This document shows positions 1-41,182 of a stretch of 41,182 bases of DNA, in pieces. The DNA comes from Opitutales bacterium (GTDB taxonomy: Bacteria > Verrucomicrobiota > Verrucomicrobiia > Opitutales > Seribacteraceae), in the NCBI GenBank assembly GCA_029252505.1, contig JAQXBH010000080.1, positions 1 through 41,182 on the forward strand, read 5' to 3'. The translations under genes were made by a program, and so were the position numbers. Under the pieces are notes generated by a model, which did not search any database, had not been told where the DNA came from, and saw nothing but the letters and a program-made list of their open reading frames with translations. The first letter of the stretch is position 1, and every line of letters begins with the position of its first letter.

Positions 1-177
1 GGCTTCTTTGGTATCCAGTCTCACTTTCCCTTTTACATTTCCCTCACGGTGGCAGCTAACACAATTATGCTCTAGAATAGGTTTTACATCTCGAACAAAT
101 TCAATTTCTGCATGAGACAAAGGCATTATTAATCCCAATGATAAAAGTAATAAAGTGATAAAGTATAATTGATGCAT
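1..177 (-). CDS. PSCyt1-type cytochrome c domain protein (5' end only)
   Basis: Only the first 59 codons lie in the window; the gene runs off the left edge. The residues show a signal peptide (hydrophobic stretch at about 5-20, cleavage likely after SHA at 21-23). A CVSCH haem-c motif follows at about 39-43 and then a G-K-V-R-L-D stretch. This is the beginning of the planctomycete-type cytochrome c (PSCyt1) domain, usually found at the N-terminus of large secreted proteins with further PSD1/PSCyt2 or repeat domains. The motif closely resembles that of the gene at 32441-33865, so the genome carries at least two such proteins. It is divergent from apbE across a 96-bp gap. What lies C-terminal cannot be told. 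Confidence 0.8.
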   Translation of the reverse strand, partial: MHQLYFITLLLLSLGLIMPLSHAEIEFVRDVKPILEHNCVSCHREGNVKGKVRLDTKEA

Positions 178-273
178 AGTATGACTTGGTAATAAATAAT
201 GTATTAACAATTCCCTTTTATCCCAAAATTCTTTAGGCAAGAAAAGCTTTTTAAGATATTAATTTGTAATCAA

Positions 274-1263
274 ATGAAAATATTTTCTTTGCCGCTATTC
301 ATTTTTCTTTTCCTGAAACCCTCTTTGAGGGCCAATGAAAAAGAAAATCCTGGATACAGAACATATAGTCAAACCTGCATGGGGACAAAATTTAGTTTAT
401 TAATCGATGGACATAATATTCAGCTTGCTAACCATGCTGCTCAAAGCGCATTCAAGGAAGCCCACCGTTTAGATAAAATATTAAGCGATTATAATAGCGA
501 CAGCGAACTTTCGATCCTTTCTCAAAGTTCAGGGTCTCCTGATTCCTTTCCCGCTTCTGATGATTTATTTCATCTATTAGCACGTAGCCAAGAACTCGCA
601 CATGAAACTGAGGGTGCATTTGATATCACAATCGGACCATTATCGAGATTATGGAGAATTGCCCGATTTAAAAAAGTTCTTCCCACGAATGAAAAACGGA
701 TCAATGCACAGGAGAGAATGGGGTATCAAAATCTCGTGTTAGACTACGATCGTAAAACAGTCGAATTACTAATGAGTGGGATGGTTTTAGACCTTGGTGG
801 AATCGCAAAAGGCTATGCAACCGACCGAATGCATACTATTTTATTGGAACACAATGTAACCCGGTTCTTGATAGATGCGGGTGGTGATATTTTATTAGGA
901 GATCCTCCTCGGGGAAAAGGAGGTTGGAAAATATCAATTGGCGGTAGAAAACACCCTGGTTTGCCAAACCTTGTTCTTGCAAATGTTGCGATTGCAACCT
1001 CTGGAGATTTAGAACAATCAGTAACCCTAATGGGCAATACATACTCACACTTGATAAACCCTGTAACTGGAATCGGTCTAACAACCTTAGCACAAGTTAC
1101 CATAATTGCCCCAAATGCTACCCAAGCGGACTCCCTTGCATCCGCATGTCTTGTTCTTGGATCAAAAAAAGGGATTCCATTCTTAGAAAAAAAAACCGGT
1201 GTTCAGGGATTCTTTCTTGAACAAAAGGGTAACAAAACTGTTCTTAAGAAAACTGAAAAGTAA
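274..1263 (+). CDS. apbE: FAD:protein FMN transferase (ApbE family)
   Basis: ApbE transfers FMN from FAD to a threonine or serine of target proteins such as NqrB/C, RnfG and FMN-binding-domain reductases, normally outside the cytoplasmic membrane. The 329-residue protein begins with a hydrophobic export signal (about 1-20). Family motifs follow: G-T-K-F near 38-41, a D-L-G-G-I-A-K-G-Y-A block near 173-182, D-A-G-G-D near 201-205, A-T-S-G-D near 240-244 and the Y-S-H-L-I-N-P-V-T-G block near 257-266. Length is typical of the family. No lipobox cysteine is evident in the signal region. No flavinylation target (Nqr/Rnf or FMN-binding domain) lies in the window; the divergent neighbour is a haem-c protein, which hints at an electron-transfer setting but does not show one. 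Confidence 0.93.
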   Translation: MKIFSLPLFIFLFLKPSLRANEKENPGYRTYSQTCMGTKFSLLIDGHNIQLANHAAQSAFKEAHRLDKILSDYNSDSELSILSQSSGSPDSFPASDDLFHLLARSQELAHETEGAFDITIGPLSRLWRIARFKKVLPTNEKRINAQERMGYQNLVLDYDRKTVELLMSGMVLDLGGIAKGYATDRMHTILLEHNVTRFLIDAGGDILLGDPPRGKGGWKISIGGRKHPGLPNLVLANVAIATSGDLEQSVTLMGNTYSHLINPVTGIGLTTLAQVTIIAPNATQADSLASACLVLGSKKGIPFLEKKTGVQGFFLEQKGNKTVLKKTEK

Positions 1264-1328
1264 GAATTAAATCAATTCATTATCAAATCCCGCCTGCTAC
1301 AATAATTTAGTTCCATAGATGATTGAAC

Positions 1329-1357
1329 TTGTCAGATTAAGTTTTATCCGTCATATA
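1329..1357 (+). promoter_or_regulatory. candidate sigma70-type promoter for rpmB
   Basis: TTGTCA (1329-1334) and CATATA (1352-1357) are separated by 17 bp and sit about 25 bp upstream of the rpmB start. An alternative -10, TATACA at 1354-1359, gives a 19-bp spacer. This is a weak match found by eye in AT-rich sequence. Confidence 0.3.
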
Positions 1358-1382
1358 CAATAACTTTAATCTATTTATACCC

Positions 1383-1613
1383 ATGGCTAGAGTTTGTGCA
1401 ATAACAGGTAAACGTCCCAAAGTAGGTGGACGAATCATTCATAAAGGTGTCAGCAAAAAAGCTGGAGGAATTGGTTTGCAGTTGGTAAAAAACAACAAGC
1501 GAACATTTCGACCTAATGTCCAGCGTATCCGCGTAAAGTTGGCAAGTGGCCAAGTAAAAAGAATGTGGGTATCTGTGAAAGCAATCAAAGCAGGTAAAAT
1601 AGAAAAAGGTTAA
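1383..1613 (+). CDS. rpmB: 50S ribosomal protein L28
   Basis: This is a structural protein of the large ribosomal subunit. The 76-residue basic protein starts with the family's M-A-R-V-C-x-I-T-G-K block and contains the F-x-P-N-x-Q segment (about 42-47) followed by R-I-R-V-K-L. Length and start agree with bacterial L28. There is no L33 partner beside it. It precedes psd by 38 bp on the same strand and may be co-transcribed with it. No Shine-Dalgarno sequence is visible upstream of the ATG. Confidence 0.96.
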   Translation: MARVCAITGKRPKVGGRIIHKGVSKKAGGIGLQLVKNNKRTFRPNVQRIRVKLASGQVKRMWVSVKAIKAGKIEKG

Positions 1614-1651
1614 TTTTTCTGTGGTCATTTAGAGACCATTAACCACGATCA

Positions 1652-2548
1652 ATGATCGAGGACATTCAATTTTTAAACCGCGATTCAGGTTGTATTGAAT
1701 CCGAAAAAGTTTACGGCGAAAATTGGTTATCTTTGATTTATGGTACTCCTTTAGGCAAGATTCCTTTGTGGGTTGCCATAAAACGTGCTTGGTTTTCAAA
1801 ATGGTATGGCAACAGAATGGACAGTCCTGCTAGTAAAAATAAGATAGTACCTTTCATTAATAAATTTGGATTAAATGAAAATGAATTTCTTAAAAATCCG
1901 AGTGAATATAAAACTTTTAATGAATTTTTTAGTCGGCGACTTACCAAGAAAGCTAGACCGGTTGACCCAAATGTAAGTTCAGCTATTTTTCCAGCTGACG
2001 GCAGACATTCAGGAATTCAAGACTTATCTAAAATTGAAAGTATTTTTGTCAAAGGTCAACAATTTGACTTACCGGCACTCTTTGAGTCAGATAAATTAGC
2101 AAGGCCTTACCGGGAGGGTTCAATGGTAATAAGTCGCTTATGTCCAGTTGACTACCATCGTTTTCATTTTCCCGTTACAGGAATTTCTTCCACTCCACAA
2201 TTAATAAACGGGGCCCTCTATTCAGTAAATCCAATTGCACTAAGACAAAACATTGGAATTTTTTGGCAGAATAAAAGGTATCTGTCCTTTATTGAAAATT
2301 TAAATGGGGGTAAAGTTGCTTCCTTTTTAGTTGGAGCAACCTGTGTGGGTTCAGTAAAGATTACATCTACTTTACCCGCGAGTATTACTAAAGGAGAAGA
2401 ATACGGTTATTTTCTTTTTGGTGGCTCATCAGTTCTAACCCTCTTTGAAAAAGATGCCATCACTTTAGCTGGTGATTTAACAGAATCAACTGCAAGCGGA
2501 ATAGAGCTTTATGCAAAAATGGGACAATCCCTTGGGGTTATCAATTAA
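1652..2548 (+). CDS. psd: phosphatidylserine decarboxylase proenzyme
   Basis: Psd decarboxylates phosphatidylserine to phosphatidylethanolamine at the inner membrane. It is made as a proenzyme that cleaves itself to form a pyruvoyl cofactor. The 298-residue protein has a F-N-E-F-F-x-R-x-L block near 89-97 and P-A-D-G-R near 114-118. C-P-V-D-Y-H-R-F-H near 164-172 holds the Asp/His of the proteolytic site. F-G-G-S-S lies at 256-260, and cleavage is expected between Gly258 and Ser259. Length fits the roughly 300-residue subfamily with a GGSS/GGST processing site rather than the E. coli LGST type. No pssA lies next to it here. The start was taken at the first ATG, 38 bp after rpmB. Confidence 0.93.
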   Translation: MIEDIQFLNRDSGCIESEKVYGENWLSLIYGTPLGKIPLWVAIKRAWFSKWYGNRMDSPASKNKIVPFINKFGLNENEFLKNPSEYKTFNEFFSRRLTKKARPVDPNVSSAIFPADGRHSGIQDLSKIESIFVKGQQFDLPALFESDKLARPYREGSMVISRLCPVDYHRFHFPVTGISSTPQLINGALYSVNPIALRQNIGIFWQNKRYLSFIENLNGGKVASFLVGATCVGSVKITSTLPASITKGEEYGYFLFGGSSVLTLFEKDAITLAGDLTESTASGIELYAKMGQSLGVIN

Positions 2549-2614
2549 AGTATCAAAATTTCTCTCTCCTTGCATAAATAAATTTTCAGCTCTACATTTT
2601 AAATTCTTATTAAA

Positions 2615-3706
2615 ATGTCTCTACATCGATCATCCAAATTTGGGTTCACAGTTCTTGAGTTACTCGTTGCGGTTTCAGTAACTGCACTACTTGCGGGGAT
2701 GTTGCTTAATATAACATCTCAAGTGGTCAGCACTCAGACGCAGGCATCTGGAGATTTAGAAACAAATCAAGTTGCTCAGTTTATCTTAGATCGAATTCAG
2801 GAAGACCTACACTGCGCAGTCTACCGAAACGACGGAAATGTATGGATGGCAGCAACAGTGCTTGAAGATACATCCACAAGCGGATCCTGGAAGGATGCAA
2901 AAGTACCAAAACCTACCAAGGAATCTCTTAGAATAATTCCAAATGATTGGTCTAGCGGTCCAAATGATCCAATCTCCGATGCGAATAATCAAATTTCACT
3001 GCTAAATTCTCGATTCGGAATTGCAGGTACTTTTTTACGCTTTTTCACCACATCTCCTGAACTTGATCCCGATTCAACTAATACGGGAGGTGCACGGGCA
3101 ATTTCTTACCAAATTGTACGACATGGCGTAACAGCCTCTTCGACCTCCCGACCTCGATATCAAATATTTAGATCTGATGTATCCGCAGTAGAAACCTTTA
3201 ACGCAGGCTATAATCTACACCCAAATTATGGTTCCTACATTCAAAATTCAAATGGAGCTCGCACACCAGGAAATATCAAAAACCCCATCATGGACGGAGA
3301 AGATGGGGCCTCTACTGACTTTTCACTTGCTTCCAATATTATAGATTTCGGAATTAGGGCCTACCTAATCGAGAAAAATAGTTTTGGAACGGGAAATTTA
3401 AAACAAATTTTTCCAGATGTTAACGCATCAAGTGGAGGCGGTACTCCCCCGTATGAATACCTAGCTACCAGTAATCTAAATTACAGAGTTTCAGGAAAAC
3501 CAAATCGCCTATATGCTTTCCCTGAAGTTATTGATGTTATGCTCCGAGTAATGACTATTGAAGGAGCATCCGCGATTTCAGCCTTTGAAGAAGGCCTAAT
3601 CACGGCACCAAAAGGTAAGTCTACTCAAGAATATTGGTGGGAACTCGCCGAAAAAAATTCTGAGGTTTATATCCGGAGGATCAGAATATTCCCTACAGGG
3701 GTGTAA
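2615..3706 (+). CDS. prepilin-type N-terminal cleavage/methylation domain protein (minor pseudopilin-like)
   Basis: Residues 9-30 form a type IV prepilin signal: a short basic leader ending in Gly10, then F-T-V-L-E with the conserved Glu at +5, then a hydrophobic helix. Such proteins are processed by PilD/PulO and inserted into a pilus or pseudopilus. The remaining roughly 330 residues have an I-L-D-R-I-Q-E-D-L segment, also seen in GspJ-like minor pseudopilins and in verrucomicrobial prepilin-type cassette proteins. They are rich in Ser, Asn, Gly and Thr and show no catalytic motif. No secretion ATPase, peptidase or other pilin is nearby, so it is an orphan in this window. It ends 13 bp from the convergent regulator gene. 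Confidence 0.8.
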   Translation: MSLHRSSKFGFTVLELLVAVSVTALLAGMLLNITSQVVSTQTQASGDLETNQVAQFILDRIQEDLHCAVYRNDGNVWMAATVLEDTSTSGSWKDAKVPKPTKESLRIIPNDWSSGPNDPISDANNQISLLNSRFGIAGTFLRFFTTSPELDPDSTNTGGARAISYQIVRHGVTASSTSRPRYQIFRSDVSAVETFNAGYNLHPNYGSYIQNSNGARTPGNIKNPIMDGEDGASTDFSLASNIIDFGIRAYLIEKNSFGTGNLKQIFPDVNASSGGGTPPYEYLATSNLNYRVSGKPNRLYAFPEVIDVMLRVMTIEGASAISAFEEGLITAPKGKSTQEYWWELAEKNSEVYIRRIRIFPTGV

Positions 3707-3719
3707 AATATTTTAGCTT

Positions 3720-4493
3720 TTAAGCAAACCCTTTTTGCTTACGATACTTGAGCGGAGTCACCTTCATTTGACGGCGAAAATGTTGCGTAAAAGAACTTTG
3801 ATCATAGAAACCGTTTTCTTTAGCAATAACAGCAAGCTTTTTGTTAGTAGTAAGCAAGTCATCGCATGCTGCTTCTATCCGAGTGCGTGTGATAAACTGC
3901 ATCGGTGCTATTCCAAAAAGTTCAATAAAACCACGATGTAATTTGCGATGGTTTAGTTCTGATTCCTGAACTAAATCCGCTATCGCAAGATCCTTTCTAA
4001 ATTTTTGGCGAATCAATCCAACCGCACGACCAATGCCGTCCTCTCGCTCCCATTTAAGTTCCCCATCATCGTGGGGTCGCACAGTCCCCATGATTCCAGT
4101 AACATTTCCGTCGCTATCAAACATTGGGTATTTATTCGTGAGACACCAACCCGGTAACCCTTGCTTGTTAAAAAACAACTCAAGAATATTCAACCTTGGT
4201 TTTTTAGTCTCGAAAACTAAGCGATCTTCCCTTCTAAAGTGCTCCGCAAGTCGAGGTGGGAACAGATCAAAATCAGTTTTACCTTCAAGCTCCCTTTCTG
4301 TTTCCAACCCAAAACGTAATAATAAACTCTCATTCACAAATATGAGTCTGTGGTTTAAGTCTTTTATAAAAAAAGACACACCCGGTATGTTCTCAAATAT
4401 CAAACTCAGTTGTGCGGCACTTGAATTTTGATCCTCAAACCAATTATGTAAAAATTTGGTAGTAAGAAGACTATTTTGCTGGAAGTTTTTCAT
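3720..4493 (-). CDS. PAS domain-containing AraC-family transcriptional regulator
   Basis: The 257-residue protein has an N-terminal PAS sensor (about 25-145) with the typical pattern I-P-G-V-S-F-F-I-K-D near 34-43, F-V-N-E-S near 51-55 and a P-M-F-D-S-D-G-N-V-T-G-I-x-G segment near 124-137. A C-terminal AraC double helix-turn-helix follows (about 160-257), with the second-helix region Q-S-S-F-T-Q-H-F-R-R-Q near 231-241 and P-L-K-Y-R near 247-251. There is no phosphoacceptor domain, so the signal is probably sensed by the PAS fold directly. PAS-AraC proteins recur in Verrucomicrobia and Planctomycetes. The target is unknown; the large AT-rich region just upstream (4494-5415) may contain its own control region. 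Confidence 0.9.
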   Translation of the reverse strand: MKNFQQNSLLTTKFLHNWFEDQNSSAAQLSLIFENIPGVSFFIKDLNHRLIFVNESLLLRFGLETERELEGKTDFDLFPPRLAEHFRREDRLVFETKKPRLNILELFFNKQGLPGWCLTNKYPMFDSDGNVTGIMGTVRPHDDGELKWEREDGIGRAVGLIRQKFRKDLAIADLVQESELNHRKLHRGFIELFGIAPMQFITRTRIEAACDDLLTTNKKLAVIAKENGFYDQSSFTQHFRRQMKVTPLKYRKQKGFA

Positions 4494-5415
4494 TTATGTT
4501 GAAATTGACACTAAGAATGATGTAGATTTGTTATAGAATTGTAAGTAAGTAATAAATATATATATTAACTTTTCCTTTTCTTCAATGATTTTTTCTTTAA
4601 ATCCGAAGCAATAAATTATCCTAGATATTAAAAACATTGTAATTCAATAATAAAAACTTCCTGTTAAGTATTTACCAAGAGATTTACGGTTTTAACTAAA
4701 TTACTTAGTAAATTTAATTCAGTTATATTTAAAAAGAACAAAATTATTTGTTTTCATAATCAAGATAAAAATTATTTTAGAGGAATTCATACATTTAAAT
4801 TTATAAAGTTCTTTAACACCTTTTGATAATTTCAGTTTTATGTCTGAACTTTTATTTTTATCATTAAGATGAATGCGTTTTTATTGGTTTTTTGATATAC
4901 ACATGTAATCCAAATAAATTAGTTTCATTTTCTTGTGCAAGTTTTTGACAAAAATATTAGTATTTCAATACAATGATATTAAGCACAGTATTCGTAGTGT
5001 TCGTTTTTAATCAAACAATTGGGACTCAACTGTACTTGAAACTATACTTTGTCAACAAATACGGCTTTTAGTTATTTCCGAAGGATCTGTCGTGGACAGC
5101 TGGAGGAACTTTGCAGGTTGTTGCCAACTACATAATGCTTATATTAATGCCTCTATGGTCAAAGATATCCCTAGTAATAGGACTTCTCAGTGGGACACCA
5201 AGATCTCTTTTATTTGGAAGCACACTTTCATGGAAGTAAGAATGAACCCACCTTAGAAAAGTTTTATTTTGGACAGTTTAATTTCTTGTACCTTGGAAAG
5301 AAAATACCGATTAAAAATGACTTTCCAAGACAATAGAAAGTAATTGAACTTTTAATTTTGTAAAGTGCTCGTAGGCTAAAGGTCTAGGTAAACAGAATAT
5401 TATGTAGTGAATATC
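4494..5415. other. AT-rich intergenic region without an intact gene; possible gene relic
   Basis: About 920 bp separate two diverging control regions. Positions 4494-5000 are extremely AT-rich, with stops in all frames. Positions about 5040-5260 are visibly less AT-rich. Two overlapping plus-strand frames stay open there for 40-60 codons, one rich in hydrophobic residues (about 5089-5235), but neither has a persuasive start or family motif. This looks like the remains of a decayed gene, or chance. No tRNA, tmRNA, RNase P or SRP RNA core was recognised. Confidence 0.4.
5292..5329. repeat. perfect 9-bp inverted repeat (CTTGGAAAG / CTTTCCAAG)
   Basis: CTTGGAAAG at 5292-5300 is repeated as its exact reverse complement CTTTCCAAG at 5321-5329, with a 20-nt A/T-rich spacer. 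It lies about 87 bp beyond the msrA stop. It could form an RNA hairpin downstream of the hrpB-yraN-zwf-msrA operon or act as a protein-binding site. No U-tract follows on the minus strand, so it is not a classical terminator. Confidence 0.5.
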
Positions 5416-6054
5416 CTATTCTAAATTAAGCTTCTTTAGTTTAGGTCTGATCACAAAATTACAATAACCCTCATTCGGGTTCTTTCTATAATAATCTTGA
5501 TGGTACTCTTCTGCAGAATAGAAAACGGGTACAGCAACAATTTCCGTAACAACAGGGTCTTCTAACTTTTTGTTGAGTTTTGTTTTCCATTGAATTGCCA
5601 ATTCTTTCTGCTTTTCAGAAAGGTACATGATGGTGGAGCGATATTGGGTACCAACATCTGCTCCCTGACGATTGAGTGTAGTCGGATCATGGCAGTCTCC
5701 AAAGATATCAAGTATTCTAGCAAGACTTATAACAGAGGGGTCAAATGTTATCTTTATTACTTCAGCATGACCTGTATTTCCGGTACAGATTTGCTTGTAG
5801 GTAGGATTCAAAATCTCGCCTCCTGCATAACCGGAAATTACATCCTTAATCCCATCTAATTTTTCAAACACTGCTTCTGTACACCAAAAACATCCACCAC
5901 CTAAAACAATCGTTTCCATATTTACCTCATTTTTAATATCTAATTCGAGCTCTTCTAAATCAGTTTTAACCGAGACATCCTCTTGTCGCAAACAGCCAGC
6001 GGTAATTAGTACCGCGACCATACAAAAATAAGAATAATATTTAATTTTAATCAT
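5416..6054 (-). CDS. msrA: peptide-methionine (S)-S-oxide reductase MsrA, probably exported lipoprotein
   Basis: MsrA reduces methionine-S-sulfoxide in proteins and free Met. The catalytic block G-G-G-C-F-W-C-T-E lies at 52-60, with Cys55 the nucleophile. Downstream are G-Y-A-G-G, the G-H-A-E-V segment and Q-Y-R-S-x-I, all standard for the family. A cytosolic MsrA would start at the Met at residue 46. Instead the frame is open upstream and encodes a basic start, a hydrophobic helix (about 8-20) and T-A-G-C at 18-21, a near-lipobox, suggesting an envelope-anchored enzyme. The ATG overlaps the zwf stop region by 8 bp (ATGATTAA), so translation is probably coupled. It is the last gene of the hrpB-yraN-zwf-msrA series. 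Confidence 0.92.
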   Translation of the reverse strand: MIKIKYYSYFCMVAVLITAGCLRQEDVSVKTDLEELELDIKNEVNMETIVLGGGCFWCTEAVFEKLDGIKDVISGYAGGEILNPTYKQICTGNTGHAEVIKITFDPSVISLARILDIFGDCHDPTTLNRQGADVGTQYRSTIMYLSEKQKELAIQWKTKLNKKLEDPVVTEIVAVPVFYSAEEYHQDYYRKNPNEGYCNFVIRPKLKKLNLE

Positions 6055-7594
6055 AATTTCTTCCCGTTATCCATTCGTGTCCACTTCCAAGTAAAAGCTT
6101 ATCTGCTGCCAATGGCCCCCAAGTTCCTGAAGCGTAGCTCTCCAATCCTTGTCGGCCCTGACTACTCCAATAGTCAAGAACTGGGGAAAGCAGACCCCAA
6201 GACATTTCTGCTTCATCGCCTCGAATAAAGAGAGTTCCGTCACCATTTAATGCATCGAGTATTAGTCTTTCGTAAGCTTCAGGGGTGTCAGAGCCAAAAG
6301 TCGTTTCATATCCAAATGCAAGTTTAATGGGCTGAAGTTTTGTTTCTAATCCTGGTGTTTTTGAATTTAAATATAATGTTACTCCTTCATTGGGTTGAAT
6401 TCTAATCACAAGTAAATTTGGCGAGACTTTTAGGCGGGAATCTTGACCAAATAATATGGCAGGTGGTCTAGTAAACTGAACAACAATTTCACTTGCTTTC
6501 ATTGCCAGTCTCTTTCCGGAACGCAAATAAAACGGAACGCCCTTCCACCTCCAATTATCTAAATATAACCTCATTGCCGCATAAGTTTCTGTGCTAGAAT
6601 CTTGAGGTATGCCCTCTTCATCAATGTAGGCTTTCGTTGGTGAGCCTCCAACTAGACCGGCCGCATAAGATGCACGAACTACCTCCGGGCTTTCTCCTTC
6701 TAGGGCTAATGGCTTTAGGGCTTTTAGAGCTTTTACCTTTTCATCACGAATTGATTCAGGGTCTAAGGATGAAGGCGGTTCCATTGCAGTTAACGCAAGC
6801 AATTGCATCACATGATTTTGAATCATATCTCGAAGTGCACCACTTTTATCATAATACCCTCCACGATTTCCTACTCCAATATCTTCCGAAACCGTAATTT
6901 GTACACTCGATACGTAATTACGATTCCAAACTGGTTCGAAAATTGAATTCGCAAATCGCTGAACCAGCAGACTTTGGACGGTCTCTTTACCAAGATAATG
7001 GTCGATGCGAAATACCTGAGATTCATCAAATCTCCTGTTAATGACTTGGTTTAATTCATGAGCCGATTGTAAGTCCCTCCCAAACGGTTTTTCAATAATT
7101 ACCTTGGACGCTGTTTCTGTACCACGGTGCCTTTTAGCTAATCCACTTTCCCCTAGGTTTTCCAAAATCGGCATAAAAACCCCTGGTGGAGTGGACACAT
7201 AAAAAAGACACTGGGCCTTACAATCAATTTGTTTCTCAATCTTAGTTATTTTGTTCTCTAACGTTACAAAACTATTTAAGTCATCATAAGCACCAGCATG
7301 AAAGATAAGATTCTTTTCTAAATTATTCCAAGTGGATGCCTCAATTTTTCTCCTCGAGTGTGCCTTCAGCGCTTCCTTAATTTCGTTTTTAAATGAGTCA
7401 TCACTCATTGCGGATCTACCATAGCCGATTAAAAAGCATTTTTTTGGCAGTAAATTATCTTTTGATAGGTTAAAAATAGCGGGAGCTAACTTCCGGGCAG
7501 TCAAGTCTCCGGAAGCACCAAAGATTATTATAATCGTCGGGGGCGTTTTTCTATTTAATGAGGTTTTAGAGTCGGATGTAGAAGTGTTTATCAT
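6047..7594 (-). CDS. zwf: glucose-6-phosphate 1-dehydrogenase
   Basis: Zwf oxidises glucose-6-phosphate to 6-phosphogluconolactone with NADP+, the entry to the oxidative pentose phosphate pathway. The 515-residue protein carries the dinucleotide-binding motif G-A-S-G-D-L-T-A-R-K-L at 26-36 and E-K-P-F-G-x-D-L at 169-176. The active-site block R-I-D-H-Y-L-G-K-E is at 196-204, with the catalytic His in Y-D-K-S-G-A-L-R-D-M-I-Q-N-H further on. Length is normal. Its start lies 14 bp after yraN and its end overlaps msrA. No gnd or pgl is in the window. NADPH supply may suit the neighbouring Msr-type repair, which needs thioredoxin reduction; that link is inference. Confidence 0.97.
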   Translation of the reverse strand: MINTSTSDSKTSLNRKTPPTIIIIFGASGDLTARKLAPAIFNLSKDNLLPKKCFLIGYGRSAMSDDSFKNEIKEALKAHSRRKIEASTWNNLEKNLIFHAGAYDDLNSFVTLENKITKIEKQIDCKAQCLFYVSTPPGVFMPILENLGESGLAKRHRGTETASKVIIEKPFGRDLQSAHELNQVINRRFDESQVFRIDHYLGKETVQSLLVQRFANSIFEPVWNRNYVSSVQITVSEDIGVGNRGGYYDKSGALRDMIQNHVMQLLALTAMEPPSSLDPESIRDEKVKALKALKPLALEGESPEVVRASYAAGLVGGSPTKAYIDEEGIPQDSSTETYAAMRLYLDNWRWKGVPFYLRSGKRLAMKASEIVVQFTRPPAILFGQDSRLKVSPNLLVIRIQPNEGVTLYLNSKTPGLETKLQPIKLAFGYETTFGSDTPEAYERLILDALNGDGTLFIRGDEAEMSWGLLSPVLDYWSSQGRQGLESYASGTWGPLAADKLLLGSGHEWITGRNYD

Positions 7595-7608
7595 TTTAAG
7601 ATATATCT

Positions 7609-8079
7609 TTAATGTAAGGACTCGTGGAAGATGGCAATATTTTCATGATGAAAAACCTTTACATTTTTATTGCCTGACATGGGTAAATCAATTTCCACCA
7701 CATCAAACCGATAAGAAGGGGGACAATCCTGCATTTCTCGAAGATAGGCTTTGAAAGAGCGTAATAAAGCGGTTCTTTTTCTTTTGTTTAACGACTCAAA
7801 CCCTGTGGTAAAAGAGTTTTCCGACCTTGCTCTTACCTCAACAAAAACTAACATTTCTTGATCCATACAGATTAGATCAATTTCATTTCTTTTGTCACTG
7901 AGGCTTCGCCAATTTGAATAAAGGACCACAAAGCCTTTATTCTTTAAATATTTTCTCGCTAGCCATTCGCCATATTCTCCGTTTTCTTTTCCATTCTGAA
8001 AGGTTGGCTTTACGCCAAGGGTCCATTTTAAACATTCCCAATACTTCCTTATACGGGCGAAATTATTAACGCCATTCAT
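7609..8079 (-). CDS. yraN: YraN family (UPF0102) putative endonuclease
   Basis: The 156-residue protein matches the UPF0102/YraN family, which has a restriction-endonuclease-like fold and a proposed role in DNA processing. Visible motifs are G-E-Y-G-E-W-L-A near 34-41, N-E-I-D-L-I near 65-70 and V-F-V-E-V-R near 77-82. These give the E...D...E-x-K-like active-site arrangement, with Arg in place of the usual Lys after V-E-V. The first roughly 30 residues are an extension compared with shorter family members. The ATG overlaps the end of hrpB by 14 bp. Biochemical function is not established for the family as a whole. Confidence 0.88.
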   Translation of the reverse strand: MNGVNNFARIRKYWECLKWTLGVKPTFQNGKENGEYGEWLARKYLKNKGFVVLYSNWRSLSDKRNEIDLICMDQEMLVFVEVRARSENSFTTGFESLNKRKRTALLRSFKAYLREMQDCPPSYRFDVVEIDLPMSGNKNVKVFHHENIAIFHESLH

Positions 8080-10600
8080 GCTTTGGATATCGCCCCGCTA
8101 ATTCTTTCTTAATTTCAAGATACGAACCAAGCCAAAATTCATTAATATTATCTGTTACTTGAACGCACCTTTCATTGGGGGCTAAAATATGAAAAGTAAC
8201 TCTATGTTTTTCGAATACAACTCGAGGCTGCCTTGAGATATCATATAAGTCCTGCAATTTTACCCGCAGCACTGCATGACTACCCTCGTAAGTGATACGG
8301 TAAGGTCTTTTTCCGTTATTCAAAGAGAATGTAGAGGGTGTTGCTTGCTCCAACAAATCAAGTTCTTCAATTGAATAAAGCTTTTGTAAAACAGGCAGAA
8401 CCTCTCTATTTCTTATCTCTTTCCAACTTTTTGCATCTTTACAAATTTCTTCAAATAATAAGTGCCTCAAGTCTATACTAAATTGAGGCACATTATATTC
8501 TGGATAATGATTATTTAGAAATGAAATTTTAGAGACAAAGTGGTCCACTTGATTATCCCACTTTTTTAAACTGAGATTCCCCGCCTTAAGCTCAGTTGAG
8601 TAAGCATTTTGAAAGTCTTCTTTTCCCTCGCCTTCTCTTTCTTTAACATTGAATTTAATCGTACCAATTTGATCATACTCTCTTCTAATGACTTGCCTAG
8701 TATCGGGGTGCAATGCGACCTCCTCACCTTTGATCACCCTTGTATTTAAAACATCTTTTACTATTTGGTCATTAACCTCTGTTACATGTTCCATTTCTAG
8801 CCCAATTTTACCCTTAAGAGACTTCTCTACCAAACAAAGAGCTATAACCCATTCTGCTTTTTGTACTTCAGAGAATTTACTTACATGTAAGTGGATTCCG
8901 TTTATACTTTCATACATTCCGGTCCCTCTCCTTTTTAATCGAGCAAGATGGTCTGGGAAAGCAACGAGAAATACTTCTGCAAAATCTCTCATTTTGGGAA
9001 ATTCAAAATGAAAGGAACTTATCCCCGCTATTTTACAAAAACGAAAAGCCAATCTTTCCGCTTCTCTACATCTAAGGGCATGAATTCCAACATACTTACA
9101 ACGATCAACCGAAAATTCCTCTTCTTTGGCATAGAACCATACCCCCAATAATAACCTTAGGTCAGAATCTAATTCATCGGACTGTTTTCTTGGGAAATTT
9201 TTAGATAAAAACGAGTCTACAATCTGCTGGTTAAATTCCTTATGAATAATGGGACTTCTATCTTCAATTAAAGCGAGTGCGAGTGCAAAAGCAGGAAGAC
9301 AGCCCAAATCATTGGCTAATAATAACGCCGCCCCAAGTTTTGGATTAACCGGAAATTTACAAATTTCTCTTCCTTTATCTGTAATGAGCGAGTTCGAACA
9401 TAATGCCCCAAGCGCATGTAAGGTGCTAAAAGCTCGATCTAACGACTTAACTGATGGCTTATCTAACCAACATAATGAAGTCGGGGTTTTCCCAATAGCA
9501 CATAAATTCAAATAAATTTCAGATAAATCTAATCTTTTTATTGCGGCGACTTCTTCATTGTCACGATCTTCATGTTCCTTCTCGCCCCATAGTCGTAAGC
9601 AGTAACCCGATGACATTCTTCCCGCCCGTCCCGCCCTTTGATCCGAGGCACTTTTACTTATCTTTTGGGCCAGTAAAACATTAACACCCCGAACGGGGTC
9701 AAAGCTCGATCTTTTAGCAACTCCAGTATCAATGACAATGCGAACTCCCTCTACTGTTAAAGAAGTCTCAGCAATATTAGTACTGACAATAATTTTTCTT
9801 TCCGAGGTTTTTTTAAGGGCAAATTCTTGATCCTCAATGCTCATGTCACCATAAAGCGGTCGAACCAGAAGTGACTTTGCCCATGGTGCCGATTTTATTT
9901 CTTGAATTATTTTAGATATCTCAAACGCACCAGAAGCGAAAATTAAAACATCTCCGTCATGATTGATTAAACATTTTTTTAACTCAGATGTAACACGCTT
10001 CCAGATTGATTCATTTAATTGCCTTGAACGGTATTCAATCACAACTGGGTAATTCCTAGATGATAACTCTAGCGATTTAGCTTTTTTTAAGTATTGAGTA
10101 ACTTGATCTATGTCTAGTGTGGCAGATGTTACCACAAGTTTGATGGAAGGCCTTTTTGTATTCTGTAACTCGCGAAGTAAAGCTAACGAAGTATCCATTT
10201 GTAAACTTCGTTCATGAAATTCATCAAATATTACTAGCCCAACACGAGATAAAACTGGGTCACTTAAAATTTTTCGGAACAATACACCATCTGTTAAATA
10301 TATAACCTTAGTTTCTCTCGAAGTCTTATTTTCAAAGCGAACTTGATATCCGATAGAATCCCCGATTTCACCTCCCGTTATTCCAGCAACTCTCCGAGCC
10401 AATAAACGGGCTGCTATTCTCCTTGGCTGAACTACTAAAATTTGTCCCTGGACAAGATTTTCTTTTAAAAGGAGCAGTGGCAATCCAATAGATTTCCCAG
10501 ATCCAGTGGGTGATTTTAGAACTAAGTTTTGAGATGAAAGAAAAGCATCTTTAATTTCATTAGAAGCCTTAAAAATTGGCAAATCTTGAAGTTCATACAT
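8066..10600 (-). CDS. hrpB: ATP-dependent helicase HrpB
   Basis: This is a DEAH/RHA-type superfamily 2 RNA helicase. The 844-residue protein has Walker A (P-T-G-S-G-K-S at 31-37) and the HrpB-characteristic D-E-F-H-E-R-S at 127-133. T-S-A-T-L-D is near 159-164, followed by the S-T-N-I-A-E-T-S-L-T block and Q-R-A-G-R-A-G-R. After these come the helicase-associated domain and the HrpB-specific C-terminal region (roughly 500-844). Length matches HrpB. Its physiological role is poorly known in most bacteria. It is the first gene of a tightly packed series with yraN, zwf and msrA. The start is the ATG at 10600, 57 bp downstream of hsp20; a G-A-G-G-G stretch lies right before it, too close for a normal ribosome-binding site. 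Confidence 0.95.
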   Translation of the reverse strand: MYELQDLPIFKASNEIKDAFLSSQNLVLKSPTGSGKSIGLPLLLLKENLVQGQILVVQPRRIAARLLARRVAGITGGEIGDSIGYQVRFENKTSRETKVIYLTDGVLFRKILSDPVLSRVGLVIFDEFHERSLQMDTSLALLRELQNTKRPSIKLVVTSATLDIDQVTQYLKKAKSLELSSRNYPVVIEYRSRQLNESIWKRVTSELKKCLINHDGDVLIFASGAFEISKIIQEIKSAPWAKSLLVRPLYGDMSIEDQEFALKKTSERKIIVSTNIAETSLTVEGVRIVIDTGVAKRSSFDPVRGVNVLLAQKISKSASDQRAGRAGRMSSGYCLRLWGEKEHEDRDNEEVAAIKRLDLSEIYLNLCAIGKTPTSLCWLDKPSVKSLDRAFSTLHALGALCSNSLITDKGREICKFPVNPKLGAALLLANDLGCLPAFALALALIEDRSPIIHKEFNQQIVDSFLSKNFPRKQSDELDSDLRLLLGVWFYAKEEEFSVDRCKYVGIHALRCREAERLAFRFCKIAGISSFHFEFPKMRDFAEVFLVAFPDHLARLKRRGTGMYESINGIHLHVSKFSEVQKAEWVIALCLVEKSLKGKIGLEMEHVTEVNDQIVKDVLNTRVIKGEEVALHPDTRQVIRREYDQIGTIKFNVKEREGEGKEDFQNAYSTELKAGNLSLKKWDNQVDHFVSKISFLNNHYPEYNVPQFSIDLRHLLFEEICKDAKSWKEIRNREVLPVLQKLYSIEELDLLEQATPSTFSLNNGKRPYRITYEGSHAVLRVKLQDLYDISRQPRVVFEKHRVTFHILAPNERCVQVTDNINEFWLGSYLEIKKELAGRYPKHEWR

Positions 10601-10657
10601 CCCTCAAAATTTATTAAACATAGATAATTTTCAATAGCAAAAAGGGGTACACTTCAT

Positions 10658-11065
10658 TTAATCAATTTTAACTTTTTTCGGTTTAGAGACATTTTGCTTA
10701 GGTAGTTTGATCTCTAAAATCCCATTATTTAAACTGGCTGATACTTTTGAGACATCATATTTTTCAGAAATTTCAAACCTATGTTTAAAGGATTTCTGTA
10801 TTGATGAAGAAGACTTTTTATTACCATCAACTACCGCTTCGAGATTTATAATTTTATCTTCTACGGAAAGTTGAATTTCTTCCCTTGAAAAACCGGGCAC
10901 GCAGGCCTCAATTGTAAGCGTCGAATCCTGCTCTTTATAATTGACTCCATTATAGCCAATTAGCTCTTCTTGCTCTACTATTTCTAATCTTCGATCAAAA
11001 GGATTAAAAAGGGAATCAATTGCATTAGTAAGGGAAGTCGAATCTAAGTTATTTATTATTTTCAT
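10658..11065 (-). CDS. Hsp20/alpha-crystallin family small heat shock protein
   Basis: Small heat shock proteins hold unfolding proteins in a refoldable state without ATP. The 135-residue protein has a short N-terminal region and an alpha-crystallin domain (about 44-125). The latter shows the V-P-G-F-S-R-E-E-I motif near 72-80, F-K-H-R-F near 106-110 and N-G-I-L-E-I-K-L-P-K near 120-129, the family's G-x-L position. The C-terminal tail is basic; no clear I-x-I anchoring motif is seen. The start is the ATG just downstream of a good promoter match. A strong hairpin terminator separates it from the upstream Sel1 gene, so it is likely an independent unit. No CIRCE-type (TTAGCACTC) repeat was found upstream. 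Confidence 0.93.
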   Translation of the reverse strand: MKIINNLDSTSLTNAIDSLFNPFDRRLEIVEQEELIGYNGVNYKEQDSTLTIEACVPGFSREEIQLSVEDKIINLEAVVDGNKKSSSSIQKSFKHRFEISEKYDVSKVSASLNNGILEIKLPKQNVSKPKKVKID

Positions 11066-11097
11066 AGGTTTTATTGGTTAGTGGTTTCCCTAATGGA

Positions 11098-11126
11098 TGC
11101 ATATCACATACCATTGTAAATAACAA
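11098..11126 (-). promoter_or_regulatory. candidate sigma70-type promoter for hsp20
   Basis: On the minus strand, TTGTTA (11121-11126) and TATGCA (11098-11103) are separated by exactly 17 bp, 32 bp upstream of the hsp20 ATG. It matches a vegetative promoter rather than a sigma32 or HrcA pattern. Assigned by eye. Confidence 0.4.
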
Positions 11127-11170
11127 ATAAGTCACTATAAACCAACTACTTAAATATAAAAGCCAAAACC

Positions 11171-11196
11171 AAAAAGAGACACTTAGTCTCTTTTTT
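11171..11196 (-). terminator. rho-independent terminator between the Sel1-repeat gene and hsp20
   Basis: A perfect 10-bp stem (AAAAAGAGAC / GTCTCTTTTT) encloses a 5-nt ACTTA loop. Because the stem ends in A/T runs it provides a U-rich tail in both directions. It lies 45 bp beyond the Sel1 gene stop on the minus strand, the position of an intrinsic terminator for that gene. Confidence 0.75.
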
Positions 11197-11240
11197 GAAT
11201 CAGGGATTGCAGCTTAGGGACTATTTGGCTCAAGTGCATG

Positions 11241-12404
11241 TTAGAAGAGAGATTTGTAGGAAGAGAGTAATTTCTTAGAAATTTTATCTCCTTTTTGAGA
11301 AGCGACTGAAAGCCACTCTTTGGCTAGTATTAGATTTTTCTCAGTACCTTTCCCACCCAACTTCATTAACCCTACAAATCTTGCTGCCTCCGCATTGCCT
11401 CCCTGTGCTAGAGGAAAAAAAAGTTCGTAAGCTTTATCATAATTCCGTCTAACTCCTACTCCAGTATAGTATTTGCGTGCCAAATCCATTCGCTCGAAAT
11501 CATCCAAAATTGGTTTATCTTGCCCTAATTCTAAATCCGAACTGGGATCGAATGAACTAGTTGTTTTCTTGGGCGGGGTTCCCCTCTTTTGCAAATACTT
11601 TTTCGCAAGTTGATGATTTTGAGAAGCTGCATCTTGAAGAAGTTTTAGACCTTCAGTCGTATTTTTATTTATACCATCCCCACCATCCAATAAAAGTAAA
11701 CCCAATGAATATTGAGCCTCTGAAAAATTTTGCTTTACCGCCAATCTCAACCATTGGGAAGCTTTGTAAGCATTTTTTTCAACACCGTCTCCATTATAAT
11801 AAGCCATCCCCAAATTAAAACGAGCAGTTAAGGATTTTGCACGTACCGCTTTTGATAAAAGACTTATTCCCTTCTCGGTATTTTTGTCTAAAAGCCCAGG
11901 TAAACCTCTTAAATAAAGAGCTCCAATCGTTGCCTGCGCTTGCGGATAACCCAACTCTGCGGATCGCATGAATAAACTCAATGCTCGAGTAACATTCGTA
12001 GGAATCACCTGGAAATCTATTTCCCCCATACAATACATCGCCACGGGATCACCATCAGATGCATAGCGTTGTAATCTTAATGCAGCATCTTGATAAAGCG
12101 TAGTAGCAGCAACTAAATCGCCTTTTAGCATCGCTAAATTAGCTAGGTTATAAGCACCAAAAGGGTGGTCTTGTTTTACCGCAACATTAGACCACTTTCG
12201 AGAAAGTTCTATATTAACCGAAGAACCTGCTTCACCCGATCTTAGATATATACCGAGTAGACCTTGATAATATGCAGATCCAGATTGTGCATTTTCTATG
12301 ATATTTTGATATGATATTTTTTCATTCCACCGTTCTGTTTTTGCCGATAGTAATGAATGAAAAATAATAAGTGTACATAAAACACATTTTTGAATAATCA
12401 TCAT
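11241..12404 (-). CDS. exported Sel1-like/TPR repeat protein
   Basis: The 387-residue protein starts with a hydrophobic signal (about 3-20, likely cut after L-S-A). Several Sel1-like repeats follow (roughly 35-270 and 305-385), recognisable from patterns such as A-x-x-x-L-G-x-x-Y-x-x-G-x-G-V-x-x-N-x-x-K-A. Clear copies are near 190-220, 226-256 and 310-340. Sel1 repeats are alpha-helical solenoids that mediate protein interactions; nothing here indicates an enzyme. It is divergent from the TPR gene at 12478, 73 bp away, so the two may share a control region. The start could be either of two adjacent ATGs. Confidence 0.85.
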   Translation of the reverse strand: MMIIQKCVLCTLIIFHSLLSAKTERWNEKISYQNIIENAQSGSAYYQGLLGIYLRSGEAGSSVNIELSRKWSNVAVKQDHPFGAYNLANLAMLKGDLVAATTLYQDAALRLQRYASDGDPVAMYCMGEIDFQVIPTNVTRALSLFMRSAELGYPQAQATIGALYLRGLPGLLDKNTEKGISLLSKAVRAKSLTARFNLGMAYYNGDGVEKNAYKASQWLRLAVKQNFSEAQYSLGLLLLDGGDGINKNTTEGLKLLQDAASQNHQLAKKYLQKRGTPPKKTTSSFDPSSDLELGQDKPILDDFERMDLARKYYTGVGVRRNYDKAYELFFPLAQGGNAEAARFVGLMKLGGKGTEKNLILAKEWLSVASQKGDKISKKLLSSYKSLF

Positions 12405-12477
12405 TTGTCATAATAGATATTTTAAGAAAGCGTTCCAAGCTTGAAAAAACTGTCGTATTAAATGAATATATTTATCT

Positions 12478-13563
12478 ATGTTGGTCCAAATCTATTTGTC
12501 ATTATTGTCGAGGAGAAAAACACTCCTCTTTGGACTTATTTTTTTAGTTAAGTTTACTGTTGCTAAAGACGAAATTACATTTTCGGAAAAGATTTTAAAT
12601 CAAGTAGTCGACCGACAGGAAAGGTTTTTCTCGAACTACTCGTCTGAACAACTCGATGAAAAAGAAATGACGAGGCATGCACAAGAAATTGTTGCTGAAT
12701 ATGAAAGTTACCTTAGTCAAAACCCCAATGATGAAAATGCCTTGATATTGTTTGGTAAGTTCCTTCGAAAGGTTGGGCAAGAAGAACATGCAGCAGAATA
12801 TTTTTTAGAAGCAGATAAAATTAACCCAAAACTTGCTGTAGTAAAACAACAACTGGCAAATTTCTTAATTGAAAAAAATCGCCCAGTCGATGCGTTTCCT
12901 CTTCTGATACTAACCATTCAATTAAACCCTCAAGAAGCAGTTTACCATTTTCAACTGGGGAACTTTCTCTTTCTTTTCGAGGAAAAACTCGTGAAAGAAA
13001 AAATATTCACAAATTTATCTGCTCAATCATTTATGCATCGTTGCTTTTTCGAAGCAAAAAAGCTCCAGCCTACAAACTTTGATTTTCAATTGAGATATGC
13101 CCAGAGCTTTTTTGACTTTCCCGATTCGAATAAAACAAGAGCTTTACTCGCGTGGAAGCAAATAGAGGATAATTTTCCAGACAGGACAACAACTGAGATG
13201 GATTATTTTAAATTATGCCAAGCAAAAGTCCTGCTTGAACTAAACCGTAAAGGGGATGCTTCTGAGCTAATCAAAACAGTTTCCTCAATCTCATTAAAAG
13301 AAGCCAGGGATTCTTTGATGTTAGAATTTGAGAACAGGGAAAAGGCAAATAGTGATTCTCCAAAAGCGAAAGTGAAAAAAAAGAGTTCATTCAATTTAAA
13401 TCATAAAAATTTTATTCCGTCGGATCCACACCTTGAAAGATTACGTAAATTGACCGGAAGATTGATAGAAGAAAAGATGCTTAGTGAGTTAAAATCCGAT
13501 GCGATAAAAGCCCGTTATGATCGATCAGGAGAAATAAAATTGGAACTCACTAATTTACCTTAG
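12478..13563 (+). CDS. TPR repeat protein, probably exported or membrane-anchored
   Basis: The 361-residue protein has an N-terminal hydrophobic segment (about 12-29, before A-K-D) and TPR-like helical pairs. One covers about 85-117 (E-N-A-L-I-L-F-G-K-F-L-R through A-A-E-Y-F-L-E-A-D-K-I-N-P), another about 118-155. A longer helical region continues to about 270. A Lys/Ser-rich linker (about 291-312) precedes a C-terminal helix. Such proteins serve as assembly scaffolds. No partner is evident apart from the divergent Sel1-repeat gene, also a helical-repeat exported protein. No specific name is justified. Confidence 0.8.
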   Translation: MLVQIYLSLLSRRKTLLFGLIFLVKFTVAKDEITFSEKILNQVVDRQERFFSNYSSEQLDEKEMTRHAQEIVAEYESYLSQNPNDENALILFGKFLRKVGQEEHAAEYFLEADKINPKLAVVKQQLANFLIEKNRPVDAFPLLILTIQLNPQEAVYHFQLGNFLFLFEEKLVKEKIFTNLSAQSFMHRCFFEAKKLQPTNFDFQLRYAQSFFDFPDSNKTRALLAWKQIEDNFPDRTTTEMDYFKLCQAKVLLELNRKGDASELIKTVSSISLKEARDSLMLEFENREKANSDSPKAKVKKKSSFNLNHKNFIPSDPHLERLRKLTGRLIEEKMLSELKSDAIKARYDRSGEIKLELTNLP

Positions 13564-13992
13564 TACAGCTAAACAATTCCATTCGATATCTTTAAGGACA
13601 ACAGTAACTTTACATATTGACATGTGATAATTAATTTTATCGTTCCGGTTTACTCCCTGATACAGGGATGATTGGAATGTGGCAGGGTTGCAAAGAACTC
13701 TCTGTTTTGACTTCCCAAGGTAGAAGGGAAGGGTAGAAATCAGCTTCGCCTACAAATTAATCGAATACGTTCAATTTTCGAACGACCATGGTTCGCTATT
13801 TAAAAATAAGGACAACTGTTGCTAACTTATTCATCCGCCATCTTCTTTCACGTTTAAAATTGCATTTAAGATAAGTCTGACAGTCGAAGACTAGCTTTGT
13901 AGGAATAGCCTTATCACAGATTCTTTCCCAATAAGTCTGTTTTTCTTCGGCATTTTCTCGCAAATTCTGAATTAGTTATTTAATTATTTATC
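13564..13992. other. gene-free region with a short minus-strand open fragment
   Basis: These 429 bp hold no complete gene. On the minus strand, 13637-13756 stays open for 39 codons up to a stop, with a non-random composition (W, C, H, several P). It has no start codon and is cut by a stop just upstream, so it may be the tail of a lost gene. A short CCCTG/CAGGG hairpin lies at about 13663-13675 and a CGAAC/GTTCG pair at about 13780-13796. No recognised RNA gene is present. The 3' part is presumably the rhomboid gene's leader. Confidence 0.35.
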
Positions 13993-14874
13993 ATGCGAAG
14001 TATTGCTACATTTAAGGAAGAAAAACTTGCACTCCGTTTTTGGAATTATCTGCAAGGGGAAGAAATTGAGTCAACTTTAGAAGAAGACGGTAACGAGGCA
14101 TGGGCTATTTGGGTAATTGATGAAGAAAAAATTCCCTTCGCCATTCAATTCAGTGAAAAATTTAAATTAAACCCTGAAGACCCTATATTTAACAGCACCG
14201 TAAAAGAAGAACCAAAAGCGAATCACAAATCAGTTATTAATCCGGATTTAAAATCACGTTTTAAAAGTTACAACTTAAGAGAAAAATGGTCCAAACAGGA
14301 CCGTGCACCGGGTATGATTTCTCTTTCAATTATCATAATTTCTGTTGCAGTATTTTTACTATCCGGGATGGGTAAAAATCAGGATATTGTCAGTAAATTT
14401 CTAATTTCTGAAAAATTAGACGGAGCATTGAGTGAGGTACTTGAAGGCGAGGTCTGGCGTGTTGTGACACCGATATTTTTACATTTTGGAATTTTTCACA
14501 TTTTATTTAACATGTTTTGGCTGCATGACCTAGGAAGCCAGATTGAAAAACGAAAAGGGTCACGATTCATAACCCTATTTGTATTAGTAACCGCTATCAT
14601 TTCCAATTTTGCTCAATTTCAATTTGCCGGGCCCGCCTTTGGAGGAATGTCGGGAGTCGTCTATGCACTTTTTGGCTATGTTTGGATTAAAGGCAGATTT
14701 GATCCCGGAGATGGTTTATTTATCCATCAAACAACCGCACTCATAATGTTGGGTTGGTTTTGCCTATGTTTCGTAGTACCAAATTTTGGGATTGCTAATT
14801 GGGCCCATGCAGGAGGATTACTAACTGGCTCTGCTTGGGGTTATATCTCTGCGATCCGATGGAATCGAGGTTGA
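13993..14874 (+). CDS. rhomboid family intramembrane serine protease (GlpG-like)
   Basis: Rhomboids cut transmembrane helices within the bilayer. The 293-residue protein begins with a soluble GlpG-like N-terminal domain (about 1-65), a charged linker, and then about six membrane helices from residue 105. Signature residues are H-I-L-F-N at 169-173, the catalytic Ser220 in G-G-M-S-G at 217-221, and His272 in N-W-A-H-A-G-G at 269-275. The Ser/His dyad is intact, so it should be active. It faces the metX/W gene convergently, 24 bp apart. Substrates cannot be predicted. Confidence 0.93.
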   Translation: MRSIATFKEEKLALRFWNYLQGEEIESTLEEDGNEAWAIWVIDEEKIPFAIQFSEKFKLNPEDPIFNSTVKEEPKANHKSVINPDLKSRFKSYNLREKWSKQDRAPGMISLSIIIISVAVFLLSGMGKNQDIVSKFLISEKLDGALSEVLEGEVWRVVTPIFLHFGIFHILFNMFWLHDLGSQIEKRKGSRFITLFVLVTAIISNFAQFQFAGPAFGGMSGVVYALFGYVWIKGRFDPGDGLFIHQTTALIMLGWFCLCFVVPNFGIANWAHAGGLLTGSAWGYISAIRWNRG

Positions 14875-14898
14875 GACCTCATATATCCTCTCCATAAG

Positions 14899-16698
14899 CT
14901 AAAGCCGAACAAGTTCGTAAATGGCTAATCCCGCCCGAAGGTTGGGAAATAACTTACATGTAGTTTTCCAGTTTCCACGATGAAATACTTTTCTCCCGAT
15001 TTTAAAGGGGATCTTTTGACTTTCTGGAGATAAGCAAAATTGTTCAAACTCCCTTATTGAAAAATGATTTCTAGGCTCACTTTTCTGCCAGCTGTCACGA
15101 TATACATCATTATTTATTTTAGACCCGTATTTTGAAAAATAGAGGCGATTTTTCCAATAGCCGTGATTTACAAAGCTTACGGCAACTCGCCTGCCAACTC
15201 GGAGTGCATTTAAAATCACCTGACCAGGCTCAGGCAATTCTTCAACCATTCTAGAAAATACGACCCAATCAAAAGAATTATCCGGAAGCATTGATAGTGC
15301 TTTTCGTATATCGCCTTGGTAAACTGCAACTCCTCGGGAAATACATGCACTCGCTTTATCACAGTCAAAATCAACGCCCAGACCATTCACATTTTTTGTC
15401 TCACGCAAGTTTTCGAGCAAAATTCCCCGACCACAACCCAAGTCTAAAACTTTTTCGCCTTTTTTTACCCAGTCACCAATTATCTTCAAGTCCGCTTCTT
15501 TTTTTACATCTGCTCGAGTAATCGCATGCCGGGATTTATTAATTTCTTGACGAGCAATTTCATCTTCATCCGCACCCTGCAGAAATAGCCTAATTAGCCG
15601 AAGAAAATTCTCCGAGTTTATGAGGAAAGAATCATGGCCATGGGGATGATCAATCTCAAGGTATGATGCATGTTTATTTAACTTCTGCAAGGACTCGGAT
15701 ATCATCTTATTCTGAGCAGGCGTGTAAAGCCAATCAGTAGTAAATCCAACTACCATTACCTTTGCCTGTACATTCTCTAAAGACTTTTCAAGTCCGTCTT
15801 CTCCCACCAAATCAAAGTGATCTAATGCTTTTGTAAGCTTAAGGTATGTGTTTGCATCAAAACGGTCTACAAATCGTAAACCTTGGTGGTGGAGGTAACT
15901 TTCGACTGCAAATTGCTTCTCCGCTTCCTCCGCAGTTAGATTCATCTTATTACGACCGAACTTTTCTTCCATTCCTTCATCTGAAAGATAAGTAATGTGG
16001 GCCATCATTCTGGCAACTGCCAAACCCATCTCCGGTCTGGCATCTTGGGAGTAATTTCCATTGTTCCATCGAGGATCCCCTTTAATGGATGTTCTTCCTA
16101 CCTCATTAAATGCAATTGTTTGAGCACTGTGCTGGGGCGTTGCAGCAATAATCATTGCTTTCTCCACGAATTTGGGGAATTCAATAATCCACTGCAACGC
16201 TTGCATCCCTCCCATACTACCCCCAATTACTGAATACAAAGAAAGAACATCCAAGTGATCCAATAACAGTTTTTGAGCGACCACCATGTCCTTAATAGTA
16301 AGATCTGGAAATGACATTCCATAAGGTTCTTGAGTCTTTGGATTAATTGAAGTGGGCCCGGTAGAACCCTGACAGGCACCGAGACAATTGGAGCAGATTA
16401 CGAAAAATTCATCTGTATTAATCGCCTTGCCTGGTCCTATTGCATGGTTCCACCAGCCTTTCCTCACGGCTCCTTCATGAATTCCCGCTACATGATGGTC
16501 ACCAGTAAGTGCATGACAAATTAAAATAGCATTGGTTCTACTTTCGTTTAAAGTCCCATAAGTTTCATAATATAACTGAAAATTATCAAGGACTCCATGA
16601 GTCATACGAAATTCATTTTTATACTCAAATACTTGCGGATAGACTAGACCGACCTCTCCACCATCAACTGCGTTCATTTTATCTTCTGTTTTCTTCAT
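14899..16698 (-). CDS. metX: homoserine O-acetyltransferase MetX fused to MetW methyltransferase-like domain
   Basis: The N-terminal part (to about residue 375 of this call) is MetX. It acylates homoserine with acetyl- or succinyl-CoA at the start of methionine synthesis. It shows C-H-A-L-T-G-D-H-H, G-P-T-S-I-N-P, the nucleophile elbow G-G-S-M-G-G (Ser near 161), T-T-D-W-L for the Asp and D-H-P-H-G-H-D for the His. After a charged linker comes MetW (about 400-599), with the Rossmann SAM-type motif V-L-D-L-G-C-G-R-G. Elsewhere metX and metW are adjacent separate genes, and MetW is reported to support MetX activity. The ATG at 16698 is chosen; an in-frame TTG at 16731, 8 bp after yebC, and an ATG at 16677 are alternatives. 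It follows yebC, probably in one transcript. Confidence 0.93.
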   Translation of the reverse strand: MKKTEDKMNAVDGGEVGLVYPQVFEYKNEFRMTHGVLDNFQLYYETYGTLNESRTNAILICHALTGDHHVAGIHEGAVRKGWWNHAIGPGKAINTDEFFVICSNCLGACQGSTGPTSINPKTQEPYGMSFPDLTIKDMVVAQKLLLDHLDVLSLYSVIGGSMGGMQALQWIIEFPKFVEKAMIIAATPQHSAQTIAFNEVGRTSIKGDPRWNNGNYSQDARPEMGLAVARMMAHITYLSDEGMEEKFGRNKMNLTAEEAEKQFAVESYLHHQGLRFVDRFDANTYLKLTKALDHFDLVGEDGLEKSLENVQAKVMVVGFTTDWLYTPAQNKMISESLQKLNKHASYLEIDHPHGHDSFLINSENFLRLIRLFLQGADEDEIARQEINKSRHAITRADVKKEADLKIIGDWVKKGEKVLDLGCGRGILLENLRETKNVNGLGVDFDCDKASACISRGVAVYQGDIRKALSMLPDNSFDWVVFSRMVEELPEPGQVILNALRVGRRVAVSFVNHGYWKNRLYFSKYGSKINNDVYRDSWQKSEPRNHFSIREFEQFCLSPESQKIPFKIGRKVFHRGNWKTTCKLFPNLRAGLAIYELVRL

Positions 16699-16739
16699 CT
16701 GCAAGGAGGGCAATTCATTCGCCTTCCGCAAGTTAGATA

Positions 16740-17492
16740 CTAACTAGTCAAAGATTCAAGCAAAGCACCATCTATGTCATAATTACCGTGCACTGCCTTG
16801 ACATCTTCCAATTCTTCCAAGTTATCCACTAACTTCAATATTTTTCGTGCCACATCTTCATCTGTTATCTGCACTAAATTATTGGGAAGGTAGGCAAGCT
16901 CAGAAGAATCAGGGGAAATTTCCGCATTAGAAAGAGCCTCCGCAATTTGATCGTACAGGGCAGTTTCACAAATCACTTCGTAATGTTCTTCCTCTATAAT
17001 CACATCTTCGGCATCGTTTTCTAATGCTAGTTCTGTTAAATCATCTTCTCCGATCTTTTCTTTCGCTAAAAGAAACTGGCCTTTTCTTTTAAAGTTGAAC
17101 GCAAGCGCGCCTGCACCTGCTAAATTTCCTCCCGCTTTTGAAAAAGTACTACGTACTTCCGAAGCAGATCGATTTTTATTATCAGTCGTAACTTCAACTA
17201 TCAAACCTACCCCACCAGGTGCGTATCCTTCATAAAGGAGTTCTTCAATAATGATTCCCCCCAATTCACCAGTTCCTTTTTTGATTGCACGGTCGATGTT
17301 ATCGGCAGGCATATTAGACTGCTTTGCTTTGGTAATTAAAGTCCGCAAGCGAGGGTTAAACTCCGGATCTTTTCCACCATCTCTTGCCGCTAAAGTAATT
17401 TCCTTACTAACAACACTAAAGATTTTACCTCGTTTTGCATCGACCGAGGCTTTGTGTCGCTTGGTGGTAGCCCATTTACTGTGTCCTGACAT
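16740..17492 (-). CDS. yebC: YebC/PmpR family protein (TACO1 family)
   Basis: The 250-residue protein starts with the family signature M-S-G-H-S-K-W-A-T-T-K-R-H-K and has the S-N-M-P-A-D-N-I-D-R-A-I-K-K-G-T-G block near 59-75. Two C-terminal domains follow, with Y-E-G-Y-A-P-G-G-V-G near 86-95. Length matches the family. YebC proteins have been described as DNA-binding regulators and, more recently, as factors that help ribosomes through proline-rich stretches. The sequence alone does not choose between these, though lying downstream of the ribosome/membrane insertion genes fits the translation role. The start is clear, 40 bp after yidC. Confidence 0.95.
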   Translation of the reverse strand: MSGHSKWATTKRHKASVDAKRGKIFSVVSKEITLAARDGGKDPEFNPRLRTLITKAKQSNMPADNIDRAIKKGTGELGGIIIEELLYEGYAPGGVGLIVEVTTDNKNRSASEVRSTFSKAGGNLAGAGALAFNFKRKGQFLLAKEKIGEDDLTELALENDAEDVIIEEEHYEVICETALYDQIAEALSNAEISPDSSELAYLPNNLVQITDEDVARKILKLVDNLEELEDVKAVHGNYDIDGALLESLTS

Positions 17493-17532
17493 ATACTAAG
17501 AGGGAAAAGAAGGATTCAAGTATTTGTCAAGT

Positions 17533-19593
17533 TCACTTATCTACGAGATCAAATAGAAATTGGTGGGCTCGCTCCAATCTTTGTTTTTTATCCAAAGCAA
17601 TTCTTCTTTTACTTGCACTCATTTCTTCCAATTTAGATTCGCTGTAGTTATCTGCTCTTTCTTTATAATTTCTTTCCAAAATCTTGGGATCGATCAAACC
17701 CCTGCTTTTTAAACCAAGTAAATTTCGGTACCTCTTCTCTTTATCTGTTACCTCATCCCTGGTCCGAGAATTTTCTTCAATTTCCTTAATGTTGTCACCC
17801 GAACTTTCAACTACAGCGGCCGGCTCAGGTGCCTTCTTAGTTATCAGAGTTTGAAGAATGGTCATCAAATTTTGAATAGTCCAATAAAGCACCAAGGCTG
17901 AGGAGAAAAAGTAGAGGAATATTAGGAACATGAAAGGCATAAACCTCATCATTTTTGCATTTATTCGTTGGGCATCACTTAATTCAGGCCCCATTTGCAT
18001 AGGATTTAATTTCATCTGAAACCACTGAGTAATCACCATCAAAATGGGCAACACATTTAATGAAAATCCTTGCACTTGAGCGACATGATCCTGTTCGGAT
18101 AAATCATTAGCCCACAGAAAGCTCTGTCCGTATAACTCTGCCGCTGAACGAAGCATCCAGAACATACCAAGGAAAATGGGGATTTGGATTAGGATAGGCC
18201 AGCAACCTGCAAACGGGTTCACCTTATGTTCCTTGTAAAACTTCATCATTTCTTGATTAAGCTTTTGGGAATTTCCTTTATGTTTTTCCCTTAATTTTGA
18301 CATTGGTCCCTGCAATGACTGCATTTTTTTCTGGGATCGCGTGGCTTGCGCTGTAAGAGGCCAAAGTATTAATTTAACTAAAATAGTAAGAACTATTATA
18401 GCCAGTCCATAACTGCCAAACACTCCATGCAATTTGTTTAAAACCCAACTAAAAGGCTCGGATATCCACCAAAAAACTCCAAACTGCATCACTTTCTTTT
18501 GTTCATGTCCTAAGGATGCGAGTCCCGCATAATCTTTGGGACCCGCATACACATGAAGTGCGAATTCCTTGGATTCTTGAGATCTTAAAATACCAACAGG
18601 AAAAGACATCGTACCGCTGACACCTTCAATTTCTTCCCCTTCATTGCCCTTAACCTGAATTGATTTTCCGCCAATCCATGCATTTGATAAATCGATTGTG
18701 GGACGAATAATATTCACAAAAAACTGATTATTCACGCATGCCCATTTAGCTTTTGATAATTTTCTTTTGTCTAACTCGCCAGTTACTCCCATTTCATTTA
18801 ACTGAAAAAATTCCTCTTTTTCTCCATCGATCCGTCCGCTACATTCAGCACAAGAACAACCCTCGGCTAGTGGTAAGCCAGCATTGTAATAACCTACATT
18901 TAAGTAAGTCGCTGCATTATCAAATGGATTGTACAAGCGAGGCATTCGAAATGCCGTTCCTAAATTAATCTTCACCCGATCCAAGGCGAGTGGATTGGTA
19001 CTCAGGTTTGTGAGAATCGTTTTATGATCAAATAAATAGGTGCTATTGTCTTCTCGGGTATATATCCGTTCAATTTTTAAAAAATTGGCCAATTTCCATT
19101 CGTAAATAACGCTCGATCGGTCACTTCTTACTTTTTCATACTTGCGGGGTGAAGAAAGTACTCCAGGCAACTTCCTTCCTTCCTCATCTTCAAATGAAAG
19201 CGATAGCATTGAGTCTCCGACATGCGTCATGTTGTAGTCACGACTTAGTCTTGAAAACTCTTTGAGTTTAACTTCCCGAATTCCACCCGAATGATCCGTG
19301 AATACAAGAGTAGAAAATTGATTGGCAAGTCCTTCAAATAATTCTTCCTCTCTCTCGATCAAAGTAGGGGATGTGGATATGTCAGGTAAGCTTCTATTTT
19401 GATCAACCACGGGGTCGGAAAACGAAGAGGGAGGAGACTGAGTAGATATTCGTGTTTCTCCTTGAGTCGCAATACTTACATTTTCGTCTGCGACGATACT
19501 GTTATCGATGAGTTCCTGTTGCTGCATTCCTTGCTCCCATAACAAGTAGAAAGCGAGAACAAGCATGCTTATACCAATTAGAATATTTTTCAT
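17533..19593 (-). CDS. yidC: membrane protein insertase YidC
   Basis: YidC inserts proteins into the inner membrane, alone or with SecYEG. The 686-residue protein has an N-terminal helix (about 4-19) and a large periplasmic domain (about 75-375). The conserved hydrophobic core begins near Y-G-L-A-I-I-V-L-T, where the K-L-I-L-W-P-L-T segment leads into the cytoplasmic hairpin. Y-K-E-H-K-V-N-P-F-A-G-C-W-P and the later helices follow, then a charged tail (about 590-686). It is longer than E. coli YidC (548) because of the periplasmic and C-terminal extensions. Unusually, the periplasmic domain has Cys246, Cys248, Cys251 and Cys286. The ATG overlaps the rnpA stop by one base (TAATG), so translation is probably coupled. 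No yidD lies between rnpA and yidC. Confidence 0.96.
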   Translation of the reverse strand: MKNILIGISMLVLAFYLLWEQGMQQQELIDNSIVADENVSIATQGETRISTQSPPSSFSDPVVDQNRSLPDISTSPTLIEREEELFEGLANQFSTLVFTDHSGGIREVKLKEFSRLSRDYNMTHVGDSMLSLSFEDEEGRKLPGVLSSPRKYEKVRSDRSSVIYEWKLANFLKIERIYTREDNSTYLFDHKTILTNLSTNPLALDRVKINLGTAFRMPRLYNPFDNAATYLNVGYYNAGLPLAEGCSCAECSGRIDGEKEEFFQLNEMGVTGELDKRKLSKAKWACVNNQFFVNIIRPTIDLSNAWIGGKSIQVKGNEGEEIEGVSGTMSFPVGILRSQESKEFALHVYAGPKDYAGLASLGHEQKKVMQFGVFWWISEPFSWVLNKLHGVFGSYGLAIIVLTILVKLILWPLTAQATRSQKKMQSLQGPMSKLREKHKGNSQKLNQEMMKFYKEHKVNPFAGCWPILIQIPIFLGMFWMLRSAAELYGQSFLWANDLSEQDHVAQVQGFSLNVLPILMVITQWFQMKLNPMQMGPELSDAQRINAKMMRFMPFMFLIFLYFFSSALVLYWTIQNLMTILQTLITKKAPEPAAVVESSGDNIKEIEENSRTRDEVTDKEKRYRNLLGLKSRGLIDPKILERNYKERADNYSESKLEEMSASKRRIALDKKQRLERAHQFLFDLVDK

Positions 19594-19952
19594 TACTTAA
19601 AGATTGTTTTTTGTATCGCTTTTAAAATTCGTTTTTCTGTTTCTTTAAAAGAGAAAGAAAATAAAGCGGGTCTAGGCAGAAGTACGATTTGTGAACCTGT
19701 AGGAAAAAAATGAATGTTTTTCCGGAAAATTTCTCGAAACCTCCTCTTTGCTTGATTCCTCTGAATTGCTCCACCATAACGGCGAGAAGCAATAATACCT
19801 AATTTAGGCAGTTCATTAGACGTCGAGTTGCTTGCTAGTTGGAACCAAAAAGCTTCGTCGCGGTATCTCTTTCCGTTCTTTTTAACAAACTGAAATTGCC
19901 AAGATTTTCGCAATCGCATCGATTGCGAAAAGCATTGTTCCTTTAAATTCAA
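19593..19952 (-). CDS. rnpA: ribonuclease P protein component
   Basis: RnpA is the protein subunit of RNase P, which trims the 5' leader of pre-tRNAs. The 119-residue basic protein shows M-R-L-R-K-S-W-Q-F-Q-F-V near 12-23. It also has the RNR-type motif as Q-R-N-Q-A-K-R-R-F-R-E-I-F-R near 65-78. It lies between rpmH (21 bp upstream) and yidC, the classical order. The call starts at a TTG at 19952; an in-frame ATG at 19919 would give 108 residues and still keep the conserved domain. Neither has a Shine-Dalgarno sequence. Confidence 0.92.
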   Translation of the reverse strand: MNLKEQCFSQSMRLRKSWQFQFVKKNGKRYRDEAFWFQLASNSTSNELPKLGIIASRRYGGAIQRNQAKRRFREIFRKNIHFFPTGSQIVLLPRPALFSFSFKETEKRILKAIQKTIFK

Positions 19953-19973
19953 AGAAACTAGAGAGAATCTGCG

Positions 19974-20129
19974 TTAGCGAAATCGACGAGGAACGGAAGC
20001 GGTAAGGCTGGCTCTTCCCTTGCGGCGCCTGTTTCTCAAAACTTTACGACCGGCACTAGTTTGGTTGCGTTTACGAAAGCCAAATTTACGCGCTCGACGC
20101 AACTTGGATGGATTGTAGGTAGGTTTCAT
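19974..20129 (-). CDS. rpmH: 50S ribosomal protein L34
   Basis: The small gene encodes a 51-residue, very basic protein beginning [18 protein letters not shown]. This is the L34 pattern, followed by [18 protein letters not shown]. The position immediately upstream of rnpA is the conserved bacterial arrangement. A few extra residues at the C-terminus (after about residue 42) exceed the usual 44-47. A good promoter match lies directly upstream and would give a very short leader. Confidence 0.96.
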
Positions 20130-20144
20130 TAGAAAAAAACCCCT

Positions 20145-20172
20145 AGAATAGAGTAATGAGGTCTAAAGTCAA
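20145..20172 (-). promoter_or_regulatory. candidate promoter for rpmH-rnpA-yidC
   Basis: On the minus strand TTGACT (20167-20172) and TATTCT (20145-20150) are 16 bp apart, a close match to the vegetative consensus. The predicted transcript would begin about 9 nt before the rpmH ATG. Confidence 0.5.
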
Positions 20173-20206
20173 ACCTTCACAATTATAACTTATAAATCAT
20201 TTGATC

Positions 20207-20234
20207 TTGCCGAAAATCATTTTTCGAGTATATT
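20207..20234 (+). promoter_or_regulatory. candidate promoter for tRNA-Glu
   Basis: TTGCCG (20207-20212) and TATATT (20229-20234) are separated by 16 bp, with the -10 ending 10 bp before the mature tRNA 5' end. It is divergent from the rpmH promoter. Confidence 0.4.
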
Positions 20235-20244
20235 GGAAAGCGTT

Positions 20245-20321
<77 letters not shown>

Positions 20322-20331
20322 TTTAACTTCT

Positions 20332-20355
20332 GTAGTTTGACTGTTTTGAAACTAC
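20332..20355 (+). terminator. hairpin after tRNA-Glu, possible weak terminator
   Basis: A perfect 7-bp inverted repeat (GTAGTTT / AAACTAC) with a 10-nt loop lies 10 bp after the tRNA and 15 bp before uvrA. No run of T follows, so termination would be weak at best; it may instead aid tRNA 3' processing or partial read-through into uvrA. Confidence 0.35.
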
Positions 20356-20370
20356 ACCTAAATATTAAAA

Positions 20371-23300
20371 ATGGCTTCTCAACATTCCCCCATACAAGTA
20401 TTTGGTGCGACAGAAAATAATCTTAAAGGGATTAATCTAGAATTACAGCCAGGGCAACTTATTGTGTTTACTGGATTAAGTGGTGCAGGGAAATCAACAC
20501 TTTTATTTGATGTTTTACATGCTGAAGGGCAAAGAAAGTATGTAGAAACCTTTAGCCCTTATGTGCGTCAATTTCTAGAAACTCTCCAGAGACCGGAAGT
20601 AGAATCAATTAAGAATATCAGGCCGTCCATTGCAGTTGAGCAAAAAAATACCATCAGAAATTCACGGTCTACGATTGGTACGATGACAGAACTTTGCGAT
20701 TATTTTAAAGTGTGGTTTTCTCAGGTTGCCCGATTTATTGATCCAGATTCTGGAAATGTTCTTCAGCACGAAACTCCTCAATCACAAGCCGTTAAGCTAA
20801 CAAATAAAAAAGACTCCCAATTCATTATTGGTTTTATTGCGGTAAGACCGGAAAACCTTTCTTCGAAAGATTTCCTTACTTTCTTAATACAGGCGGGACA
20901 TGCTCGTGGTTTACATGGAAATAAATTTCTGCACTTAGAAGATATCATGAATTCCGACTGGAATGAGATTGAAATATTTGTGGCGGTTGATCGTGTTGAT
21001 ACTCAAAAGGACAGTAAATCTAGGCTCATAGAGGCTATTTCACTTTCGATTAAGCATGGTCATGGCTTGGGGCAAGTAAGGGATTATTCAGGCAAATTGC
21101 TCAACCTGTTATACGAAGGACTTCGATCTCCTGAAAGTGGACGAAAATTCCCGGCTGCACATCCCTCAGCCTTTTCTTTTAATTCACCAATTGGAGCATG
21201 TGCCAAATGTAAAGGGTTTGGCAGAATTATAGAAATTGACCCTACACTTGTTGTTTCAGATCCATCATTATCAATTATTGGGGGAGCGGTAAAAGCATTT
21301 TCAGGAAAGGTATATGGACACTGCCAGGACGAACTATTACAAGCCTGCAAAGATAAAAAGATTCCCACAAATATCGCTTGGAGTAGTCTCACCAAAAAGC
21401 AAATAAATTACATTTGGCAGGGCGATCCAACCTATTCAGAAGGCAGCCAGAAGTGGTATGGAATTGATGCATTTTTTAAATGGATTGAAAAGAAAACATA
21501 TAAAATGCATGTTCGGGTCTTTCTTTCGAAGTACAGGGGATATTTTAATTGTCCAAGCTGTGACGGAAATAGACTAAAAGAAGATTCGCTCCATTGGAAA
21601 TGGAATAACTTTACATTACCAGATCTCTATCGCTTACCCATTGACGAACTTTTTAAAAAGATTTCAACCTACAAACTAACTGGTGATCCAAAGTCCGATC
21701 TCGCGATTGAAAGTATCCAAGCCAGACTCTCATACCTTAAAGATGTGGGCCTTGGTTATCTAAGCTTGGATCGTACCGCCAAAAGCTTAAGTGGCGGAGA
21801 AACTCAACGGGTTAACTTAACTGCCTGTTTGGGTGCTTCTTTAACCGATACGCTTTTTGCCTTAGATGAACCTACCATTGGACTCCACGGAAAAGATATT
21901 CACAAACTGATTTCAATTCTAAAAGCACTAGCAGATGCCGGGAATTGCGTTTGTGTGGTGGAACATGATGAGCAAATAATTAACGCGGCTGACAAAGTTT
22001 TTGAAATTGGACCACTTCCGGGAACAAATGGGGGAGAAATTTCTTTTGAAGGGACAGTTGCACAACTACACCAATCCAAAAATTCTATTACTGGACACTG
22101 GCTTAACCAAGATTATCTTCCTTCCTTCTTGAAAAGTCCTAAACGGAAAGTTCGTTCGAAAGATCCTTTTTTGCACATTAAGAATGCATCCTGTAATAAC
22201 ATTCAAAAATTAAGTACTCAATTACCCCTTTCTAAACTGGTTTGCATTGCCGGTGTTTCAGGGTCCGGAAAATCTACACTCCTCCACGATATTATCTACG
22301 CCGGTATGATAAATTCGAATAAAAATACAAGTGTAAAAAGCGACATAGATTTTGATGGGGTTGTTGTAATTGACCAAAGTTCGGTAGTGCGATCACCCAG
22401 ATCAAACCCAGTTTTATATTCCGATGCTTGGAGCCCAATCAAAGAAGCTTTTGGAAGAACAGAATCAGCAAAAAGACTTGGGTTTTCCGCAAGCGATTTC
22501 TCATTTAACGCAGGAAATGGAAGATGTGAAGTATGCACTGGCCTAGGGTATGAAATCGTAGAAATGCAATTTTTATCTGACGTTCAAATCCCATGTAGTC
22601 ATTGCTACGGCAAGCGGTTTAAGGAAGAAATCCTAACGGTTCAACTAGATGGATTAAATGTATTAGAAACATTAAATTTAACAATAGATGAAGCTGTTTT
22701 ACGCTTTGAACACTTTCCAAAAACCAAACGAAAATTAAGCTCATTAAAAAATGTTGGGTTAGGCTACTTAACCTTGGGCCAACCATTGAATACTCTCTCA
22801 GGAGGAGAATCCCAGCGTTTAAAGTTAGTTAAATATATGACAACATTAAAGAAGGGAGTTCTCCCTTCTTTACTCATCATTGACGAACCCACCACCGGGC
22901 TGCACATGGAGGATGTAAAACAACTCATGAAAAGCCTTCAGGAGATCGTGGAAAGCGGACATAGCCTTCTCATTGTTGAACATCATTCCCACGTTCTAGC
23001 ACAGGCTGACTGGATTCTTGAAATGGGGCCAGGTTCCGGAAAACAAGGAGGGCGAATGATTGCCTCTTCAACTCCTGCTAAGTTATCAAAACTAAATACA
23101 CCTACTGGCTCTCTCTTAAAAAAGAAAACGCAAGTAATACTGAGCTCAATTCAAGGTAAGGAGATTCAAAATAAGAATTTTAGTAATTTTCTAGAAATTG
23201 AGGGTGCACGAGAAAATAATCTTCAAAACATCTCCCTGAAAATTCCCACTAACCAATTTGTTGTAATTACTGGCCCTTCCGGATCAGGAAAATCTTCGCT

Positions 23301-25791
23301 AGCGTTCGATGTTATTTTTGCTGAAGGTCAAAGAAGGTTTATGGAGTCAATGTCATCTTATGCACGACAATTCGTGGAACAACTTGGTAAACCTGCAGTT
23401 GATCGAATATCTGGAATTTCCCCCACGGTTGCAATTGAGCAAAGAGTTACCAGAGGAACAAAGAAATCTACAGTTGGTTCAATTACTGAAGTGGCACAAT
23501 TTCTTAGATTATTATACGCCCGTGTTGGAACACAATTAAGCGTTCAGAACGGCAATCCTTTGTCCATTGCAAGTGAAACTGAAATCACTGATCAAATTGA
23601 AAAAATTGTACGGCTTAAAAAACCATCAAAGAAAGCCCCTCTTTTTCTCTTAGCTCCCTTAGTCACAAGTAGAAAGGGACATCATAAACCAATAGTTAAT
23701 TGGGCGAGAGACAAAGGATATGATTTTGTAAGATGTGACGGCCAGTTTTTAAATACAAACGGATTTGAAGGATTAGACAGATACCGCCTTCATGATATTG
23801 AAGTTCTTTTGGAAGAATGGCATAATGTTCCTGATCGAAATACGATTCGACAAAGCGTTCGTCATTCCCTTCAAATGGGAAATGGCAGAAGCCTTGTTGC
23901 CTCAAGAAATGGTGATACTAGCATTTGGTACTCAACCTCAAGAGTTGATTCCTCAAATGGTGAATCTTACCCCGAATTAGAACCAAGTCTATTATCATGG
24001 AATTCCGCTAGAGGATGGTGCCCATTTTGCAAAGGGTATGGTAAAATTTATCAATGGATGAAAGATGATTTACCAGCAACCGGAAATTGGTGGAAAATGG
24101 AGGACGGAGAAAAATGCTCCGAATGCAACGGAGAACGGCTCAATGCAGTCAGTCGAAGTGTAGTTTTATATGGAGCTGAAAAAAAGAAAATATCTTTTCC
24201 GCATTTACTGGAACTCACTCCTAATGAAATTATCGTGTTTCTAAATAATGTGCAATTACCACAAAGGCTTCAGTCTGTTGCCAGTGCCATTATACCTGAA
24301 ATAATTGAAAGACTTAAATTCATGACTCAAGTGGGACTAGATTACCTTTCACTCAACCGAGAGACATCCTCATTATCGGGAGGGGAGGCACAAAGGATTA
24401 GATTAGCCGCTCAACTTGGATCAAACCTTTCAGGTGTTTTATATGTTTTGGACGAACCATCCATTGGGTTGCACCCAAAAGACAATCAAAAACTCCTAGG
24501 TTCATTACGAGACTTGCAATCCCGTGGAAACTCGTTGCTAGTGGTCGAACACGATCCGGAAACAATTCAACAAGCAGATTACCTAATTGATATTGGACCG
24601 GAAGCAGGACGAGAGGGTGGTAAAATTGTGGGAGAAGGAAAACCAGCTGAAGTATCGAAAATAAAGGGATCCTCGACAGCCCAATATATGCGAGAGGGTA
24701 TCAAACATCCAATGCGTGGTTCCTGGAGAAAACTAGCATCGAAATCAAATTATTTAAAAAATAAGAATTGGTTAAAAATTGAAAAAGTTAATTTTCGTAA
24801 CCTTAAAAATTTTTCCATCGATATTCCTACTGGTAGATTATCAGTCTGTTGCGGAGTTTCTGGATCAGGTAAATCTAGCTTTGTGAGAGGTTTTCTATTT
24901 CAAGCAATAAAACAATCTATTGTAGAAAAATCGGACGATCTAAACTTAGTTAATGGTAGAGTCAAAAACGGCAATATCTTTAATAAAGCAATTGAAGTTA
25001 CGCAAAGCCCCATCGGCAAAACTTCGCGATCCACTCCCGCAACCTATTTGGGTGTATGGGATAAAATTCGCACAATGATATCATTACTACCAGAAGCAAA
25101 AGCAAAAGGATGCCCTCCTGGACATTTTTCATTTAATGTAAAAGGTGGGAGATGTGAGATTTGCAAAGGAGCAGGTAGAATAAAAGTGGAAATGAGCTTT
25201 TTACCCAATTCATTTGTAAAATGTTCAGAGTGTAATGGAAAACGGTACAAAGAAGAATTACTTGGATTATATTGGAAGGGGAAAAATATATCAGACATCC
25301 TAGAATTTACATTTGAAGAAGCAGCTGATTTTTTTAAATTCGACAACTACCTTCATCAAACATTTTCACTTATGATTGAGACTGGACTCGGTTATATTAA
25401 ACTTGGCCAAATTTCTCCATCTTTGTCAGGGGGAGAAGCACAAAGGTTAAAATTAGCGGCGGAACTAGCTCATGGAATAGACAAACAAAGACATAAAAAT
25501 CTGCACAAAACTAAACCCACACTTTATATACTAGAAGAACCCACAATTGGGTTACATACATTAGACTGTAAAAAACTGATATCATTACTCCACCGTCTGG
25601 TTAATGAAGGAAATACCGTAATTGTAATTGAGCACGATACCGATGTTATAGCAGAGGCAGACTTTCTTTTCGAACTAGGTCCAACTGGTGGACAGAATGG
25701 TGGGAAATTACTTTACAAAGGAAAAACAGCTGGAATCCTCAGATGCCCGGCAAGCAAAACTGCTCCCTTTCTCAAAAAGATTTTAAATTAA
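20371..25791 (+). CDS. uvrA: excinuclease ABC subunit A, tandem double-length form
   Basis: UvrA recognises bulky DNA damage and loads UvrB in nucleotide excision repair. This protein has 1806 residues, about twice the usual 940. It contains two complete UvrA units (about 1-925 and 945-1806) in one continuous frame. Four Walker A motifs are visible: G-L-S-G-A-G-K-S at 35-42, G-V-S-G-S-G-K-S at 628-635, G-P-S-G-S-G-K-S at 968-975 and G-V-S-G-S-G-K-S at 1495-1502. Each module has an L-S-G-G-E signature (first at 473). CxxC zinc pairs occur at 277/280 with 394/397 and at 1217/1220 with 1249/1252, plus one in each second module. The halves clearly differ in sequence, so this is an old fusion, not a recent duplication. 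Double UvrA is known from Chlamydiae. Its stop overlaps that of tyrS. Confidence 0.96.
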   Translation: MASQHSPIQVFGATENNLKGINLELQPGQLIVFTGLSGAGKSTLLFDVLHAEGQRKYVETFSPYVRQFLETLQRPEVESIKNIRPSIAVEQKNTIRNSRSTIGTMTELCDYFKVWFSQVARFIDPDSGNVLQHETPQSQAVKLTNKKDSQFIIGFIAVRPENLSSKDFLTFLIQAGHARGLHGNKFLHLEDIMNSDWNEIEIFVAVDRVDTQKDSKSRLIEAISLSIKHGHGLGQVRDYSGKLLNLLYEGLRSPESGRKFPAAHPSAFSFNSPIGACAKCKGFGRIIEIDPTLVVSDPSLSIIGGAVKAFSGKVYGHCQDELLQACKDKKIPTNIAWSSLTKKQINYIWQGDPTYSEGSQKWYGIDAFFKWIEKKTYKMHVRVFLSKYRGYFNCPSCDGNRLKEDSLHWKWNNFTLPDLYRLPIDELFKKISTYKLTGDPKSDLAIESIQARLSYLKDVGLGYLSLDRTAKSLSGGETQRVNLTACLGASLTDTLFALDEPTIGLHGKDIHKLISILKALADAGNCVCVVEHDEQIINAADKVFEIGPLPGTNGGEISFEGTVAQLHQSKNSITGHWLNQDYLPSFLKSPKRKVRSKDPFLHIKNASCNNIQKLSTQLPLSKLVCIAGVSGSGKSTLLHDIIYAGMINSNKNTSVKSDIDFDGVVVIDQSSVVRSPRSNPVLYSDAWSPIKEAFGRTESAKRLGFSASDFSFNAGNGRCEVCTGLGYEIVEMQFLSDVQIPCSHCYGKRFKEEILTVQLDGLNVLETLNLTIDEAVLRFEHFPKTKRKLSSLKNVGLGYLTLGQPLNTLSGGESQRLKLVKYMTTLKKGVLPSLLIIDEPTTGLHMEDVKQLMKSLQEIVESGHSLLIVEHHSHVLAQADWILEMGPGSGKQGGRMIASSTPAKLSKLNTPTGSLLKKKTQVILSSIQGKEIQNKNFSNFLEIEGARENNLQNISLKIPTNQFVVITGPSGSGKSSLAFDVIFAEGQRRFMESMSSYARQFVEQLGKPAVDRISGISPTVAIEQRVTRGTKKSTVGSITEVAQFLRLLYARVGTQLSVQNGNPLSIASETEITDQIEKIVRLKKPSKKAPLFLLAPLVTSRKGHHKPIVNWARDKGYDFVRCDGQFLNTNGFEGLDRYRLHDIEVLLEEWHNVPDRNTIRQSVRHSLQMGNGRSLVASRNGDTSIWYSTSRVDSSNGESYPELEPSLLSWNSARGWCPFCKGYGKIYQWMKDDLPATGNWWKMEDGEKCSECNGERLNAVSRSVVLYGAEKKKISFPHLLELTPNEIIVFLNNVQLPQRLQSVASAIIPEIIERLKFMTQVGLDYLSLNRETSSLSGGEAQRIRLAAQLGSNLSGVLYVLDEPSIGLHPKDNQKLLGSLRDLQSRGNSLLVVEHDPETIQQADYLIDIGPEAGREGGKIVGEGKPAEVSKIKGSSTAQYMREGIKHPMRGSWRKLASKSNYLKNKNWLKIEKVNFRNLKNFSIDIPTGRLSVCCGVSGSGKSSFVRGFLFQAIKQSIVEKSDDLNLVNGRVKNGNIFNKAIEVTQSPIGKTSRSTPATYLGVWDKIRTMISLLPEAKAKGCPPGHFSFNVKGGRCEICKGAGRIKVEMSFLPNSFVKCSECNGKRYKEELLGLYWKGKNISDILEFTFEEAADFFKFDNYLHQTFSLMIETGLGYIKLGQISPSLSGGEAQRLKLAAELAHGIDKQRHKNLHKTKPTLYILEEPTIGLHTLDCKKLISLLHRLVNEGNTVIVIEHDTDVIAEADFLFELGPTGGQNGGKLLYKGKTAGILRCPASKTAPFLKKILN

Positions 25792-27008
25792 GAGACGACC
25801 CGAAAGAAGATTTTTTTTCCCGCCTTCACCACGACTTCAGATTCAGCATTTCCAAGAGTTATAACTTCCTCCGGCTTCAACACTTTTTGTCCATCGATTT
25901 TAATTGCACCCTGCTGAATTAAGCGTCTAATTTTTCCTTTTGATTCGAAGATATTAGAATTACTTAGGATATTCAGAACAGTTGGCTGGTCACCATTGCT
26001 TAACAATTCTGAAATCGAATAAGAATTCATCTCGTCTGGATTTTCTCCTTGTGTAAAAACATTGGAAAACGAGTTTCTTTCACTTTCTGCTATTTTAGGA
26101 TTGTAAAAAAGCGCGGTTAATTCTTCCGCTAACTCCTTTTTAATCTCCATAGGGTGATTCTTTTTTAGCTCTTCAATCTCTTCTTTATTTCTCATAAGAA
26201 GAAGCTTATAATAGTCCCACATAGTTTCGTCTGAAATCGACATAGTTTTTCCAAAAATATCTTTGGAATTATCATTAAACGCAATATAGTTATCGTAACT
26301 TTTTGACATCTTTTTTGATCCATCGAGACCAATTAGTAGTGGCATCGTTAAAACAGCTTGGGGGTCCACTCCTTTATCCTTTTGTAATGTTCTACCCACC
26401 AACATATTAAAAAGTTGATCAGACCCACCAATTTCCACGTCAGATTCCAATACAAGTGAATCATAACCTTGAATTAATGGGTACATAAATTCAACCATTG
26501 AAATAGGCTGATTACTTTTGAACCTTTTTTCGAAATCATCTCGTTCAAGCATCCTTGCTACGGTCATTTTCCTTGAAAGCGAAAGGGCTTCAGCGAAATC
26601 CATTTTTGTAAACCATTCACTATTCTTTCTTACCGTAGTCTTGTCAGGGTCAATAATCCGAAAAGCTTGCTCTAGATAAGTTTTTGCATTCTCGTTTACT
26701 TCACTTTCAGTTAATTCTGGACGTAAATCAGATCTTCCGCTTGGGTCACCGATTCTTGCGGTATAATCCCCAATTAGTAAAATTGCTTCGTGCCCATCAT
26801 CCTGAAATTGCTTTAATTTGTTAAATACAACCAAATGACCAAAAGTAAGATCCGGCCTAGTCGGATCGACTCCGAATTTAATTTTCAGTTTTTGGCCACT
26901 GGAGATTTTTTTAGCGAATTCCTCTTCCCCAATTACTATTTCGGTATTTATTAACAATTCTTTCACACTCATAGAGATTTGATTTATAAAGCCTGATTTC
27001 ACATTCAT
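25788..27008 (-). CDS. tyrS: tyrosine--tRNA ligase
   Basis: This is a class I aminoacyl-tRNA synthetase charging tRNA-Tyr. The 406-residue protein has the HIGH-type motif as T-F-G-H-L at 55-59 after F-G-V-D-P-T-R-P. G-Y-D-S-L and G-G-S-D-Q-L-F-N-M-L mark the tyrosine site, and K-M-S-K-S lies near 242-246. A C-terminal S4 RNA-binding domain (about 340-406) contains G-K-I-R-R-L-I-Q-Q-G-A-I. The motif types fit the TyrZ-like (TyrRS-2) branch. It is convergent with uvrA, and the palindromic TTAA at 25788-25791 supplies both stop codons. The ATG at 27008 is used; an internal ATG at residue 13 is also possible. Confidence 0.96.
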   Translation of the reverse strand: MNVKSGFINQISMSVKELLINTEIVIGEEEFAKKISSGQKLKIKFGVDPTRPDLTFGHLVVFNKLKQFQDDGHEAILLIGDYTARIGDPSGRSDLRPELTESEVNENAKTYLEQAFRIIDPDKTTVRKNSEWFTKMDFAEALSLSRKMTVARMLERDDFEKRFKSNQPISMVEFMYPLIQGYDSLVLESDVEIGGSDQLFNMLVGRTLQKDKGVDPQAVLTMPLLIGLDGSKKMSKSYDNYIAFNDNSKDIFGKTMSISDETMWDYYKLLLMRNKEEIEELKKNHPMEIKKELAEELTALFYNPKIAESERNSFSNVFTQGENPDEMNSYSISELLSNGDQPTVLNILSNSNIFESKGKIRRLIQQGAIKIDGQKVLKPEEVITLGNAESEVVVKAGKKIFFRVVS

Positions 27009-27123
27009 CGAGCGTAGAATATTAATTCTTTTTTATCGAACAAGAATTCCTCTTGCTTTCGTCGTACAGTCCGTTACCTAATTTAACCTTACTTATTCCC
27101 CCCCCATAATCGAATAAACTGCC

Positions 27124-27591
27124 ATGACATTATCATTAGGTTCTAAAGCCCCAGACTTTACTCTCAAAACAAAAACGCCAGAAGGTCTTTCCGATGTAAC
27201 TCTCAGTTCCCACGAAGGAGAATCATCGGTAGTTCTGCTTTTCTTTCCATTTGCTTTCACGGGTGTTTGCACAGAGGAGGCATGCACGATTAGAGATGAT
27301 CTAAAGTCTTATGAAGATTTAAACGCAAAAGTATACGGTCTGAGTGTAGATAGTCCTTTTGCGCAAGAGGCAATGGCCTTGAAAGAAAACCTGAATTTCC
27401 CTCTTCTTAGTGACTTCAATAAAGAGACCTCAAATCAATATGGTGTATTGTACGAAGATTTCATTGGCTTTAAAGGAGTTAGTAAAAGATCTGCTTTTGT
27501 AATTTCTAAGGACGGAGATATTAAATACGCTTGGTCTTCTGATGACCCAAAGCAACTCCCAGACTTCAATGCGATCAAGGAATCATTATAA
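27124..27591 (+). CDS. peroxiredoxin (AhpC/TSA, AhpE-like)
   Basis: Peroxiredoxins reduce hydrogen and organic peroxides through a peroxidatic cysteine. The 155-residue protein has the P-D-F-T-L N-terminal strand near 10-14 and the active-site block F-A-F-T-G-V-C-T-E-E-A-C near 44-55. The peroxidatic Cys is in G-V-C-T. A G-V-S-K-R-S-A-F-V-I segment lies near 118-127. Length and motif spacing resemble the AhpE/Prx5-like branch. The second Cys, five residues after the first, might act in resolution, but this is not shown. It stands alone on the plus strand, divergent from tyrS. Confidence 0.93.
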   Translation: MTLSLGSKAPDFTLKTKTPEGLSDVTLSSHEGESSVVLLFFPFAFTGVCTEEACTIRDDLKSYEDLNAKVYGLSVDSPFAQEAMALKENLNFPLLSDFNKETSNQYGVLYEDFIGFKGVSKRSAFVISKDGDIKYAWSSDDPKQLPDFNAIKESL

Positions 27592-27853
27592 GACACTCTC
27601 TTACACTACACTATTTTTTGGGCCTTAAAAAATTTTATGGCAATCTTCCATCGGAATTTAAATTATAAAATCTGTCTAGAGATTTTTTGATACGAAGGCG
27701 CGCTTTTTGTTCTATTCCATGTTCGCTTCCTAGTATCGTTAACATTCTCGAGACTCAATACTCGTTCAACTATGAGTTTTTCAATATTTCGCTCGAAAAT
27801 TTTATACATGCCTTCACTGAGGCAACTTAATTATTGCTTTAATTTATTCCCGT

Positions 27854-28354
27854 GTGAACAAAGAATCAATATATCAAGTTTGTGAAACAAACGAAGAGGT
27901 TTTTGTTCGTATAAGAGAAAAAGCTTCGTACTTGAACTGTGCTCCACTCCGCTCTTTTCTGTATGAAATGGTGAGGGAGGGTAATAAATATTTTGTAATC
28001 GATTTTGAAAACTGCTCTAGCATGGACAGTACATTTTTGGGGATTTTAGTTGGGCTTTCACTAAAGTTAAAAAAAGCAGAAGAAGGAGGCAGCCTAACGC
28101 TACTTAATCTTGTAGGTAGAAACTTAGAAACCGTAGAAAACCTTGGTATTCACAAAATTGCCATTGTGAGCTCCGAATTCATCTCAAGTCCCAATGACCT
28201 AGAAAACTTACAGATTAAAGCGGAAGAAGAGAAAGCTTGTCCTGAGGTGATTTATAGAGCACATAAAACCTTACTTGATCTAAACCAAAAAAATTCGCGG
28301 ATTTTCAGAGATGTAGTGAATTACCTTGAACAAAAAGTCGAAGATTCGGCTTAG
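27854..28354 (+). CDS. STAS domain anti-sigma factor antagonist
   Basis: The 166-residue protein has a STAS domain (about 5-105) with Y-F-V-I-D-F-E-N-C-S-S-M-D-S-T-F-L-G near 46-63. Ser59 in M-D-S-T matches the phosphorylation site of SpoIIAA/RsbV. Such proteins, when dephosphorylated, bind and inhibit an anti-sigma kinase. A C-terminal helical tail (about 110-166) is longer than in SpoIIAA. The start is a GTG at 27854. It is followed after 11 bp by a PP2C-type phosphatase gene, the expected partner that would dephosphorylate Ser59. No anti-sigma kinase is encoded nearby. Confidence 0.9.
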   Translation: MNKESIYQVCETNEEVFVRIREKASYLNCAPLRSFLYEMVREGNKYFVIDFENCSSMDSTFLGILVGLSLKLKKAEEGGSLTLLNLVGRNLETVENLGIHKIAIVSSEFISSPNDLENLQIKAEEEKACPEVIYRAHKTLLDLNQKNSRIFRDVVNYLEQKVEDSA

Positions 28355-28365
28355 TATTTCATTTT

Positions 28366-29808
28366 ATGAACTCATTACTTTACTTTTTGGCTGGTCTTTT
28401 TTTGGGCTTAATCGCATGGAATTACTCTAGAAAAAGAGCACAGATTGAAACATCTAAATTGAGCGACCAAAAAATTCGTCTCCAACAAGAAAAAGAAATC
28501 GTTGTTGATTTCATGCATAATTTAGCGGTGGCAATCGGAGAGGGTGTCGTTCGAAAAGATCTGTACCAAAGAATTGCTCATACCGCAGTAATGACAACTG
28601 GTGCAATTAGTGCTTGTGTATATGAAAAACTACACAATGGAAAGCTACAAAGCGTAGCAACCGAAGGCCTTTTTCCTCCACAACGAAAAATTAAATCTTC
28701 ACTTTCTGAAACTAGTACAACCCGGGCCCGCTTCTTGGAAAATATTCTCACTACCGAAGTTTTGGAAGAAGGGGAGGGCATTATTGGAGAAGTGGCAAAA
28801 ACAGGCAAGTCGGTCTATGTGCCACAAGCACTCAACGACCCAAGAGTAGTAAAGCACAATGATCCATCACTCACTCTACGATCCTTAATTTATTCGCCAC
28901 TAGTACATAATGATCAAATATCAGGAGTACTAGTTGTCGCCAACCCTGCTAACGGGCTAAGCTTCAGTGAAACAGATTTATCACTTGTCAACTCTCTTGC
29001 CGAACAAGCAGCTTTGGCAATTAAGAATTCCGACGCAATGAATTTACGGGTTGAAAAGACACGAATGGACTCAGATCTTACATTAGCACGAGATGTCCAG
29101 GAGTTATTTCTCGCAAAAGAATCACCTTATTTTAAAGGACTGGAAATCGATACTCAATATATTCCCTCTGCTCAGGTGAGTGGTGATTTTTATGATTTCT
29201 ATAAATTAACAGCTACCAAGTTTGCGGTATCAGTTGCTGATGTTTCTGGAAAAGGAGTACCCGCCTCTCTTCTTATGGCTCTTTGCCAAACGAATCTTCG
29301 GCATTATGTAAAAAAATCGAAATCACCACGAGAAATTTTGATTAAGCTGAATCAGGATCTCGAAGAAAGGATACGTGAAGATATGTTTATCACTCTGGTG
29401 CTTGCAATTATTGATACTCAAGCTAACACCATTACTTTTACTCGTGCGGGTCATGAACCTGGGCTTTTAGGAAAGGCAAATGGTCAAAAATTAACCGTTG
29501 AAAAGCTTCGCGGTAGCGGAATGGCTCTCGGAATGGTGCCCTCCGATCTTTTTGAAGAAGTTATTGAAGATCAGACCTGTTCATTCGAGAAGGGTGATAT
29601 GCTTGTACTCTACACTGATGGAGTTACTGAATCGCAAAACCAATCTAAGGAAGAATTTGGTATTGATCGTCTGTGTGAAAAACTTGAAGGAGCAATAGAA
29701 AAAAGTCCCCATTTATTTAACTCCTCTTTGATGGATAGCCTCGAGGAATTCTCCTCAATATCATCGGATCGGGACGACTTAACCCTTTTGACGGTCAAAA
29801 GAGTTTAA
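28366..29808 (+). CDS. membrane-anchored GAF domain PP2C-type (SpoIIE/RsbU) phosphatase
   Basis: The 480-residue protein has one N-terminal membrane helix (about 4-20), then a GAF sensor domain (about 50-225). A SpoIIE/RsbU-type serine phosphatase domain follows (about 240-478). Metal-binding motifs are visible: S-G-D-F-Y-D-F-Y near 270-277, V-A-D-V-S-G-K-G-V-P-A near 289-299, F-T-R-A-G-H-E-P near 362-369, L-Y-T-D-G-V-T-E near 417-424 and S-D-R-D-D-L-T-L near 467-474. The fold should be active. With the preceding STAS gene it forms a partner-switching pair in which a cytoplasmic signal sensed by GAF would activate the antagonist. The signal and the final target are unknown. Confidence 0.93.
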   Translation: MNSLLYFLAGLFLGLIAWNYSRKRAQIETSKLSDQKIRLQQEKEIVVDFMHNLAVAIGEGVVRKDLYQRIAHTAVMTTGAISACVYEKLHNGKLQSVATEGLFPPQRKIKSSLSETSTTRARFLENILTTEVLEEGEGIIGEVAKTGKSVYVPQALNDPRVVKHNDPSLTLRSLIYSPLVHNDQISGVLVVANPANGLSFSETDLSLVNSLAEQAALAIKNSDAMNLRVEKTRMDSDLTLARDVQELFLAKESPYFKGLEIDTQYIPSAQVSGDFYDFYKLTATKFAVSVADVSGKGVPASLLMALCQTNLRHYVKKSKSPREILIKLNQDLEERIREDMFITLVLAIIDTQANTITFTRAGHEPGLLGKANGQKLTVEKLRGSGMALGMVPSDLFEEVIEDQTCSFEKGDMLVLYTDGVTESQNQSKEEFGIDRLCEKLEGAIEKSPHLFNSSLMDSLEEFSSISSDRDDLTLLTVKRV

Positions 29809-29815
29809 TAGAATT

Positions 29816-30277
29816 CTACTTTATCCTTCCCTCGTCATAATCAATCACATCAGCAAAAGAACGTAAATCAGTACGATTTTTAGCTCCAAGATCGGATTTA
29901 ATTTCTTCCAACTTTTCTAGTGCCATGTCGGACATTCCCATTTGCACTACTTTTCGATTCCAAATGTGACAGTTAAGTTCAGTCGGAAAGAGTTCTTTTA
30001 ATTTAGAGTTTAATTCTTCTTCTGAACTTGAAATTCGCACGCATTCTATTACATCACCGGGATCAACGCTTAAGTGCAGGCATAAAAAACCATCAAAACC
30101 TTTGGTAAAATTCCGCTGGTAGCTTTTCGGTAACCCTTCTTTTAAATGCTTTCTTATCTTTCCAATAAAGCGAGGAAGATGTAGTAGTCCAAAAGGATGA
30201 GATTGATAAGGCGAAGGAAGATCACGGAGAATAGCTCCTGTGGGTCCTTCGATTAATTGGTCGTCGATGTTTGTCAA
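29816..30277 (-). CDS. DUF5069 domain-containing protein
   Basis: The protein (153 residues from the chosen start) has the DUF5069 pattern: L-R-D-L-P-S-P-Y, G-L-L-H-L-P-R-F-I-G-K-I-R-K-H, then F-T-K-G-F-D-G-F-L and a C-terminal W-N-R-K segment. The family is common in Verrucomicrobia and Planctomycetes and has no established function; no catalytic residues are obvious. The frame is open up to a TTG at 30337, but that would overlap the divergent ABC transporter start. I therefore prefer the TTG at 30277, which keeps the whole conserved domain. Start assignment is uncertain because no ATG is available. It is convergent with the phosphatase gene, 7 bp apart. Confidence 0.75.
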   Translation of the reverse strand: MTNIDDQLIEGPTGAILRDLPSPYQSHPFGLLHLPRFIGKIRKHLKEGLPKSYQRNFTKGFDGFLCLHLSVDPGDVIECVRISSSEEELNSKLKELFPTELNCHIWNRKVVQMGMSDMALEKLEEIKSDLGAKNRTDLRSFADVIDYDEGRIK

Positions 30278-30317
30278 AATGAAAAAAAAGGTTTTGTCTA
30301 TCTGTTCAACACCATAA

Positions 30318-32078
30318 ATGAAACAAAGCAAAAACAAAAAAGTAATTAAACGCGTTTCGGGATATATTTTTGAACATAAATTTCTTTTTGTCCTTACCCT
30401 TTCACTCGCGTTTATAATGACCGTCCTCTCTGTATTAGTACCGTCCGTTATTCAAAGAGTACTAGATGAAATTTTCGTACAAGGGTTTGAAGAATCTCAA
30501 GTCCTATTTAATGGAATTCTTCTTATAGGGCTACTTTTTCTTTCGAAAGAAGTACTAAATTGCCTACGAATTAGGATTAATAATAAATTAGAACAAAAAG
30601 TTATTTTACGAATTAGAAAAGCTCTTCACGATAAGTTATTGGACTTACCGATTAACTTTTATGACCGGAGGAAAAGTGGAGATATTTCCTCCAGGGTAGT
30701 TGAAGATGTGCAAAATGTTGAACGAGCTATTTTAGATGGAACGGAGCAAGGAGTAATCGCAATTCTTACACTAATTGGAGTTACCATTATGATGTTTTTA
30801 CAAGAACCAAGACTCGCAGCTTTGGTTTTCCTCCCACTTCCCGTGCTTTTGGTCATGGCTTTTCGTTATTCAAAGATTTCCAAGAAAAACTGGCGGGCTG
30901 TTCGCGAAGCATCAGGAGACCTGAATTCATTATTAGTAGAGGATATTCAGGGTAATCGATTAATTCATTCATTCGATTTAAAAAATCGTGAAAAAAAGCG
31001 GTTTCTTGCAAGTAGTAAAGAATTAGAAGCCCGCTCACTTCAGGCAATGTATAGATGGTCGATACAGGGTCCCAGTGCCAGTTTTACTTCTTCTCTCGGA
31101 ATCCTAGCCGTTGTGGGGATGGGAGCTTACCTTCTCCAAACTGATCCCAATTTTACAAATGGGCAATTCTTTGCTTTTCTACTTTATACCAACATGTTTT
31201 ATGAACCTGTTAGACAATTGGTATCAATTAATAATATGATTGCAGCTGGAAAAGCTTCGGGAGAAAGAGTTTTTGAGATTCTTGATGAGGAGGTTTTAAT
31301 CACAAGCCCGAAACAACCCACTCACTTTCCCATGGAAGACCATTCCATAAGATTCAAAGATGTCAAATTCGCTTATGACGAAAGGCAATCGATTGTTAAA
31401 GGTCTTAATTTTTCATTACCATCCGGTTCAACCACTGCCTTGGTAGGACCAACTGGTGCTGGAAAAAGTACAATCGCGAACCTTCTGCTTCGATACTATG
31501 ATGTGGAAAAAGGAATAGTTTCAATAGGAGGGGTTGACTTAAGAAAATTTTGTCTGAGCTCGTTAAGGACTAATATTGGTCTAGTCTCGCAAGACCCTTT
31601 TTTATTTGATACGACTGTTCGAGAAAACTTATTGCTTGCATCACCTACCTCTAATGAAGAGAAGATAATCTCCTCTCTAAAAGTAGCCAATGCTTGGAAT
31701 TTCGTGGAGAAATTACCGAACGGACTCAATACCTTAATCGGCGAGCGAGGAATTAGACTAAGCATGGGGGAAAAACAAAGACTTACCTTGGCGCGCGCAA
31801 TTCTTAAGTCTCCACCGATCGTTATTCTAGATGAAGCAACATCAAGTGTAGATGTTGAAACTGAAAGACAAATTCAACTTTCTTTGGAAAAGCTCATAAA
31901 AAACAGAACTACATTAATCATTGCACATCGGCTAAGTACAATAAGAAACGCAGATCAAATAATATTTCTCAATCATGGGGAAATTGTTGAACAAGGAAAC
32001 CACTTTGAACTTTTAGAAAAAGGTGGCTTCTACGCCAATTTTTGTAGACACCAAGAAAGTTTTCTTCCGCAAATATGA
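30318..32078 (+). CDS. ABC transporter, fused permease and ATPase (MsbA-like exporter)
   Basis: The 586-residue half-transporter has an N-terminal six-helix exporter domain (about 15-315). Its ATPase domain (about 340-586) carries Walker A G-P-T-G-A-G-K-S near 377-384, Q-D-P for the Q-loop and signature L-S-M-G-E near 483-487. Walker B I-V-I-L-D-E near 502-507 and the H-loop I-A-H-R-L follow. The signature is L-S-M-G-E instead of L-S-G-G-Q, a variant seen in some exporters and still compatible with activity. It would work as a dimer. Lipid A core flipping (MsbA) or drug/lipid export are both possible; the neighbours do not decide. Confidence 0.93.
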   Translation: MKQSKNKKVIKRVSGYIFEHKFLFVLTLSLAFIMTVLSVLVPSVIQRVLDEIFVQGFEESQVLFNGILLIGLLFLSKEVLNCLRIRINNKLEQKVILRIRKALHDKLLDLPINFYDRRKSGDISSRVVEDVQNVERAILDGTEQGVIAILTLIGVTIMMFLQEPRLAALVFLPLPVLLVMAFRYSKISKKNWRAVREASGDLNSLLVEDIQGNRLIHSFDLKNREKKRFLASSKELEARSLQAMYRWSIQGPSASFTSSLGILAVVGMGAYLLQTDPNFTNGQFFAFLLYTNMFYEPVRQLVSINNMIAAGKASGERVFEILDEEVLITSPKQPTHFPMEDHSIRFKDVKFAYDERQSIVKGLNFSLPSGSTTALVGPTGAGKSTIANLLLRYYDVEKGIVSIGGVDLRKFCLSSLRTNIGLVSQDPFLFDTTVRENLLLASPTSNEEKIISSLKVANAWNFVEKLPNGLNTLIGERGIRLSMGEKQRLTLARAILKSPPIVILDEATSSVDVETERQIQLSLEKLIKNRTTLIIAHRLSTIRNADQIIFLNHGEIVEQGNHFELLEKGGFYANFCRHQESFLPQI

Positions 32079-32084
32079 TTAAAT

Positions 32085-32363
32085 CTAAGTCCTCCGTGCG
32101 AAGCTAAGAAGTACTCTTATCGTAATAGAAAACAAAAAGGGAAAGCACAGAAAAAATAAACTCAAGAGAGCGCGGATATTAAGATTCGCAAGCGGCCCAT
32201 AAACCTTCTCTTCTGCCCATGTCCTTAAAGGGAGTTCAACAAAATAATCCACATGAAGTGTTTGCCCTAGATAATAAACCATTAATGGCCAAATGGTGAA
32301 ACCTATGCATCCGAAAAACAAAACCCACCACAACTCTTTACTCCAATCAAAATTTTTATTCAT
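32085..32363 (-). CDS. small two-helix membrane protein, unknown function
   Basis: This is a 92-residue protein starting M-N-K-N-F-D-W-S-K-E-L-W-W. It has a hydrophobic helix at about 13-32, an acidic/polar central loop containing R-T-W-A-E-E-K-V-Y-G-P, and a second helix at about 63-86. I do not recognise a family. The start was set at the ATG at 32363; upstream open sequence would overlap the divergent gene's leader. It converges with the ABC transporter, ending 6 bp from it, and is divergent from the PSCyt1-LRR gene. No signal peptide or catalytic motif is evident. Confidence 0.6.
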   Translation of the reverse strand: MNKNFDWSKELWWVLFFGCIGFTIWPLMVYYLGQTLHVDYFVELPLRTWAEEKVYGPLANLNIRALLSLFFLCFPFLFSITIRVLLSFARRT

Positions 32364-32440
32364 ATATAATCGTTCACTTGCATATGACAGTAAAACTACT
32401 AATTTATAATAATTATTATTTGTCATTTCCCAATCGAATT

Positions 32441-33865
32441 ATGAGACACACATTTTTTTCCTTAGTTCTTGCCTTAGGTATTGCTCCCATTTTTTTGCAA
32501 GCTGAAGTCGAACAGTCCTCAAAAAATATCTACGATAGCCTAATACAACCTATTTTTGTTGCCAAATGCCAAGAATGTCATGGCGAACAAAAAAGTAAAG
32601 GAAAGCTAAGACTTCATACCAAGAAAGACTTTCTAATTGGTGGAAGCGGGGCAGGAGAGGACATCGTTGTAAAAGGAAGTGCTATTGATAGTGAATTGAT
32701 TTTTCGAATTACTCTCCCCAAAGACGATGATGAAGCGATGCCTCCTCTTGAAGATGCTAGTCACTACAACCCCGTAACGGCACAGGAACTTGATATCTTG
32801 AAGGCATGGATTTCACTTGGTGCTTCATTCGACCTTTTGGTTTCGGACCTGGATGAGAAAAACAAAAAATCTGCCAATTATGTGCTAGAAAATATGCCCA
32901 AAAAGCTATTATCCAAGACTATCGCACTACAGCCAAAGTTACCGGTTGTTCCACCGGTAAGCCCGAGCATCTTAGAAAGTCTTAGTAAAGAAGGTATTTT
33001 AGTCATGCCAATAGCTCAAAATACAAACGCGTTGTATGTCAATGCATCGTATGCCGGTAAGGATTTTGATAATAATAAAATTGTTTTGCTTGAACCGATC
33101 GCTAAGCAACTACTCTGGTTAAACCTTGCTCGAACAGCTATTACCGACGAAGGAATTGCTTCTCTTGAAAATTTTCCATTACTAACCCGTTTGCATCTCG
33201 AGAATACTTCGATATCAGACGACGCAACTGTTCATTTATCCAAGCTATCTAATTTGGAATACTTAAATCTATATTCTACTAATATTTCTGATATATCAGT
33301 CCCCCATCTACAGAAATTGGTGAAACTGAAGAAAATTTTTCTTTGGCAAACCAAGATGACCCAACAGGGTGCAGAGACACTAAAGAAACATTTTGTGGAT
33401 TCGAAAGAGTATGAATCCTTATTAGCACAGAAGGATGACCTTAAAAAATCTTTTGATAAACTGGTAAACTCTGAAGATTTAAAAATACGAAAATTAGAAG
33501 AGCAAATCATAAAAGCAGGTAAACTGACTGTAGATATTAAACCTATCAATGAAAAATGCCCTGTAACAAAAAAACCCGTGAACGAATCTAAGATTTCGAT
33601 TTTCGAAGGCAGAAAAGTTGGATTTTGCTGTGATAAGTGTAAAAATAAATTCGAGTTAGATGGAGCAGTCTTCAGGTCTAAAATTAAAGGTTTTGAAGCA
33701 TCGAGTGATTTTCGCTCTTTAGTTGAAAACATTCAAAAAGTACGAGCAACAAAAGATGCTGCAATAGAAGCATCCCAGCAAAGAATGAGGCTAGTCACAG
33801 GAAAGCTCTTCAAAATGGGTCCACAAATCAACCTAGGATGGAACAATCCTGTATCTTCAAAGTAA
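32441..33865 (+). CDS. PSCyt1-type cytochrome c, leucine-rich repeat and C-terminal Cys-motif protein
   Basis: The 474-residue secreted protein starts with a signal peptide (about 5-21). A PSCyt1 domain (about 28-130) follows with haem-c motif C-Q-E-C-H at 43-47 and M-P-P near 100, a plausible axial Met. A linker leads to leucine-rich repeats (about 215-320) with three or four 24-residue units of the type L-x-x-L-x-L-x-x-T-x-I-S-D. A coiled region comes next. A C-terminal Cys motif (C373, C396, C397, C400) in C-P-V-T-K-K-P-V and G-F-C-C-D-K-C-K resembles YHS/TRASH-type metal-binding segments. The ATG at 32441 is chosen because it begins the signal peptide; an upstream in-frame ATG at 32378 adds 21 unlikely residues. 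Confidence 0.87.
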   Translation: MRHTFFSLVLALGIAPIFLQAEVEQSSKNIYDSLIQPIFVAKCQECHGEQKSKGKLRLHTKKDFLIGGSGAGEDIVVKGSAIDSELIFRITLPKDDDEAMPPLEDASHYNPVTAQELDILKAWISLGASFDLLVSDLDEKNKKSANYVLENMPKKLLSKTIALQPKLPVVPPVSPSILESLSKEGILVMPIAQNTNALYVNASYAGKDFDNNKIVLLEPIAKQLLWLNLARTAITDEGIASLENFPLLTRLHLENTSISDDATVHLSKLSNLEYLNLYSTNISDISVPHLQKLVKLKKIFLWQTKMTQQGAETLKKHFVDSKEYESLLAQKDDLKKSFDKLVNSEDLKIRKLEEQIIKAGKLTVDIKPINEKCPVTKKPVNESKISIFEGRKVGFCCDKCKNKFELDGAVFRSKIKGFEASSDFRSLVENIQKVRATKDAAIEASQQRMRLVTGKLFKMGPQINLGWNNPVSSK

Positions 33866-33944
33866 ATCTTACATGTTTGAGGATAATCTTGGAAAATATG
33901 GTAGATTCTATTGCCAAATATAAGTAGTTTAGAAATTTGAAATT

Positions 33945-34517
33945 ATGACAGGAAGCACTGACGAAGAGGTTATCTCTATTTTTAAGGAAACAAAGGCATT
34001 ACTGACCGGCCATTTTATTTTACGTTCGGGGTTGCGAAGCGGCCATTTCTTTCAATGTGCGCAAGTTTGCCAACACTTAGATAAAGTAACGATTCTTGCT
34101 AGGTTACTGATTAAAAAACTGGACTGCCCAACTCCAAACACAATAGTTGCCCCCGCAATGGGAGGTCTCGTCCTCGGGCAAGAAGTGGCAAGGCAATTAA
34201 ATTGTAGATTTTTATTCTTAGAAAAAGTAGACGATAAACTTGCCCTTCGCAGAAATTTCTCCCTAAGTTCGAGTGACAATGTATTGCTTGTTGAAGATGT
34301 TGTTACAAAAGGTGGAAGAGTGGACGAGGCTCTTACCATACTTCATCGTACTAATTGCAATATTTGTGCAGTAACATCATTAGTCGACCGAAGTACAGAT
34401 GAACTCGATTTTGGCGTACCTTTCCAGCCACTTCTTAAACTAGATTTCCCTACATATGATCCGTCTAATCTTCCCAATGATTTAAAGTCATTGAATCCTA
34501 CTAAACCTGGAAGCTAG
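33945..34517 (+). CDS. pyrE: orotate phosphoribosyltransferase
   Basis: PyrE makes orotidine 5'-phosphate from orotate and PRPP in pyrimidine synthesis. The 190-residue protein shows F-I-L-R-S-G-L-R-S near 24-32, V-A-P-A-M-G-G near 68-74 and a K-x-D-D-K-L-A-L-R-R segment. The PRPP-binding loop V-L-L-V-E-D-V-V-T-K-G-G is at 113-124. Length is typical. It converges with degP, 11 bp apart. Prs, which makes the PRPP it uses, lies two genes away on the other strand; co-regulation is not suggested by the layout. Confidence 0.93.
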   Translation: MTGSTDEEVISIFKETKALLTGHFILRSGLRSGHFFQCAQVCQHLDKVTILARLLIKKLDCPTPNTIVAPAMGGLVLGQEVARQLNCRFLFLEKVDDKLALRRNFSLSSSDNVLLVEDVVTKGGRVDEALTILHRTNCNICAVTSLVDRSTDELDFGVPFQPLLKLDFPTYDPSNLPNDLKSLNPTKPGS

Positions 34518-34528
34518 CCTCAAATCAA

Positions 34529-35944
34529 TCAGGGCAGTCTGTAAGCCAAGAAACGGTATTTATTACGGTACCAAACATAAAAACGATTAATCCCACTCTT
34601 AATCTGTTCACCAACTTCTTGAATAGAATTTATTTGGTGTCCATTAATTTCAACAATTACAACGCCCTGTTTAAAAGTTTCTGCATCTCCTGTCGATTTT
34701 GTAACAACCACTCCCTTTGTCGTCGGAGGTATTTGAAACCGTAGTCTATTCTCAACATTCAACTCCTCTAAAGAAACACCTGGCATTGATATTCTATTTT
34801 TACTGCCCATTAAATCGAGTGTCACAAATAATTTCTTTTTACTTCCGTCTCTAATAATATCAACAGTAATCTTTGTGCCTGGTGCTGTTTGAGAGATAGC
34901 CAATCTGGATTGATTGATTGAATCGACTACTTGCGAATCTACCTTTATGATTCGATCGTTTGGTACAAAGCCAGCGATATCTGCCGCACTTCCCGGTACA
35001 ATCTTTGTCACGATTACACCTGAACCATCATTTGAGGGTGCTAATTCAACACCAAGAAACCCCCTTCTAACTCCTCCCCTCTCAACCAAGTCGGTTAGTA
35101 CTTTTTGAACCATATTAACAGGAATCGCTAATCCGATTCCCATACTAGCACCAGTTTGAGAAATTATTGCGGTATTAATACCGATTAAACGTCCCATTGC
35201 ATCTAACAATGGACCTCCCGAATTCCCTCTATTGATTGCCGCATCTGTTTGAATAAAATTCTCGTATGAACCCTCTAGGTCAAGAACACCTAATTCAGAT
35301 CTCTTCGTCGCTGAAATTATACCCATGGTTACCGTCATGCCGATTCCTAAAGGATTTCCTGCCGCAAAAACAACATCACCGACCTCTAAATGATCACTAT
35401 TTCCTAATGTTACATGTGGAAATGGTTTATCATTCTCTATTTTCAGAACGGCAACATCTGTTGATCGGTCGAAACCTATAATTTTGGCCTGGAATTGCCT
35501 TTTATCCGATAATTGTACTGTTACCTCTTCAACGAGTTCACCAGTTCTCGGGTCAGTTATAACATGGGCATTCGTGATAGTATGGCCTTCTGGGCTAACA
35601 ATTACGCCAGAACCTATACCGGCAGGGACCATTTCTTCTTCCACTCTAGCATTATTTAAAAGAGGTAAGCCAAAAAATCTCCTCAGTAGTTCTTCGCGCG
35701 GGTTAGTTCCACCGCCTGGGTAGAGTCTCCTGACCACCTGCTGGGTAGTAACTGCAACCACAGCGGGAGTCGCCTTTTTTAGAGCAAGAGAATAACTACT
35801 AGGAGCTCTATTTAATGAGCGGTCAATAACAGCATCTTCTATTTGTAAGGAAAGTTTGCGATTCTGAGCAAAGAGGTTCCCATTACCAATCGCAAGTACT
35901 GTAGATAATATGAGGCCTAAAATAATTGGTTTCATGACTATCAT
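34529..35944 (-). CDS. degP: DegP/HtrA-type periplasmic serine protease with two PDZ domains
   Basis: This is a protease/chaperone of envelope quality control. The 471-residue protein has a signal peptide (about 4-26) and a trypsin-like domain with the full catalytic triad: His127 in T-N-A-H-V, Asp163 in S-T-D-V-A and Ser242 in G-N-S-G-G-P. The first PDZ domain is at about 280-370. A shorter, more divergent second PDZ occupies about 385-471. Length fits the DegP/DegQ group. It follows prs (41 bp) at the end of the bamA-skp-lpxD-prs series, a sensible place for an outer-membrane-protein quality-control factor. The start may be the first ATG or the one at residue 4. Confidence 0.93.
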   Translation of the reverse strand: MIVMKPIILGLILSTVLAIGNGNLFAQNRKLSLQIEDAVIDRSLNRAPSSYSLALKKATPAVVAVTTQQVVRRLYPGGGTNPREELLRRFFGLPLLNNARVEEEMVPAGIGSGVIVSPEGHTITNAHVITDPRTGELVEEVTVQLSDKRQFQAKIIGFDRSTDVAVLKIENDKPFPHVTLGNSDHLEVGDVVFAAGNPLGIGMTVTMGIISATKRSELGVLDLEGSYENFIQTDAAINRGNSGGPLLDAMGRLIGINTAIISQTGASMGIGLAIPVNMVQKVLTDLVERGGVRRGFLGVELAPSNDGSGVIVTKIVPGSAADIAGFVPNDRIIKVDSQVVDSINQSRLAISQTAPGTKITVDIIRDGSKKKLFVTLDLMGSKNRISMPGVSLEELNVENRLRFQIPPTTKGVVVTKSTGDAETFKQGVVIVEINGHQINSIQEVGEQIKSGINRFYVWYRNKYRFLAYRLP

Positions 35945-35985
35945 AGCGTATTTACTCCACGCGATTGTCTAATTTGATAAAATAC

Positions 35986-36936
35986 TTAAAAACCCTTTAT
36001 TTGGAAAAGGCTTGAAATACTACTATCTGTATTGGTTCGTCTAATTGCTTCGCCCAAAAGGGGGGCAACACTTAATTTCTTGATAGGAAGATCACCAATA
36101 TCTAAGTTCACGGTATTCGTTGTAATTAATTCATCTAAAATGCCTTGCCTTAGCCTTTCTTTCCCAGTCTCGTTTAAAACACAGTGACTTACAATTGCAC
36201 TTACTTTTTTTGCCCCTCGTTCTTTCAAAATTTTCGCTGCTGCTGTTAATGTACCCGCAGTCTCTGTCATATCATCAATCATAAGAATCTCTCTTCCCTC
36301 TACTTCACCAACGAGATTCATCGCTTCGACCGTACTTGCACCAGTTCGTCGTTTTGCAACAAATCCAAGAGGGCAACCCAGCACTTCAGCATATGCATTT
36401 GCCATTTTCATACCACCCACATCAGGAGAAAAAATGGTCATATTTTGAACATCACGACTTTTTAATTCTTCGAAGAAAACTGGGGATGCATATAAATGAT
36501 CTACTGGAATATCAAAAAAACCTTGAATTTGCTGAGCATGCAAATCCATTGTCAAAATTCTATTGGCACCCGCCGCAACTAGTAGATTTGCAACTAATTT
36601 TGAGGTAATTGGAACACGTGGTTGATCCTTTCGGTCCTGCCTTGAATAACCAAAAAATGGAAGTACTGCCGTAACTCTTGCAGCAGATGCCCTTTTAGCT
36701 GCATCTATCATAATCAATAACTCCATTACATTATGATTAGCAGGAGAACAAGTGGATTGTACTAGAAATACATCCATCCCCCTAATATTTTCATTAAAAC
36801 GAACAAAGCTCTCATTATCAGGAAATGATGTAACGGTTGCATCTCCGAGGGGAACTTCGAGGTAATCACATATTTCTTGAGATAGTGGCTTACTTGAATT
36901 ACCTGTAAATATTTTTAGTTTTTTCCCGTTCTCCAT
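35986..36936 (-). CDS. prs: ribose-phosphate pyrophosphokinase
   Basis: Prs makes PRPP from ribose-5-phosphate and ATP for nucleotide, His and Trp synthesis. The 316-residue protein carries F-P-D-N-E-S-F-V-R near 38-46 and F-G-Y-S-R-Q-D-R-K near 99-107. D-L-H-A-Q-Q-I-Q-G-F-F is near 136-146, and the PRPP loop I-D-D-M-T-E-T-A-G-T lies at about 223-232. These are the class I signatures and the length matches. It lies 9 bp after lpxD. An AAGGAG sequence precedes its ATG by 12 nt, one of very few Shine-Dalgarno-like sequences in the window. Confidence 0.96.
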   Translation of the reverse strand: MENGKKLKIFTGNSSKPLSQEICDYLEVPLGDATVTSFPDNESFVRFNENIRGMDVFLVQSTCSPANHNVMELLIMIDAAKRASAARVTAVLPFFGYSRQDRKDQPRVPITSKLVANLLVAAGANRILTMDLHAQQIQGFFDIPVDHLYASPVFFEELKSRDVQNMTIFSPDVGGMKMANAYAEVLGCPLGFVAKRRTGASTVEAMNLVGEVEGREILMIDDMTETAGTLTAAAKILKERGAKKVSAIVSHCVLNETGKERLRQGILDELITTNTVNLDIGDLPIKKLSVAPLLGEAIRRTNTDSSISSLFQIKGF

Positions 36937-36945
36937 ACTTTAAAA

Positions 36946-37977
36946 TTACTCCTTATTGGCAAAGTCATCAAATCTATTGAACAACTCAGGTAATCTTTTT
37001 TGTAAAATAGAAATTCTTTGTGCCAATTGAAAGGGTAATGCTGGATTGCCTTTGAGGAATGCACCCGGTTCAACATTTTTTGTAATACCAGTCTGACCGG
37101 CAATTTTTGATCCTTTACCAATTTTCAAATGTCCCGCAAAGCCAGCCTGTCCACCAACCACTACATTATCATCGAATTCGACACTACCGGCAATTCCCAC
37201 TTGGGCTACGATTAAACAACTTTTTCCAATTCTGACATTATGACCTATTTGGACCAAATTATCAATTTTTGATCCAGCCCCAATACGAGTTTCTTCAAAA
37301 CGGGCACGATCGATGCAAGTATTTGCACCAATTTCAACGTCATCTTCTAGCACTACTTTTCCCAAATGGGTGACCTTTTTATGAGAACCTTCAACCTGAT
37401 CAAAACCGTAGCCTTCGGAGCCTATTACTACGCCAGCATTTACCACGACATCATTACCGATCTCGCACCTAGATAATAGCTTAACACCAGGGTGTAGATT
37501 CGAATTTCGACCAATTTTTGCATGATCTCCAATATGGCAGTGGGTTCCGATAACACTATTATCTGCAATTGAAACCTCTTTTCCGATAAAACAAAATGCC
37601 CCTATTGCTACCCCTGTACCCAATTTTGCAGTTGAATCTACCCAAGCAGTTGAATGAATTTCAGATTTAGGTGGAGGATACAACGAACTCTCCAGATAGC
37701 TACATAATGCTGCTAATCCACGTGAGGGGTCATCAATTCTTAGAAATATTTGGTTTGCTTTTGGAGATCCAGTATAACTTTTAGGTAATAAAATAATAGA
37801 TGCAAAAGATTTTGAAACTAATGACTTATATTTTAAATTACCAAGGAATGAAATATCACCCTTATTAGCTCTTTCAAGGGCTGCAATACCACTTAAACTA
37901 AAACTTTTTAATTCTCCTTCTAACTCCGCAGGGGGAAGAATAGCAAGAAGTTGATCGAAGGTTAAATTAAAGTCCAT
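36946..37977 (-). CDS. lpxD: UDP-3-O-(3-hydroxyacyl)glucosamine N-acyltransferase
   Basis: LpxD adds the second acyl chain in lipid A synthesis. The 343-residue protein has an N-terminal uridine-binding domain (about 1-100). A left-handed beta-helix made of hexapeptide repeats with the I/V-G-x-x-x pattern follows (about 105-310). The expected catalytic-His region is H-K-K-V-T-H-L-G-K near 231-239, with Q-I-G-H-N-V-R-I-G after it. C-terminal helices close the fold. It sits directly after skp and bamA, the canonical order bamA-skp-lpxD, and indicates that the organism makes lipid A. lpxA and fabZ are not next to it; prs follows instead. Confidence 0.95.
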
Positions 37978-38012
37978 AAGCTCTTACTTTTAGAGCAGAA
38001 TTAAAATGGCTT

Positions 38013-38567
38013 CTACTTTTTACTTTTATCCGCGTTGAGAGTAACAATAACTTCTTCAGTCACATTAAATTTATCTCCTGCATAGAATACACCTAACTGT
38101 GTTTCAGAAGAATTTAAAATCAAATCAAAACCTTTAGCCCCTGCCACTTGCTGTACTGCCTTACGAATATCTGCAAGATGTTCGACGAGAAGATTTCTTT
38201 GTCTTTGTGAGATCGTAGCCTTTGCTCGTTTATCGTAAGAAACCATATCGTCCTGCTTGACCTTCGCTTTTTCAACTTTTTCTTGATATTTTTTTCTAAG
38301 ATCCGTGCTATCAATATTTGGATTTTTAATCTTATCCTCCATCTCCTTGAGTTCTTTTACAATTTTCTCCATCTCTGCACGGAAAATTTCAAGTTCCTCC
38401 ATCGCAATTTTTTTAGACTTGTCCAATCTTGCTCTTGCTTCCTTTACTTTTTGATATCCATCAAAAACTTTCTGTACATCTACCACCGCTACTTTTTGAG
38501 CAAACGAGAAAGAAGGCATTAAAAACAAAAAGGCGAGAGAGCTCAAAATGAGCATTAGCTTATGCAT
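38013..38567 (-). CDS. skp: OmpH/Skp family periplasmic chaperone
   Basis: Skp-type chaperones carry outer-membrane proteins across the periplasm to BamA. The 184-residue protein has a signal peptide (about 1-23, ending F-S-F-A) and then K-V-A-V-V-D-V-Q-K-V-F. A long charged coiled-coil (about 40-145), rich in Lys and Glu, forms the tentacles. The C-terminal strand contains G-F-D-L-I-L-N-S-S-E. Size and order fit the family. It lies 37 bp after bamA and 35 bp before lpxD. Confidence 0.93.
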   Translation of the reverse strand: MHKLMLILSSLAFLFLMPSFSFAQKVAVVDVQKVFDGYQKVKEARARLDKSKKIAMEELEIFRAEMEKIVKELKEMEDKIKNPNIDSTDLRKKYQEKVEKAKVKQDDMVSYDKRAKATISQRQRNLLVEHLADIRKAVQQVAGAKGFDLILNSSETQLGVFYAGDKFNVTEEVIVTLNADKSKK

Positions 38568-38604
38568 ATCAGGTGTAAGTTAGGTAATGAATGAATGGTG
38601 AAAT

Positions 38605-41004
38605 TTAAAATCGGGTACCTCCAGAAAAATGAAACTGCGGCGATCCTCCTGTTTTTGTAGGATCAGTTATAGGGAAACCTAAATCTAGGCGAAGGGGCAT
38701 ACCCATAACCATGATACGAGCTCCTAATCCCCAATTATCATGCCAGCCTTCCATATCATCTCCAGGCATAAATTTAAAATCATTAGATCTTAAAAACCCG
38801 CCGTCATAAAAAACGGCAAAACGCAATGGGTCAGCAATTTTAAAAGTATACTCCGCACTTAAATAACTGTAAGAATTTCCTCCATTAGGTTCTTCTAAAA
38901 CTTGAGGACCTGCCTCCCGATAATCCCAGCCTCGCAGATTGTAAGGCCCACCCAAAAAGAATTTTTCAAAGAAAGGCACATCTGCATCTTTTCCGTCAAA
39001 ACGACCTAATGTACCTGTTCTCCCTACAATGGATAAAACTTGCTCCATAGGAGTAAAAGTTTCAAAAAACTTCGCTCCCTGTAATTCAAAACGACCGTAA
39101 TCTGCATCTCCACCAAACGGACCGCCGGCAAATTCTTTTCTTAAAGTAACAATACTACCTTCTGAGGGAAACAAAATACTATTTCGTGTATCACGTGTTA
39201 AGCTAAGGCCCACTTTAGAGATTGTTCGATCTATTTCTTTTTTCGTTGGATCATATTTCGGATCATTAGTTATGAAAGGAGGTACCCCGATTCCAATATC
39301 GCTAATGATAACATCTTCCAGGCGATAGAACAAGCGACCCTCAACTAGTTCAAATAATCTCTTTCGAAAGTAGACTTCAAATCCAGCCCTCATTTCATCA
39401 TAATATGAGCTGTAGTAATCTGACTTTTCCCTGAATAGCTCGAACCCTGCAGCAACCCTCCGGTTCATAAACCAAGGTTCCTCGAGTGCAAGACGAACCT
39501 CATTACTTCGAGCACCCAGCTTTAAACGAAGACGGAATTTCTGTCCATCTCCCTGCAAGCGATGCGGGCTTCTCCACCTCATTATGTCAAAGTTTCCTTG
39601 TCGAAATTCAGCAAACATCATGGCTTTCTCTAAAGTACTGAAACCAACTCCAAAAGAAACATGCCCCGTACGACCTTCCTCTACATTTACTACCAAGTTC
39701 CTCCTACTACTTTGTAATTCTGGGTCTTGTGATGCTATTGGTTCGTCATCCAGTGTTACTTTTTCGAAAAAGCGTGTGTTCCTTAATCGTGCTTCACTTG
39801 TTTCCATCCGAAGTAAATCGAATGTTTCTCCTGGTGCCAATGCGAGTTCCCGAACGATCGCGGTTGTTTTTGTTTTTTCATTACCCCGAACTTGAATTGT
39901 ATTCACGGTAAATTTGTTATTTTCAGTAATCTCAAATCTGAGGTCAATTTGACCTGTTTGCAGATTGGGTTTCCTGATCGAGACTACTCTCGCATCCAAA
40001 TAACCTTTTTCACCGTATTTCTTTCGTAAGCGATTTCTTTCTTCGGAAAGAAGGGTAGGTGAATAATGATCTCCGGTTCTTAATTCTTTATCCGCACGAC
40101 TATCAAGGCGCTTTAAATCTTTTGTAGTAATAACGGAATTACCAACTATTGAAATTTCTCCGAAAAATGATCTCTCTCCTTCTTTCACCTCTATAATGAC
40201 ATCTAAGGAATTCGAACCTTTCGGGATGATTTTTACTCCACTTTGCTCAATGGTAACATCCAAGAATCCCTCATCCCGAAAAACGGTTCTTAATTTAATT
40301 AAGTCCTCTTCAAAAATACTAGGCCGATAACGAGATCTTTTGGACCAAAATCTCCAAAATCTCCAAGGTGCTGTTTCCATTTCCTGCAAAAGTTTTTTTT
40401 CAGATATATTTTTATTTCCTTCGAAAATGATATTACCAATTTTTCTTTTTTCTTTTTCTATGATTTTAAATATGACTGAAACACTCCGACCTCCTTCTTT
40501 CGTTAAAATCTGACTCTCTACTTGGGAGTTCCAAAAACCTTTTTCTAAATACAATTCCTGAAGTGTTCGTTGATCAGCTTTTATCTCAGATTCGTCTAAA
40601 AGTTCTCCGATACTTATTTCAATTTCCTTTTCGAGTTTTCGATCGGACAACTTATCATTTCCCTCAAAGATAATAGTTCCAATTCGGGATTTTGTATATA
40701 CCTTGAAGACTAAAGCAACTTCTTGTTCAGTGCTTGTTTCAGGATCTAAAAATACTTTCACATCATCAATCGCACCTGTTGCCATCAGGTTAGTAATCGA
40801 TTTATCAATCGCGTTTGATTTGTAAGGAATTCCGGTTTCTATTTGTAAATTTTGTAAAATAAAGGATTTCCCTATGGTATCAGGACCTTCCAATTCGATG
40901 GATATAGAGGAAATTGTCTTACCGTCTGGTACTACTTGAGACCATAAAATAATCATTCCAAACAGGAGGAACAGAATAGGGAAAAGAGAACGGATTTTAT
41001 TCAT
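38605..41004 (-). CDS. bamA: outer membrane protein assembly factor BamA
   Basis: BamA is the central barrel of the machine that folds outer-membrane proteins. The 799-residue protein has a signal peptide (about 1-22) and five POTRA domains (about 33-420), recognisable by repeated I-x-F-E-G-N-x-x-x-S/T segments. A 16-strand C-terminal barrel follows (about 440-799), with L-R-G-W (the L6 R-G motif) near 715. The final aromatic residue Phe799 is typical of outer-membrane beta barrels. It lies 7 bp after dnaB. No other Bam lipoproteins are in the window. Confidence 0.95.
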   Translation of the reverse strand: MNKIRSLFPILFLLFGMIILWSQVVPDGKTISSISIELEGPDTIGKSFILQNLQIETGIPYKSNAIDKSITNLMATGAIDDVKVFLDPETSTEQEVALVFKVYTKSRIGTIIFEGNDKLSDRKLEKEIEISIGELLDESEIKADQRTLQELYLEKGFWNSQVESQILTKEGGRSVSVIFKIIEKEKRKIGNIIFEGNKNISEKKLLQEMETAPWRFWRFWSKRSRYRPSIFEEDLIKLRTVFRDEGFLDVTIEQSGVKIIPKGSNSLDVIIEVKEGERSFFGEISIVGNSVITTKDLKRLDSRADKELRTGDHYSPTLLSEERNRLRKKYGEKGYLDARVVSIRKPNLQTGQIDLRFEITENNKFTVNTIQVRGNEKTKTTAIVRELALAPGETFDLLRMETSEARLRNTRFFEKVTLDDEPIASQDPELQSSRRNLVVNVEEGRTGHVSFGVGFSTLEKAMMFAEFRQGNFDIMRWRSPHRLQGDGQKFRLRLKLGARSNEVRLALEEPWFMNRRVAAGFELFREKSDYYSSYYDEMRAGFEVYFRKRLFELVEGRLFYRLEDVIISDIGIGVPPFITNDPKYDPTKKEIDRTISKVGLSLTRDTRNSILFPSEGSIVTLRKEFAGGPFGGDADYGRFELQGAKFFETFTPMEQVLSIVGRTGTLGRFDGKDADVPFFEKFFLGGPYNLRGWDYREAGPQVLEEPNGGNSYSYLSAEYTFKIADPLRFAVFYDGGFLRSNDFKFMPGDDMEGWHDNWGLGARIMVMGMPLRLDLGFPITDPTKTGGSPQFHFSGGTRF

Positions 41005-41011
41005 TTAATTT

Positions 41012-41182
41012 TTAATTAAGTCGGGGGTCATATTGTGCACTTTCAAATCTCGTATATTTCCTAACAAACGCAAGATTTACATATCCAGTAGGTCCATTTC
41101 TTTGCTTAGCAAGGATTAACTTAATTGGTTCAAAGTCATCTCCTTGACTTTCTTCACCGGTCTGAGAAACATCACTTTCACG
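41012..41182 (-). CDS. dnaB: replicative DNA helicase DnaB (C-terminal part)
   Basis: The last 56 codons of a gene that runs off the right edge are visible. They encode a tail with A-K-Q-R-N-G-P-T-G, followed by V-N-L-A-F, the characteristic end of the DnaB RecA-type domain, and then F-V-R-K-Y-T-R-F-E. DnaB unwinds the DNA at the replication fork. The stop lies 7 bp before the bamA start, so they are likely co-transcribed. The ATPase core is outside the window. Confidence 0.85.

Follow-up and report, generated by a model that had tools for sequence, protein, structure and literature searches.

A gene from an Opitutales bacterium encodes a protein of 474 residues in which a haem-c domain of the PSCyt1 type, leucine-rich repeats (LRR) and a YHS-type cysteine segment are combined, the last of these being carried on two long helices that appear to interrupt the final repeat. 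We interpret the product as an exported, soluble c-type protein of the PSCyt1-LRR kind with a single haem and with a soft-metal-binding YHS domain on a two-helix arm, and give this reading as a whole about an even chance. The sequences compared show a haem-c motif with a Met as candidate distal ligand, the repeats and the YHS-type cysteines; they also show how these are conserved and where the arm lies. Proteins of the PSCyt1-LRR kind are already known; the YHS-type arm in the last repeat is the added part and is conserved in the family. Having a second candidate metal site that is conserved, this PSCyt1 member offers a concrete handle on whether the haem works with a metal. It also displays an apparent domain insertion inside a repeat, of which likely intermediates (two copies, one decayed copy) survive in relatives.

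Gene and protein architecture

The window, i.e. the whole stretch of 41,182 nucleotides that was analysed, is contig 15 of a draft genome (G000) of 3.1 Mb and 87% completeness. The gene and the parts of its product are located as follows:

32441-33865, + strand: PSCyt1-LRR-YHS gene, product of 474 aa, probably exported (open reading frame and orthologues)
32441-32503, + strand: signal-peptide-like N-terminus, residues ~1-21, ending ...FLQA/E (read by eye; hydrophobic starts in aligned homologues)
32567-32749, + strand: PSCyt1 haem-c domain, residues 43-103 (Pfam match, motif invariance)
32567-32581, + strand: CQECH haem motif (C43-Q-E-C46-H47) inside the PSCyt1 domain
32738-32746, + strand: Met100-Pro-Pro, probable distal ligand
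32999-33382, + strand: leucine-rich repeats with a 24-residue period, residues about 187-314 (Pfam, model, Foldseek)
33401-33523, + strand: first long arm helix, residues 321-361 (AlphaFold2 models, block means 91-95)
33545-33685, + strand: YHS-type domain with C373, C396, C397 and C400, residues 369-415 (Pfam match below cut-off, conservation)
33704-33814, + strand: second long arm helix, residues 422-458 (AlphaFold2 models)
33821-33841, + strand: PQINLGW, closing strand of the interrupted last repeat, residues 461-467 (conservation, model, relatives)

The translation begins at an ATG, and the upstream open frame also permits a TTG start at 32378. Apart from the two haem cysteines and C373, C396, C397 and C400, no cysteine occurs in the sequence. 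A preliminary description, made from the sequence alone, had proposed an exported protein that joins three modules; PSCyt1, LRR and a YHS-type segment are indeed all found in this single ORF, and its N-terminus, read by eye, contains a likely export signal. Pfam profiles bear out two of these modules above their cut-offs, PSCyt1 (PF07635) with 43.4 bits (cut-off 22, E 5.2e-11) and LRR_4 (PF12799) with 32.6 bits (cut-off 27, E 8.7e-8), but not the third: YHS (PF04945) matches residues 374-407 with 20 bits, under the curated cut-off of 30.3 bits. The domain is therefore termed YHS-type and not a Pfam-confirmed YHS member. A chance motif is ruled out by the PSCyt1 and LRR scores together with conservation down to 45% identity inside the family and 38% outside it. 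A match to Internalin InlA was rejected as a weak LRR resemblance (28 vs 1600 bits). Two aspects go beyond the preliminary description: the PSCyt1-LRR architecture recurs in the phylum, and the YHS part forms an arm within the last repeat.

Haem-c domain

Homologues were sought in 57 genomes, 37 of which (G000 to G036) belong to the same family (f1). The resulting 28-row alignment consists of 26 of the 27 f1 orthologues, that of G002 being omitted as it is cut by a contig end, and two homologues from G053. C43, C46, H47 and M100-P-P are present in every one of the 28 rows, and all 26 homologues scanned match PSCyt1 at E <= 0.01. The source genome contains two matches above cut-off to cytochrome-c assembly genes. 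The protein very probably carries haem c, which is presumably attached outside the cytoplasm and ligated by His and Met. AlphaFold2 models the haem domain poorly (pLDDT < 50 at residues 43-111), so that the geometry between haem and arm is not fixed by the model, and a search by sequence for solved structures related to the haem part gave none that convinces (best E 1.4).

Leucine-rich repeats and helical arm

Repeated solenoid strands are seen in the AlphaFold2 model, and LRR structures top its Foldseek list. With 6 rows, AlphaFold2 reaches block-mean pLDDT values of 84-96 for residues 211-460; the full model contains the two long helices (321-361 and 422-458), strands at 381-388 and 391-395, and a short strand at 462-464. 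When residues 305-474 are modelled alone, the arm is unchanged, the end strand is lost and residues 462-474 fall below 50, which fits a pairing of this strand with the repeats.

The last repeat starts at residues 302-318 (WQTKMTQQGAETLKKHF) and is followed by the first long helix, the YHS domain, the second long helix and, finally, the matching end GPQINLGW (460-467). L128, a PSCyt1-LRR protein lacking YHS, finishes with WQTGVTKAGATALEGQLPGLKVNVGL as its last repeat. PQINLGW is similar to the PGLKVNVGL/IYINIGW of relatives with an uninterrupted last repeat, and its N464, G466 and W467 are kept in every row of the 28-row alignment with a letter at that position and are nearly invariant in a 26-row alignment. 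Sequence comparison places the YHS domain and its two long helices within the last repeat, after the helix of that repeat and ahead of its final strand (INLGW). The LRR face may dock a partner. A fold search with the C-terminal fragment returned nothing at E <= 0.001 (best E 0.31), and most of the matches listed are long helices or helical hairpins. The best solved structure found by sequence for the C-terminal part, RING interacting pore 1 (E 0.0094), aligns mostly along a helix and was rejected as unconvincing.

YHS-type domain

The C-terminal cysteine segment very probably has a YHS fold. Its cysteines lie exactly at the positions given in the preliminary description and are conserved in homologues, which leaves that reading standing: C373 is present in 28, C396 in 27, C397 in 26 and C400 in 27 of the 28 rows. 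The departing rows are L051 (C397) and the paralogue L054 (C396, C397 and C400); all four cysteines are invariant in a 26-row alignment (A3) that omits L051, L052 and L054. At E <= 0.01 the YHS profile finds 20 of 26 homologues. Scores of 18 to 28 bits, all under the cut-off, were obtained for the four single-copy homologues scanned, and among the homologues scanned only L046 and L050 exceed it, in both cases with two YHS stretches summed. Cysteine conservation and spacing, together with the sub-threshold YHS match, uphold the earlier assignment of the motif to the YHS/TRASH type.

In the predicted secondary structure the cysteines lie around a beta hairpin and the beginning of a helix. A comparable case is the YHS domain of a Mycobacterium phlei adenylyl cyclase described in PMC4626032, whose three cysteines C181, C204 and C208 have the same spacing (23, 4) as C373, C396 and C400, and which renders the cyclase responsive to Cu2+. 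The M. phlei domain differs in that it is fused to a cyclase described as cytosolic, and in that its first ligand is Asp178 where Asn370 is found here. According to the same source, the first ligand in other YHS/TRASH domains is Cys or Asp (PMC4626032); the position is occupied by Tyr in L028 and L049, and C397 may be the source of a fourth thiolate. Among solved structures no convincing match to the YHS profile was found (best E 0.066, a vasopressin-receptor construct). The fold search, with a query that included the arm and a list filled by its helices, contained the toluene/o-xylene monooxygenase hydroxylase chain 3rnc_A at E 3.2, a chain we take to contain a YHS domain. The source genome has two YHS matches: the present gene and an open frame of 114 residues (L090), by eye a small lipoprotein.

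Distribution and loss

Orthologues (E <= 2e-116) occur in 27 of the 37 f1 genomes, i.e. in 22/27 of the same genus, 0/4 of g2, 2/2 of g3 and 3/4 of g4. Four further g2 genomes (G167, G184, G201 and G222) have no orthologue, which brings the family to 27/41; as the genomes are incomplete, absence is unproven wherever no syntenic site was seen. A whole-protein search of the order found 51 of 273 genomes at E <= 1e-30, 30 of them in f1, a count that includes paralogue-only matches such as those of G026 and G030. A profile search of the phylum found 19 of 288 genomes at E <= 1e-40, and among the matches listed all but the present gene stop at residue 317 to 358. Ten of these phylum loci were translated, and the last 420 residues printed of the nine readable proteins contain no YHS segment. 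With the C-terminal 111 residues as query, 8/288 phylum genomes were found at E <= 1e-5, G000 included; the other seven contain either YHS-DUF2231 proteins or small YHS proteins that have a signal-like start.

G016 (L081, 6035-6758) and, as identified by eye in a three-frame translation, G026 (L082, 5526-6578) retain the gene as frame-broken remnants at the syntenic site, which lies between the genes for the phosphoribosyltransferase and the small membrane protein. In all four g2 genomes examined this site spans just 158-190 bp and the gene is absent. The survey of loss sites left out G006, G007, G020 and G036, owing to a contig end or the lack of a close ABC-exporter match. With the gene broken in two genomes and missing from four, it is dispensable in some lineages.

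Relatives in the phylum

PSCyt1-LRR proteins lacking YHS, some of them with the membrane domain DUF2231 at the N-terminus (e.g. L128, L121), occur in Verrucomicrobiota. They share PSCyt1 followed by the same repeats, and are alignable to the 474-residue protein from about residue 27 to 317-358, whereas their last repeat, where readable, either has no interruption or runs out into a plain helical tail (L138). L117 and L120 have DUF2231 joined to PSCyt1-LRR with a match above the cut-off of that domain; in L121 the match falls just under it (24.3 vs 26.4 bits). In L117 (6631-12004, G147) the directly following gene matches ResB and Cytochrom_C_asm, as expected of a cytochrome-c synthetase. The last repeat of L120 (6678-8471, G042) passes into a helical-looking tail with CKACH near the C-terminus, cytochrome c'-like by eye, i.e. 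a haem motif where the f1 proteins have YHS.

Planctomycete-specific cytochrome (PSCyt) proteins described in PMC5615132 are likewise multi-domain proteins with a PSCyt1 haem domain and without an assigned function. The partners given there are PSD, CBM, Big_2, WD40 and F5/F8, and the words 'leucine' and 'YHS' do not occur in the main text of that paper. A literature search restricted to open-licence papers found none on a PSCyt1-LRR-YHS protein.

Two homologues from family f18, L053 (G053, 38% identical) and L098 (G085), share the signal-like start, PSCyt1, LRR and YHS segment, but their YHS follows an intact last repeat and does not interrupt it. The phylum's YHS-linker-DUF2231 proteins (L113, 4816-5643; L114, 6215-7021; L115, 6693-7448) possess the same kind of YHS (CPV...FCCxxC) after a signal-like start, and DUF2231 is also a partner of PSCyt1-LRR. 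They were read from four such loci, the fourth being L116. Unlike the protein studied here, L113 and L114 have no haem domain or LRR and adjoin RND metal-efflux genes. The neighbours of L113 match ACR_tran, HlyD_D23 with HMBD, and OEP in Pfam, i.e. a Cus-type efflux system, and ORF reading places Cus-type efflux genes near the L114 and L115 genes as well. The linker is His-rich in L113 and L114. The YHS-linker-DUF2231 proteins are a possible unnamed partner of copper/silver efflux.

Proposed origin of the inserted YHS copy

In the f18 homologues L053 and L098 the last repeat is intact (IYINIGW and IYINTGW) and YHS follows it. Within f1, L046 (G032) and L050 (G034) have two YHS stretches each, one inserted and one C-terminal, and in L047 (G029, g4) a C-terminal copy split over three frames lies directly downstream of the stop codon. 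This split copy is likely a decayed second YHS, an error in the draft assembly being the alternative. The C-terminal copies of L046 and L050 are 54-60% identical to the f18 copies and 48-58% to the inserted copies of g4. A tree of YHS copies, built without L051 (cut at a contig end) and L054 (whose YHS is degenerate), has 25 inserted copies together on one side (70/65) and likewise five C-terminal copies (85/36), with weak support because only 52 columns were available. On the simplest reading, an ancestral C-terminal YHS was copied into the last repeat and the C-terminal copy was subsequently lost; the tree agrees, weakly. The DUF2231-PSCyt1-LRR protein of G147 (f24; domains by Pfam) ends, by eye, in a CPVSGRP...FCCRDC segment, in which no Pfam YHS match was found at E <= 0.001.

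Possible metal binding and function

The YHS cysteines probably bind a metal, and copper is the best single guess, if one slightly short of even. Both estimates weigh the ligand spacing and the Cus-type context of related domains against the CopA, RND and COX2 results and the Asn370 at the first-ligand position. The redox or metal-handling role put forward in the preliminary description is plausible, so that its interpretation is upheld in part. None of the neighbours identified beside the PSCyt1-LRR-YHS gene is a copper gene, and a CopA-type ATPase was not matched in any of the 37 f1 genomes, many of them incomplete, so that a genome correlation with CopA cannot discriminate. Heavy-metal RND pumps score above the cut-off in G029, G032 and G034 (g4) and near it in G028 and G031 (g3) and G036 (g4); in the 27 genomes of the genus none comes close, the best (E 6.7e-73) remaining far from the cut-off. 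COX2 (CuA) is matched in 34 of the 37 f1 genomes, including G016, G026 and the four g2 genomes; as these six have the gene broken or absent, it is not needed to keep the COX2 oxidase. The missing CopA matches, the lack of copper neighbours, the repeated gene loss and the lack of a near-cut-off RND pump in the genus weaken the case for copper.

As observations in their own right, the family combines 34 genomes with a COX2 (CuA) match with CopA-type matches in 0/37, and L147 (1231-2667, G008) encodes an oxidase subunit II to which a haem-c motif is fused and in which an additional stretch precedes the CuA motif. In 30 of the 37 f1 genomes the COX2 profile match is split, which suggests an arrangement like that of L147 there.

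If the preferred reading is correct, the thiolates of C373, C396 and C400, with C397 in addition, would be the ligands of Cu(I) or a different soft ion, which the arm could bring close to a haem, either that of its own molecule or that of a partner. The YHS arm of such a periplasmic metal-handling or metal-sensing cytochrome would take up copper, the haem would set or read its redox state, and the LRR would aim the molecule at its partner. Direct coupling between haem and metal we regard as unlikely. More improbable again is the full form of this idea, a two-centre protein in which the haem and a copper-thiolate on a swinging arm exchange electrons, and so oxidise, reduce or report Cu(I)/Cu(II) in the periplasm of seemingly CopA-less cells, the arm being a C-terminal YHS copied into the last repeat beside a docking surface.

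The strongest alternative, although we consider it rather unlikely, is a structural YHS domain: its four cysteines would coordinate a structural zinc or be paired in disulphides, the arm would be no more than a protein-binding or dimerising element, and the protein would carry electrons or act as an adaptor, as other PSCyt1-LRR proteins do. The copper-gene and CopA results just described would fit it, as would the YHS domain of toluene-4-hydroxylase, whose crystal is described as containing no bound metal (PMC4626032). The two-helix arm resembles generic hairpins, among them the Rad50 Zn hook at Z 9.7, a value in the range common for helices. Against a structural role, the cysteines are spaced like the ligands in metal-responsive YHS/TRASH domains, conservation extends to C397 though it stands outside the usual three, and related exported YHS domains adjoin Cus-type efflux genes. 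A thiol redox switch, in which the YHS cysteines cycle between oxidised and reduced states by exchanging electrons with the haem and periplasmic oxidation is sensed in place of a metal, would make use of a haem motif and four thiols in one protein, and vicinal C396-C397 are kept in 26 of the 28 rows; it is nevertheless very improbable, for all profile matches in the C-terminal part are of the metal type (YHS, CpXC, TRASH) and none is thioredoxin-like.

Gene neighbourhood and divergent tract

An ABC-exporter gene flanks the PSCyt1-LRR-YHS gene in every family locus where that side was covered. Many loci of the genus comprise, in this order, genes of the tyrosyl-tRNA synthetase type, redoxin, STAS, SpoIIE, DUF5069, the ABC exporter and a 113-aa membrane protein and, beyond these, the PSCyt1-LRR-YHS gene, a phosphoribosyltransferase (absent from some genus loci), an HtrA type, what we take to be a PRPP synthetase, LpxD, OmpH/Skp and Omp85. 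Downstream neighbours were not recognised in G019, G028, G029 and G031. This position amid envelope and housekeeping genes (HtrA-, LpxD-, OmpH- and Omp85-type), and the lack of any carbohydrate-binding Pfam match in the 474-aa protein, make it most improbable of all that the gene belongs to a PSCyt repertoire for the breakdown of polysaccharides or sulphate esters with an incidental YHS, despite the 31 PSCyt1 matches in the source genome and the frequent location of PSCyt genes near sulphatase genes described for freshwater Verrucomicrobia (PMC5615132).

Two further features adjoin or include the gene:

32085-32426, opposite strand to the PSCyt1-LRR-YHS gene: adjoining 113-aa ORF, like a small membrane protein
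31350-34600, no strand: tract of DNA divergence between G000 and G008 (L062) (identity, dS)

The small ORF is kept in synteny even where the PSCyt1-LRR-YHS gene is lost; it was not detected in two g3 loci and has no Pfam family above cut-off. Compared with its nearest relative G008, the source genome has 89-91% DNA identity in the flanks and 52-78% between about 31,350 and 34,600 (3.2 kb). The dS between the two is 0.4-0.9 outside the tract, 2.5 in the small membrane-protein gene, and saturated in the PSCyt1-LRR-YHS gene and the phosphoribosyltransferase. The tract was likely exchanged by homologous replacement, a mosaic in either draft assembly being the alternative; since G000 and G008 are about equally far from G017 and G012 here, either may be the recipient. 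A mismatch is also seen between G019 and G024, in which the PSCyt1-LRR-YHS gene is 77% and the adjacent ABC exporter 72% alike. Elsewhere in the window, positions 20371-25791 contain a UvrA-like ORF of 1806 aa with two UvrA interaction-domain stretches, which looks like a double-length UvrA.
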